A DNA stretch of 64,000 nucleotides from assembly GCF_011075055.1 (NCBI RefSeq), contig NC_058147.1, forward strand, positions 5,270,001 to 5,334,000, given 5' to 3'. The stretch's first letter is position 1. Every line of letters begins with the position of its first letter. The translations under genes were made by a program, and so were the position numbers. This DNA is from Mangifera indica (taxonomy: Eukaryota > Streptophyta > Magnoliopsida > Sapindales > Anacardiaceae). Positions 1-64,000 of this stretch are shown here, piece by piece. The notes below the pieces were generated by a model that did not search any database, was not told where the DNA came from, and saw nothing but the letters and a program-made list of their open reading frames with translations.

Positions 1-2453
1 GTTGAATGTTTCTATACACACTTGTCCCGGGAACCTTTCCCAGAATTGTTGTACGAGGCCTGGTAACTTGCAACAGGATTTTAGCAAATGATATTGAGAC
101 CTGACGAACAGATAAAATATTTAAATATAATTTGATAGGTTATATACACTATGATCAAGTTTACTGTTTAAGTTGTTACCGCAATTATGAGGCCTATCTC
201 AACAGAGACAAAAACTACTCCAAAGAAGGCTCCAATACATGAAAAAAAATCAAATTTATCAATCTTCCATATCAAAGTCGCTGCCTGAACATCGATTAGG
301 CCAATCACAGCTGATATAATAATGGCAGCGAGAATGGCGTTTGGAGTGTACTTAAAAAGAGGTGTGATGAACTCCAAGGTTAGAAATACGACACAAGACA
401 TGACAATGTTGGAGACTGCAGTGTGGCAACCTGCCATGTAATTCACAGCTGATCTAGAAAATGAACCTGCAAGGAAAGATTGAATAGCTCAAAACATAAA
501 ATTACAATTATCTGTAGAAAACTTTCATGTGATTCTTCTCACCTGTTGCCACATAGCAAGAAGTAAGTGAGCCTACAATGTTCATTGTTCCTAGTGCTAC
601 CATTTCTTTGTTTCCATCCAGTTGATAGTCCTTCATGGAAGCAAATGTTCTTCCGATTGCTACAGCTTCCTAATAAATCCAACGAAAAAGGAAGGCAGAA
701 ATTAATAAGATTTAGATACAAAAGCAGATGATCAAATTCTTTGATAAACGGAGATTATAGGTTGTAACATTGTCCTACCGTCAATGCTATCATGCCAGTC
801 ACCACACCAATCTTAAAACCTTTTTGCAGATATTCACCACTGAAGTAAATTTCACCAACTGATGATGGGTTGATTCCCTTCTCTATATGTTGTACCTTCG
901 AAAACGCATAAACAATATAGTTAATATAACTTAGTAAATACCACTATCTTTGCAACTATTATTAATATCATTGAAACAAGATAGAAGTACTTACAGTCTG
1001 AACACCTTGTTTATCTGCACGGGTTATAAATACAAAAAATGTTGAGATAACAACAGAGAGTAACGGGGCAATTGCTGGCACCCAGAAAAGATTTCTCTTC
1101 TTCTTTCCCTGCTTACCATATAACGTAAGGATTAGAAAATAATTGGAGCCTAAATAGTAAAGGAAACCAGAGAAAAAGAACAGCAGGCTCCTACGATGTA
1201 CTTTGTGAAAAGAAGGAAACATAGAAAACTTGCCCCAATGAGAATGGTCTGCCAGTTCCACTGCAAAATATTGTTACATGAGACATAGTAACATTGGTTC
1301 AATATAAGCACTATATTGTATTACAGGGTTCCTGTTCAAAAGAAAGAGGTCGAAGAAACTGGAATTAGAGAAAAGCAGAAATAGAGAGGAGGAAAAAATG
1401 TTTACTCCATGACGGGCGGCTTTGAATACTGAGTTCATTACAGAGACAATATCAGATTTCTTTGTGAAGTTCTTGATGCCCAGAAAACCCTTCAGCTGTT
1501 GGAGGGTAATTGTTACTGCTGCTCCACCCATAAAACCGACTATGGCAGCATGGGATAAGAAGTCAATCAGGAAACCCAACCTAAACAATATATGGAAACC
1601 GTCAAACTGACACTTTTGGGACTTGGAAGAACTTTTGGCGTAAGAAAAGATGAAAATAATAAGCAAGAAAGTATTAAAATATATACCTGAAAATTCCTAG
1701 GGCAGCCTGCGTAATCCCAGCGAAAAAAGTCGCAGTGAAAGCGAGGCGTCGATACTCAAATGCATTTTTTTTGTGGTCAATCTCTTTTTGAAGCAGGGTC
1801 CCCAATAAGAGAGACACCACTGCCACTGGTCCTATAGCTATATCTCTAGAACTGCCCATAATGGCGTAAACCAAAGGTGGAACAAAACTGGAATCTGCTC
1901 AATTTAAAACAATACAGTGGGCAACTCAACCAAAAATCCCAGAAGAAACACATATCAGGCAATTCATTTAAAGAAACACAAACTTACATAATCCATATTG
2001 TGGATCCAAATTCGCAAGTTTTGCATACCCAATATCCTGTTTCATCAAGTAAATTAAATTATTAAAACTACATGATTATGCCTCCTTTTAGTTACATTTA
2101 AATTGAGTGCTAATATTTACCTGAGGAATGCAGAGACTTGCAATGGTGAGACCAGCGATAAGGTCGCCTCTAAATTTGCTTAAACTATAATCTTTGGCCC
2201 ATTCAATGACGGGGAAGACTGCTTGGATGCCTAGGAAGAATTTACGAGACCTTGGTTGATTCTTGAAGGGGCGTAGAGGATCATCGGCTAGGAATGTTTC
2301 TTTAACAGTTGCTTTGAATTCATCGAACAGGTTTTGCTTGGGGGGAATTTCAACCTTGTGAATGTATACCTCATCCTGTGAGTGGGGCTGAGAAGATGAT
2401 ATTGTTTTTATGTCCTCATGTTTTGTTTCAACATCTTCAGTTGAAGGATCCAT
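1..2453 (-). CDS. Group-1 (high-affinity) sulfate transporter, first tandem copy, 3' end cut by window edge
   Basis: Proton-coupled sulfate importer of the plasma membrane, SLC26/SulP family, SULTR1 clade. Coding exons on the minus strand: 2453-2121, 2036-1988, 1894-1687, 1580-1406, 1260-1195, 1108-995, 895-779, 669-543, 466-180, then 100-1 and onward outside. About 525 residues are visible: the cytosolic N-terminus, the whole membrane domain and the linker into STAS; the STAS domain itself is missing. Clade signatures are PPKQNLF near the N-terminus, [50 protein letters not shown] and [11 protein letters not shown]. The ATG at 2453 is chosen because it matches the copy at 5.8-9.3 kb and follows a likely 5'UTR intron acceptor at 2468. 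It shares every exon boundary with that copy, so the two are tandem duplicates. No frameshift or stop is seen. Confidence 0.95.
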
Positions 2454-3635
2454 GGAAAAGAAGGACCACTGCAATCAAGTAACAGCGATTACTTTTCTGT
2501 TGCTAGACGAAATTTGGCAATGAATCCTAATAAGTTCCAAGTGAGAAATTCAAAAACACACCATTTTCGAAAGGGAACTGCCTGGTTTTCTTTTCTTGAG
2601 GGAAAACTGCACTTGTATCCATAACAACCAGGCATTAAACAGATTATCTATATGGTTCAAGCACAGTGGTGCCAGTTGTAGGAAATGTCAGAAATGTTTC
2701 ATTTGTGATAATCTAGTCTTGTTTCAACTTTCATATACGTGAGAGCTATAGCAAGTGAAACAAATTTACAAGAGAAACAATCAAGGAAACATAGAAACTA
2801 ATGAACAAAAACTATGCCCAGTTGAGGAAAGAGGAGACTTTGATAACAACGTTTAGAGGAATGCCTTGTTTTCACACGGTAAAAATAATAGCAGTATTCT
2901 TTTGGTGTTTAGTATAAAATATCAAACAAATTGTTTTCAGTATCGATCAGGAAGTCGATTGCCTTTCTGGAACCTTATTGTTTACTTTAATCAAATAAAG
3001 TATAAAATATTGAACTCAATGACAAAGACAGAATCAACCTACAAAGATTAAAATTCCTGCACAGAAGACATCAGAAGTTGAAATTTGTACTCGCTCAATG
3101 TCGCATCACTGTAAAAGAGAATGAAGTTAAACACTAAAGTCAATGAAAATTCGTGGATCATCAGAAAAGTCTGTACCTGTCAAAAATCAATGTGTCCTCT
3201 ACCAGTTGTTGGTTAGAGAAGCTATAAGAAGTCAATTTCAGTAATTCGAAAACTGACCTTTCCCTTTTGCCTGCCTTCACCACTCTGAATGGCCCTTGAT
3301 GTTTCTTTAATAATTTTCATTCTCGTAAAACAGTAAGAATATATGTAGAAACAAAACCAAGTGTCGTCCAGGTTCTGTGAACCCACCCAGAAACTCTGAT
3401 TTTATTTTTATCTATCCATATTTGGTACTCAGTTGGTGAGGATGAAAATAGAAAGATTATACATCTTTGTATCATGTACTGTATTACACGTCATTGAATA
3501 ATAGGGACAAATAGTTATTGAAATATAAGCCTTTGCTAATGAGATGTGTACATATATACATACAAAAAGCAAGCCTGCCGTACGTTGAACAGTGATGTTT
3601 ATTTTATATTGAGTGCAGAAGAATATTTATATTAT
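2454..3635. other. Upstream region of the first SULTR1 copy
   Basis: This holds the 5' leader and promoter of the minus-strand transporter. A probable leader-intron acceptor lies at 2468/2469. I found no convincing TATA box and no further coding exon. The only open frames are short, AT-rich and without family motifs. Confidence 0.5.
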
Positions 3636-4402
3636 GGCCAAAAGACTTATCTCCACCGAAGTTTTGGTGCAAAGATAAAGTACACATTTATAAAATTTTA
3701 AATATTTATATAAAGTTTAAGTTAATTTTTACAAATCTAAAAATTTTATGTTAAGGGTAACGATGAAATCATCATTTTATTAGAATATTAAAATAAATAA
3801 AATTATATCTTATTTTCTTTCTTTGGTTTAAAAAACTGACAATATTCTCAGGATTAAGTTTTGAAAAATTCATTTTTGTCCTATAAGATTTGGAAAACAA
3901 ATTTGGCTAACTAATCCAGTGAATGACAGCCTCCCCTTCCGACGTTTCTCTCTTGATATTGCTCTCTCTTGATGACTCTTTCACCCGCAATGACAAAGGA
4001 CAAAACCACAAATAATGTCTTTATTGTCTAGACAAAGCGTCATCTAGACGATTATATGGATTCAACGATGACGAGAATGGTTTAAGATTTGAAAGCAAAC
4101 GTTTAGGGTGAAAAGAGGCCACTATTGGAGACAGAGATGGTGCCCAAAGAGGTGAAAGAAAAAAAACATAAGTTTGAGAGAGAAATTATGACTTTTCAAA
4201 AAAAGAAATTAAAATATAAGAGAGAAGATGTGATAAAATAATATATTTTTTAATAATATTATTAAAACGACAGTTTTACTCTTATATTTAACTGACAATT
4301 TTAACAAAAATTTAGAGATAAATAGATATTTGAGTTTTTAAAATCCTATAAATATGTGTTTGAAAATACGTTAAACTTTGGGTGGGAATAAGTCTTTTGG
4401 CC
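3636..4402. mobile_element. Non-autonomous TIR element (MITE-like), family A copy 1
   Basis: The left end starts GGCCAAAAGACTTATC and the right end, reverse complemented, starts GGCCAAAAGACTTATTCC; similarity continues for about 30 bases. The flanks TTATATTAT and TTATATAGT agree at 7 of 9 bases, suggesting a decayed 9-bp target duplication as in Mutator-like elements. No transposase is encoded. The interior carries a GC-richer block with CGTC/GACG motifs, also seen in the copies at 4.7, 12.0 and 58.8 kb. Confidence 0.65.
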
Positions 4403-4688
4403 TTATATAGTTATATTATTTATAAGAAAGAAAAATAATTCATCCATTACTAAAACACATTTCTCATTCTTAATATGGGTGATCACCTTTTGAGGTCTTT
4501 GTTTACACCCCTTACGCTCAATCTCAAATTTGAAATTTATTATTCTTAAATTTTTAGGATTCAAATTTATTGGGGTAACTTTTACCATATCTTTGTTAAA
4601 TAAATAAATATTTTAGATAAAACAAAAGATAACAATATATCATTAGAATTTATATAAAATATTATTTTAAATGGATATTTTAAAATTT

Positions 4689-5196
4689 GGCCAAAGGATT
4701 TATTCTTACCTAAAGTTTACTCTTTTTTTCAAATTTTTAGTAATTATTTTTCAAAAACTTAAATATCCAATTATCAACTATTACAGTTAAGAAATTTATT
4801 AATTTTAAAATTTTATTTTTTTCTCTAAATCCCAAAAAATAACAATTTTTCTCCTATCTAAAAGTTTAAAAAGTTATATTTCTCCCTGTTAGGGTTTGCA
4901 ATTTCTTCCTTTGCTTCTCCGACAACTAGAGCCAAACAAAACCCTCATTATCTCATCCTCTTTACCTACTATTGATGACCTTAAGCAAAGAAAGATGACA
5001 ATACAACAAATCGATGGATGACCAAACATAGATCTTAAGACTATTGATAGATGAATTGACCACGATTCGACAAGATTTAGAGGTAGGTATCCCACCTCTA
5101 AATTTATCTTTAAAACTAATAAAATTAATGATTAATAGATGAGAATTTGGATTTTAAAAAAAATAATAAATTTTAAGTAGGAATAAATTCTTTGAC
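4689..5196. mobile_element. Non-autonomous TIR element, family A copy 2 (degenerate)
   Basis: The ends GGCCAAAGGATTTATTC (left) and GTCAAAGAATTTATTCC (right, reverse complemented) match the termini of the 3.6 kb element with several substitutions. The interior again has a GC-richer patch (about 4890-5090) in an AT-rich body. It has no coding capacity. Confidence 0.5.
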
Positions 5197-5794
5197 GTAA
5201 ACATTTATAACAATTTTCTTTAATCTCATAATTGTCAGTATAAAAGACATTTAAAACTTATAATAGCTATCATGTCAATAAATATATTTTTATTATTAAT
5301 TTAAAATTATTTTATTATATAATAATACATATAAATATATCCCTATTTTTAATCTCAAAATAAATAATCATAATTTTACCATTGGTCTCTTTACCATTGG
5401 TCTCTTTACATGCATCAATACTATTATTTTTAATAAAAAAATTTTATGGATTTGGATCAACCACAGAGTGAATGTAGCCCTCTTCTCCTCTACATTCATT
5501 CCTTTCAAAAAGTATCTTTTTTAGTGAAGTGCAGCCGTCTTACCTCATCGACAACTTTTTATCCTTCTTTCCAATATTACCCCCCATTCCCAGCAAATAA
5601 CAGTTCTTTTTTCTCCGAACGACATTTTGATAATCTCATAACTGAATAAATTACACTTCAAAACAAGCTTCCTTGATATACAAATTTAACTAGGATTGAA
5701 TTCTTTGGACATTTCCGTCATTGATCCATTATTGGCATTCACACTCCACTTTACACTCTCGTCCTCTCTCCCAATGCTATTTCAGTTGTTTTCA
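5197..5794. other. Gap after the second SULTR1 copy
   Basis: AT-rich sequence containing a short direct repeat (ACCATTGGTCTCTTTAC-like, about 5380-5410) and, next to the stop codon, the likely 3'UTR of the transporter gene. No other feature is recognisable. Confidence 0.4.
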
Positions 5795-8700
5795 TCAAAC
5801 CTCTTCCACTGGTGTTTTAGGAGAGCACCATGAAACTGCGTCTGCAACTGTGAGGAAGATTTTGTCCTCCCCGATCATGTTTGCAAACTGGGATACGTGA
5901 AGCTTGTCAATCACCACTGGACCCGGGTTTGCCAAAACAAGCTGCTCAGCACGCCAAATTTTCTGGTAAGCCTATTTCACCATTTTCATACCTAAATGTT
6001 ATTGTTTATTGGAATATATAGTATAAGTACCTCAACGTCTCTCTTTTGTAGACTCTTGTATAAGTCTTCCAAGGCATGGATACCACTGGTGTCTATGTCA
6101 GTAACAGCTGAAAAATCGAAAGCATGATGAAAAATGAATGAAATATAGACAACATAATTTGCTGGCTTACCGTGGATAATTATACTACTTACGTGACATT
6201 TCAACTATCAAATATTGGATTTTATGTTCACCCACTGCTTTATTTTGTTCTTCTTCATCTGTCAACCATCTTAATATCCTACAAAAACAAGTCCATTTTG
6301 AGCGTTAGGAAGCCAACTAATAGCTTGGTTGCAGAAGTAAATTGATCAATTTAGCTCTTTTAATGTCACTGATGTGAAGATGTAGACTGTTAAGGGTAGA
6401 GAAAAACAGAAGCAATATCTATACCTCTCCTTAACATAATTAGAGTTCGAAAAGTAAATTGCCGAATCAACTCTGACGATCATGACACCAGGAACCTTGG
6501 TTGCATTTGGATATTGTTGGATGTTTCGGTACACAGCAGTCCTAGGAATCTTTCCCAGAAGAGCTGTCCGGGGCCTGGTGACTTGCAAGAGGATTTTAGC
6601 AAAGGATATGGAAACCTGCAGCCACATACACGGTGAATTTTATTCAATACAACATAGTTTACATTTAGCATAAACTAGTATAGTATTTAGATTTTTACCG
6701 CAATTAAAAGGCCGATCTCAACAGAGGCAAAAACTACTCCAAAGAAGGCTCCAATGCAGGCGACAAAATCAAATTTGTCTACCTTCCATATCAAACATGC
6801 TGCCTCAATGTCAATTAGGCCAAGCACAGCTGATATAATGATGGCAGAAAGAATTGCATTTGGAGTATACTTGAAAAGAGGGGTGATGAACTCTAAGGTT
6901 AGAAATACAACACAAGACATGACAATGTTGGAGGCTGCAGTCTGGCAGCCTGCCATGTAGTTTACTGCTGATCGAGAAAATGAGCCTGCGAGGAATGACC
7001 AGGTAACTTAATAAGAGAATACTAACAATTTTCATAAATTTAAATTCATCACTGAAACTTCCTTTGACATCCATGTATTAGTTCATCTCTTTCTTATTAC
7101 TAGTAAAATATGATTGTGCATTATCATTCACATGCATCATTTGTTTCTTTTAAAGAATAGATAGATTCATGTGGTTCAATATGTGCTTCCTTTTCACCTG
7201 TGGCCACATAGCACGAAGTCATTGAACCTACAATGTTCATTGCTCCTAGTGCTACCATTTCTTTGTTTCCATCCAATTGATAGTCCTTCATGGAAGCAAA
7301 AGTTCTACCGATTGCTACAGCTTCCTGATAAATATACCAAAAGAAAACAGAAAAGGTGGGGTTGGGGAATTCGGTACCACGACTAATGATCCTTTGATAG
7401 GTAGAAATTATACATTGTGACATAATCTTACCGTCAGTGCTATCATGCCAGCAACCACACCAATTTTGACACCTTGAAGGAGATATTTACCACTGAAATA
7501 TATTTGATTCACAGATGAGGGGTTGATTCCTTTTGCTATATGATTTACCTGCATATACACATCAGCAAAACAATATATATGCCATATTACTTCTAAAATC
7601 TCTACTAACTTTGCAACTAATTCCAATAACTATAAAGCAAAACTTTAAAAGGAAAAAAAAATCTTACAAAGATGTGAGGGAGAAAAATACTTACTATTTG
7701 AACACCTTCCTTATCTGCACGGGTTATGAATACAAAAAATGTTGACAGAATTACAGAGATTAACGGGGCGATTGCTGGCACCCAGAAAAATTTCTTGTTC
7801 TTCTTTCCCTGTTTATCAAAATAAATAAATTAAAATTAAGAATTCGACAACAATTGGTAGCCTATGTTATCAAGGAATTCAAAGGAAAGGACTAAATATT
7901 CTTACAATGTACTTTGCAAAAAAAAGGAAACCTAGAAAGCTTGCTCCAATAACGATGGTCTGCCAGTTCCACTGCAAAATATTATTGTTAAGATTTAGCA
8001 ACATAGATTCAATAGGAGCATTATCTTTGGTCACAAGGAATCTTGTTTCTTCTAGATGGATTATCATTCTAGTTAAAAGGATAGGTAAAACTATTTGAAG
8101 AAAAGCATAAGCAAATAAAGAATTGAGCTTACTCCATGATGAGCTGACTTGATCACTGATCTCATCACCGAGACAATATCTGATTTCTTAGTGAAGTTTT
8201 TGATGCCCAGAAAACCCTTAAGCTGTTGGAGAGCAATGGTTATTGCAGCTCCACCCATAAAACCCACGACAGCAGCATGAGATAGGAAGTCAATCAGGAA
8301 ACCCAACCTAGTAATTATAACAATCCATCAAAACACCAAATCAATATTACATTCTAAAACTTTAAACCTAAAAAGGACATTTGATGTTGGATAAAATAAT
8401 GAAAATAAAGTAGGATATACAAACACTCCATAGGGTTTCTTCTTAAAGCTACACCAGAGAAGGTCCTAATACCTGAAAATTCCAAGGGCAGCTTGTGTAA
8501 TTCCTGCAAAAAATGTGGCAGTGAAAGCAAGACGCCGATACTCTGCCATATTTGTTTTATAATTAATTTCACCCTGAAGCAGAGTCCCCAACAGGAGAGA
8601 TACCACTGCAACTGGTCCTATGGCGATGTCTCTTGAACTACCCATAAATGCATAAACCAAAGGTGGAACAAAACTGGTGTCTGCAGAAGGTAAAATAATA

Positions 8701-9263
8701 ATATAAGCAACGTTGAAGGTGGATGTCTTTTCCGGCCATATAATTGATAAGTAATGCAAACTTACACAGCCCGTATTGTGGATCCAAGTTCGCTAGCTTT
8801 GCATACCCAATATCCTATGTATCCAGAAAAGTAAATTATTATTAGAATTGTTTAGGTGTGAAAAACAGCATGACTTTTCCATTCTTTCAGTTACATTTTT
8901 GCTGAATGGTAACCTTACCTGAGGAATGCAGAGACTTGCAATGGTCAGACCGGCAATGACATCCCCTTTAAATTTAGATAAATTATAATTCCTTGCCCAT
9001 TTAAGAATGGGGAAGATGGCCTGGATGCCAAGGATGAACTTACGCGACCTTGGTTGATTCTTGAAGTGACGCAGCGGATCATCAGCTAAAAATGTTTCTT
9101 TAACAGTTGTTTTGAATTCCTTGAATAGATTTTGTTTAGGGGGAATCCCCACCTTGTGCACATAAGGCTCATTTTGTGAGTATCGTTGAGAGTAACGTTG
9201 AGAAGATAACTCACTTTTAATATCAATCTCTTTTGTTTCAACCTCTCCGGTTGAAGGATCCAT
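5795..9263 (-). CDS. Group-1 (high-affinity) sulfate transporter, second tandem copy, complete
   Basis: Complete SULTR1-type H+/sulfate symporter of 669 aa in 13 coding exons: 9263-8919, 8814-8766, 8680-8473, 8307-8133, 7971-7906, 7808-7695, 7548-7432, 7324-7198, 6985-6699, 6615-6425, 6278-6193, 6107-6031, 5962-5795. Membrane domain about residues 95-510, STAS domain about 535-655. The STAS motif DIDTSGI is intact with Thr595, the position equivalent to the phospho-site Thr587 of Arabidopsis SULTR1;2. The C-terminus LTVADAV...PVEEV is typical of the clade. The first ATG in frame is used. A leader intron (9441-9294) precedes it. The N-terminus holds an in-frame tandem RYSQRYSQ absent from the first copy. 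Plant SULTR1 genes are usually induced by sulfur starvation; the sequence alone does not show this here. Confidence 0.97.
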
Positions 9264-9568
9264 GGAAAATTAGGAGTACTAATTCAATGGCAACTGCAAT
9301 GCAAGAAAAAATCTAGTCATCATCTGAAAACTAAGGCAGCGAATGTACATTTAGTCAAGGAAACAATAATTATTTGACAACAAATCTTATTAACTTAAAA
9401 GCTTTGATAAATAGATATTCCTAATGCTTTCAGAAATTTACCGAAATAACAACGCTGAGGAACTACTGATGGTGAAAGAAAACGAAGCTAACCACAACAA
9501 AGTGATAGGAAGCTTAAGGACCTAATGTGCAGATCCCTCTTGATTTGAATGGAGTCTTACAGACGATG

Positions 9569-9576
9569 CTTATATA
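9569..9576 (-). promoter_or_regulatory. TATA box of the second SULTR1 copy
   Basis: TATATAAG on the minus strand. Transcription would start near 9540, giving a leader exon to 9442, a GT-AG leader intron (9441-9294) and a short second leader segment (9293-9264) before the ATG. A spliced leader fits the matching acceptor in the first copy. Confidence 0.6.
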
Positions 9577-11973
9577 GGTTCTGAAAGGTTATTAGGTCAA
9601 ACTTTACAAGTTAAGAGGTATTATACTAAATTAGCAAAGTAAGTTACGAATCTAGATCCTATATTGGTCACATACATTATATTATAGACAAAGTGGAAGA
9701 AAATTTAAAATTTCAATGAAGTGACGCAAGAGATTATTCAACAACAATTGACTGAGTTAGCAGCCGAAGTTCATCTACACCATAATTGTTCATACCTAAT
9801 AAAATATTCAGTCTCAGAACGTGTTGAGTTGATCGCACAGGCGACAACAGTGGCAAGAAAACCAGAAGCACACACTAACCTTTCACTCTTCGGTGAGCCT
9901 CTTTTCCTTTGAGTTTTCCCCCTGATAACTTGCATAGTTTGTTAAGTGTCAGAAAATGAAAATAAAACTGTATACCCGGTATCGATAATGCAACTGCCTA
10001 AAAGAATTTGCAATCTAAAATACGAAGGTGAGAACTGCAGATTGCTAAGTATTATTATTGTAACTTCGGTGAACTAAAACAGCGCTTCCGTCCAGAACCA
10101 CCAGACATCGAAGGATTCGTTCTTTTAGTTCAAACTGGTGTATTTGTATGAAATATCAAACATGTTTCATGTCTTATAAAGATCTGATGAATACGTAAGA
10201 GCAACAAAATACCCAGTTTCAACATTCAAAAGATGGTAGTCTTAGATAACATTTGATAGAGTTGAGTTGTTTGTTTGTTTAGCATTATTATTCTTCTGCT
10301 GCATTTAGTATGGAACTTTGTATTTTCCTTCAAGATAAAAAAGAAAGAGCATCAAAGCATTTGGCTGCTTTTACTATTAAGTCATTAATAAAATATTCTA
10401 TACCCGAAAAACGATTAAAAGTTGAAGCATCAATGATGTCCTTTAGAAACCTGAAGAACCAAATTGATTAAAACCAAACAGCCCTATCTTTTTTAATAAC
10501 TTAAAATTCAATCCACCACCACAAGTACATACTAGATTCCATCTATCAAAAAATCGTTTCAATACATAAAAAAAAGTATAACCTTTCTAACTCTTAGTGG
10601 TTCAATCAAACTACAAGCATAAAATCAAATACTGATGATTACATGTGGGTGAACCAAAAACAACCAAAGTTAAATTGAAATATAGTTTCAAATTGCATCA
10701 TTTGAGGAGAGAATAAAGTTAAGCAATAAAGTCTATCTAACTCACCTCTCCTCCTTCATATGCTTCTCACCAAAGCCATTGATAGTGGATCATAAGACCA
10801 AAACCCCACAGCCCAAAAAAAGTCTTTGCCTCCCAAAAATCACTTTCTCTCTCAAGCCACCTGTAACTTTATAAGAAGAAACAAGAACAACAATAAACAA
10901 TCAAAAAAAAAAAAACACAAAAAGAAAGTCTTTATGTACACAATAATCAAATCCCTTACAGTAAACCCCAAATAAAATCACTTTTCACCTTTTCTTCTGG
11001 CTCCCCCAAACTCGACGGTCCTCATATTTCTTTTATGGTTTTGTTGAATAACAAGAATACTGGCAACAACCCAAATCCCGGGCAGGTTCAATGAACCAAG
11101 ACCAAACTTTACCACCTTCTTAACTCTTTGTCGGCTAAACCTATATAAATTTAGTTAACATTAAAATTTTCATCTTTTAACGTCACGCCAGAATCTATAT
11201 ATTAAATACTGGATATAAATACCAAGCCTGATGAAAGAAATAACTTAAAAAAGCACTGAACCCAGAAGACTTTTTAGCCTTTGACAATAAGATAAAATTA
11301 TATTTCCAACGACAATCTTAATGCAAAAAAAAAAAATTATAATATTAAAAGTTGAATTATCGAATAGCCGCATAAAGATAAAGATGAATAGGTGGAGAGT
11401 TTAGTCGGAGAAGGAAGTCGAGATTGGCGGAAACGCTGGGTCTCCACGTTTTGGAATTTATGTGAAACTGTGAGCTCAGATCAGTCATCAATGGCTGTCA
11501 AACAACTTCAGTTTTAGACTCTGTAAGTTTAGTTTAGTCGTTGAAGTTCGTTTACTTTTCTTCCTCGTGGACCCGCCACTGTTGTGTGTCTTTTATCTCA
11601 TGGTGAATGTGGACTCGTTTAAGGCCAGATGCCGTTCTTTACGACCAACAGTTTCCAAGTTTGACAATTTAATTGGAATTTGCCACCAATAATTTATCCA
11701 ATCGAAATCTTTATGATGGACGAAAAAAATAGAATCGTATTCTTAGCTAAAATTATATTTAATCGGAAATTTATATTATACCTTTCAAATTTTGGAAAAA
11801 TTCTTTTATTAAAAATTCTGTGTGTGTTTTTTTTTTTTTTTTGTATTTTTGTACATTCAATATGATAAGGGTAGTCAGGATCATGGCTTCGTGATCGAAT
11901 TGAAGACAGGGAAACAAGGAGACCCTTTGAAAATTACTGGTCTAAAGAGACTGCTATTTTATATTATTTTTTA
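9577..11973. other. Promoter-side part of the SULTR1-SULTR2 divergent spacer
   Basis: Likely distal regulatory DNA for the minus-strand transporter. I saw no conserved coding exon. One open stretch at 9721-9912 lacks an ATG and family motifs. A GC-richer patch at about 11400-11650 could be a transcribed leader or unannotated promoter, but nothing in it is diagnostic. Confidence 0.35.
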
Positions 11974-12684
11974 GGTGAAAGGACTTATTCCCGATTATTT
12001 TTAATTCTTATATCTTAAATTTTAAAAATTTAAATATTTATTTATAAATTATTAAAATTAATAAAATTTATTAATTTATAAAATTAGTATTTAACTAATT
12101 ATATTAAAAAATAAAAATTTATCTTATTTCTCTCTTTAAAGTTTAACATCTAACAATTTTTTTAAGATTAAACAATAAAAAATTATATTATCACCTCTAT
12201 TAGGTTTGAGAAACATTAATACAATAAGCTATTTCCATTGCGGCTTTCTCTCTCCAACAAAATTCCATTTCTCTGACGAAAATGGTTCGCTTTTATCAGA
12301 GATAAAGACAAATCGTCGTCGTCTTAGACAACACTAAGAGAAGATGGTTGGGAAGGACAGATGCGACTAAAATAGAGAAATATCATTGGGAGATTATTAT
12401 AGAAGGCAATCGTTCGTTGGAATATTGTTATAGAAAAATGAAAATCCTAAAGAGAAAATGTAATTTTTTTAAATTTAATTATAAGAGGAAATTATTAATT
12501 TTTAAAGTTTATGAAAAAAAAATTATTTTATTTGATATCATTAATTAAATAGCAAATTTTATCTTTACAATTAATAGATTTTATTAATTTTAATAACTTA
12601 TAAGTGGGTATTTAAGTTTTTGAAACTTAACTGATAAAAATTTTAGAATTCACTAAACCTCGGATACTAATAAGTTCTTTGGCC
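11974..12684. mobile_element. Non-autonomous TIR element, family A copy 3
   Basis: The left end GGTGAAAGGACTTATTCCC and the right end (reverse complemented) GGCCAAAGAACTTATTAG match the family A termini at 3.6 and 4.7 kb. The interior contains the characteristic GC-richer block with a CGTCGTCGTC run near 12315. No transposase is present and the target duplication is not clear. Confidence 0.5.
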
Positions 12685-15600
12685 TTTTTTTTTTAAAACA
12701 ATACTACAACAACCATAGTAAGATAAAATAGGAAGATAAAATAGTTTGGGAAGAGTAGACCAAGTAATGCATTCTGTGTTTTGATTAAAGAATTTCCTGA
12801 TGTGGGATGACTCTAGCTGCAAGTGTTTAGCTCATGAATTTAATTTACATGATATAAGCTGCAAAATTAAAGAATAACCATTGGAGCTGCGGGGTGAGCG
12901 AAGCAGCCTCTTCAGTGCTTGAACAAGACTTACAACAATTATCAAAATTTATTAATAACGAAAATTATCTAGAAACATATATATATATATATATTAGTAA
13001 AAGAATTGGGAATTGATCTTATCCATTGAATATCAGTCAGATGGTAATCTCCATTGTTGATCACCTCTTTTGTCAACTCTTCCTTAATATCATCTGTTTC
13101 CGGCAAACCATTTCCCTTTGCTCTTGGTCACATTAATTATTAATATTGCTTATTGGTTGAGCAAGAAAGACATTACAAAATGACACTTCAACAATTTCTT
13201 AGAGTCAATAAATACCGACTACAAAGTCAACTAGTTGCATTTCGTATACGCAAAAGCGAAACTGCAATAACGAAAAAAATATACGCAAAAGTCACGTAAA
13301 TTAATGGATGATTAATTTACTACAGGAGTAATATTATGTGTTTGACAAATTTTACCTTATATTATATAATGCTCAATGGCCTAGTTATATGGAAAAAGGC
13401 AGGTAGAATATTTTTATTTTATAATTTTTCCCTTCATTTTCAATGGGCTGCAAATTAATATTTTTCCATTCTTCTTCGTTCCTCATTGGACGTCTGGTTT
13501 CATGGATTAATATTATTCCAATAACACCTGAAAATGAAAAATCCGTTTTGGACTGAAATTCACTAACTGGACCGAATTTATAAACTTTGTTAATTGTAAC
13601 ATTCAAGAATTGAGGTTTAATTAGTTGAATTTGTAAATGGGTTAGTGACTAGGGAGGGTCATATGGATGCACTTTATTCGGGATTAGATAAATGAAGATT
13701 TAACGACAAACCATTCGAACAAGGATTAAATGCATCACTTATACATCAGTAAAACAGGATGTAGGTAAAAGTTTTAGCCCTACAATGTCAAATTGTTTAG
13801 GTTCGAATTTAACTAAATCAAGTTTATTTTGAACTCATTCTAGTCAAGTTGAAAAGCAAATTCGAGTTAATTTGACTCAAACATTTCCCTGTTTACAAGG
13901 GAAAACAACCCTCTCTTATCATATGATCTGGGTTACATTATGTTAAAATCTTTATGGGTGATATGATTTGCATGATGCTGGTTGATAATGATGTATATAA
14001 TTGGTTTATTTGTTGAATCTTGGTGATTTAAGTGACCTGTAAGCATCCTTTCTAAACTACACATTCACCAATTTTTTATTAAACAATTAAAGATTTAATC
14101 AATATATTTTCACGTTATTTTAACAATAATTGGATGTCTACGTCTTATTGTTTGATTGTTCAAGGTATATCATGAAAAACATAACATTATAATTTTTTAT
14201 ATTGAAGAAAACCAGACATTTCTTGAACCTAAATAATAAAGTTCATACTGTTAAAGAGTTATACTGATGGTAATTTAGGCCCAACATAACCAGTAATCCA
14301 ATGTGTTCAACAATAAATCAAATAGTAGACCAAAGGCAATCCCATACAATCCACTAATCCAGTAGCAAACACAAAATTATGCAGCACAACCCAACAACCC
14401 AATATTAGCCGACAATGGCTTCAGAAATTGTCAGAGTCTCGAACGTAAAGCCAAAACTACTCACAGGTTCAGAAGCCGTCGGAGATTCAAGGGCATCAGA
14501 AAGAGCCGTTAGTCACTAGAAAAAAACAGTGAAAGAGAGTACCAAAACTTGGCATCCGAAAATAAAAACTCGTCTACTAGGAAACTCGTCTAAAACAGAG
14601 TGGAGAGTCATCCATTGCTGGAATCAAATTACTGGAGAGAGGGAACCCTCTAATTCACCCGGGTCACCAAAAATTACAAGAACAATCGGAAGGAAATAAA
14701 AACAACTGGGAAAACAGTAATCGATAACAAAAATTGGGAGAACAACACCAGAATGAGAGAACCGACAAAAAAGATACCCACAAAGCCCGTGTTGGTGGCC
14801 GAAAACTGAGATAACAGTAACCAGAAAATGACCAAAGAGGCTGGGGAGAGAGTCTTCCTTTGTATGGGGGCAAAGTCAGATTTCTCAAATCTAAGGGTTG
14901 ACAACTACAAAAAAAAAATTGAAGACCCTAGTATCGAGGGGGAAATAACTTATGTTTTAACCTAGTAGGGGGCAAAAGGATATTAAGGCTCTGATAGCAC
15001 ACGTGCATAATTGAATAGAATAAAACTTTTGTATATTTTTACGTGCATTGATATATGTATGAATTTGTACATGAGTAATGTCTTACATAAGAAAACGTAT
15101 AATAATCAAATAATAAATAATATGCAAAATAAGGTAAGGTAGGAAAATTCTTATTCTAAATATATTCAAACAAATCACCCTTTAACCACTAAACGTCCTG
15201 AAAGATTTGGAAGACTTTGCCCACTGCCTTTCAATTAAAAAAAAAAAAAAAGTTACTGTGTTGGCTATGTTTTCACTCAAAGTTAGCGTAAATATACATA
15301 CGTACAGTTGTTTTAACCAGATATGTTCTGCCCTAGCAGCGGTAGAGACTTTTGAGGTGAGAAAAAGAAAAAGAGATAGCCGCTTTCAACTTATAAGGGA
15401 CATATGCTACGCAAGGAATGTGGCAATCAATGAGGGACAAAGAGAGAGTTTTCCATGGACAAGAATTTGGAATCAAATTAAGTGGGTCGGTGTTTAGATG
15501 GAAGAGCACTAGGATGATGGTGATGATGATAAGAGAACCAAATATATTTATGGTCCTTTTTTTTGTTTTATTGATAGGACATTGAACAAAGGGGACCATC

Positions 15601-18600
15601 CCACAAACCCCTCCATGCCAACCTCCACCACACATATATATATTCGGTCAGATATTATATTAGTGCGTAGACCTGCAAATTCTATACATATATAACCATA
15701 CACATCATTTTGTGCTGCTTTTTTCACAAAATCGACTACTTTCATGAGCTTCAATCAAAGTGCAGATTGGCCGGAGTCTCTTGACACAAGGAGAATCAGA
15801 AGATCAGTGGCTGGCTACTAATGTTTAAATTTAGTAATGAACAAAATGTGTAGGAATTTCTTTATTGCAAGTCTCTTTCGCTAAAATGTGATTACATCTT
15901 ACGATTGTATTCTCTTTATCTTTACCACTTATTAATGGGTGGTTGCGAAGAAATTGTAGCCAGAAGATTTTACAGCAACTTGGGAGAAAAGCTTGGACAA
16001 GAAGCTTAGTAGTAAAACAAAGAAAACTTCTCTGAAGCCAATAGCAGTTTGGTGAAAAGGAAAAAGATCAGCTACCTTATTCAGCTTTTAGAAAATTTTT
16101 ATCAGCTCATAGTAGAATTGTGGTTAATGAAGTAATATCAATAAAGATGGCCCCATTAGCTTTCAATGTGATTTTGGTCACTGGACCTGAACCGCCTTCA
16201 ATTCCTTTATCCCTAAAAAAATGAGTGATAGGTTGAAAGAGTAAATACAGATTTCAGTACTAGTTGTGGGTAGGAGTTTAGTCAGTATCAAATCGAATAT
16301 ACAAAAATAAATCAAAGTCCATATTTGATTCAGCTAAACTAGAGAAATCAAAGTACCAAACAATAAGTTGATGGTGGGTCAATATTTGATTAAGTTTCAG
16401 CATTTCTTCCAAGGCAAAAGGATTAATTCAACCAATAAACAAAATAAATCAGGAAGCAACTCTTTCTACTATAAATATTAGGCTAAATCCCAAGAGAAAA
16501 AGGAAAATTTTACTTACAAGTACTGTTATATATATATATATACACACTAAAATTTCATACAAACTAATATTCACAGAACAAATGGATGAGTTTGTAAAAG
16601 AACATTAATTCAACAATATTAAATTAATATAGATGAGCGATGGGATAATAAAAGAGTCTACCTTATTATCAAATATAGAAGAAACATATCTGAAAATATT
16701 GTTGGATGCAGTTTCTCTTAGAGAAAAGATATAAGGCCAAAAACGGAAACAAAACAAATATCATGGCAATGAGTTGGTGTTGGTGACTAATGGAAAAAAT
16801 CGCTTTGCATCTGGACTTTTGTAAAAGGTCTCTAAATGTTTTGCTTTTAGGGTTCAAAGGGTATGCAAATAACTATTAAATTACTCGTGTTGAGTATATC
16901 TAAATTCTTTCGCCACCGAATTCACTTAAGCTTTTTCTAGTATATTTATTTAATTAAACAAGTGTGAATCCAGGAAAGGAAGGTGGGGGACTTCGTAATA
17001 ATCTGAAGACTTACTGTAAGCATTTTGGTTTTGAAAATGACATTACTCCATTCAAGGCATCACTCGTCCGGATAGCAAAGTATGTGGCTCTCATCACACA
17101 TTCAATTAGAGGTGACATTAATGCCTTAAATATAGCATATACGATAAGTATGAAAATCCAGAGGATCTCACAGTTCCTGATATCTAAGCCTTAGCAAACT
17201 CATAGTAAATGATTGGTTTTAACTGTAGAAATAAGGGACACGAGCCCACTTAATCATTTATTTCTGAAGATAATAACTTAGTGTTCATAAGATTTCTTGT
17301 CATACTTGATTCATATTTTTGTGCAAAATATGCTACAATTTCTTTATTGAGAATATGTTAATAAATCATGATATCTATTACAATATAAAACAAAAGTTAG
17401 TGATGAGTTAGATATAAAATAATATTTTATTATAATTTGTCCTACTGTTCGAGAGTCTATATCTACAATTATAATTTGGTAGTTCGAGAAGAATTTTTCA
17501 ACAAAGTTTATAGGTGTAAAGATTACAAAAAAGTGTTTTGGAAAGGGCTTAACTAAGAACAAGAGTCTTAGAGGGAATTGTTAAATTTTATGGAAACTTC
17601 CTTAATTTAGGATACAACGTATTTAATCTTAGGCATCGAGAATAAGTTTATCTTGACTCCTATAAATTTCTCTTCTTTGTTTTTCTCCTTTTTTTTTAAT
17701 AATATTCTTTATTTAAAAGATGAAAGAGTGTGATTATAATCCTATTGGATATATTCAAAATCCAAATTCAAATAATATGATAAATAAGGGGCAAGATCCT
17801 GATCAAAGTTGATAAGGAAAAAAATTATTGATTTTCATGATGGGCAGATGATATGAAATAAATGCTAAATGTCAACTATATTCTCTAAGTGAAGGATATT
17901 TATTATTGCTAGACGAGGCATGGTTGTGACTACTATAAACGATCGTTTCTCGTGTATATGTTCCATGGGTATGGACTATAGTATAACAATTGTACTCTTT
18001 AAAACTTCCTTTGGCTATTAGCTAGAATGAGTGCTACGGAAAGATTGTAAGATCTTTATGAAAAAGATTCTTTATAGCTAGCAAAATCATTGTTATATAT
18101 GCTTTGTGCCGCGCTCTATCATGTCATTTCACTTCTGCAAGAAATTAGATTAGATGCGACATGTTTGCATTGGGGGATGAAAGAAACCTGTCGTAGTTTA
18201 TTCGAATTGGTATTTGCTTTACCTTGATTTAGAGCATTATTATTTTTTTAGTCTCCAATATTTCAGAAAACCTATTTACACTAGTTTGCAAAATGGTAAA
18301 TTGCTCAACTCCAAAAATCCTGTTTTGCTCACGAACTTACTTATTTTGCTAGTCTGTGTAGGTGAAAATTGATAACACAACACATGTCCATCCATGACGA
18401 AAGAGGGAAGTTTGGAGTTAGAGTCCTCTTCGATAGGAGATGTATGTGTTGATTATTTAGGACTCAAAATATTATCAATGGCAGAGGAAGAATAATTTGT
18501 ACTATAGATCGGATGTATGTGTTGAGTGGATGTTATAACTATTGCAAACTTATCATAATATCTATCTTTAAGCCCGTGGATATATAGTTAAGAAAGCTAT

Positions 18601-18880
18601 AAATCGGATGCCCAAGGCTCAGTTATGCCGAACAAGAGTTACTCTTTCTTGTGAAAAGATGATGGTGGTATTTGTGCAGAAGATGTGTTTTATTCCTGTG
18701 AATAAGTTGGGTCAAACTTACTAATTTGGACTTGAAAAAGACAGGCAGTCCACATCATCCCACTGATGAGTATGATTAATTTTGAAGGTAGATCTTAATT
18801 GTTCAAGCATTTTCACTCTTTTGCCAACTTATCCTATCTTTGACAGGTATCTAACATTAAAGATAAATACTATCGTTCAA
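12685..18880. other. Long intergenic region, no recognisable gene
   Basis: AT-rich sequence with short TA runs (12978-12995, about 16525-16545). A GC-richer segment at 14400-14900 and open stretches at 15207-15497 and 16964-17194 show no family motif and no splice context. The tract around 16960-18700 has the texture of a decayed transposon (broken frames, moderate GC), but I could not identify a domain. Confidence 0.35.
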
Positions 18881-18881
18881 G

Positions 18882-18902
18882 GAGTCCACTAAAACACTTC
18901 AA
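18882..18902 (+). promoter_or_regulatory. Predicted miR395 target site in the SULTR2 leader
   Basis: A 21-base site ends 14 bases before the ATG. AAACACTTCA pairs perfectly with miR395 positions 2-11, and GAGTCC pairs with the GGACUC 3' end of the miR395b/c/f variant. The remaining differences are position 1, mismatches at 12 and 15, and a wobble at 13. miR395 is the known sulfur-starvation microRNA whose Arabidopsis targets include SULTR2;1 and ATP sulfurylases. The pairing is seen in the sequence; cleavage is inferred. Confidence 0.75.
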
Positions 18903-18916
18903 ACAACATAACTAAT

Positions 18917-21900
18917 ATGGGTTCATTGCCTACTGAAACCTCAGTGGAGGAGCAGCAGCAGCGGCAACCGGACTTGGAGAATTCCAGTCGGGCAGAGAGG
19001 GCATACTGGTTGCTTAATTCACCAGATCCTCCAGGCTTATGGCATGAGCTCATAGGTTCCATAAGAGAAATTTTCTTTCCTGGAAAACTCTCTTCATCAA
19101 ATTCAAAACAACCTTGGTCTAGCCGTTCTTTTCTAGTCTTGCAAAGCCTATTTCCAATTCTTAAATGGGGAAGGATTTACAGCGTCTCAAAGTTTAAACA
19201 TGATTTGATGGCAGGCTTAACTCTTGCTAGCTTAAGCATTCCTCAGGTTGCTAATTTCATTGCCTTCTGTGTTCGTTTCTTGAGCTCAGTAATTATATAA
19301 ATGACACTTTATATCAGTTTCTTATGAATGTTTCAAAAATCTTTTGCAGAGTATTGGTTATGCTAATTTAGCAAAACTGGACCCTCAGTATGGTCTATGT
19401 ACGTAACTTATAAGCAACATATGAATTTAAGAATCATTCTCTGATATGAATTTTTGACTCTTTGCTTTGAGTTGTTTTGTGCATTAGATACAAGTGTTGT
19501 CCCCCCTCTGATTTATGCACTAATGGGGAGTTCAAGAGAGATAGCCATCGGACCAGTAGCTGTGGTTTCAATGCTCCTATCCTCCATGATTCAGCCAGTA
19601 GTAGATGTTGCAGCTGATCCTATCGCCTACAGGAAGCTTGTTTTTACTGTCACTTTCTTTGCCGGTCTCTTCCAATCTATATTTGGGTTGTTTAGGTATG
19701 TCCTTTGTCTTTCTAAATGACTTTCATCTCTAACAAATTACTCTTACTGATACATATATTCTGCAGGTTGGGGTTTCTGGTGGATTTTCTTTCACATGCT
19801 GCCATTGTTGGATTTATGGCTGGTGCAGCCATTGTTATTGGCCTTCAGCAATTGAAGGGATTACTTGGCATCAGTCATTTCACCACCAAAACTGATGTGA
19901 TCTCTGTCCTGGGATCTGTTTTTACATCACTTCACAATTCGGTAAGTTCCATTCATCTCTAAACTTTCTAAAAAAGAAGAAAAAGTTTAAAGGCTTTATC
20001 TTTCTTAATTAAAGCAGAACGAATAATTTACTGGGGACAAATATGTTGAAAATCACTAATGATCAAGTCTTCATTCAGGAATCTTGAGCAGGTCTTTGTT
20101 TGTTAGTCTATTTCTATTATTTGTTGGTTCTCACAACTTGACAATCGCGTCCCTTCCCTGTGCTTTATGGTTGGCAGTGGTATCCTCTGAATTTTGTCTT
20201 CGGTTGTTCATTTCTTGTCTTCCTCCTATTTGCCAGGTTCATTGTAAGTGATTAAATTCTTCAGTTATGTTTTAATTTTCTTCAGCTAAATTACCTTGTC
20301 TTTTAAGCTTTGATAAAACTGTTCTAATTTCAGGGTAGAAGAAATAAAAAGCTCTTCTGGTTTCCAGCAATTGCTCCTCTTCTATCAGTTATATTATCCA
20401 CTTTCATTGTGTATATGACAAGAGCCGATAAGCATGGAGTTCAGATTGTAAAACACATTAAAGGAGGCCTTAATCCGAGTACAGCCCATCAATTGCAATT
20501 CCAAGGACCCCATCTTGGACAAGCTGCCAAAATTGGACTAATTTCTGCTGTTACTGCTCTCACTGTAAGTCTCCATTGTTAAACTTTTTCTTTTCCTAAT
20601 TTTTCCATTTCTTTTTATATGTTTCTTACTACAAACTGAAATATTAATTTCAGGAAGCCGTTGCTGTTGGCCGGTCTTTTGCTTCCATAAAAGGCTACCA
20701 CCTTGATGGGAACAAGGAAATGGTAGCTATGGGCTTCATGAACCTTGCAGGATCTTTAACTTCATGCTATGTGGCAACTGGTGAGCTGCCTTGTTACTTG
20801 ACCCATTTCAAACTAAGAATAAAAAACAATTCATATCATAATTTTGACTTCTATCTGACATATTCTGCAGGATCCTTTTCCCGAACAGCTGTAAATTTCA
20901 GTGCAGGGTGTCAAACTGTGGTGTCAAATATAGTGATGGCCATTACTGTGCTATTTTCACTGATATTGTTTACAAAGCTCTTGTACTACACGCCTATTGC
21001 CATTCTTGCTTCAATCATTCTATCTGCTCTTCCGGGACTAATTGACCTGCCTGAAGCTTACTATATTTTTAAGGTTGACAAACTAGACTTCATTGCTTGC
21101 GTTGGAGCTTTTCTTGGGGTTTTGTTTGCATCAGTTGAAATTGGCCTTCTAGTTGCGGTAATTATAATTTACCTGTTTTAAAATTTACCTATTTTAACTT
21201 TCACTCCAGTAAGTACAAATATTAGGGAGACTTATTTGCTATGTTTAATTGTAAAATACAGGTGAGCATCTCATTTGCAAAGCTCTTGCTGAATGCCATT
21301 AGACCCAGCGTACAACTATTAGGCAGACTTCCAAGGACAGACACCTTTTGCGAGATGAGTCAATTTCCCATGGCCATTGAAACTCCAGGCATTTTGACTA
21401 TCCGCATCAACTCTGCCTTGCTTTGCTTTGCTAATGCAAACTTCATAAGAGAAAGGTAAGTATCTATACATGTGCATAAGCTAGAGAAAGAAGAGCTACA
21501 ATCTTAATTTGACTCCTACCCATTAATGATAATTTTATTTTTATTAACTGTAGGATTACCAAATGGGTAACAGAAGAAGAGGATGACTTACAAGAACCCA
21601 GAAAGAAAACTGTCCAAGTAGTAATTCTAGACATGTCCAGTAAGTTCAATTATCTTGCAGAACATTTTGGCTCCTGATTCAATGATATTCTTACTGATTG
21701 AATTGATTTCTGATACACAGATATGATGAACATCGACACTTCAGGGATTCTTGCACTGGAAGAACTGCATAAAGATTTGGCTTCACATGGCATAGATGTA
21801 AGATCGCTGTGAGCCTGAGCCTCTGACTAATAAAATTTCGAGATTGTAAAACTAAATTATACATGTATATATATATGTATATGCTTGTGGGTTTTGCAGT

Positions 21901-22055
21901 TAGCAATGGCCTGTCCAAGATGGCAAGTACTACACAAGCTGAAATTAGCCAAATTTGTCGACAGAATTGGGAAAGGGAATATTTTCCTCAGTGTTGGTGA
22001 AGCTAATGATGCATGTGTTGGCCGTTCTAAATTTGGTGCTCTTAGCAACTGTTAA
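18917..22055 (+). CDS. Group-2 (low-affinity) sulfate transporter, complete
   Basis: SULTR2-type sulfate transporter of 661 aa, close to SULTR2;1 and the Stylosanthes low-affinity transporter SHST3; SULTR2 proteins move sulfate in xylem parenchyma and phloem. Twelve exons: 18917-19246, 19350-19398, 19488-19695, 19767-19941, 20178-20243, 20334-20564, 20654-20780, 20871-21157, 21262-21455, 21554-21639, 21721-21797, 21900-22055. Signatures are [58 protein letters not shown] and [11 protein letters not shown]. The STAS motif NIDTSGI has Thr591. Exon 6 (231 nt) equals exons 6 plus 7 (114+117) of the neighbouring SULTR1 genes, so one intron is absent. It stands head to head with the SULTR1 pair. 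A predicted miR395 site lies in the leader. Confidence 0.97.
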
Positions 22056-23985
22056 AACGGGGATTTCCGTATATCAAATGTTTGCCACTATTTAAGCAGA
22101 TATTGAGAGTGTATTACTATATTTTAATTCCATGTAACTGTCGAAATATCTTTATACAAAGAATTTTACTTTAAAGCATAAGTACTTTTTTTTTTTTTTT
22201 GGAATTAAGCTGATCAATTTTCGTCTCTGTGAAAATAGCCATATATGAGAAACAATAATACCAAATTGTAGTGGGCACAATAAAGATTGGATTAGAAGTA
22301 AACTTATTCAAATTTAAAATAAGTTTAAATACAAACATAAAATAAACAAACACAAATCCAAATACAAATTGCAGAGTAGTAAAAAAACCTAACCTGAGTT
22401 TAAATCTAAACAATGGCTGAGTCGAGCATGACTCGCATCATTAAAAAAGAATTAGAAGAAATGCCATTACTTAGGAGAGTTTAGCCGAATATCTCATGTG
22501 AAATAAAGACAAGTCCAGTCATTACAAAAACTCGGACTAAGAGCGAACTAACCATAAACTCTTAAATCGTAAAACAACTTGAACACAAATTGATATTTCT
22601 TCATGTTCGATGAGCCCAAGATGAAAATGAGTCGAGCTCACCTAAAATCAAGATAAAAACATGTTTTATCTTATTCAAAATTGAATCAACTCAAATCTAG
22701 CTTTAGTTGGATCAACCCGTAAGTTGTAACTAATTAGCAGTATCAGCATCAAGAAATATATAAAACTACGTGGTTTCGTTCCGCCAAATCCAGTTCTCCG
22801 GTAAATCATTCCGTCTGAAAAATCAGCTTTCCGTTTGGACGAAAAGAAAAAGGAAAACAAAAGAAAATCAGGGCTGCCAAAGAAGACCAACCAAACTACA
22901 AATCAACCCATACCGCCAATCCCATTACCCCGGCCCAATTTCACCCCTGGGAAGCGCCAGATCTCTCCTTTCTTTTCTTGCTTTGTTATGTTAATCGCTT
23001 GACTTTACAGAGCAATTACTTTTTTTTCCGTATTTTTTTTTTGGATCATAAGATTTATTGTAAATTGAAACTGGCCCCTATTTTTTAACATCTGATCACC
23101 CTTGTCTTGAATTTAGTTTATGCATCAAGTTATTGAAAAAAAAAATTTGGGTTTTATACGATTTTATAGCTGTCTTTTTGAGTTATGTTTTCAATTGAGG
23201 AGAGAAATTGTCGGCTAAGTTGGTGTGCCAGCATGACCCCCATCGTGTCAACCTTATGAAATTATTGGAAAACTTATTTTTCGGATTAAAGATCAAAGTA
23301 TAGATGAATCAAACCTGATACAAGAGTTAGACCTTATATCAAGAAAAGTTAGACTCCAATTTTGATAGACCTTTAGCTTTAAAAGTACAGCCCAATTTGA
23401 ATAGGATTTTTTGTTATAAAAAATGTTTTGATAGATCATTTCATGTCTCAAATAATACTCTAATTGCATTTGAAAGAGAATGACAGAGTATATAAATACA
23501 TTGATAACTTGATAGGAATAAAAATAAAAATGGATTGGAGCCCAAATATGTAAATTGAAAAAAAAAAAATAAAGGAGTTCTAAGTTTTAACCTTTATGAG
23601 AAATGAGAGTAAATAGATTATAGGTCGAGGCTTTTTGCCTTCCATAAGTTCATGTTAAACATTAGAAAACAGTTTCAGGGAGGATTCAACTAAACACTTA
23701 TAACATTATATCTAAACCAAAACGGGATCAGATAACAGTTTGCAGAAAGCATTCAACTTAAAACTTCCTCAAAAACATCAACAAAGAACAGCATTTTCGA
23801 ACTCGAGAACCCAACAAAGCGGCGCGGTTCTCTCTTCATTCCTGTAAAAGAACCCAGGAAAAAACACATCCAGCGACATGATTCATAAACAAACTTCTAG
23901 GTCATATTTTAGAGGTAGATTTAGCAAACTTAGCTTCATTCTTTGAACACTTCTATCAATAAGTGAATATATAATTACCTTGAAG
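22056..23985. other. Gap between SULTR2 and the 16-exon gene (convergent 3' ends)
   Basis: Contains both 3'UTRs. The part at about 22280-22650 looks like a decayed dispersed repeat (recurring GAGTCGAGC-like words). A GC-richer patch at 22770-22990 has open frames on both strands without ATG-led family similarity. No gene is supported. Confidence 0.35.
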
Positions 23986-26900
23986 TTAGTAGTGGGCATT
24001 AAACAGCCTTAGATGGGGATCAACTGGCAGACCAATGCCCTCAAATATTGGATCATATACAGAATTCTTCATTGGCCTGAAAATATTTACAAATTTTCAG
24101 AATAAACTTAATTGAGGGCAACTTGAAAATAAAATAAAGGTGAGTGTGAGTTCCATGAAACAAACTTTGAGACACTGAAAACATTTGAATGATATGGGTT
24201 ATTGACTTGGTTCCCTTGAGGCCTTTGCAAGTTCGAATCCCCCTGCGTTCAATAAATTAACCAGAAATGAGTCTCTTGAATCTGCCAGAAATTTACTTGA
24301 CTTGATGCAGTGATCAAATTTTTAGATACATCAAATACAGTCAAAACACCTGACAGCCCAACTAGAAAGGCAAGATGAAATAGAAAATTATAATCGTAAT
24401 ACATACATATGCAAAGTTTGAACACCTAGAGCGTTTAATTGATGTTGATGATGACGATTCCCCCAATTCATATCGGGTCGAAGGACGGCCGCGACGCCGT
24501 CGTCCCAGTCCCAGAGGTGGTTGCTGAAAAATATTAACCAACAAAATTTATTAACAATATATAGAACTGAAATGAAATAGATATTAATACCTCATCGTGG
24601 CTGTTCAAAGACAGTTCCAACTGAGAAAATGTTGCTCCAGCAGGGTTGTAGACATTAAGTTCCTTTGACAATCAGATTGTATAATATTAAATTGTGAATT
24701 CAAAATGAAGTTGCTAAAACATATCATTTATTCTTTAGGAGATAATTTTTACTCTTTGATTTGTTGGATTCAAGACTTGATTTTTCTGAGAGCTGCCAGG
24801 TATATGGTACCCCATACTTGGCCTGGCCGGTTGATTAAATAGTCCAGGGAGTTCGAAATTCTGTGACCTGCAAATGGTTGATTGAAATTATGATAATTTT
24901 CCAAATTTAACAGTACTTCATATCTACACTACTGTTTTTATTTAAAGAAAAAAGAAAGTACCCTGGAAGCATGAGAGATTGTGGCACCATGGATTGATTG
25001 CGATCATTTAACTCGGGAATCCTGAATTATACAGACAAAAGAGAATGAACAAGAAGATAACCATATGATGTTTAAAAGGTGGGGAAATCATTTACGTTGG
25101 CAGCAATGGAGTGTTAGGCTGGAGTTGGAAGGAGTTAAAACGCTGTAAATTTGATGCATCAGGTGTTAGTGCAGCTTGATTGAGGTGCTGATGATGAAGA
25201 TATTCTGGGGTCCTATATAAAATCAGAAAATGGCATAATAGAAACTCGATGGCAAACAAACATTCATCCATTTTATTCAGGTGTAATTTCACAAGTAGAA
25301 AATATCATAGAAGATATAGCAGTTACCTCAAACTCAAAGCCATTGAAGGAACGGGCATGATGTTGTTATAACGTTGTTGATCCTGCAGATTAGGTAACAT
25401 TGGCAATTGATTCGATTGATATGGTAAATTTTGGGGCCTGAAATTAAGATAAAAGCAATCAACCGCTTGCACGTCAGTTTCTATATGCTATCCCACTTTC
25501 GGGTTGTGGAATATAAAATGAAACCATATGTCAAGATGAAAATTTAAACCTTATTAGAGGAGAATATTCAGGAATCATAGAGCCTTGCGATTGTGGATTA
25601 AAAGCATTCTCCGGGACTCCGATGAACTGTTGTAGCTGATTAGCTGAATGTTGAGACCTAAAATAACGGTAAAATCAATAAATATTCTTGTAGGCAATAA
25701 TATGGAAAAAAAAATTAGACAATTTAGTGCATGTAAGCATTAATCATCAAGTAAAATGCTTGATATCGGGCACCTTGTTGGCCCAGAGGATGCAGGTAGC
25801 ATGACGTTGGCGTATTGAGAATCAAGAGCATTAGGAGCCGGGAAATGATTTGTTTGGGACCTAAAAAAATTAACAAGCACAGACGTAAAATCGTATACCG
25901 CTTTCATATTAAATCAATATTACTTGTGTAGTTTATACGTAAATGAAATTATGTTAAGTTTGGTAAATAGTAAATCATGTACCTTGATGGAGTTAACAAA
26001 GGCGTAAAAGGAACATTCTGGCAAGAAAGCCAAGAGGGCTGTCTAGAAAGCCAAGGGGGTAGCTGTTGATTTACAGTTCCCATTCCAGTCTGTTCATGGC
26101 AAACAGATTCAACAAGGTCAAAAAACAAATACACAATACAGTATGTATGGTGTCGAGAAGGGTTCATATATGAGTACTCACGGAGCTCTGAGGGAAAGAA
26201 GTTGGATAATATTGAACTGATGGCTGATTCTGTACAAGTTGATCAGCGGATAATTGGCAAGATAGATTGACTGGACTCAGCCCTTTTTGACTGTGGCAAC
26301 AGAATAGAAGATTAGCCGTGAAAATTAATATATTGGTAAATTAAATTAATAAAGACGTACTGTTGAGGCTCATTCTGAAGGCCATTTTCAGGGCCAGTGA
26401 TTAGCTGATTTAGATGTGACAAACTCGTCTCATGTTCTGAATTAAATGATGGGACTACAGCCGTCGTCTGTGGAATCAACTCTGCCTGATTAAGTAAATA
26501 AACAAAAAAAATCAAATATAGTCAGTGATAATCACCTGCTGTACACATTCATTAAGCTTATATGAAGGATGAAGTTCTTTATACCGTCAATGGAGGGTGT
26601 TGGTGTGATTTGGTCGCTGATAATGGGGAAGGGAGGAATGTTGATTTCGTTCGTTGTATATTTGTAGCATTTCCAAGAGAGGGATCAAAGCCTCCGAAAC
26701 CTGAATCTGTTGATCCCACGAAGGTCTGTCTGGTGTCGAAATAATTCAGTAAAGACTCATTACTTCCACTTGATGATCCCAGCTCCACATTCTCCTAGTC
26801 ATGAACAACAAAACGATATAATTACAACTATGATAAAGCAAGTTAAAGAGAATAGTAGAAAATCCGTATTTTAAAATAGAACAATATTATGTTTACATAT

Positions 26901-26987
26901 TTTTTAATATACAAATAGTATACAAACAATGTATCATAACACAATTGAGTATTATTTAATATGATTTTAACATTACCCAATTATATG

Positions 26988-27022
<35 letters not shown>

Positions 27023-28393
27023 TTATATACAAAAAAATATATACATATAATTTTAAAGAATAAAATATCATAGAATTCTTTCATTGCCAAAGGATTCCAA
27101 GGATGAAAACTCCTATCAATGAAAACATGAAGGTTAGGTGTATGTGTTTATACTGGGCAGTTAGCTAGTTTACGTTTAAGATTAAGAAACAAAAAAGAAA
27201 AAGAGTCGTTTGAAACAGCGAGGCAAAATATTTCATTTAACTTTTCCTCTCTATAAACAAATTGCAGAAGAAATATAAAATGTACAATTTTTCTGATTTG
27301 TGTGTGAAATGAGAAACAAGATATAAAAAGAGGGGAAATCTAAGCAGGTTTCATTAGAATTCAAACAGAATAATTTTATCTTGAATATTTTTTTGTTTAA
27401 AAAAAAAAATCATTTTATTAATAAAATACAAATGGGATGTGTTTGACAATAGATATACATTTGAAGCTAGAGTTTGTCTTCTCAAGCACAAACTTCTCCT
27501 ATCTATGCACCCATGACATGGCATACTTTCAACGTAATATATAGTATAATTTATGTTTTCATCATGTATAATCTTATATGGAAATGACAACAAAGTAAAA
27601 ACCAAAATTCAATTACAATTAATTATTACGTAAACTATTGGCTTATATTTTCCATGTTAGTATATTTATTAGTTAATTCTTACCAACGTTGAAACATAGA
27701 GCAGTTGCGGTGGCACCCCTGACAATGGAGTATTAACGGATGAGAAGACCATCGGTGATGGGTTGGGAGCAGCAACGACCGGTTGGCTTGGATTACTATT
27801 TGGACTAATATTTTCATGTCCAGTGGGTGAGACCTGTGCATCGGAGTTCACCTGATCCGGTGAAGGCAGCTCTTGGTTTTGATCTACAGCCGGCGGAGGT
27901 TGGAGTTGCGAGCTTTCCTGGGAAATATACACAAAGATATCACCATATGTAACAAACAGTATATAATGTTGTTTTACGATTTATTATAGTATGAGTAGCA
28001 CTGAAGGGAAAATAAGCAATATGTACTGTTTTTGGATCAGAGGCTTGTGTTGTCTCTGTCAGTGGATCCGCATTGACTGTTGGTGTTAAGTTTGAAGCTT
28101 TCTCAATTGAAGAATCGAATTTTTCAGTTGACATGGGCGGATTGCTTCCTGATGGTGATCCTTGCATCTCCTGCATGACGAACAAATGGATTTCTCAAAA
28201 ATGTTTTTTAATATTCGTTCGTATAAACATGTATGCTAAATTTTAAAGAAGATTAATTTGGTACACTCATTACTTGTGGACTCTGCTCAAAAGGCTGTGA
28301 TTGGGGGTTGTCAAGTAACGGAAGTTCATCATCAAAGTCGAAGTCAAACATCAAAGAAGATCCTAGTTCACCAGTTGTGTCAACCTGATCCAT
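23986..28393 (-). CDS. Unrecognised Q/P/S/N-rich nuclear-type protein with an AT-hook-like motif, 16 exons
   Basis: I do not recognise this family. Sixteen exons join in one frame to encode 634 aa: 28393-28274, 28170-28027, 27917-27684, 26794-26584, 26481-26361, 26290-26182, 26089-25983, 25860-25774, 25657-25550, 25437-25327, 25212-25096, 25021-24962, 24867-24753, 24662-24591, 24523-24426, 24076-23986. All junctions are GT-AG. The N-terminus has an acidic-hydrophobic patch FDFDFDDELPLLD (16-28) resembling an activation domain. The middle is a low-complexity Q/N/P/S-rich region. Residues 580-589 are RRRRGRPSTR, an AT-hook-like core, and the end GIGLPVDPHLRLF looks ordered. Five consecutive exons (8-12) are symmetric phase 2-2 and mostly open with the same short residue pattern. 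A chromatin-bound transcriptional regulator is inference. The exon at 26481 uses the second of two nearby AGs to keep frame. Confidence 0.85.
26990..27020. repeat. (TA)n microsatellite in intron 3 of the 16-exon gene
   Basis: An uninterrupted TA run of about 30 bases lies in the large AT-rich intron between exons 3 and 4. Confidence 0.9.
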
Positions 28394-29017
28394 CTGCACC
28401 AAATTAAAAAACATCGTAAACAAGTTAAATAATAATTAAAATGTAGCACAGGATGACTTATAATTAAACAACATAAAAAAATAGTTATAATCGATAAATC
28501 TCTCATATATATTAGAAATTTTCATGGGTTGTTTCATAATTTTTTATTGTAATTACTTATTAGAAAAATAAGTTTAATGTATAATATAGTTCTCTTTATG
28601 TGGACCCATGTTAAGTGTGGATCATACATTTGGTTAAAATGTGGTTTTTTTGACGGTGAGGATTAGATTTCTGTCCAGTGTGCCTTTCCTTGTAAAAAAC
28701 CCTAGTCATATAGAAGAAGAAAGGAGACAAACATATTAAGTACATTTCCTAATAATGCGTAAAGCCTCGTCAGGAGCAACTCTCTCTCGAAAGCTCCACT
28801 GACCTAGCTTCAGATTTCTCTGAAGGCTGCACTTTCAATCATTCAAATAACCAGATTGAACTATGAATCCAACCATAAAATGCTTATTGTATGTATGATG
28901 AAACTAATTTTTTGAGTAAAAGAAGTAACGAAGAATTAAACATACACCAAAAAAGCAAAAACACAAGAAATTTTCATAAATAAAAGATAGTCGCTGAGCA
29001 ATCTTGGTCTAATTCAC

Positions 29018-29415
29018 CTGTAAATCTGTAGCAAAATGATTACAAGCAAGCAGGAATCAGACCCTGTACAAATATTATAATAAAAAAGCAGCAACAAAAG
29101 TCAGCACTGAAGCACTAGTGGTCATTTATAAAAATATATACATAGAGGAACAGCATAACTGAATCAAAAGAAATAAATTAAGAACACGGAAAATCATCTC
29201 GTGCACTACATTCTTTCTTCGAGATTTGATTATGCATGAAATTGATGAAAGGTGGAGAGTAAATAAAAGGCTTAGAAAATTACATCTAATGAAGTAGTAG
29301 AGACTAGAGAGTGCTAGGAATTGAGATGTGAGCAAATAGAGAGAAGAAAAATAAAATAAATCAAGATGGTAATGTTGATATTACCTTGAGAGAGGAAATG
29401 AAAGTTAAGAGTATA
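29018..29415 (-). other. Probable non-coding leader exons of the 16-exon gene
   Basis: From the TATA box at 29441-29448, transcription should begin near 29415. A pyrimidine-rich leader ends at a good donor (29385). Further downstream an 8-nt segment (29025-29018) flanked by CAG and GTGAAT, and a 76-nt open segment (28819-28744), could be spliced in. Their frame does not fit the ATG exon at 28393, so I treat them as untranslated or alternative. Confidence 0.35.
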
Positions 29416-29760
29416 ATCCCTAATTGAAACCATGGAGGCTTATTTATAGCCAAAACAGTAATATGTGTCACATTGTTAAAGGGAACATAATTTGTCAATT
29501 TATTTACGAAATTTTTGGAATTTTAGGTTTGCTTCGTTGTTGTTATTATTACTCCGTTAATTTTTGTACATTATATAAATGGATTTTTAAGGGAGATGTA
29601 AAGATTTTCATTAGTCTTATGCAATAATAAATTGTATCGCGCCAAAAATTTTTGTTTAAATAACGGTTACATAATCATATTTAATAATCAGTTTTTGTTG
29701 TCTAAAATCATTAAAACTAAAAAAGGCAATCGATTTATTATAATAAGTTTAACGTCATAA
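29217..29760. repeat. Promoter/leader segment duplicated at 35768-36290 (source copy)
   Basis: Shares long collinear stretches with 35768-36290 in the same orientation, for example GAGAGTGCTAGGAAT, TGGTAATGTTGATATTA and the TTATATAAATG region. The segment spans the leader, core promoter and about 300 bases upstream of the 16-exon gene. Confidence 0.8.
29441..29448 (-). promoter_or_regulatory. TATA box of the 16-exon gene
   Basis: TATAAATA on the minus strand inside GGCTATAAATAAGCC, about 1.05 kb upstream of the start codon, with leader introns between. The surrounding 540 bases have a diverged copy at 35768-36290 that lacks this box. Confidence 0.65.
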
Positions 29761-31080
29761 GTCAATAGAACGTTTTTCCGCGGCACACTCTCTTAGATAT
29801 TAAAATAATTTGTGACAATATTATGTTCATAAATAAACTCATAATCTATACTATTGGAATAATTGTAAAGAATACTAATTTCCATACTTTAAGATGACAC
29901 AGTTGAGAAGCTAATTAGAAAAAAGAGTATAATGTTATGGGCTAAAATTGCCCCCTTTCAAGCATCTGCCGGTTCGTGACATTACAAAAATAATTTAGAA
30001 TTTACCAAAAAAATAAAATTGAAATATATAAAATGGATGCAAAAAATGATAAGAGTGGACCAAGTGAAAAAGTCAACTAGTAGAAAGAGAGAGTGGGGAG
30101 GATTTAATATGATGGGTTGACAGATTAGATTTCATAAAGTCCCTTGGTTGGCAGTGACACGTAGTGGCTCCTCTGGTGGCTTGATTTCATAAACACAGCC
30201 ATGCAATGAAACTTATAATTTCATTCCATATAAGACATTCAAAATTTCAGATTCCCACTACACGTTACGTTGAGCTTTTAAAGTTTGTCAATGGTAATTC
30301 TAAAACCATGGGCTCTCCCAGATCAGATATTTTTCTTGTATAATGGTTTTCTTTCTGTCTTTTTTCAGAATTTGTCAACAGGAATAATTATATTTCCCAC
30401 TTAATAAACTATTTATTATTGTAATATAATGAAAATTTTATTTTTTATTTTTTTAAAACTAAAATCTCTCTATATGTGTGTGTGTGTGTGTGTGTGTATG
30501 CATGGATGTTTGTATAGATTTTTCCTTTCTAATATATATAACTAAAGAACATATATGATCTTTAAAAACATTTCGTTCAAATAATATTATACTAATGATA
30601 TAATTAAATTAAAATGCTCATTTTTTCTATTCCTAAGCAAAAATATCTATTTTTCTTATTGTTAAGCAAAAATACCCTAATTTTTTTAAAATGTCAAAAT
30701 CACTTTTTACCAAATCTATATAAACTCTCTTACTCTCACTCTCATTACATACACTTTTTATATCATTTAAATACTCACTCTCACTCTCATTTTTATTTAA
30801 TATCAATTACTATGGGTTTATTCGAAAAGAAGAAATTCATATTTCTAAATTCGAATCAAAAAAATCAATTCGTGAAAAAAAATATTATATGAATCTTAAC
30901 TCAAAACTTAATTTTATTTGTTAAATCTAGTTTGTATGTCATGTGAAGGGGGCATTTGGATATTTGATAATAATTTAGGGGTTAAATAAAATATTAAAAA
31001 ATATGGGAGACATTTTGATATTACACAATATATAAATTATTTAAATAACATGTTAAGAATAAATAGATATACTAAAATAC
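29761..31080. other. AT-rich spacer with (GT)n
   Basis: No coding exon is seen. It contains a TGTG microsatellite at about 30474-30498 and several broken dispersed-repeat fragments (AAAATACCC words at about 30670 and 31075). Confidence 0.4.
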
Positions 31081-31089
31081 CCTAAAATG

Positions 31090-32165
31090 TCAACAATAAA
31101 AAAATCACTCGAAAATCTGAAAAAACAAATCTGAATTTTGAAAACTACACGTTCTTAAGAACGAGAAAACTAAAAATCGATCTGAAATTTCGTAATTATA
31201 TCGTAAAACGTGTCTAAAAAAATACAAAACTAAAGAGGCAAATATCAAATTTGAAAACTATATATCAAAAAAGTCTAACCCAGTCACAAACAAGCTCAAA
31301 ATCATAAAAACAGAAAATCTTAAATTTGGTAAAACAAAAAAACTACATAATACACACTGAAACAATTTTATTTGGGCCTTCAAATAGGGCACAACCAACA
31401 AACTAGTTATTGTTATAGAGCTCAAAATAAGCTTCGCGTTGATATATTATAGGTCTCGTAACTCCTCCTAGATCAAAAGTTATAATTGTTTAAAGTCTGT
31501 CTCTTACAAGCCCTATAGTTTAAAAAAAGTCAATTTCCACCCAACCCACAATTTTCATGGTTCAATGTAAAATTTTCCACGGACCCCCATGGATCTCCTC
31601 CTCTTCCCCCTCCCTCTAAAATTTTGAAAACGCTAAATTCCCCCCCACCCTACGGGCACCCGTGAGAGATTACCATAACACCGATAGATCTAACCCATTT
31701 TTTGATCAAAAATTGTCATTTCAGTCTCTAATTTCAACACAAATCAAATCTACACATCTAATAACACAAAACCCCTTAAGAAATTCAAGCAAAACAACCA
31801 AAAATCAAAATATTTTACGTATTGTTCAAAATCGGAACCCTAAACATTCAAACCACAAAATCTCTCTCAAATCTCAATATTCCTAACAATAAATTGATTC
31901 AAACAAAAAGTGGAATGATGTACTATCCTTATTTGTCATTTTCGATTGTCGAAAAACATGAAAAGTTGACAGAAAATACCAAAACCGTTGTGTACATGGG
32001 AGACCCGTGGGAGATCTAAATTTTTCTCTGAATTTAATCAGTAAATCTATGGGAAATATGGGGTTTATATATAAGGGCAGTTTAGTCATTTTCCAAATTG
32101 AGGGTATTTTATCTTAATCCTTAAAGTTTTGGACAATTTCGCTTAACACCCTTTAGTTTTAGGCA
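31090..32165. mobile_element. Degenerate relative of the 32.8 kb TIR element (family B)
   Basis: Internal blocks match 32784-33499: compare GATGTACTA followed by a TCATTTTCGATTGTCGAAAAA-like stretch at 31915-31960 with the same order at 33133-33170, and CGTGGGAGA at 32007 with 33207. Clear TIRs could not be delimited, so the boundaries are approximate. Confidence 0.4.
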
Positions 32166-32783
32166 TTTATTATAATTTCCCTTATAATAAAATTAATATT
32201 ATCATAATAATTTTTTAATATTTAAAATAGAATTGATAATAAGATTATTTTTTATATTATCTATCATATTATTATTAATAATAATAAATTATTGAAATTT
32301 TTTATTACTAACAAACTAAATAAAGTAATATTAAAAACAAAAGATAAATTATTTGAAATATTATTAGATTAAATTAATATGTGTTTGATAAATATAATAT
32401 GGATAAATAATTATTATATTTGATTGACCATAATAAAATAAATCTAAGATATTTTTTTTAGTTAAATACGTTTAAAAGATTATTAAATATAAATTATTAT
32501 TGTATTCGGTTATACTATCATGTTTTATGTTAAAAAATTTTATGAGTATATCGTAAAGTAATTAATTAAATTTCTTTTTCAATTTGTCATGTTATTACAA
32601 ATATAATTCAATATTATTTTTACATTAGTTGCATAGACTGGAGACAACTTTTTTTCTCTTCCATGGTAAGAAAAAAAGACACAAATATCTATTTTAATAT
32701 CTATTAATAGATAATCAAGTAAAAATATTGAAAGTATGTTTATAGAAGAAATTTAAATAATTAACAACCAATAATTTTTTTTT

Positions 32784-33499
32784 AGGAAAATTAAATTAAA
32801 TACCCAAATATTATGTGTTTAAAACAAAATATCCAATTTTGAAGGACTAAAGCGAAAATACCTAAAAGTCAAACTATTATCCCATAGGTGGAGCACCGGC
32901 CCTCAAGATTCATATTTTTCAACCAAAATATCATTTTTAAGTACGATTTCAACAAAAAACGAATATGCACTTACTCTAACACAATAGCTTTCAACCAGTT
33001 TATCCAAAACAAGCAAAAATAGACTCATAAAATCAAATATTCAAAATTAAAAACTCTAACTAAAAAGTCTAAAATCTTAATCCAATCGATATAATCTCAA
33101 TATCAAAATGATTAAAACATGACAAGGAACGATGTACTAACATTTTTTGACATTTTCATTGTTGAAAAACTGCAAAAATCGTTAAAGAATTGTCGATCTC
33201 GTGTGCCTCGTGGGAGAATTGGATGAAGATTTTGGATGCTTTTAGTTAGGGTTTTTGGTTTTAAATCTTTGATTTTATGGGTCAATTTTTGCTTATTTTG
33301 AATAAATTGGTTGAGGGTTATTGTATTAGAGTAGATGTATTTGAAAAATGAGATTTTGTTCAGAAAATATGGATCTCGAGGCCTGACGCTCCATCTTGTG
33401 GGAAAATAGTTTGACTTTCAGATATTTTCGTTTTAATCCTTCAAAATTGGACATTTTTGCTTCAATCACATTGTATTGGACATTTAATTTAATTTACCT
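32784..33499. mobile_element. Long-TIR non-autonomous element (MULE-like), family B
   Basis: The terminal inverted repeats run about 110-130 bases. The left end begins AGGAAAATTAAATTAAAT and the right end (reverse complemented) AGGTAAATTAAATTAAAT, continuing through a shared CCAATTTTGAAGGA block and AGTCAAACTATT. Both sides abut runs of at least nine T, compatible with a 9-bp target duplication. Non-coding. Confidence 0.7.
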
Positions 33500-34013
33500 T
33501 TTTTTTTTTTGGTTAACTCATCAACATGAAGAAGAAATCAGTCTTCAGCTCTTCCTTAAAAATATACTCTCAAACATCAGACAACTCTTCTTTTAAAGTC
33601 ATCCAATTCCATGAATAAACTGAACAAAAACAAGCACGTCAAATATGACTTTCATCATACTCACATGCAAAAACAAAAAAGTAGCCACATGCATCCTCTG
33701 CCTAGAAGGTAAATGAATCCCAGTTGTTTAACATAACTAATAAAGGAAGAATTATTGAATCACTCAATTTAAATATGACAATGAAAATTTATAAGAAAAC
33801 TATGTGAATTATGTAAATAAATTATATTGAGTTATTTAGAAATAAATATTGTCAAACCATATATTATCTACAAGAACTGCAACCACGTTAGACAATGGAC
33901 CAAACATATGAAAAAAATATTAAAATATGCAAAAGGCTGAAAAATAAAGACAAAGAAATGTCTTTGGTTACAAATATTGGCTATGTAATTGGTCTTGGTT
34001 TCAGGATATGAAA
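33500..34013. other. Short AT-rich spacer
   Basis: I see no gene, structured repeat or regulatory motif that I can support here. Confidence 0.4.
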
Positions 34014-34129
34014 TGTTAGAATATGCCCTAAAAACTGATCGCTTTAATTGGTTTTAAGGGTTGTATATCTTGCATATACATTATTAATAAAAGAAAAATT
34101 ATGTTATACTTCACATGTTTTCAATGTCA

Positions 34130-34203
<74 letters not shown>

Positions 34204-35695
34204 AGTTGTATATTACATCCATATTAACTACATGCATACGACATGTGAAAAGTCCCGATGAGTTTTAATAAACGTCATCAAATCGTTCCCTACATAGGCA
34301 ATCTGTTTGGGCAATAGTATTGCATAGTGGGTGTGTGCTATATCACCACAGTATATTAATGAATGATATTAGACATGGTGGATATACACATGGGTAAACA
34401 ATAGAACCATTTGATGGTTAGAGAACTGATCAAAGGTTATTTTATTATATTGTTTATCGAACGTGACCGCTGAACGATGATCACATGGGCATTAATATGT
34501 AGTCAATGATACATCGTGAATCATACTAGTGTATAGATCCTTTGACTTGAGATATCACAATTGTGCTTCGTTCCGGAACGTATGGTTCATACGGTGTATA
34601 CCACGAAGCTAATCATGTCTCGTTCAGAAGCCGTTTTGATCATATGTTGCTTGAGCGAGAGGACAAGTGATGATCATACAAGGATCCGTCAGCTCGACTG
34701 CTCCCGAGTTCCCATACGAATATCAAGAAACATAAAAATCTAAGGCACTGGCCAGTGTAGATAAAAGACCACAAGAAAAGAGTTTCGATGTGGCACATTA
34801 TGATGTATTACTTGATATTCGAAAAGATTAAATATAGGATTTTGACATTCCATGAATCCAAGTTTAATCGGGATGTAATGACGGAGGGATTGGACTACAT
34901 GGTAAGTGTGAGTAAGAAAGGTTCATTTGATATTATGTGAAGCTTATATTTCATTGTGATGTAGGGGTCATGGGACATTGCTAAATGATACCACATGATC
35001 AGTGGGAGCTTCATTTTGTAGCGAAAAATGAAGTATATCGGTTAACAACAGTTTTAGGTTATATAATGATATAATGAAACGTATCATCCGATATGGGGCC
35101 CACGACTACGTCACTATGAACCTTGAAGGTCACACCTATATTTTAAGGAAGAAAATGGTGTTATGAAGCTAAAAATATTTATCCATGATTGGCTAGCACT
35201 TTCCGAGGATAAAAATTGTGCTTTTCGAATAAGATTCGGAAAAGGGGCAAAATTGTCATTTTACACCTTTTAAATTGTTTAGAAAGTTAAAATGATTAAT
35301 TTTGGGCACAAATGAATTAACATGTGTCAAATTCTCATTTCTCTTGTTTTTCCACCAATGAGAATTAAACATATGTTTTAACTTGATAATTATCAAGTTT
35401 TAATGCAATAAATATGAGAGAAAATAAAGAAAAATACACATTTTTCTTTTCTTCTTCTTTTTTGCCGGGAAAAGCTTCTCCTTTTTCCATTTTTCTTCCT
35501 TAAATGGTGTAAGTCAAGAGATCACTTATTTTAGTGATTCAAGCTTCCAAACTTCAAATCAAATTACAAGGTACAAGGTAGTTTACATGTTTCTATGTTT
35601 TATTTCTTGAAAAACCATGTAAACTTTTCAATACCATTGTTACATATGATGTGAACATAAATTGAAAATTTTAATTTTGTTGTCAAAATCCTTCA
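34014..35695. mobile_element. Probable solo LTR of an LTR retrotransposon
   Basis: Begins TGTTAGAATATGCCC and ends CCTTCA, flanked on both sides by the 5-bp direct repeat TGAAA (34009-34013 and 35696-35700). It is non-coding. Its end resembles plant LTR R-U5 sequence: an AATAAAGAAAAA stretch followed by a C/T-rich tract and AAGCTTC words. No internal gag-pol lies beside it, so it is a solo LTR of about 1.68 kb carrying an internal (TA)n run. Confidence 0.55.
34132..34198. repeat. (TA)n microsatellite
   Basis: About 66 bases of uninterrupted TA inside the presumed solo LTR. Confidence 0.95.
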
Positions 35696-35767
35696 TGAAA
35701 ATCATCATATTGTAAAATTAACCTTATTTTCGGGTTTTTTTTTTTTTTGTAATTTTAAATGGAATGG

Positions 35768-36290
35768 GAAAATTGACCTTATGAAATTGTTGAAAAATGG
35801 AAAATAGATAAAAAGGTTATAAAATTATGGTTAATGAAATAGTGGAGACTTGAGAGTGCTAGGAATGAGGTGTAAGCAAATGGAGAAGGATAAAAATAAA
35901 ATATATATCAAAATGGTAATGTTGATATTAGCTTTATAGTAGGAAATGAAAGATAAAAGAGTATAAACTCTAATTGAAATTGTTAAAGGAAACATAATTT
36001 TGTGAATATAATTGGGAAATTTTTAGAATTTTATGTTTGCTTTGTTGTTGTTCTTATTATTATTATATGGTAATTTTTGTATATTATATAAATGTGTTTT
36101 TGAGGGATGCGTAAAGCTTTTCATTTTTGTCGTGGAATAATAAACTTTATTACACCAAATTTTTTTGTCTTTGTACTTCAGTAACGGTCACATATTTATA
36201 TTTAATAATCAATTTTTGTTGTCTAGATGTCATTAATACCAAAAAAGGTAATCGAATTATTCTAATAAATTTTTATTGGTTCACTCCCAT
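35768..36290. repeat. Diverged copy of the 16-exon gene's promoter/leader
   Basis: Collinear with 29217-29760. A segment of about 41 bases holding the TATA box in the source copy is missing here, between ATTGAAA and TTGTTAAAGG. No downstream exons of the gene are found beside it; a solo LTR adjoins. Confidence 0.8.
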
Positions 36291-36719
36291 ATCATTATTA
36301 ATATTATACAAAACCTTTATTGTCTTTTGAAAATTTGATATTGTATATCTCTTAACGACTTTCTAGTACAATTACATAATTTTACATTTATCTTGTATTT
36401 TACTTTCATATTAACTCATAGGTGATAACAACAATAACTATAGTGTGCATCTAAGAGAACTTCATCCACCATAAAATTAATATTGACATATCAATATAAA
36501 ATTATTGCCAACTACAATGGTGGACTAATGCAATCCCTTAATTTTGTGAGAAACCAAGTCCAAGATTCATGATTTTTTCTTTTGTCCCCACACTGAAAGC
36601 CACTTGGTAGATTTAATTATTACTACAGTAATATACCCATTAAGAAGACACTAGTAATGCATATGATTGTGCGAATGTGATGTTGGAATGCACGAATAAA
36701 ATAGCCCATTACCATGAAA

Positions 36720-37950
36720 AAGTATTTAAATTGATGTTAATCATCCGTTTTGATACGAGTCACAGTCCCAAGGTCATAAAGCACTAAATTGTAGCAATAA
36801 TTTGATACAACATAAATGACTCCTCCAAGGTACCTTCCAAGGCTTGTAGAGTTCAATTTCTTGTCCATCTTGTTTGTCCATATGATTTATCAATTTTATA
36901 TTTTTCAACCATGTCAAAAATGATTTCCCTAATTGATACATACGTTCAACCAATACAAACATCATCCTCAGTATTTGACCTAAAGCTTAGGTCTTATCTT
37001 GCCTATGAAATAATATTATTTGATCTCTTAGACATGTTTTTGTGTGTTAGTATTCATACAATGCAATTAGAAGCAGTTATAACCTTCCAACCCTAATACT
37101 CATGCACGTCATCTACATTGTTCGTGAAGACATTTGATCTTCATATAGATTTCATTGATTGATAAACTTTGTATTAGTATCCATTCTCTAAAGAATATCA
37201 TCTGAATGCATCTTGCAAACAGTCTCTGGTCAAGAAAATGTCATTCACTTTGAGACATTGTCCATCTCTATTTGATCCTTAGGCATTAGACAAGGACAAC
37301 TTATTACGAAAAGGATGTAACCAATGAAATGAACCAATAGGAATATTCTCGACCTCATTTGGGACATTAACATGCACTAAATTTGTATGTTGAAAACTAC
37401 TCATACCTGTTGTACCATAATTAACATTGACTACTCCTCAAATTTGGGTTCCTCGATAGGATTGTTATCAATTTCCTATCCATAATCAAAGGTACCTTAA
37501 CTTGAAACATTTTTCTTTATTACTATGTACCCATTCCTCAGTGGTTTTCAATACATTGACATCATACATATTTGTGAAGTTATCATCATCAAATTCTTGT
37601 TGGGGACTAAACTAGACCTTCCCTTGTAAACCATCATAATCATCTTCTACATGATTAAATGGCTTCCCAAACTAGACCTTAACCCTTTATAAACCATCAT
37701 AATAATCACCTGCATGATTATGTGTTTTTCCACACCCTCCCCCGCCCCCCCCAAAAAAAAAAACCACCATTATCTTGTATGTCACTATGTGGCTACACCC
37801 CTTATAAACCATCATCGTCTTGTGTATCATTGTGTGGCTCTACCCCTTGTAAACCATTATCATCTTGTCTGTTATTTTGTGTTGTTGAACATCGTACTTA
37901 TTATAGATGCATGTCTAGATTTAGAGATACTTTTCACAAATAATGAAATG
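36720..37950 (-). pseudogene. Decayed Mutator-like (MULE) transposase N-terminal region
   Basis: On the minus strand near 37090-37160 a broken frame reads KCLHEQC, stop, then LEGYNCF and MNTNTQKHV. This matches the order of the plant MULE zinc-binding N-terminal domain (C-x4-C-W-x-RA ... F ... H). Upstream on that strand, 37560-37885 is an imperfect tandem repeat of about 45 bases whose translation is an acidic, repeating PHNDTQDDDG-like peptide, a common linker in such proteins. Many stops: non-functional. The assignment is by eye. Confidence 0.4.
37560..37885. repeat. Imperfect tandem repeat, unit about 45-55 bp
   Basis: Four to five diverged units share TAAACCATCATNATC followed by a GTGTGGCT/ACCCC block, one interrupted by a C/A-rich run at 37738-37762. 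It lies within the presumed transposase relic. Confidence 0.7.
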
Positions 37951-38486
37951 CATTCTCTCAAAAGTAAAAAAATGTCAATAAGATAATCAACATCTTTCTC
38001 ATCTACAATGATGATAGGCGTGTTACTGTTAATATTTTTTGGTTTCATACTTATCTGAATATTATTCCACTTCTAATTGGTATGAATATGTTTACTCATC
38101 AATCGAATTAATCCCTCCAATGTCATGTTTGTAGGGATTTTAAACTTTTTCTTTTTTTTGCATCTAGCTAATATATTCCATTTTATTATCATTTTTTAAT
38201 CCTTTTTTTCATCATACTGAATTAAAACATAATTCATCATTTATATCAATGTTATGATGGAAATATTTATATAAAAATGATTCAAAATTAAATTTATAAA
38301 TATAATATTAAATTTTTATCATTTTAATGCTCGATACAATGCAAGATATGTTTAATTACTTTCATTGAATAATCATGTAATTTCTTCTGGACAGACAAAA
38401 TTGTATTAATTCCTGGATTACATTATTTATAGTGAAATTACATGAGAAATAACACAATCATTCTCAGTGCAATAAGATGGATGTTT
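37951..38486. other. Spacer before the MADS-box gene 3' end
   Basis: AT-rich; it includes the likely 3'UTR of the minus-strand MADS gene. Nothing else is recognised. Confidence 0.4.
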
Positions 38487-41323
<2,837 letters not shown>

Positions 41324-41543
41324 CTTGATGATCAGCTAGCTGGCACCTATGTGATCTATCTATGCACTCAAAAAAGGAAAAAGATATAATGTTGATGGAA
41401 ACTTTTAACTTAGGAGCAAAGATCGATCTTTGCTTTTTCTTAATTTTAGAAGAAGAAAATCTATGGCGTTGCTGTATATGTAGTTGCAAACAATGCATGG
41501 CCCTGAAAAGAAGGGCTGTTAATCATTAGAGATAGAAATATGG

Positions 41544-41551
41544 TTATAAAT
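41544..41551 (-). promoter_or_regulatory. TATA-like box of the MADS gene
   Basis: ATTTATAA on the minus strand, about 220 bases upstream of the ATG, giving a plausible start near 41515. This is the only TATA-like word at a fitting distance. Confidence 0.45.
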
Positions 41552-44500
41552 GGAGGACTGTCGAGAGATTAAAAGGCTTTCAAGAGAAGGGTTCGTTGGC
41601 TTGGAGAAGTTGGCATTCGATTCAATGGTTCAAAATCATAACTAGCCTGTTGGTGAACCTTTTACTTCTGGTTCCATAATTTTGTGAGCACCATTGCCAT
41701 TGGAATCCCCAAAATAAATATATAATATAAATATAATTTAAAATAAAAAAATATTATAAAATTCAAAATATCATAAAATTCATTTTATCTATATGATTTC
41801 AGTAGAATTATCTATATTTAATTTAAATATATAAATAAATATCATTATATTGAATTAATGATAAAATAATATTCAATTATATTATAATATATATAAATAT
41901 GTACTTATTTATATATTTAAAATAAATACGTATAATATTATTCAAATAATTTATGGGCATTTTAAACATGCAAATTAGTAATAACATTGTCGTTTTGTTA
42001 TTAGACAACATGTGGATTAAAGCCAGCTTTGGCATTATTCTATGGAAATTGGGAAAACAATGTACCAATTATTCCTTCATTTTTCTTAGATATTCTTAAT
42101 TATATCACCATTACCTGAATATATTGAATCCAAGTAATAGACAGATTCTAAAACCTTAATGGTGATGGAGAAATGTCTAAATTCATCCAATCAATATATT
42201 ATATCAAATAAATAAAATAAATATTCGCAAAGATAAATGTAAACCACAACAACGTAAAATCGTATGATTGATTGGCTTCTACGTCTAGAAACTATTTGAG
42301 AAAAAATCACATTAATATTACTAAGAAAAAAATATAAATAAAAATGTAAAATAAAATTAAGGTTTAGATTAGGGATCTCAACATATTACTATATTTATTA
42401 TATTTTATATAGACTCATAAAAAATAATAAAATATAATATATTAGTCTTTACATTTTATAAAAACTCGTACCAAAAAAGATTAATGAGACGAGTCTTAAG
42501 TCTAATAATTTCATTATACTATTTGATTACAACAAAATACATGATAACAATATTATCCAAAATTGTCGATAATATATAATATATATCATTATTAATATGT
42601 AAGTCTAATATAAAAAATAAATATTTTTAACAGTCTTCCACTAAGATCATGTGCGTCAACTAATGATTATACAATACTAACTTAATGAGTTTAATCTTTA
42701 ACCATCTCTATGGATAACATCTTTCTTAATAATCTAGTCCATCAATGGTATTAATGGAGGATTAAAGAAGTGTTTGTCACATTTATCACAACAAGACTAA
42801 ACAATGGTCTTAAACATGAACATCATCAATCGTATAGATCAAGCATAATGTATTGTAGTATAGAAATTTTATACAATATAGTCTTTTATCATTTATATAG
42901 CTTCGAACAATGTAACAACTATTAACAACTATTATTTTTCATCAAACACTGTTAACCCGCTCACCTGAAAATAAATTTTTTGACTTTAACCATTGTCAGA
43001 TATTCCCTTCTCAAACCCAAAATTTCATAAAGGCAATGAAACAAAACATTTTGTTTGAATGAACTACGACCTCTCCTATTCATTTTCTAACAAGAACCAT
43101 TCTTTACTTATATAAAATGATATCGCACCACTTAACCACTATGTATCATTTCACTAAAATTAAACTCACCATTTTGCAATGTTTGGTTTTCACATAGCCT
43201 CTCAATTTCTTTAACAATTAAGAGAGTCATTTATAATATAATGTTTATTATCATATCATTTGATCATATTACAATACAGATGACAACATTACCTCAAACA
43301 ATAGGTCTTAAATTTTTCAATATATAATTATTCATATTTTTAAGCCTAAGGTTATAATGTGAAGAAAATATTGCATCATTTGCCTAACAAATTTTCATAT
43401 CATTTATCTGTAAAAGAAATTATTAAATAAAATATGTGCATGGTATTAAATCTTCTTGTAAAGGAGAGCCTAAAGCAGTGAGCAAAATTGTACGAGGAAA
43501 TGTGTGTCATCTTAAATTTGGCCTAACACGCAAAGTCCAAATATGGATGGTCCATGGGTACCTGGACAACCCAATTCCATAAATTCACATCCACTTTCTT
43601 TTCTATCTTCACCGATCTGAGGATGTGACAGAAAAATTACAAAATTTAAATTTAAATAGTTTTATTATTTATGTTGTTTTCATTTTATTTACAATAAATC
43701 TATAAAACAATATTATGTATATTTTTTTTTATAACAAATTTTAATATATAGATAATATGTTATTATATGATTAAGTATTATTTTATTTTTAATTTAAAAT
43801 CATCTAATCACATAATAATATATTATCTATATACTTAAATTATATACCAAAAATATGTATATATAATTTTATTAAAATTTATATAATCTAATGCCACCCA
43901 GAAACAATAAACTAATACACAAAGTTAAATTATATATTTTTATTCAATTCAATTTAATCTAACGATAATAAATATAGTCTCCAAATTAAATTAATCAATT
44001 ACAATGCTTTAATACTTCTCCCTTGGTTATTTTTTATCTTGTATAATATAAATCTTTCATAGTAATCTAAATCTATATTGACTTGACAATATTAGTAAAC
44101 TAATTGGATAACAAGTCGGCATGACCCTGATTTTCCTCCCGAAGTTGTGAAAGAGATTACTAAAGGGTTGACTGTTTGACTTCTAAAGTTTATCCATGTT
44201 AAGATCAACAATGTGCTTTTCGATAAACTTAAAAATTTATGTTATCCAATTATAATTCAAATTTCGTAATAGAAATTTTTTACTCTAATCCGATCTTGAT
44301 TAGATTCGTATCAAATTTTTTTAACCTTAATCTAACACTTAAATATTTAATTTGACCTAAATTGACATAAAATTATTTGTTATTTTTGCTCTTCAAAGTA
44401 TTTTTACTATTTCAATTTCTTCACCAAAATCACTCAAATTTATTATTAATAAAACACGTAATATAATATTTTGTTTAGTTTACAAATGTTTTAAAAATTA

Positions 44501-45530
44501 CATATTAAAAACTTTAAAACACATCAATAATTTGACTAATCAAATCACATTCTTACTATTTAATAAATAAAATAAAATGTTTAAATAAAAATTATAACTA
44601 TATACAATTTGTAAAGATTTTAATTGTTATTAATATTGTTTTTTAACATTTCTATAATTTATTTCTAATAAATTCTATTAAAGTAACATTTTTCAAAATA
44701 TTCAAATCGAAATGGGTTATGTCAAGTTATTTTTGTATGAACTCTAACACTATCCAATTTAATTTTAAGTCGTATCAGATTGATCTGAAAAAAAATTTTT
44801 GTCAAAAATACTGAACTCTAATCCAATTTTTTCCTTGTTAGGATAACGGATCAGTATTGAAAATTGTTTGCTCCACTTGTCGGTTACAATAAAAATTTTT
44901 AAAATGTCTTTTTCAATTTCAAGGCCTGAATATTCATATTAACTTTTACATCCTTTAGAAAGAAAGAATCAAACGTTTTAAAGTAATAACATATTGTTTC
45001 AGCCAATATTGAAGGGTCAAAACGTTGTAGTGTAAGAGCTGGTCGTGCAATTCGTCAAATGGTCGGTTCTAATATTCATTTCTTAATGGAGAGGAATTTC
45101 AGCGTTTGGAGATTAATTATATAGTTGCCTTTGACTGAAATAAGTATTTTGAATTACCAACTCCATTTCTTTTCAAACAAGGAATCATTTCAGAAGTATC
45201 CAAAACATTTAGAACAGAATATTCCAATACAAAGATTACTTTAAATAAAAAGCTCATTACTTTATCTGGTTTTTCAAGATTCAATTCCACAGAATCACGG
45301 AGTTTGTAAATGCATCCAGTTGGTTGCCTTTCTCTTACGATACATATATTACCCACTTGTGCTTTGCGATGGCTCACGGCTTATTTCATCTAGCAGCCTA
45401 GACCTCCAAATTATATTGGACTTGATCTTCGTTACCCAATAAGTAGGGGTTCTTGACCTCTATATCTCACTCATTGATTAAGTTTTTCATTAACTCAACC
45501 TAGGATTTGTTTAGAGATAAATGAAGTGTT
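41552..45530. other. Gene-poor AT-rich region
   Basis: Very AT-rich throughout. The stretch at about 42400-43480 has more even composition and looks like an old dispersed repeat, but I see no domain or terminal repeat. An open minus-strand stretch at 45117-45377 (no ATG start) could be an exon fragment; I do not recognise it. Confidence 0.35.
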
Positions 45531-45539
45531 AATTTTATT

Positions 45540-45760
45540 CATCCTCTTTTATGGTTCACGAGACATATCTCAAGACACTCTTTCATTGGCATCCCAAGGA
45601 AGACTAAGCACCATGGATCGTCTCTAGGTCCATGGCTTTATTGCATCATATGAGTGTGTGCGATGTGGATTTTTTTCTGAATCCCGTGAGCACTTTTTCT
45701 TTAGTTATATTGGTTTTTCTTCTTATACATGAAAGGAAGTCTCAACTAAAACAATTATGA
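45540..45760 (+). pseudogene. LINE reverse transcriptase relic (zf-RVT C-terminal region)
   Basis: From 45584 a plus-strand frame reads SLASQGRLSTMDRL, stop, then ECVRCGFFSESREHFFF and a position where W would be expected (TGA). This is the zf-RVT pattern (L-x-GRLST-x-DRL ... C-x2-C ... E-x2-HLFF) at the C-terminus of plant non-LTR retrotransposon polymerases. Stops and frameshifts make it dead. The 5' part of the element is not recognisable. Confidence 0.6.
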
Positions 45761-46913
45761 TTTGACCGACTTTTTCATGGTTCTCTATGCTCTAGTAGAC
45801 TATCATACTCATCTTCACTGCAAAGATGACTTCAGGAACATCTTTGCACAATTAATCCTCTCAGCGACAGTGTATATCTTATAGTATTAGCACAATAACC
45901 ATATATTTCATCAACAATACAACTCTCACAGGACCATTATTATTGACATCTACAACCTTGTTCGAGCCAAGATTCTTGGCATAACCTCCAAGTTTGACAT
46001 TCTATCACAACTTGGCACTATTTGACATGTATCTTGATATTTATCGTTGTATTGGATTCTTTTTGTTGGATTATTGGATAATTTGGATTGTTATTTGGTT
46101 AGATTTCCACTTTTTGATTTCAATACTCTTTTGTGATTGAGATTAATGTCATGTCATAATTCAATTATCGAGTTAGATCATTATAATGATGTCAACACTA
46201 TTTATTTAAAATTGAGGATGAAAATTCTTGAACTAAAGATTAAGGATTAGAAAGACAAAGACACAACTTGGTTGGAAATATTTATTGTTCAACATTATTT
46301 AATATATATTAAATAAACCCACTTAAAATTTTTAATTATCTCATTCTGATGTCCAAAATCCATCCTGCTAATTGAATCATTCAACCCGTAAATTGACCCT
46401 TTGACATGTCAAGGTCATATCCAAGTCTAAAAAGATTGTTCTCAGCTATGTTCATCATCTTATATCATATTAATTCATAGTGGTGATTAATCAATATGTA
46501 ACCATTTTGATCAAATAGTATTTCCTAAACTTCCTATTTTCTTATATAAAGTGATGCCCTGTAACCTATTGTAGTTGCTGTATAGCATATATAGATCGTA
46601 CAAAGTAATTGATTAATTATGCCGATTTCCATGATCTCGATCACAAATTTATCTATACGTAAGATATAATTGTTTTCATGCAAAAATACAAACATCGATT
46701 ATGGAAATTAATATAATATTTAACCATGTGTTTAGCTGTCTCATAGAAACCCAGACTATTCAATCAAATTGGCCCTTCATACACCTCCACGTCCACCATA
46801 AAATTTATTTGAAAAAAAATCATAATTTGCTCACAATTACTAGAGATTTTATTGATTTTTAGGTGCAAATACATGTGTGTGTGTGTGCGTGTACATATAT
46901 ATGTATTGTATAT
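45761..46913. other. Spacer downstream of the HIPP gene
   Basis: The first few hundred bases may be the tail of the LINE relic; the rest is AT-rich with a short (GT)n at about 46873-46890. No gene seen. Confidence 0.35.
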
Positions 46914-47461
46914 TCACATTATTGAACAAGCATTAGGGTTTTCATCGCTGAACATGGTGATGTAAGTGTCGTTCACCGTGGTCTCGGTGATGGTGGCGGT
47001 GGCTGGAACGGCCCTCACGTGATTAGCAGGAGCTTTCTTGTCATAAGCCTGAGAAATATAAGGATTTGCCACCAGAGTGTAGGGGACGTACGGCCATATC
47101 TCCACCTTCTTCTTAGTCGACTTAGCAGCTGCCAACACTTTCTTCGGGTCAACGTATCCGGTTACAGTGGCCTTCTGTTGTTTCAAGTCCACCTCCACGG
47201 ATTTGGCTCCTGCAATTCAGAAAATCATTGTTACTTTCAAACAAACTATGAAGGATAACATGAAGGATATAGAAATATAAAGGAAAATATGTATATATAT
47301 CTACCTTTTACAGAAGAGAGTACACGCTTGACCTTCCGCACACAGCCTTCACAATCCATCCTTATTTTAAGTGCTACTGTCTGCGTTCGCTTCATCTTCT
47401 TCTTCCTTTTTACACTGCTTAGTAAATCAGAAAGATATTCCAAAGTACCCTGAACTCCCAT
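46914..47461 (-). CDS. Heavy-metal-associated isoprenylated plant protein (HIPP)
   Basis: 150 aa in two exons, 47461-47305 and 47209-46914. One HMA domain spans about residues 26-92 with the metal-binding core MDCEGC (Cys37, Cys40), followed by the family's WPYVPY and AYDKKAP blocks. The protein ends FSDENPNACSIM; CSIM is a CaaX box predicting farnesylation at Cys147. Length, intron position inside the HMA domain and C-terminus match the HIPP20/21/22 group. These proteins bind heavy metals such as cadmium or zinc and sit at membranes or in the nucleus; the metal here cannot be told from sequence. The ATG is the first in frame and lies within a TATA-led transcript. Confidence 0.96.
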
Positions 47462-47653
47462 GTTTTTTGTTACTGGAGAGAAGAACTTGAAAGATTGAAA
47501 CAAAACCAGAGAAGCTCTCTTTTTGTTACAAATGGGTATCAAAGAAATGCAACAGAGAAGCGTAAAGAGTAGAGAGAAATCAACGTTGATGAGTGAACTA
47601 TATCAGAAGATGGATACTGAATAGTCTTGGTGTCGAAGGCTTGTATGATGGAT

Positions 47654-47661
47654 TATTTATA
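47654..47661 (-). promoter_or_regulatory. TATA box of the HIPP gene
   Basis: TATAAATA on the minus strand, about 195 bases upstream of the ATG. A start near 47625 would give a leader of about 165 nt. Confidence 0.65.
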
Positions 47662-50600
47662 GTGTTAAAATAGAGAGGTTTTCAATTATTAATAAATAAA
47701 AAAAGCTAGAAACAGTAACAATTAAAATAAAATAACAGAAAAGAAAATAACAGAAGCTTCCTTGGCACCTTTTTGGATTATCTTGCTAAACTTCTCAAGA
47801 GAACGAACACAAAAGCAAAACACTTTAAAGGCTGCGTCCGCTTTATTTAGTGAAATATATTATAATATTTTTATATAAATTTTATATTAATAAAATATAT
47901 AAAAAATATTATATTTGTATATATATCTCATATCGTTTGAAAATATTAAACTCAAACGAATTAAATAACATGTAAATTTTTTAAACTGTTAAAACATATT
48001 TTTTATTATAAAATTATAATAAATTATGTATTTAAATAAATAATATTTTAATAATATATTAAACTATTGAACTAAAGATATTAATAAAAGTGTGTTCAAT
48101 CGGTGTATAACCAAAGTTGGAGCATGCATGAACCTCCTAAACGATTCACTCAACCTCTCAAATATATAATACTTCAGCATTAAACCAATTAAACCAAGTA
48201 AATGAAACCCCATTCAACTTTATGATTATTATATTAGATAAATTAATAATTTAATTTTAAAATATTATAAAAGAGATTTATACCCTTTTGCTTTTATACT
48301 TAAAAATCACTTCTTTACCGCTTAAACTATTCTTTAAAAGCAAATATACGATTTCTGTGTATCGTTAAATCAGACGGAATCCAATTCTTCGGGTACACGA
48401 AACGTGAAAGAAAGCAGTAAACACCAGACTTCGCTGACCCAGAGGTGCTCGCGGAGAGGGACCTTGTCAAAAGTTGAATGCTGAAAATTTGTGTATATGT
48501 TATTATTATTTGTTTAATAATAGAGTATGTGTTTGGATTTTGATGGCACCAGCGGACGCCACGTATCGGAAGAAATAGATGAAACGTCCAACGTGGCAAA
48601 GAAACAAGTATGGTTTGGTGGATATTGTTGTCCACTTGTGAATTGCTTAGTTGATAGGGTTCATGAATGATTGGGCGGTGCGACTGTAGAAAAAACAGGA
48701 AACAAAGAATAATCTAAGTAAAGCTACAAATGGACTTGTGACAGCGAGGTGCAACTTTCAGAATTCTAAGTCGTCTCTGCCTCTGTCAAAAACTAAACCC
48801 ATGTTAATGAAGTATTCATGTGCCTGGTCGGTAGAAGAACTTTTATTAATTTATAATAATAACAAAGAAATGTTGCAGTTGCAGAGATACATCCATTCAG
48901 GGAGTCTGCCAAAAAAAGTGATAAAAAGGGTTTCAACTTGTTATCTATGTTGCTTTCACCATTGCCGAATATCACAACAGACTTTACAGGTAAAGTTTGT
49001 TCAAATGCAAATTTGATACATATCTGTTGACTTCATTCCTAAGAAATTTCTAACTCATTGAAATTGTGATACAAGAACAACGAAAAATTTCATTTACCTG
49101 AACAAATATAAAATTATACAATCGTAATTCAAAAATATCTACATATAAAATATAAAATACTTAATTGAAAACTTTTATTATAAGAGTATTTTGAACGCTA
49201 TATAATTTGAATTCGTAATATTATCGAGATTACTTGTATCACAACGACTAATCTTCCGCTCTTGAAGCCTTCATAAATGAAAGTTTTTAATAGGTAAAAT
49301 TTATATTGTATGAGTTTCAGTAAGGAGACATAACCAATATATAATAAGTTATCAAACTCATCTATCAAAGATCCAATAAGTTTTAAGATTTATACTAATA
49401 TTGTCTATCCAAACTAAAACTTGTAAATATATTGAATTTATTTTTATTGATCACTTAAACTCATTTATAAATTATTATTCAATTACCCGGTTTTATTTAA
49501 ACCAAAATCATATTCAGTGTTAACCCATTCCAACAATCAATTCCCAGTTCATAAAGCAATCAAAATCCTTCCATATATCATAGACTTGCCACTTAATTAC
49601 GCAACATTAATTTAGGCTTTTTATGAGCTTAAGATTGAAATGACCAAACAAATTACTTGACCTTAACACTTGTCTCTATTGATTTCTTTTTTAATAATTT
49701 CTATGGCCGTAACTCAAGGAGAAAGATATTTATTTGTTAAAATTAAAAAAAAAAAAACAAAAAACTTCTGGATTTGGGATATGATGGACGAGGACCCCAT
49801 GAATGATGCCAGGAACCAAAAAAGCACCATATATGTATTTTAAACAACCCAATATTTGTCCATAGCAAGAAAGAAGAAACTGGGTTTGGCCTTCTACCAG
49901 CCCTTCTGCTCTAGATTTGTCAAAGCCGATAATAAAGAAAATACCGAGATAAATTGAAGATACCAATACCAATCACAGTCAAATCCACATCCTACTTCTT
50001 ACCTAGAATGCAACTAAACCATTGTTTGTTTAGTGTAACTTTTTGGTGCCTTTTAATCCTCTCATTCATTAATGTTAAAAGAGTCAGAAATTGGATTTCA
50101 AAGAAAATTTCGAACTCTTAACAAATTAAAGATTAAGCACTAACGTAAGCTGATTTCTATTACTATTGTATTAATAGTTGGTAAACAGCCAAAGGACGTC
50201 AGCTTTATCATAAAACTTTTCTTTCTCCTTAATATCTGCAACCAAATTCAACATTCAAGAGATTCTTTTCTTTTTTTTTTTAAATAATAATAATACAAAA
50301 ACTAAATTCTTGGACATTGAGATTCAAATCCCCACCTATACTCCACCAGGGTTATAATGAATGTTTGGACAGTTCACTGGGTTGGCCTTAAAGCCAAACA
50401 TTTTGATACCAAATACTACATAAATATGCTAACCCAGCGAACTAAATTACATAAATTCTTGTAATTTAGTGACCTCACAAATACTACAGATGTAAAATTA
50501 CATAAATATGTAAGCAAAATCATATTAAATCCACAGAATTTAACATACCAAATCATAACATAACTCTTCCTACCCACCTCAATCAAATACAATAACCTAA

Positions 50601-50679
50601 TCAAAATGCAAACACTCGATCAGCCGAGAGAGTTATGATAAGAATACACAAGATTTACAAAATAAAATGATGAAAAGAG
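47662..50679. other. Gap between the HIPP and aspartic protease-like genes
   Basis: The HIPP promoter is at the left and the protease 3'UTR at the right. A GC-richer patch at 48340-48660 has an open minus-strand frame without recognisable domain; 48720-49030 is similar on the plus strand. I cannot support a gene. Confidence 0.35.
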
Positions 50680-53600
50680 TTAATCGGATGGTTGGAACAA
50701 ACATATTAACAGTATCAATAAACTCATTTGAAGGAACAGAGAATGAAGTTGCAGGATTGACAATGCTGAGGACTTTGACGAACCCCTTTTGCCAGTGGCA
50801 GGTGAAACAGTGCTGGCATTACTGGTGCTCTGTTGCTCATTGGTTGGCAACGGGGTTGGAGATCCACCATCAGGCGGTGGCACAAGATGTACATGTGTCC
50901 TGTCACTCACATCTTCACCTGTTTAAACAAAAAAGGTATCAAATTAAGACCCACATACAATGAACACAACTGGGTATCAAAGATTTAAATGGAAAAATTA
51001 AAAATAATTTTAATTTTTAAACCACAAACACAAAGAGATGGTTGACTCAGAGAAACTGTTGGAAACAATACCATCATTGTAAGAACAGCCACATAAATTT
51101 AAGCCTAACTCTCATTTTCAAACCTTACCAATTACTGCACATCCACCATCTGTTCATTACAGAGTTTGACAAAAGAGCTACATATTATTGCACAGCAAAG
51201 TTAACAATTTAATCACTCAGCATAATCAAAAATAGATTAAATGCTTAGATAAAAAAGAGCTACCGAGTATTGCACAGCCAAGTTAACTCTCTTCTTCTAA
51301 AGGATTTCTTTTATACAGTATTTTAAAAAATACTAGCAGATTTTTCTTTCTCAAAGAACAAACAGCAAAGACAACTAGATTGATATAAAAAAATAACTTA
51401 TTTTAACATCAACCTTGTTTAACTTCTCTGTGTACTAAGCATTAACTGTAAACAATAGATACATTTCATTTATGAAAGCAAGAATGCAACCTGATTAAAA
51501 TGAACTTTACATAGCCACCTCAACAACAGAGATACCCGATAAAAATACAAAGCAATGATAAGACTGATAATAATTTGGAAGGAAAATTTCACCCAAGGTC
51601 TTACAACGACCATAACAATTTGGACCTGTTCTTTGTTATATTAATTCTTAATGTGAACTTTTGACTATTTTTAAAATATTAAGTAAACGGAGACCTCCTA
51701 CAACTAAATGAATGCACCACATAAATTTTGCTAAATTCTTACTTCAAGACCCTTAGATTTTTATTTTTCACAGTTAGGTGTCAAAGATTGTAAAGCTATT
51801 TATTTAAAATAATGTCTACCAACTCTTAGGACTGTATTCATTTAAGAAAAAAACCTGAAGCACTTACAATTGGAAAGTGACCAACCCAACTTAAAATTTT
51901 CCCTATCAAAGACCATGCGATGGCCCATCATGAAGTTTTCTGCAGGACATGGATTAAATCTATTGTCATAAAACGCAGAGAGAATAAAGAGAAGATAGAT
52001 AAGTCAAAGGGAAAAATTAAAGACTGCAACAGTGTACTCACGTCCTATAATGCCAAAGTCTCCATCTGCAGGCATCACAGTTAAACAGAATACGGTAAAT
52101 CCCTGCACAACACATCCAGACAACTAATTATCCAACATTAATTTTTTCCATCAACTTAAAAAGGAACAATCAAGAGAAAACATGCAAAAGGAAAACTTGG
52201 AAGGTATCTATATCCATATATGTAGAAAAAATGGATGATACCAACCAAATATACTTAAAATTGTACACAACAATCTTGAAGATTGTACAAGTCAACTTCT
52301 CACCAATGCAAAACACTTGTTGTGAACTAGAAAATGAAATCTAAACACTACATGTTTATAATAATTCAATCTGCCTCTGTTTTAGACCATATTTCTCTGA
52401 AAATTTTAATTGGACCATAAGTTTAGACTCAAATGTCGAAAAGTTAAGCCAGCAGGATCAGCTACCTGATTTTCAGGAAAGATATATTTGTGATTATGGA
52501 CTACAAAGCTTTGGTTTGCAGTAAATATGAGCCTCATGTTGGGAATGCTACGCAGCTCCTTTGAACTGTTTCACATAAGACAGCTGACAATGAGTTCTAA
52601 AGATATAAGCAATAAGGCTTTCCTAAACTCTTCGCATTTAAAATCCAACCTGGCATTGTAGCAGTTCTTCCAGGAATTTCCTTGAAGATAAATTTTTTTA
52701 GCAGTCACAAGTTTGTCAAACTGTAATAAAGACATAATCATCTTTGGGCCATAACATTGTAACACAATTTATAAAGTAAAATCAGGACAATTGAAGCACC
52801 TTTGAAATAACATTATCATATACGTTAGTTGGAAGAAATGTGAACGATGAACCACTATCAACCAATGCTTTGAATCCAGATTGCTGAAGACAAGAACTTC
52901 CAACACAGTAAGACTCCACCTCAACAAAATAGGTGTCACTGAAACAATTAAGAGAAAAATTACAAGATCAGTCACCAAATATATGAAAGCAACCAAAGGA
53001 CTCCAAACAGCTAGCAGAAAAGCTATAGTCTTTTACTTCTACCTCCCTAGACAGGGCAAAAGACATATGTAGGAGTAAAATATACATAGATGGCATACTA
53101 TTTTTCTCCTATGGGCAAGAATGGAGTGGACTGTTGAGAGGCAGGCCCTTGATCTCCAAAGAAAATTCTTCCTGAATCATTCTCATCAAAACAAATTGAG
53201 AAAGAATTCGGAATAAATCCTGCTTTAGCAAGCAAAGTTGGTACCGAAATGTCTCCAAGTCCCAACCCCATTAGTCCATCCGGAGCTGCTCCATCCAAAT
53301 AACTGCCAGTTTGCTTCCTACCACAGCTGATGGAATGAAACATGTAGCAGAAAGAATCATATGTCTAAGCACATACATACATGGTTGATGAACATTAAAG
53401 GAAAACCCACATAAACACACCCTATAATTACTGATGCTTGCACTGAACTTTTGGATGCATAATTGCTAACTGATGCCAAGTGTAGTACATCTTCAACCAG
53501 ATATCCAGAACTTGTGGTATCTTGTGAAGCATACTGAGCAATGTAAGGGCAGGGGTCCTTCAAGCTTTTGCAGTTTGAGTGGGGCTTGCATAACTGATCA

Positions 53601-54705
53601 CCGCACGATAGGTTTTTGCTGCTGCTGGAAATTGTCGGATCAAACTCACTCAGATCTCTTTCCTGCACAATGGATGCCCCAAATACAAGGGAGCACCTGC
53701 CAATCAATCATTGGAATTAAAATGCTAAATCTGTTATCAATTCCTAGCCAAAGCACTGTTTAATGCTTCGAGTCCTTTCAACATGTTTCAGCGATACCAA
53801 ATTTTAAAATGAAAGGGAAATGCATTTCTGAGAGCGGCAGAGTACTAAGGGAATGCCCATTAACATTTACCTTCAGATATTCTCCTGATTTAACGATGAA
53901 CGCCACTAGTAGCACTTAAAGAATCAATTGATATCTTTCACAAGGATAACAGTTCATTCCATTTCAATTTCAATTCATATATAATTTATACGAAGTAAAA
54001 TCTGACATCAACCATGACTAGGAAAATGAAACCGTTACAAAGAAGAATAAACAGTTTAAAACAAAAAGAAAAAATGGCCTACCAAAGAAGTATAGTTACT
54101 GGCAGACAACGGAGCGCATTCTATACATTGACATGGGACCCATAAAATATTACTTCCAGCATCCAATGCAACCAGAAACGAAACGTTTGGTGTCCCTATG
54201 TCAATCCACGTGTAATGCAACCTGAATTATAAAATCAGACGCACAAGAAACCTAAAATTAATTAATAGGGCAATCCATCGATTACATGTTTTTATTTATT
54301 AATGGTTGACAAAAAAACAAAAACAAAGAAATCTTTCGTTTTCTCAGGAACCAAACAAAGAGTAACGAGTTTCACTGACCAATAAAACTGATTTCCGAAG
54401 TACAGAGTATGGCTTCCTTGAGAGGGAAACAGCAATTGATACTGCGACTTGTTACTACTTTGTAAATCCACTCTCATTTTCTGCCGTTTCAAGTCGTTAA
54501 GCAAAAGCAAGTCCATAAACTCCACACTTTCCTTCTTCGGCCACATACCAGCAACCGACGCGTTACCACCTCTCGAAATCCATCTCTCTTTCGCTTCGTC
54601 GGAAAATCGGTGAATCAGCTTCGAAGAAAACGTGACAGCAGCCGATCCATCGAACAACAAGTAACTTAACAAAGAGACCAGCAACATAACCAGACGATTC
54701 GCCAT
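50680..54705 (-). CDS. Aspartic protease-like protein (A1 family), secreted, probably GPI-anchored
   Basis: 538 aa in ten exons: 54705-54380, 54221-54083, 53662-53421, 53326-53099, 52938-52800, 52720-52650, 52565-52466, 52102-52042, 51939-51868, 50918-50680. It is closest to Arabidopsis At5g10080 (aspartic proteinase-like protein 1). A signal peptide fills about residues 1-23. The first active-site triad is D129-A-G rather than the usual DTG; the second is D339-S-G in LVDSGSSFTFLP. The 72-nt exon 9 restores the family block NFMMGHRMVFDREN and GWS. Cysteines WVPCQCIECAPL fit plant A1 proteases. After an S/P/G-rich stretch the C-terminus is a hydrophobic tail (LFLQMSLLILLICLF), typical of a GPI signal. 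Activity is uncertain because of the DAG motif. Confidence 0.93.
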
Positions 54706-54784
54706 TTTAGGTACAGAGAGTGAATGAAAGAGAAAGAGATAGTAATGTATAATCTGAGAGCTCTTTATTGAGTTTGAGTGCTAA

Positions 54785-54808
54785 AGTGCGCAGTGCGCAG
54801 TGCGCACT
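54785..54808. repeat. Triplicated AGTGCGC in the protease gene's promoter
   Basis: Three head-to-tail AGTGCGC units ending in the palindrome GTGCGCAC lie about 80 bases upstream of the ATG. The GC content contrasts with the AT-rich surroundings. Confidence 0.85.
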
Positions 54809-55840
54809 AGCTAAGGCCAATAATGCGGCTGGGGGTTTTTCTTGAAAGTGCATCACGTGAAAACCTAGTAGCAGGCAGGCTACGAGCCGGTTGCTTTTGC
54901 TAAACGGTAAGCAATGATGATCTGGGCCAATGAGAGTTCAAATTTTAAATTTAGAGCAATCATACTGATGTGGTTATTCTAGAATTAATGACACGTGACG
55001 GAACGCTTTTTTTAATGGGCCTTTTCATGTTTTTGGAGGGAAAGCGAATTAAATAAAGCCAAACATACGGTGGTCCATCAGAGCATTCTAGTCGGGAATG
55101 AAAGGGACAGGTTACCACCATCAATCATTTATCAAATTTAAAACAATAGTTAGCCTTCCTCATAGGATTTCAATTAAGTGCATGGTCCAAATTTGCTCGA
55201 AATCTATTTTCCTCGTATAACTTGTTGAGTTGATCAAAATCGACAATCTCTTTTATACTAACATTATTATTAATGTTAGATTTAAACTGAATTGATTTAA
55301 ATTTTAAAATTGATTTAATTTAATTTAAATTTAAACTGAGTTAAAATTAAAATATTTGATTCGTTTTAAAATAGAATTAATTTTAAATTAAAAAATTTAA
55401 TTTGGTTTGACTCTCAAACTAGATAAATAACTCGATTCGATTAAAATTTGGTTTATATTTAATTCAAATTTTTTAAATAATTGCTAAATAAATTTGTTTT
55501 ATTAATGAGTTACGAATTCGAACCATAAATTTAAGTCATATATGCAAATAATAAATTTAAATTTTAAATTTGAACCAAACTCATATTGAATTTGAACAAA
55601 GTCATTTTTATTTAAATCACCTCTAATATTAGTTTGATAAATTTGAATTGAATTATTTTTTATTTGAAATAAACTCAAATCAATAAATATTCAGATTTGA
55701 TTTAATATACATCTATCCCTAATCATTACTTTCTTGAAAAAGAAATTTCAAAACATTCATCCTTCCTCAGGTGTAATTTTTGCACCTTTTGAATATACAC
55801 CATATCCCCCCAATATACCATCTTTAATGATGTGCCCTTA
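54809..55840. other. Upstream region of the protease gene and AT-rich repeat
   Basis: The promoter side is followed, from about 55250, by a low-complexity tract of alternating AATTTAAAT/TTGAATT words, which is common dispersed plant repeat texture. No gene is seen. Confidence 0.4.
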
Positions 55841-55849
55841 GTATGAATC

Positions 55850-56430
55850 CATGGGTCTTCTGTATGAATTTTTAGCTTTATCATTTATTATGTTTGTTTT
55901 AGATTGAGTTAAAGAAAAATTATCTCGGTTTTCATTAGAAGGTTTCTCTTCGTCAATTTCTTTAGACTTTTTAAAATATTGAGGTTGTTCTCAAAAGTTT
56001 ACCTCCTTCTCCATGAGTATCGAAATTAATGATTTCTCCTCTTATTTTGGACCACTTCTTTCATTCTTATCTGATACTATTAAAATATTCTTTTGTTCCT
56101 AAGTAAAAGTGTATGTATTATCACATCCCTTTTATATAACATGTACATTAGATTGTCATTGATGTCCAAGAACAACATAGCATGCATCCATCTCCAATAC
56201 ATCTAAAAGAACTTCAAATTTATAGGTTTCCCTAAAAATAGAGTTAGCATGCATCATATCATTATTCTCATACTTAGACATTTCTTAATCTTATCTATAC
56301 TATAAAGAGATGGGATGTTGTTCAAATTTTAGCTTTAAGTGTTCCATCACTCTATTAAATACTAAGTTTTTGCAACTATAGTTTTCAATTATTTGTACAC
56401 CTTACCATTAACCAAGTATTTACCCGCAAA
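55850..56430 (-). pseudogene. Ty3/gypsy-type retrotransposon Pol fragment
   Basis: The minus strand reads LDVLEMDACYVVLGH, stop, then NVHVI, stop, KGCDNTYTFT, the pattern found just after the protease domain of plant Ty3/gypsy polyproteins (DAC-x2-LLG-RPWQ ... H-x-G-x2-N-x-Y-x-F). Several stops and no flanking LTR: a dead fragment. Confidence 0.6.
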
Positions 56431-57272
56431 GGTTCTTTTATTTTGTGGTTCTAGTTGTGTAGGTGTGTTGGCAACTTTACAACTTTACTTAAAATAAGAT
56501 TTAACAATCTTACGAAATATAACTTAACACGTCTCATCATATCAAATTATCATGCTCCTCCTCATGCTTTCTATCCAACTACTCTCTCGTCTTCATTTTC
56601 AGATTTTCATACTTTTTGCATCTTATTCTCCAACATTCCTCTTACTTTGGATATTCTTTGATCTCCTTTTTTTTTTTTTTTTCTATACTTTAACTTTGTT
56701 ATAACTTCAGGTTTTTATACTTGGATTTAATTGTATTTTTGTAACAATTATTTAGAATAGTGGAGAAGTGAAATTTCATGAGAAAAAAATTAAATTATAC
56801 CCATTCACAATTCTTGTCTCTAAATGATATCACCTAATATAATTTCTCATGTTATTGAGTAAACAAATTTAATAGCAGATAACATGAGAAATGTAGAGAA
56901 GTCAGATTATCATGTTTGAAATTACAGCTTACAGGGGCTGGGCTCAGGGTTCATTGCCATCTTGGGCCTAGTAAAATAAAAAAGAAGTCCAGGACGTAGA
57001 CAACTATAAGTCCAGGACGTAGAGAGACTCCAATATGCTCTGCAAATTCACATAATAATTTGTAAGTTTAATCCAATGCAAAATCACACCTTGTTGTAAG
57101 CAAGACCATAAGGGTATATTTGATTTGGATAATATTTTATTATTAAAAATAAAAAATTATTTTAAAGACGGATTAATTAAAAGATTATCAATTATAAATT
57201 ATTTTTATATAATGATATATTAATTATATGTTCAATAATATATCAAAACATATGCCCATATAGCATTGTTAG
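56431..57272. other. Spacer
   Basis: Possibly the continuation of the gypsy relic to about 56650, then AT-rich sequence. A 15-base word (GTCCAGGACGTAGA) occurs twice at 56987-57020. Confidence 0.4.
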
Positions 57273-58208
57273 TAGGGATGGCAATGGGGAGGGGCGGGGA
57301 GGGGATATCAATCCCCGTCCCCGTCCCCGCCCCATCCCCGTTACGGGGATAAAAAAGAATTCTCGTCCCCTCCCCGCGAAGAAAAATCTCCTCCCCATTC
57401 CCTCCCCGTCTCCGCGGGGAAAAATCCCCTCCCCATCCCCGCCCCGTCCCCGCGGGGAAAAATCCCCTCCCCATACCCATAAATATAAATTTTAATTCCT
57501 TTATGTATTTTAATAAATAAAATAAATTATATTCACCCAAAATATCACTTGCTACAAGAACTACAAAATATTCATTATTATTTTAGTTTAAATACAAAGT
57601 TTTCATAAAATCTAACAATATGCAATAATTAATCTCTTCATTAATAGCTCTTTATGTATGTGATTTAAGGTAATTTTATAATAACATTAAATTTAACAAT
57701 TTTCATTCACTTTAATTGATTTTATTAAGTTTATAATTTTTTTTTTGTGTAAAACTTGGTGGATTAACTAACTAAGTTTTGAAGTTGAAATAAAATTAAT
57801 TTGGTGCATTTGCATTTTATGATAATGAGATTCTGGGGTTTTTTTAATATATTATATTAATAATTCAGAAATTAGTAAAAGCTGATAATTGATAATTCAA
57901 AAATTAGTAAAATTAAAGTTATAGTTTTAATAAATCATAATGTAAAAATTTCTAGAACTTAATAGTTTAGAAATTATTATATTAATATATTAGATTTAAG
58001 GGGTGGGAAGGGGTGGGGTGGGGAGGGGAGGGGATGGGTCGGGCCGGGGCGGGGACATATGTATCCCCGTCCCCGACCCGTCCCCGACTACGGGGATTTT
58101 TTTCATCCCTATCCCCGCCCCTTTCCCCGTTTTTATTGGGGAATCCCCTTTCAGTTAGGGTCGGGGAGGGTCGGAGCCCCTAAAATAGGGTCCAAATTGC
58201 CATCTCTA
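57273..58208. mobile_element. hAT-type non-autonomous element with perfect 8-bp target duplication
   Basis: The terminal inverted repeats are TAGGGATGGCAAT and TAGAGATGGCAAT (one mismatch in 13). It is flanked by identical ATTGTTAG at 57265-57272 and 58209-58216. An 8-bp duplication is diagnostic of hAT transposition. The 936-bp body is non-coding. Both ends carry dense G/C tracts (57286-57480 and 58000-58200) around an AT-rich centre; a minus-strand glycine/arginine-rich open frame here is a by-product of those tracts. Confidence 0.85.
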
Positions 58209-58216
58209 ATTGTTAG

Positions 58217-58780
58217 TACGTTATAACAGTTTTTTTTTTTTTTTATCTTTTTATTCAATTAATTTTTACCCTTGAGCGGTCGTAGCAGTTTCTGATTATT
58301 TCAGTATTGCGAGTTGTCATGAAAAGAGGTAAATTGGATTGCTTTGAATAATCAGATTTAGTCAGGTAGTTTAGTGAAACTGATTCATCCTTAAAAAACG
58401 AGACGAAAGGAGCAGAAGAGGATTAAGTTTCATAAACTTTTAAATTATCTAATATTTATTTATTTAAAAAAAATCCCATAATGCAGAATTGTTGATATAA
58501 GTTGGCACACCAGAAGAACTTTCTTTTTTTTGGGTAAGAAAGAACCGCCCATTTGAATCGAATTATTATATACGGCTGGAATTAACTATTTTAAACAGGT
58601 CAAATCTCAAGTTCATCATATTAGGTGAAAACCAATCACACTGAGTAAGATAAATTTCGAATTTAATAACTGATTTCACAATTATTAAATCAAATAAATC
58701 AAAAATTTAATTTTAATATATTACTAAAAGAAACTTAAACACATGCTTAAGCTCATTCCATTTAAGCCATCCTTTTGGGG
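58217..58780. other. Spacer between hAT-type and foldback elements
   Basis: AT-rich DNA without recognisable genes. Confidence 0.4.
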
Positions 58781-59649
58781 GGAAAGGACTATTTTCCACC
58801 TATGTTTTAGGTCTATCTCAAACTTATACCCATAGAAGGTGAAAAACCAGTTTTCCCACCCATGACCAAACTATCGTCCAATTTCTCAGTTAGAGACAGG
58901 GGCAAAATCGATATTTTATTGTTTAAAACTTTAAAGTTTCACCATTTATCCCCTCCAGGTTTTAAAAACTAACAACTCAACCCATCCTCAAAGTTTAAAA
59001 AGTTTAGATTTCACCCCTAGGGTTTGCTTCCTTCTCCGGCCATCACCGACGGCTGACGCATTCCACCGATCTCACATCTCCGACTACAAAGGACCACCCT
59101 TCGTCGCTCAGATCTGGACTACGAAGCGTCATCCAGATCTAGAAGAACAGACGAAAGACGACACTTCGTCGTCCTTCGTTGTCGCGTCAGGACGACTCGA
59201 CGAGCAACAAAGAGAGACCTCTTCGTCGCACGGTGGTGCGACGAAGAGATCTTCGTCTCTTCGTCGCACCAGAAGAAGGAGGAGGCCGGTGACGACGTCG
59301 GAAGATGAAATTGAAGAATGAGGATGAAACTGCTATTTTTGAAAGTTATGGGGGACAGCTGCATTTTGAAAAATATGAAAACCCTAGGTTTGGGGGTGAA
59401 AATGTTAGTTTTTAAAGTTTAAAAACTTTGGTTAAAGAGGAAATGTTAGTTTCTAAAACCTAAGAGGGGTGAAAAGTAATAAATTTTATAACTTTTTAAT
59501 ATAAACAATAAAATATCGATTTTACCCCCATCCTTAACTGAGAAATTGGACGGCAGTTTGGTCATGGGTGGGAAAACTGGTTTTTCACCTTCTATGGGTA
59601 TAAGTTTGAGATAGCCCTAAAACATGGGTGGGAAATAGTCCTTTTCCCT
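58781..59649. mobile_element. MULE-like element with about 250-bp TIRs and a central hairpin
   Basis: The inverted termini extend about 250 bases each, sharing for example CTCAAACTTATACCCATAG and GGTGAAAAACCAGTTTTCCC. It is flanked by CCTTTTGGGG at 58771-58780 and 59650-59659, compatible with a 9-10-bp target duplication of the Mutator type. The GC-rich centre has a perfect 13-bp hairpin (59219-59231 with 59236-59248, loop GGTG). No transposase is encoded. The ends resemble family A at 3.6, 4.7 and 12.0 kb. Confidence 0.85.
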
Positions 59650-59659
59650 CCTTTTGGGG

Positions 59660-61090
59660 GTGGCAGAAGAACTATTTTCTGCCCGCAAAATAACCAAAAG
59701 TATCGGCAAAACGTCTAAGATTAAAAAGTCCACCGAGAGATGACTGGAAAGACAATCAATCCCCACCTATAAATGGGTAATTTAAACAACAGAAAATTTA
59801 GTTATTGATATTAAGAGAGAGTAATTTTATACAGAAATAAACGGGGAATATTAAGACTGAAATCGAAGCCAAGCTAGAATCTTAACAGCATTAGCTAATG
59901 TCTATCTGTCTCTGTCTCTTTGTCTTTTTACTTGTCATCCTCGTATGATTTTCTTGTCTCAAAGCCCAAATCAAGATGTCAACTTTTTTTTCTCCATTGC
60001 AATCCAGTAAGTTCTTACCATTTTTTTTTCTTTTCTTTTATTATTTCGTATATGTGAATGTGATATATCTGTCATCTTCGTCTATTTTAGTGTTTCTTCT
60101 CAATCTGTTCATCATCTTCTCTCTTCTTCTGTCAATCATCTCCAGTTTAAAGAGTTGAAACACTTTGATTTATCGAATTGAAGTGTTCTAAGTTCTAACT
60201 ATTCATTGTTTGTCACAAGAAACCCTAATTCAAGGAATTCTTTACTCATTCATATATTCTTTTGTGGATGAAGAAAACTTGTGTTCAAATCTTGACTATA
60301 TTTTATTCAATTATTCGATCATATTTATTCCTTAGAATTATGTCATTCATCATTAGAATTCCACCATGTTTGATTCAAATTCCTGTACCGATATTATATA
60401 CCAAAAAAAAAAAAAATTAGGCTAGAAATTTTTATCTCATCATTCATCCATGATGAAATTGTTGGGTTCGTCTAGAGAATAAAGAAATAGAACCTATTTT
60501 TTTTATGTTGAGCTGGAGATCCCTGGCATCCACGTTTGCATGCAGAGATGTCTGCTTCAACCCCCGTTGCCAACCTTTTTGGACGCGCATATGCCTTCTT
60601 TTTGTTCTCTTCTTCTTCCCCAATAATTAATTTCTCATTTTCATTTTCAAGTAATTAATTTCCTTTCCTTTCCTTTCTTTCTTTTTAAATAATACCTACT
60701 ACATGTATGATCCATTAACGTTTTGCGTTCGAGACCCTTTTTGTGGACCTTGGATGAATAAAGTACAATGAATAGAGTCGAGCTTTACACATGGTCATTG
60801 TTGATTCTACAGCAAAACTAGCACAAAAATTACCTAATAGAAACGCCGCCCCCACAGCTTGCAGGCTGATTGCTGTATTGCAATTAGATTCAGGTAATCT
60901 ATGGTCTAATTTTTTTTGTATATTTGTGTATTACAGGTAAGTCGCTTACGAACGAGATTTCGAATATCTACAAGCCACATACATTCCCAATGTTGACGTC
61001 ACAGATATTAGCTGTCTCTGCCACAATTTTCTCTAGATAGCTAGATTGGTCAAAGACTTGGAAAACCCACAATTTGTTCTTTCGATCACG
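59660..61090. other. Upstream region of the FAF-like gene
   Basis: The promoter and leader of the plus-strand gene are expected here. Short C/T-rich tracts (about 59900-60130) may be leader sequence. I could not fix a TATA box or transcription start. No other gene is seen. Confidence 0.35.
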
Positions 61091-61876
61091 ATGCAGTCCC
61101 CAAAATCATCAGATATAGAACTTGGTCACCATCACAATTCTAGAGTTATGAGATCTAACCTGGTGTCACATCCACTATCACCATCGTTTTCTTCTCAGAT
61201 GGGTGATTACATTGGTACGGAGAGCTGCCTCGACTCGAAGAATTATAAACATTTGCTTACGGAGAATAGAGAAGACGAGAATAATGGAGCACGGGTTCAG
61301 AATTATGTTCGTGGTAAGAGAGACCAACGATGTTCAATGAAGCAGAAGAAGAAGAAAGAGTTTCCTCCACCAATATCACTGCTTGCACGTACAGAGAACC
61401 AAACTTCGCGTATGCCGTTTGTGTTGAAGAGATACTACACAAATGATGGCCGTTTGATCCTTCGGGAAGAAAGGTTGAGACATTATGAGTATTTCATCAA
61501 GGCCTACAGATCCAATGGTCATCTCACATTGCAGCTTGTTCATCTAGATGACGATGTCTTGGCCCCTCCCTTTTCCGATGAAAATGAAAATGAAGTCGAC
61601 GAACCATATTGCAATGCGGAAGAAGAACAAGTGGAAGAAGCGACTGATGATTTTGTCGAAAATGGTGAGAAGAAGATCGTACGTAAAAATACGGAAGAAG
61701 CGAGGGCAAAGTATGAATCTAAAATAGCCAAGTCGTCAGTTGAGAATGGGAGTGTTCCAAGAGCGATGGGTGAGAATGGCGGCGGCGGCAAGTGTTTGAA
61801 GTACAACAGCGTGGGAATAAACTCACCCTGTTTTCTAGGGATGCCAGTACAAGCAATCAAGCCGGTTCACACTTGA
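61091..61876 (+). CDS. FAF-like protein (FANTASTIC FOUR domain), single exon
   Basis: 261 aa from the first in-frame ATG at 61091; the frame is open a little further upstream but has no ATG there. The FAF domain covers about residues 90-152: EFPPPISLLAR, then VLKRYYTNDGRLILREE and LTLQLVHLDDD. A lysine-rich stretch precedes it and a long acidic E/D-rich region follows (about 163-200), as in this family. The RYY/GRLILREE form is that of Protein FAF-like (Arabidopsis At5g22090) rather than FAF1-4. FAF proteins are plant-specific; FAF1-4 influence shoot meristem size through the WUSCHEL pathway. The role of FAF-like proteins is less clear, so function here is inferred only from family. Confidence 0.92.
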   Translation: MQSPKSSDIELGHHHNSRVMRSNLVSHPLSPSFSSQMGDYIGTESCLDSKNYKHLLTENREDENNGARVQNYVRGKRDQRCSMKQKKKKEFPPPISLLARTENQTSRMPFVLKRYYTNDGRLILREERLRHYEYFIKAYRSNGHLTLQLVHLDDDVLAPPFSDENENEVDEPYCNAEEEQVEEATDDFVENGEKKIVRKNTEEARAKYESKIAKSSVENGSVPRAMGENGGGGKCLKYNSVGINSPCFLGMPVQAIKPVHT

Positions 61877-63440
61877 TTAGCTCTCAACAAAATATTTACA
61901 GTCATGCGGCGTTGTTTAGCGTCGAGTCTTCTCACCCTTCAGTCCTTTGTTCGTCACTTGAAAATCCTTATTATTTTTATCTTTTCATCTTTCTTGATGT
62001 AAGGGTTAATTGTTCTTTTGGGATTTTTTTGGGCATAGACCAGCCATGAAACCGAGTCTATTTGTATTTAATCTTTACTCTTATGCTCAAAATCCTTCCT
62101 TTTCATCATTAAAATTAGCTTGGGCGAAATATCAAAGAGTTGGCCATTTAAGGAAACAAAATATGACAAAACTAACAATTTTTTCAAATGAATTTGTTTT
62201 ATTTATTTAATTTTACCATGAATGTGAATTCATTGATCTCAAGAAAAGAGAAAAAACGTCAGATTTGTATTGAATATATTATAAGTTTTATATTGAAAGT
62301 AAGAAGAAGGTAAGTAGGAAAAAAATCACAAATTTCTTTGAAGGCATACTTGATCCACCTGCAAGAATTTATTATCTGCACATGGACACAAATTCAACAA
62401 TCTAGAGCTTATCCCTAGTCTTTAGACAGATGACAACAAATTCCTACAAGAAATCCATCCATTTTACAGTATCATACGTAGTGATGACATGACTTTGTAA
62501 CCCCAATACGACTCACAAAATGCTTAATTTCTGGTTTATGTTTTCATGTTATTTGGTTCACATGCCATTCTGGATGTCAAAACTGGTTTGAGCACGACTA
62601 TATATTGCAAGGTTGTGTTTGGTTAATGCTCTTAAAACACTACTACAATAATTTATTTTTTATTATTTATATTATTTTATTTAATTTATAAATAATAAAA
62701 ATTTTGATAATCTTCTATTATCAATTGTGATAGTAATATGACAAGTAATATATAAAAAATAATCTGATTATTATATTCATATTAGTATCAAAATATTATC
62801 AATATAATTTTGATTTTATTATAATTATATCTTTATTTATTAATTTTCAAGGCAAAAATAATATAATTTTAATTAATATAACGAGTAACATAAAAATATA
62901 TTTTTGAATAATTATATCTAAAGATATTTAAATAAAATAATATTATAGTATTATTTTAATAACTCAAATCAAACATAATAATTATTTATATTTACAAATT
63001 TTTACTTTATTTTTTTGTAATAAAAACATTATCAAACTAAACACACCTTAAGAGTAATTATATGTGCACAATATAAATTTGTGCATAAACGATGATATAT
63101 TATCATATAATTTAGTATTGTTCTATCTCTAATTCAAATCACCAAATCATATAGTGATATATTATCGTTTGTGTTCAAATTTACGATTATTGTTTATACA
63201 TATAGTTTTATTAATACATAGATGGTTAGTTTTTTATTTATAATATCAGAAGATTTCTTTTTAATTAATCCTAGTACTGTATCTGATTACATTAGATCTC
63301 TATGATAAGTTTAATTAATGGGAACGACTTGTATTTAGATCATAAACATAAGAAATATTGCTACATAATTACAAAAATTTAAAATCAAGAAGAAAATAAA
63401 CTCATAAAGATAAGAATATTGACATGTGATATTTATGGTG
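61877..63440. other. 3' side of the FAF-like gene and AT-rich spacer
   Basis: Likely 3'UTR to about 62120, then AT-rich DNA (62640-63250 especially). No gene or structured repeat is seen. Confidence 0.4.
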
Positions 63441-63570
63441 GCTGCACAAAGATATCTGTCCAAATGTATTGTCCTGATGGGAAAGGGAGCAACCTGTCAT
63501 CGAATCTGGGTGCCACAGTTACAAAGCCGAAACAAAACCAGAATTCAGATAATCTTTTGTACAAATATAT
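63436..63570 (-). other. Possible terminal exon of a minus-strand gene beyond the window
   Basis: A minus-strand open stretch reads RLSEFWFCFGFVTVAPRF and ends GQYIWTDIFVQPP before a TAA. It has protein-like composition in an otherwise AT-rich area and could be the last exon of a gene starting past 64000. I do not recognise it, and the upstream splice site is weak. Confidence 0.2.
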
Positions 63571-64000
63571 AAAAACAAAGTCTTCCCTTCCCTTGTTATA
63601 AAGTTGGAGAAACTGAAGAGGACATCAGTGCTGGGTCATTTTTACTACTCTTCCCTCGTGGTTCGATGGGGCATGGACTGCTTTTAGCAGAGAAATTAAG
63701 TAAGGGGTACATAAAAATATGTGTCTGTAATTTCTTGCACTTTGTATTGGTGATTTTCCTCATTTATGTAACAAAGCTGGATTTTGAAATGTTTGATTCC
63801 TCCCGTTCTCTTAAGAATCATGTTATTGAAGTATTCCTACGCTGTTTACTTAATTTGAGAGAATGTTTTACTGATAAAATGTTCTCCTTTTTGCGCATTG
63901 TTGTAGCTTGTTATTATGCCATCTCACAGGCTGAAACTAGATGATTTATGAACTTAATTTCATGAGCAGGGCTTCTTCAATCTTGTGTAGACCCATCCAA

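What the first reader, a model, noticed from the sequence alone, without database searches (positions are those of the whole stretch)
23986..28393. Unrecognised 16-exon gene with acidic N-terminus, Q/P-rich exon series and AT-hook-like C-terminus
Sixteen exons splice into one uninterrupted 634-codon frame, which is very unlikely by chance, yet no known domain is evident. The layout (acidic-hydrophobic patch, disordered Q/N/P/S-rich middle, RRRRGRPSTR, then an ordered-looking tail with GLPVDPHLR) suggests a DNA-associated transcriptional regulator. It sits between two genes that are direct neighbours in Arabidopsis (SULTR2;2 and AGL66).
Basis: partly seen in the sequence, partly recalled or inferred. 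Interest (0 to 1): 0.75.

Follow-up and report, generated by a model that had tools for sequence, protein, structure and literature searches.

The report
Undescribed disordered plant protein gene
This is a real but unstudied mango gene for a long, mostly unfolded, probably nuclear protein, one of a family of flowering-plant proteins that share a short, almost unchanging tail and have no assigned function.

Summary
The gene is real. A Mangifera indica database protein (P0001, LOC123229664) contains all 667 residues unchanged, and a Pistacia protein is 63% identical.

It belongs to an unnamed eudicot family without a Pfam domain. The shared feature is a C-terminal motif, N-x2-YDP-x5-GLP-x-DPHLRLF, invariant in the 12 proteins of each alignment. 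Part of the Q/N/P-rich middle is a ~35-residue repeat; four consecutive mango exons carry one unit each, and relatives have 0 to 8. AlphaFold2 finds almost no structure (mean pLDDT 41). The AT-hook-like RGRP occurs in 2 of 13 family proteins, so it is not the family's defining feature.

Best guess (0.5): a nuclear, disordered transcriptional adaptor with an acidic-aromatic start, a basic patch and a docking tail; location and function are inferred. The mango database model fuses this gene to the MADS gene next door, across ~10 kb holding a solo LTR; I read that as read-through or over-merging, unproven.

The parts
28274..28393 (-). Exon 1 (40 codons): start codon and acidic-aromatic patch SSLMFDFDFDDELPLL
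   Evidence: Pistacia P0002 starts at the matching methionine
28027..28170 (-). Exon 2
27684..27917 (-). Exon 3
26585..26794 (-). Exon 4, after an 889-nt intron
26361..26485 (-). Exon 5
26182..26290 (-). Exon 6
25983..26089 (-). Exon 7
25774..25860 (-). Exon 8: repeat unit 1, phase 2 at both ends
25550..25657 (-). Exon 9: repeat unit 2, phase 2 at both ends
25327..25437 (-). Exon 10: repeat unit 3, phase 2 at both ends
25096..25212 (-). Exon 11: repeat unit 4, phase 2 at both ends
24962..25021 (-). Exon 12: 60 nt, phase 2 at both ends, not counted as a repeat unit
24753..24867 (-). Exon 13
24591..24662 (-). Exon 14, with LELSL
24407..24523 (-).
24166..24242 (-).
   Evidence: from the mango model P0001
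23986..24076 (-). Exon 17: conserved tail KNSVYDPIFEGIGLPVDPHLRLF and stop
38360..38412 (-). Linker exon by which database model P0001 joins the MADS gene to exon 1 (uncertain)
   Evidence: coordinates read by hand; tblastn piece
38357..41323 (-). Upstream MADS-box gene ('AGL66-like'; the closeness to AGL66 itself is recalled, not tested)
   Evidence: tblastn of P0001, SRF-TF domain
34014..35695 (.). Solo LTR, 1682 bp, TG...CA ends, TGAAA duplication, between the two genes

Best explanation
A genuine 17-exon mango gene encodes a 667-residue, almost wholly disordered protein of an undescribed eudicot family. Proposed mechanism: the protein enters the nucleus by its basic patch (exon 15), uses the acidic-aromatic N-terminus as an activation-type contact for the transcription machinery, uses the exon-encoded Q/N/P repeats as a flexible multivalent spacer whose length can change by gain or skipping of symmetric exons, and docks with its invariant C-terminal motif on one conserved folded partner. 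That makes it a transcriptional adaptor without a DNA-binding domain of its own. Shown here: the open gene and its splice sites, the family, the motif, the repeats and the predicted lack of structure. Inferred: nuclear location, activation role, docking partner.
For: Gene and splicing; Pistacia protein 63% identical over the full length; tail invariant in 12 of 12 proteins in both alignments and the best-kept exon between mango and Pistacia, 26 of 30 residues; net charge -10 in the first 40 residues and +4 in residues 601-640; 684 of 725 residues below pLDDT 50 in the Pistacia model; no Pfam match to the protein; exons 8-12 symmetric in phase and repeat units varying from 0 to 8 among relatives.
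Against: No localisation, expression or interaction data. By eye the acidic-aromatic start is clear in 6 of 13 family proteins (mango, Pistacia, Carya, Carpinus, Corylus, P0007), looser in 3 (Reevesia, Rubroshorea, Nyssa) and not evident in 4 (Tarenaya, Hibiscus, two Prunus), so it is not a fixed feature. The repeats are absent from Prunus and Nyssa. Low pLDDT from 12 sequences is weak proof of disorder. Only 3 of 36 exon pairs stand out in the pairwise shuffle test.
Confidence: 0.5

Rival explanations
1. The gene is not separate: mango makes one MADS-domain protein of 1,027 residues whose C-terminal two thirds is this sequence, so the disordered part is the tail of a MADS transcription factor.
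For: The database model P0001 is such a fusion, with a SRF-TF domain (E 8e-26) and a K-box match just under its cut-off; both genes lie on the same strand, and the linker exon is present in the window.
Against: The Pistacia protein and, apart from P0001, all the other 13 database proteins found lack a MADS domain (for 11 of them, precomputed domains for P0013 and P0014). The join must remove the MADS gene's own stop and cross about 10 kb with a solo LTR. An exact rebuilding of the MADS half on this assembly failed after residue 295, so P0001 is not fully borne out here.
Confidence: 0.12
2. One reading: a DNA-associated regulator that binds A+T-rich DNA through the AT-hook-like RRRRGRPSTR.
For: RGRP in mango and Pistacia at the same place; 7 of 1000 shuffles of the mango protein contain RGRP.
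Against: RGRP is missing from the other 11 of 13 family proteins; no DNA-binding domain found. It may be a lineage-specific addition.
Confidence: 0.13
3. A Q/N/P-rich scaffold or condensate protein outside transcription, for example in RNA handling in the cytoplasm.
For: Composition S 13.2, P 12.1, Q 9.6, N 8.5 percent and the repeats would fit such a scaffold equally well.
Against: The acidic-aromatic start and the basic patch together fit a nuclear role better, though neither proves it.
Confidence: 0.2

Closest known systems
Uncharacterised proteins of the same family: Mangifera LOC123229664 (P0001), Pistacia Pint_08292 (P0002), Carya LOC122311528 (P0003), Corylus LOC132170565 (P0006), Tarenaya LOC104800166 (P0008) and others
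   Same: Conserved tail in all 14 proteins found; repeats in most, acidic start in many
   Different: None has an assigned function; number of repeats and presence of RGRP and LELSL differ; P0001 is fused to a MADS part, P0012 to a P450, P0014 to a beta-glucosidase
AT-hook proteins (AHL family; definition recalled)
   Same: RGRP core in the mango and Pistacia proteins
   Different: No PPC domain or other Pfam match; RGRP absent from 11 of 13 relatives
MADS-box factors of the MIKC* kind (AGL66; group recalled)
   Same: Neighbouring gene; a YDP tripeptide in the mango neighbour's C-terminus aligns with the tail (1 of 1000 shuffles as good)
   Different: This gene has no MADS or K-box region; against the family profile the likeness holds for the neighbour (1 of 500) but not for its paralogue on C19 (50 of 500)

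Membership tests
Undescribed eudicot family (this report) | C-terminal N-x2-YDP-x5-GLP-x-DPHLRLF | tested here: met
   Exon 17; invariant in the alignments of 12
Undescribed eudicot family (this report) | Exon-encoded ~35-residue repeats (not universal) | tested here: met
   Exons 8-11; 0 of 300 shuffled proteins hit; three of 36 exon pairs significant
AT-hook / AHL proteins | RGRP core in a basic stretch | tested here: met
   Mango and Pistacia only, 2 of 13
AT-hook / AHL proteins | PPC domain (recalled as the defining domain of AHL) | tested here: not met
   No Pfam match at E up to 1
MADS-box factors | MADS domain in the protein encoded at 23986-28393 | tested here: not met
   No Pfam match; a MADS domain occurs only in the fused model P0001
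EAR-motif repressors | Conserved LxLxL motif | tested here: inconclusive
   LELSL in exon 14 in mango and Pistacia only; 461 of 1000 shuffles of the mango protein contain an LxLxL
Transcriptional co-regulators (functional class) | Nuclear location and effect on transcription | not testable with these tools
   Needs cell experiments

The most novel reading that the evidence does not exclude
In mango the MADS gene and this gene are also transcribed and spliced as one message across a solo LTR, making a new MADS factor with a long disordered tail and a docking motif alongside the separate proteins.
Probability: 0.12. Interest if true: 0.65.

Novelty: new variant of a known kind. Interest (0 to 1): 0.4.

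Why it matters
It points to a plant protein family that has no Pfam match and that my paper searches did not find described. Its tail is almost frozen in the rosids and the one asterid found while the rest drifts, the usual sign of a binding site for one conserved partner, so a bait experiment could find the partner directly. The one-repeat-per-exon series is a neat case of a disordered region changing length by whole symmetric exons. It also warns that a mango MADS-box gene model may be a merger of two genes.

Tried and rejected
Rejected: a chance open frame. Rejected as family features: AT-hook and EAR motif. Considered and dropped: a shared origin of the tail with a YDP stretch of the MADS neighbour (1 of 1000 shuffles as good; with the family profile 1 of 500 for the neighbour but 50 of 500 for its C19 paralogue). 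Led nowhere: PDB search with the protein (no hit at E up to 1) and with the tail profile (best E 0.43, an 11-residue match to a phosphodiesterase); papers holding the tail letters (0) or five locus names (0); listings for mango MADS genes, Arabidopsis locus names, MADS read-through or fusion (1 listed, unrelated by title), synteny (3 listed, none holding AGL66) and disordered rosid families (4 listed); in PMC12373214 only a passage was seen and it holds no YDP. No fold comparison was made because the model has no confident part. Carya's leader residues DLQVN recur in frame at 29026 in the mango leader, a weak hint of a shared 5' exon, not pursued.

Rows dropped: P0012 (Prunus armeniaca, merged with a P450, near copy of P0010 in its front part) from the motif counts, from the tail profile and from alignment A2. 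P0014 was cut to residues 416-618 because its front is a beta-glucosidase; it is in neither alignment A1 nor A2. P0007 was kept although its label looks wrong. Alignment A3 leaves out P0007, P0011, P0012 and one of the two near-identical Betulaceae tails.

Full report
Observation. Sixteen exons on the minus strand between 28393 and 23986, all with GT-AG introns, join to 635 codons and a stop. In the 17-exon version the two other frames hold 26 and 47 stops, the composition-based chance of an open frame of 667 codons is about 3e-15, and 0 of 20000 shuffled sequences were open. Exons are 45% and introns 27% G+C.

Correction of the model. The first, P0001, is 'uncharacterized protein LOC123229664' of Mangifera indica. 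Its residues 361-1027 are reproduced exactly by 17 exons in the window, 667 codons.

The merged database model. P0001 begins with a MADS domain and a K-box match slightly under Pfam's cut-off (28.7 against 30 bits), which map to a gene at 41323-38357 on the same strand. The model joins this to exon 1 through a 53-nt linker exon (38412-38360, read by hand). The join must splice out a stop that follows the MADS gene's last residues and cross about 10 kb that hold a 1682-bp solo LTR with TG...CA ends and a TGAAA duplication (39 near-full copies elsewhere were scored out of 6918 candidates, a lower bound; some lie about 7.9 kb apart, as two LTRs of one element would). My exact rebuilding of the MADS half failed after residue 295, so I cannot confirm that part of P0001 on this assembly. 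The Pistacia protein starts at the matching methionine and has no MADS part. Read-through or over-merging is my reading; only transcripts can decide.

Family. A search with the Pistacia C-terminus listed 11 proteins and one with the Prunus C-terminus listed 5, two of them new: 14 different proteins in all. They come from Mangifera and Pistacia (Anacardiaceae), Carya, Carpinus and Corylus (Fagales, recalled), Reevesia, Shorea, Rubroshorea and Hibiscus (Malvales, recalled), Prunus (Rosales, recalled), Tarenaya (Brassicales) and the asterid Nyssa (Cornales). The search works by shared words and length limits, so absence of a species says little; no Arabidopsis protein came up. In A1 (P0001-P0012) 15 columns are invariant, 14 of them in the tail; in A2 (without P0012, with P0013) all 14 invariant columns are in the tail. 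Nyssa P0014 carries the motif too. At curated cut-offs only the MADS part of P0001 and the P450 part of P0012 match Pfam among the 12 proteins scanned.

Repeats. Exons 8-12 begin and end in phase 2, so each can be gained or lost without a frameshift. Pairwise shuffling on exons 5-13 gave 3 of 36 pairs at 6 or fewer of 300 shuffles (5-9, 8-10, 10-11), against about 0.8 expected: modest evidence within mango alone. A profile made only from mango exons 8-11 found units (E below 0.01 for one sequence) in Pistacia 4, Carya 7, Carpinus 6, Corylus 6, P0007 4, Reevesia 3, Rubroshorea 2, Tarenaya 1, and none in Hibiscus, Nyssa and three Prunus. A second profile built from all those units, hence partly circular, counts at E below 0.001 Carya 8, Corylus 7, Carpinus 6, P0007 6, Reevesia 4, mango 4, Pistacia 4, Rubroshorea 2, Hibiscus 2, Tarenaya 1, and 0 in Nyssa and Prunus; 0 of 300 shuffled proteins had a hit. 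Its consensus is RPQQSSHQQLNQVPMTPNAFDPQCHNSMLPESSMP.

Structure. AlphaFold2 on the Pistacia protein with 12 sequences gave mean pLDDT 41, 684 of 725 residues below 50, and two tail blocks at 63 with one four-residue helix. The tail is thus a short motif, not a domain.

AT-hook and EAR. RGRP occurs in mango and Pistacia, 2 of 13 proteins, and in 7 of 1000 shuffles of the mango protein. LELSL occurs in the same two; any LxLxL occurs in 5 of 13 (also two Prunus, inside the tail, and Hibiscus) and in 461 of 1000 shuffles. By eye the acidic-aromatic start is clear in 6 of 13, looser in 3 and not evident in 4; a basic patch at the place of exon 15 is visible in most but not in Prunus and Nyssa.

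Copies in the genome. Besides this gene, a search with the Pistacia protein at E up to 1 found the tail three times on contig C2 (2795356-2795445, E 2.7e-5; 2805511-2805600, E 0.017; 2857309-2857392, E 0.058). The first lies among Q/N/P/S-rich open stretches; the other two have altered tail residues (SLPVGPHLQ, KGLLVDPHLR). I did not splice them. The MADS gene has a paralogue at C19:8921156-8921885, and no match to this gene on C19 was listed. A further search with the Prunus protein did not complete.

Neighbours. One exon of the plus-strand gene at 18.9-21.2 kb is a sulfate permease (PF00916); two other open frames taken for SULTR N-termini (8793-9269, 18893-19300) gave no Pfam match, and the subfamily names SULTR1 and SULTR2 are recalled. 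AGL66 is At1g77980 (passage seen in PMC2258202); At1g77990 is a SULTR gene (passages seen in PMC12567104; that it is SULTR2;2 is recalled). I did not read the Arabidopsis genome and did not test that the MADS neighbour is the AGL66 orthologue.

Mechanism. Inference only: acidic-aromatic start as activation contact, basic patch for nuclear entry, exon-coded disordered repeats as a multivalent spacer, invariant tail as docking site. I give this 0.5. It is a new family of a known general kind, interesting mainly for the frozen tail and the exon-repeat series.

Noticed in passing
window 34014-35695: Solo LTR with TG...CA ends and a 5-bp TGAAA duplication between the MADS gene and this gene; 39 near-full copies scored elsewhere in the genome.
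   Followed up: partly
window about 26880-27055 (intron 3): A+T-rich multicopy element matched on both strands at dozens of places in the genome, 59 matches listed including the gene itself; possibly a palindromic MITE.
   Followed up: no
G000 contig C2: 2795356-2795445, 2805511-2805600, 2857309-2857392 (L017-L019): Three further copies of the tail motif on one strand within about 62 kb; the first looks like a gene of the shorter Prunus type, the other two have altered tails.
   Followed up: partly
protein P0007 (labelled Shorea laevis): Far closer to Corylus (58% with gaps) than to Rubroshorea (29%); possible contamination or mislabelling. Its gaps against Corylus remove whole repeat units.
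   Followed up: partly
proteins P0012 (Prunus armeniaca), P0014 (Nyssa sinensis) and P0002 (Pistacia): Likely gene-model errors: P0012 runs into a P450, P0014 starts as a beta-glucosidase, and P0002 carries about 40 residues that match translated intron 2 of mango, where mango has a stop.
   Followed up: partly
window 46914-47216 (-), 53357-53707 (-), 61037-61876 (+): Open frames with a heavy-metal-associated domain match slightly under the cut-off, a TAXi_N aspartic-protease-like domain and a FAF (Fantastic Four) domain.
   Followed up: no
window 29448 and 29026 (-): A TATAAATA stretch and a DLQVN-coding stretch upstream of exon 1, possible promoter and 5' leader of this gene's own transcript.
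   Followed up: no
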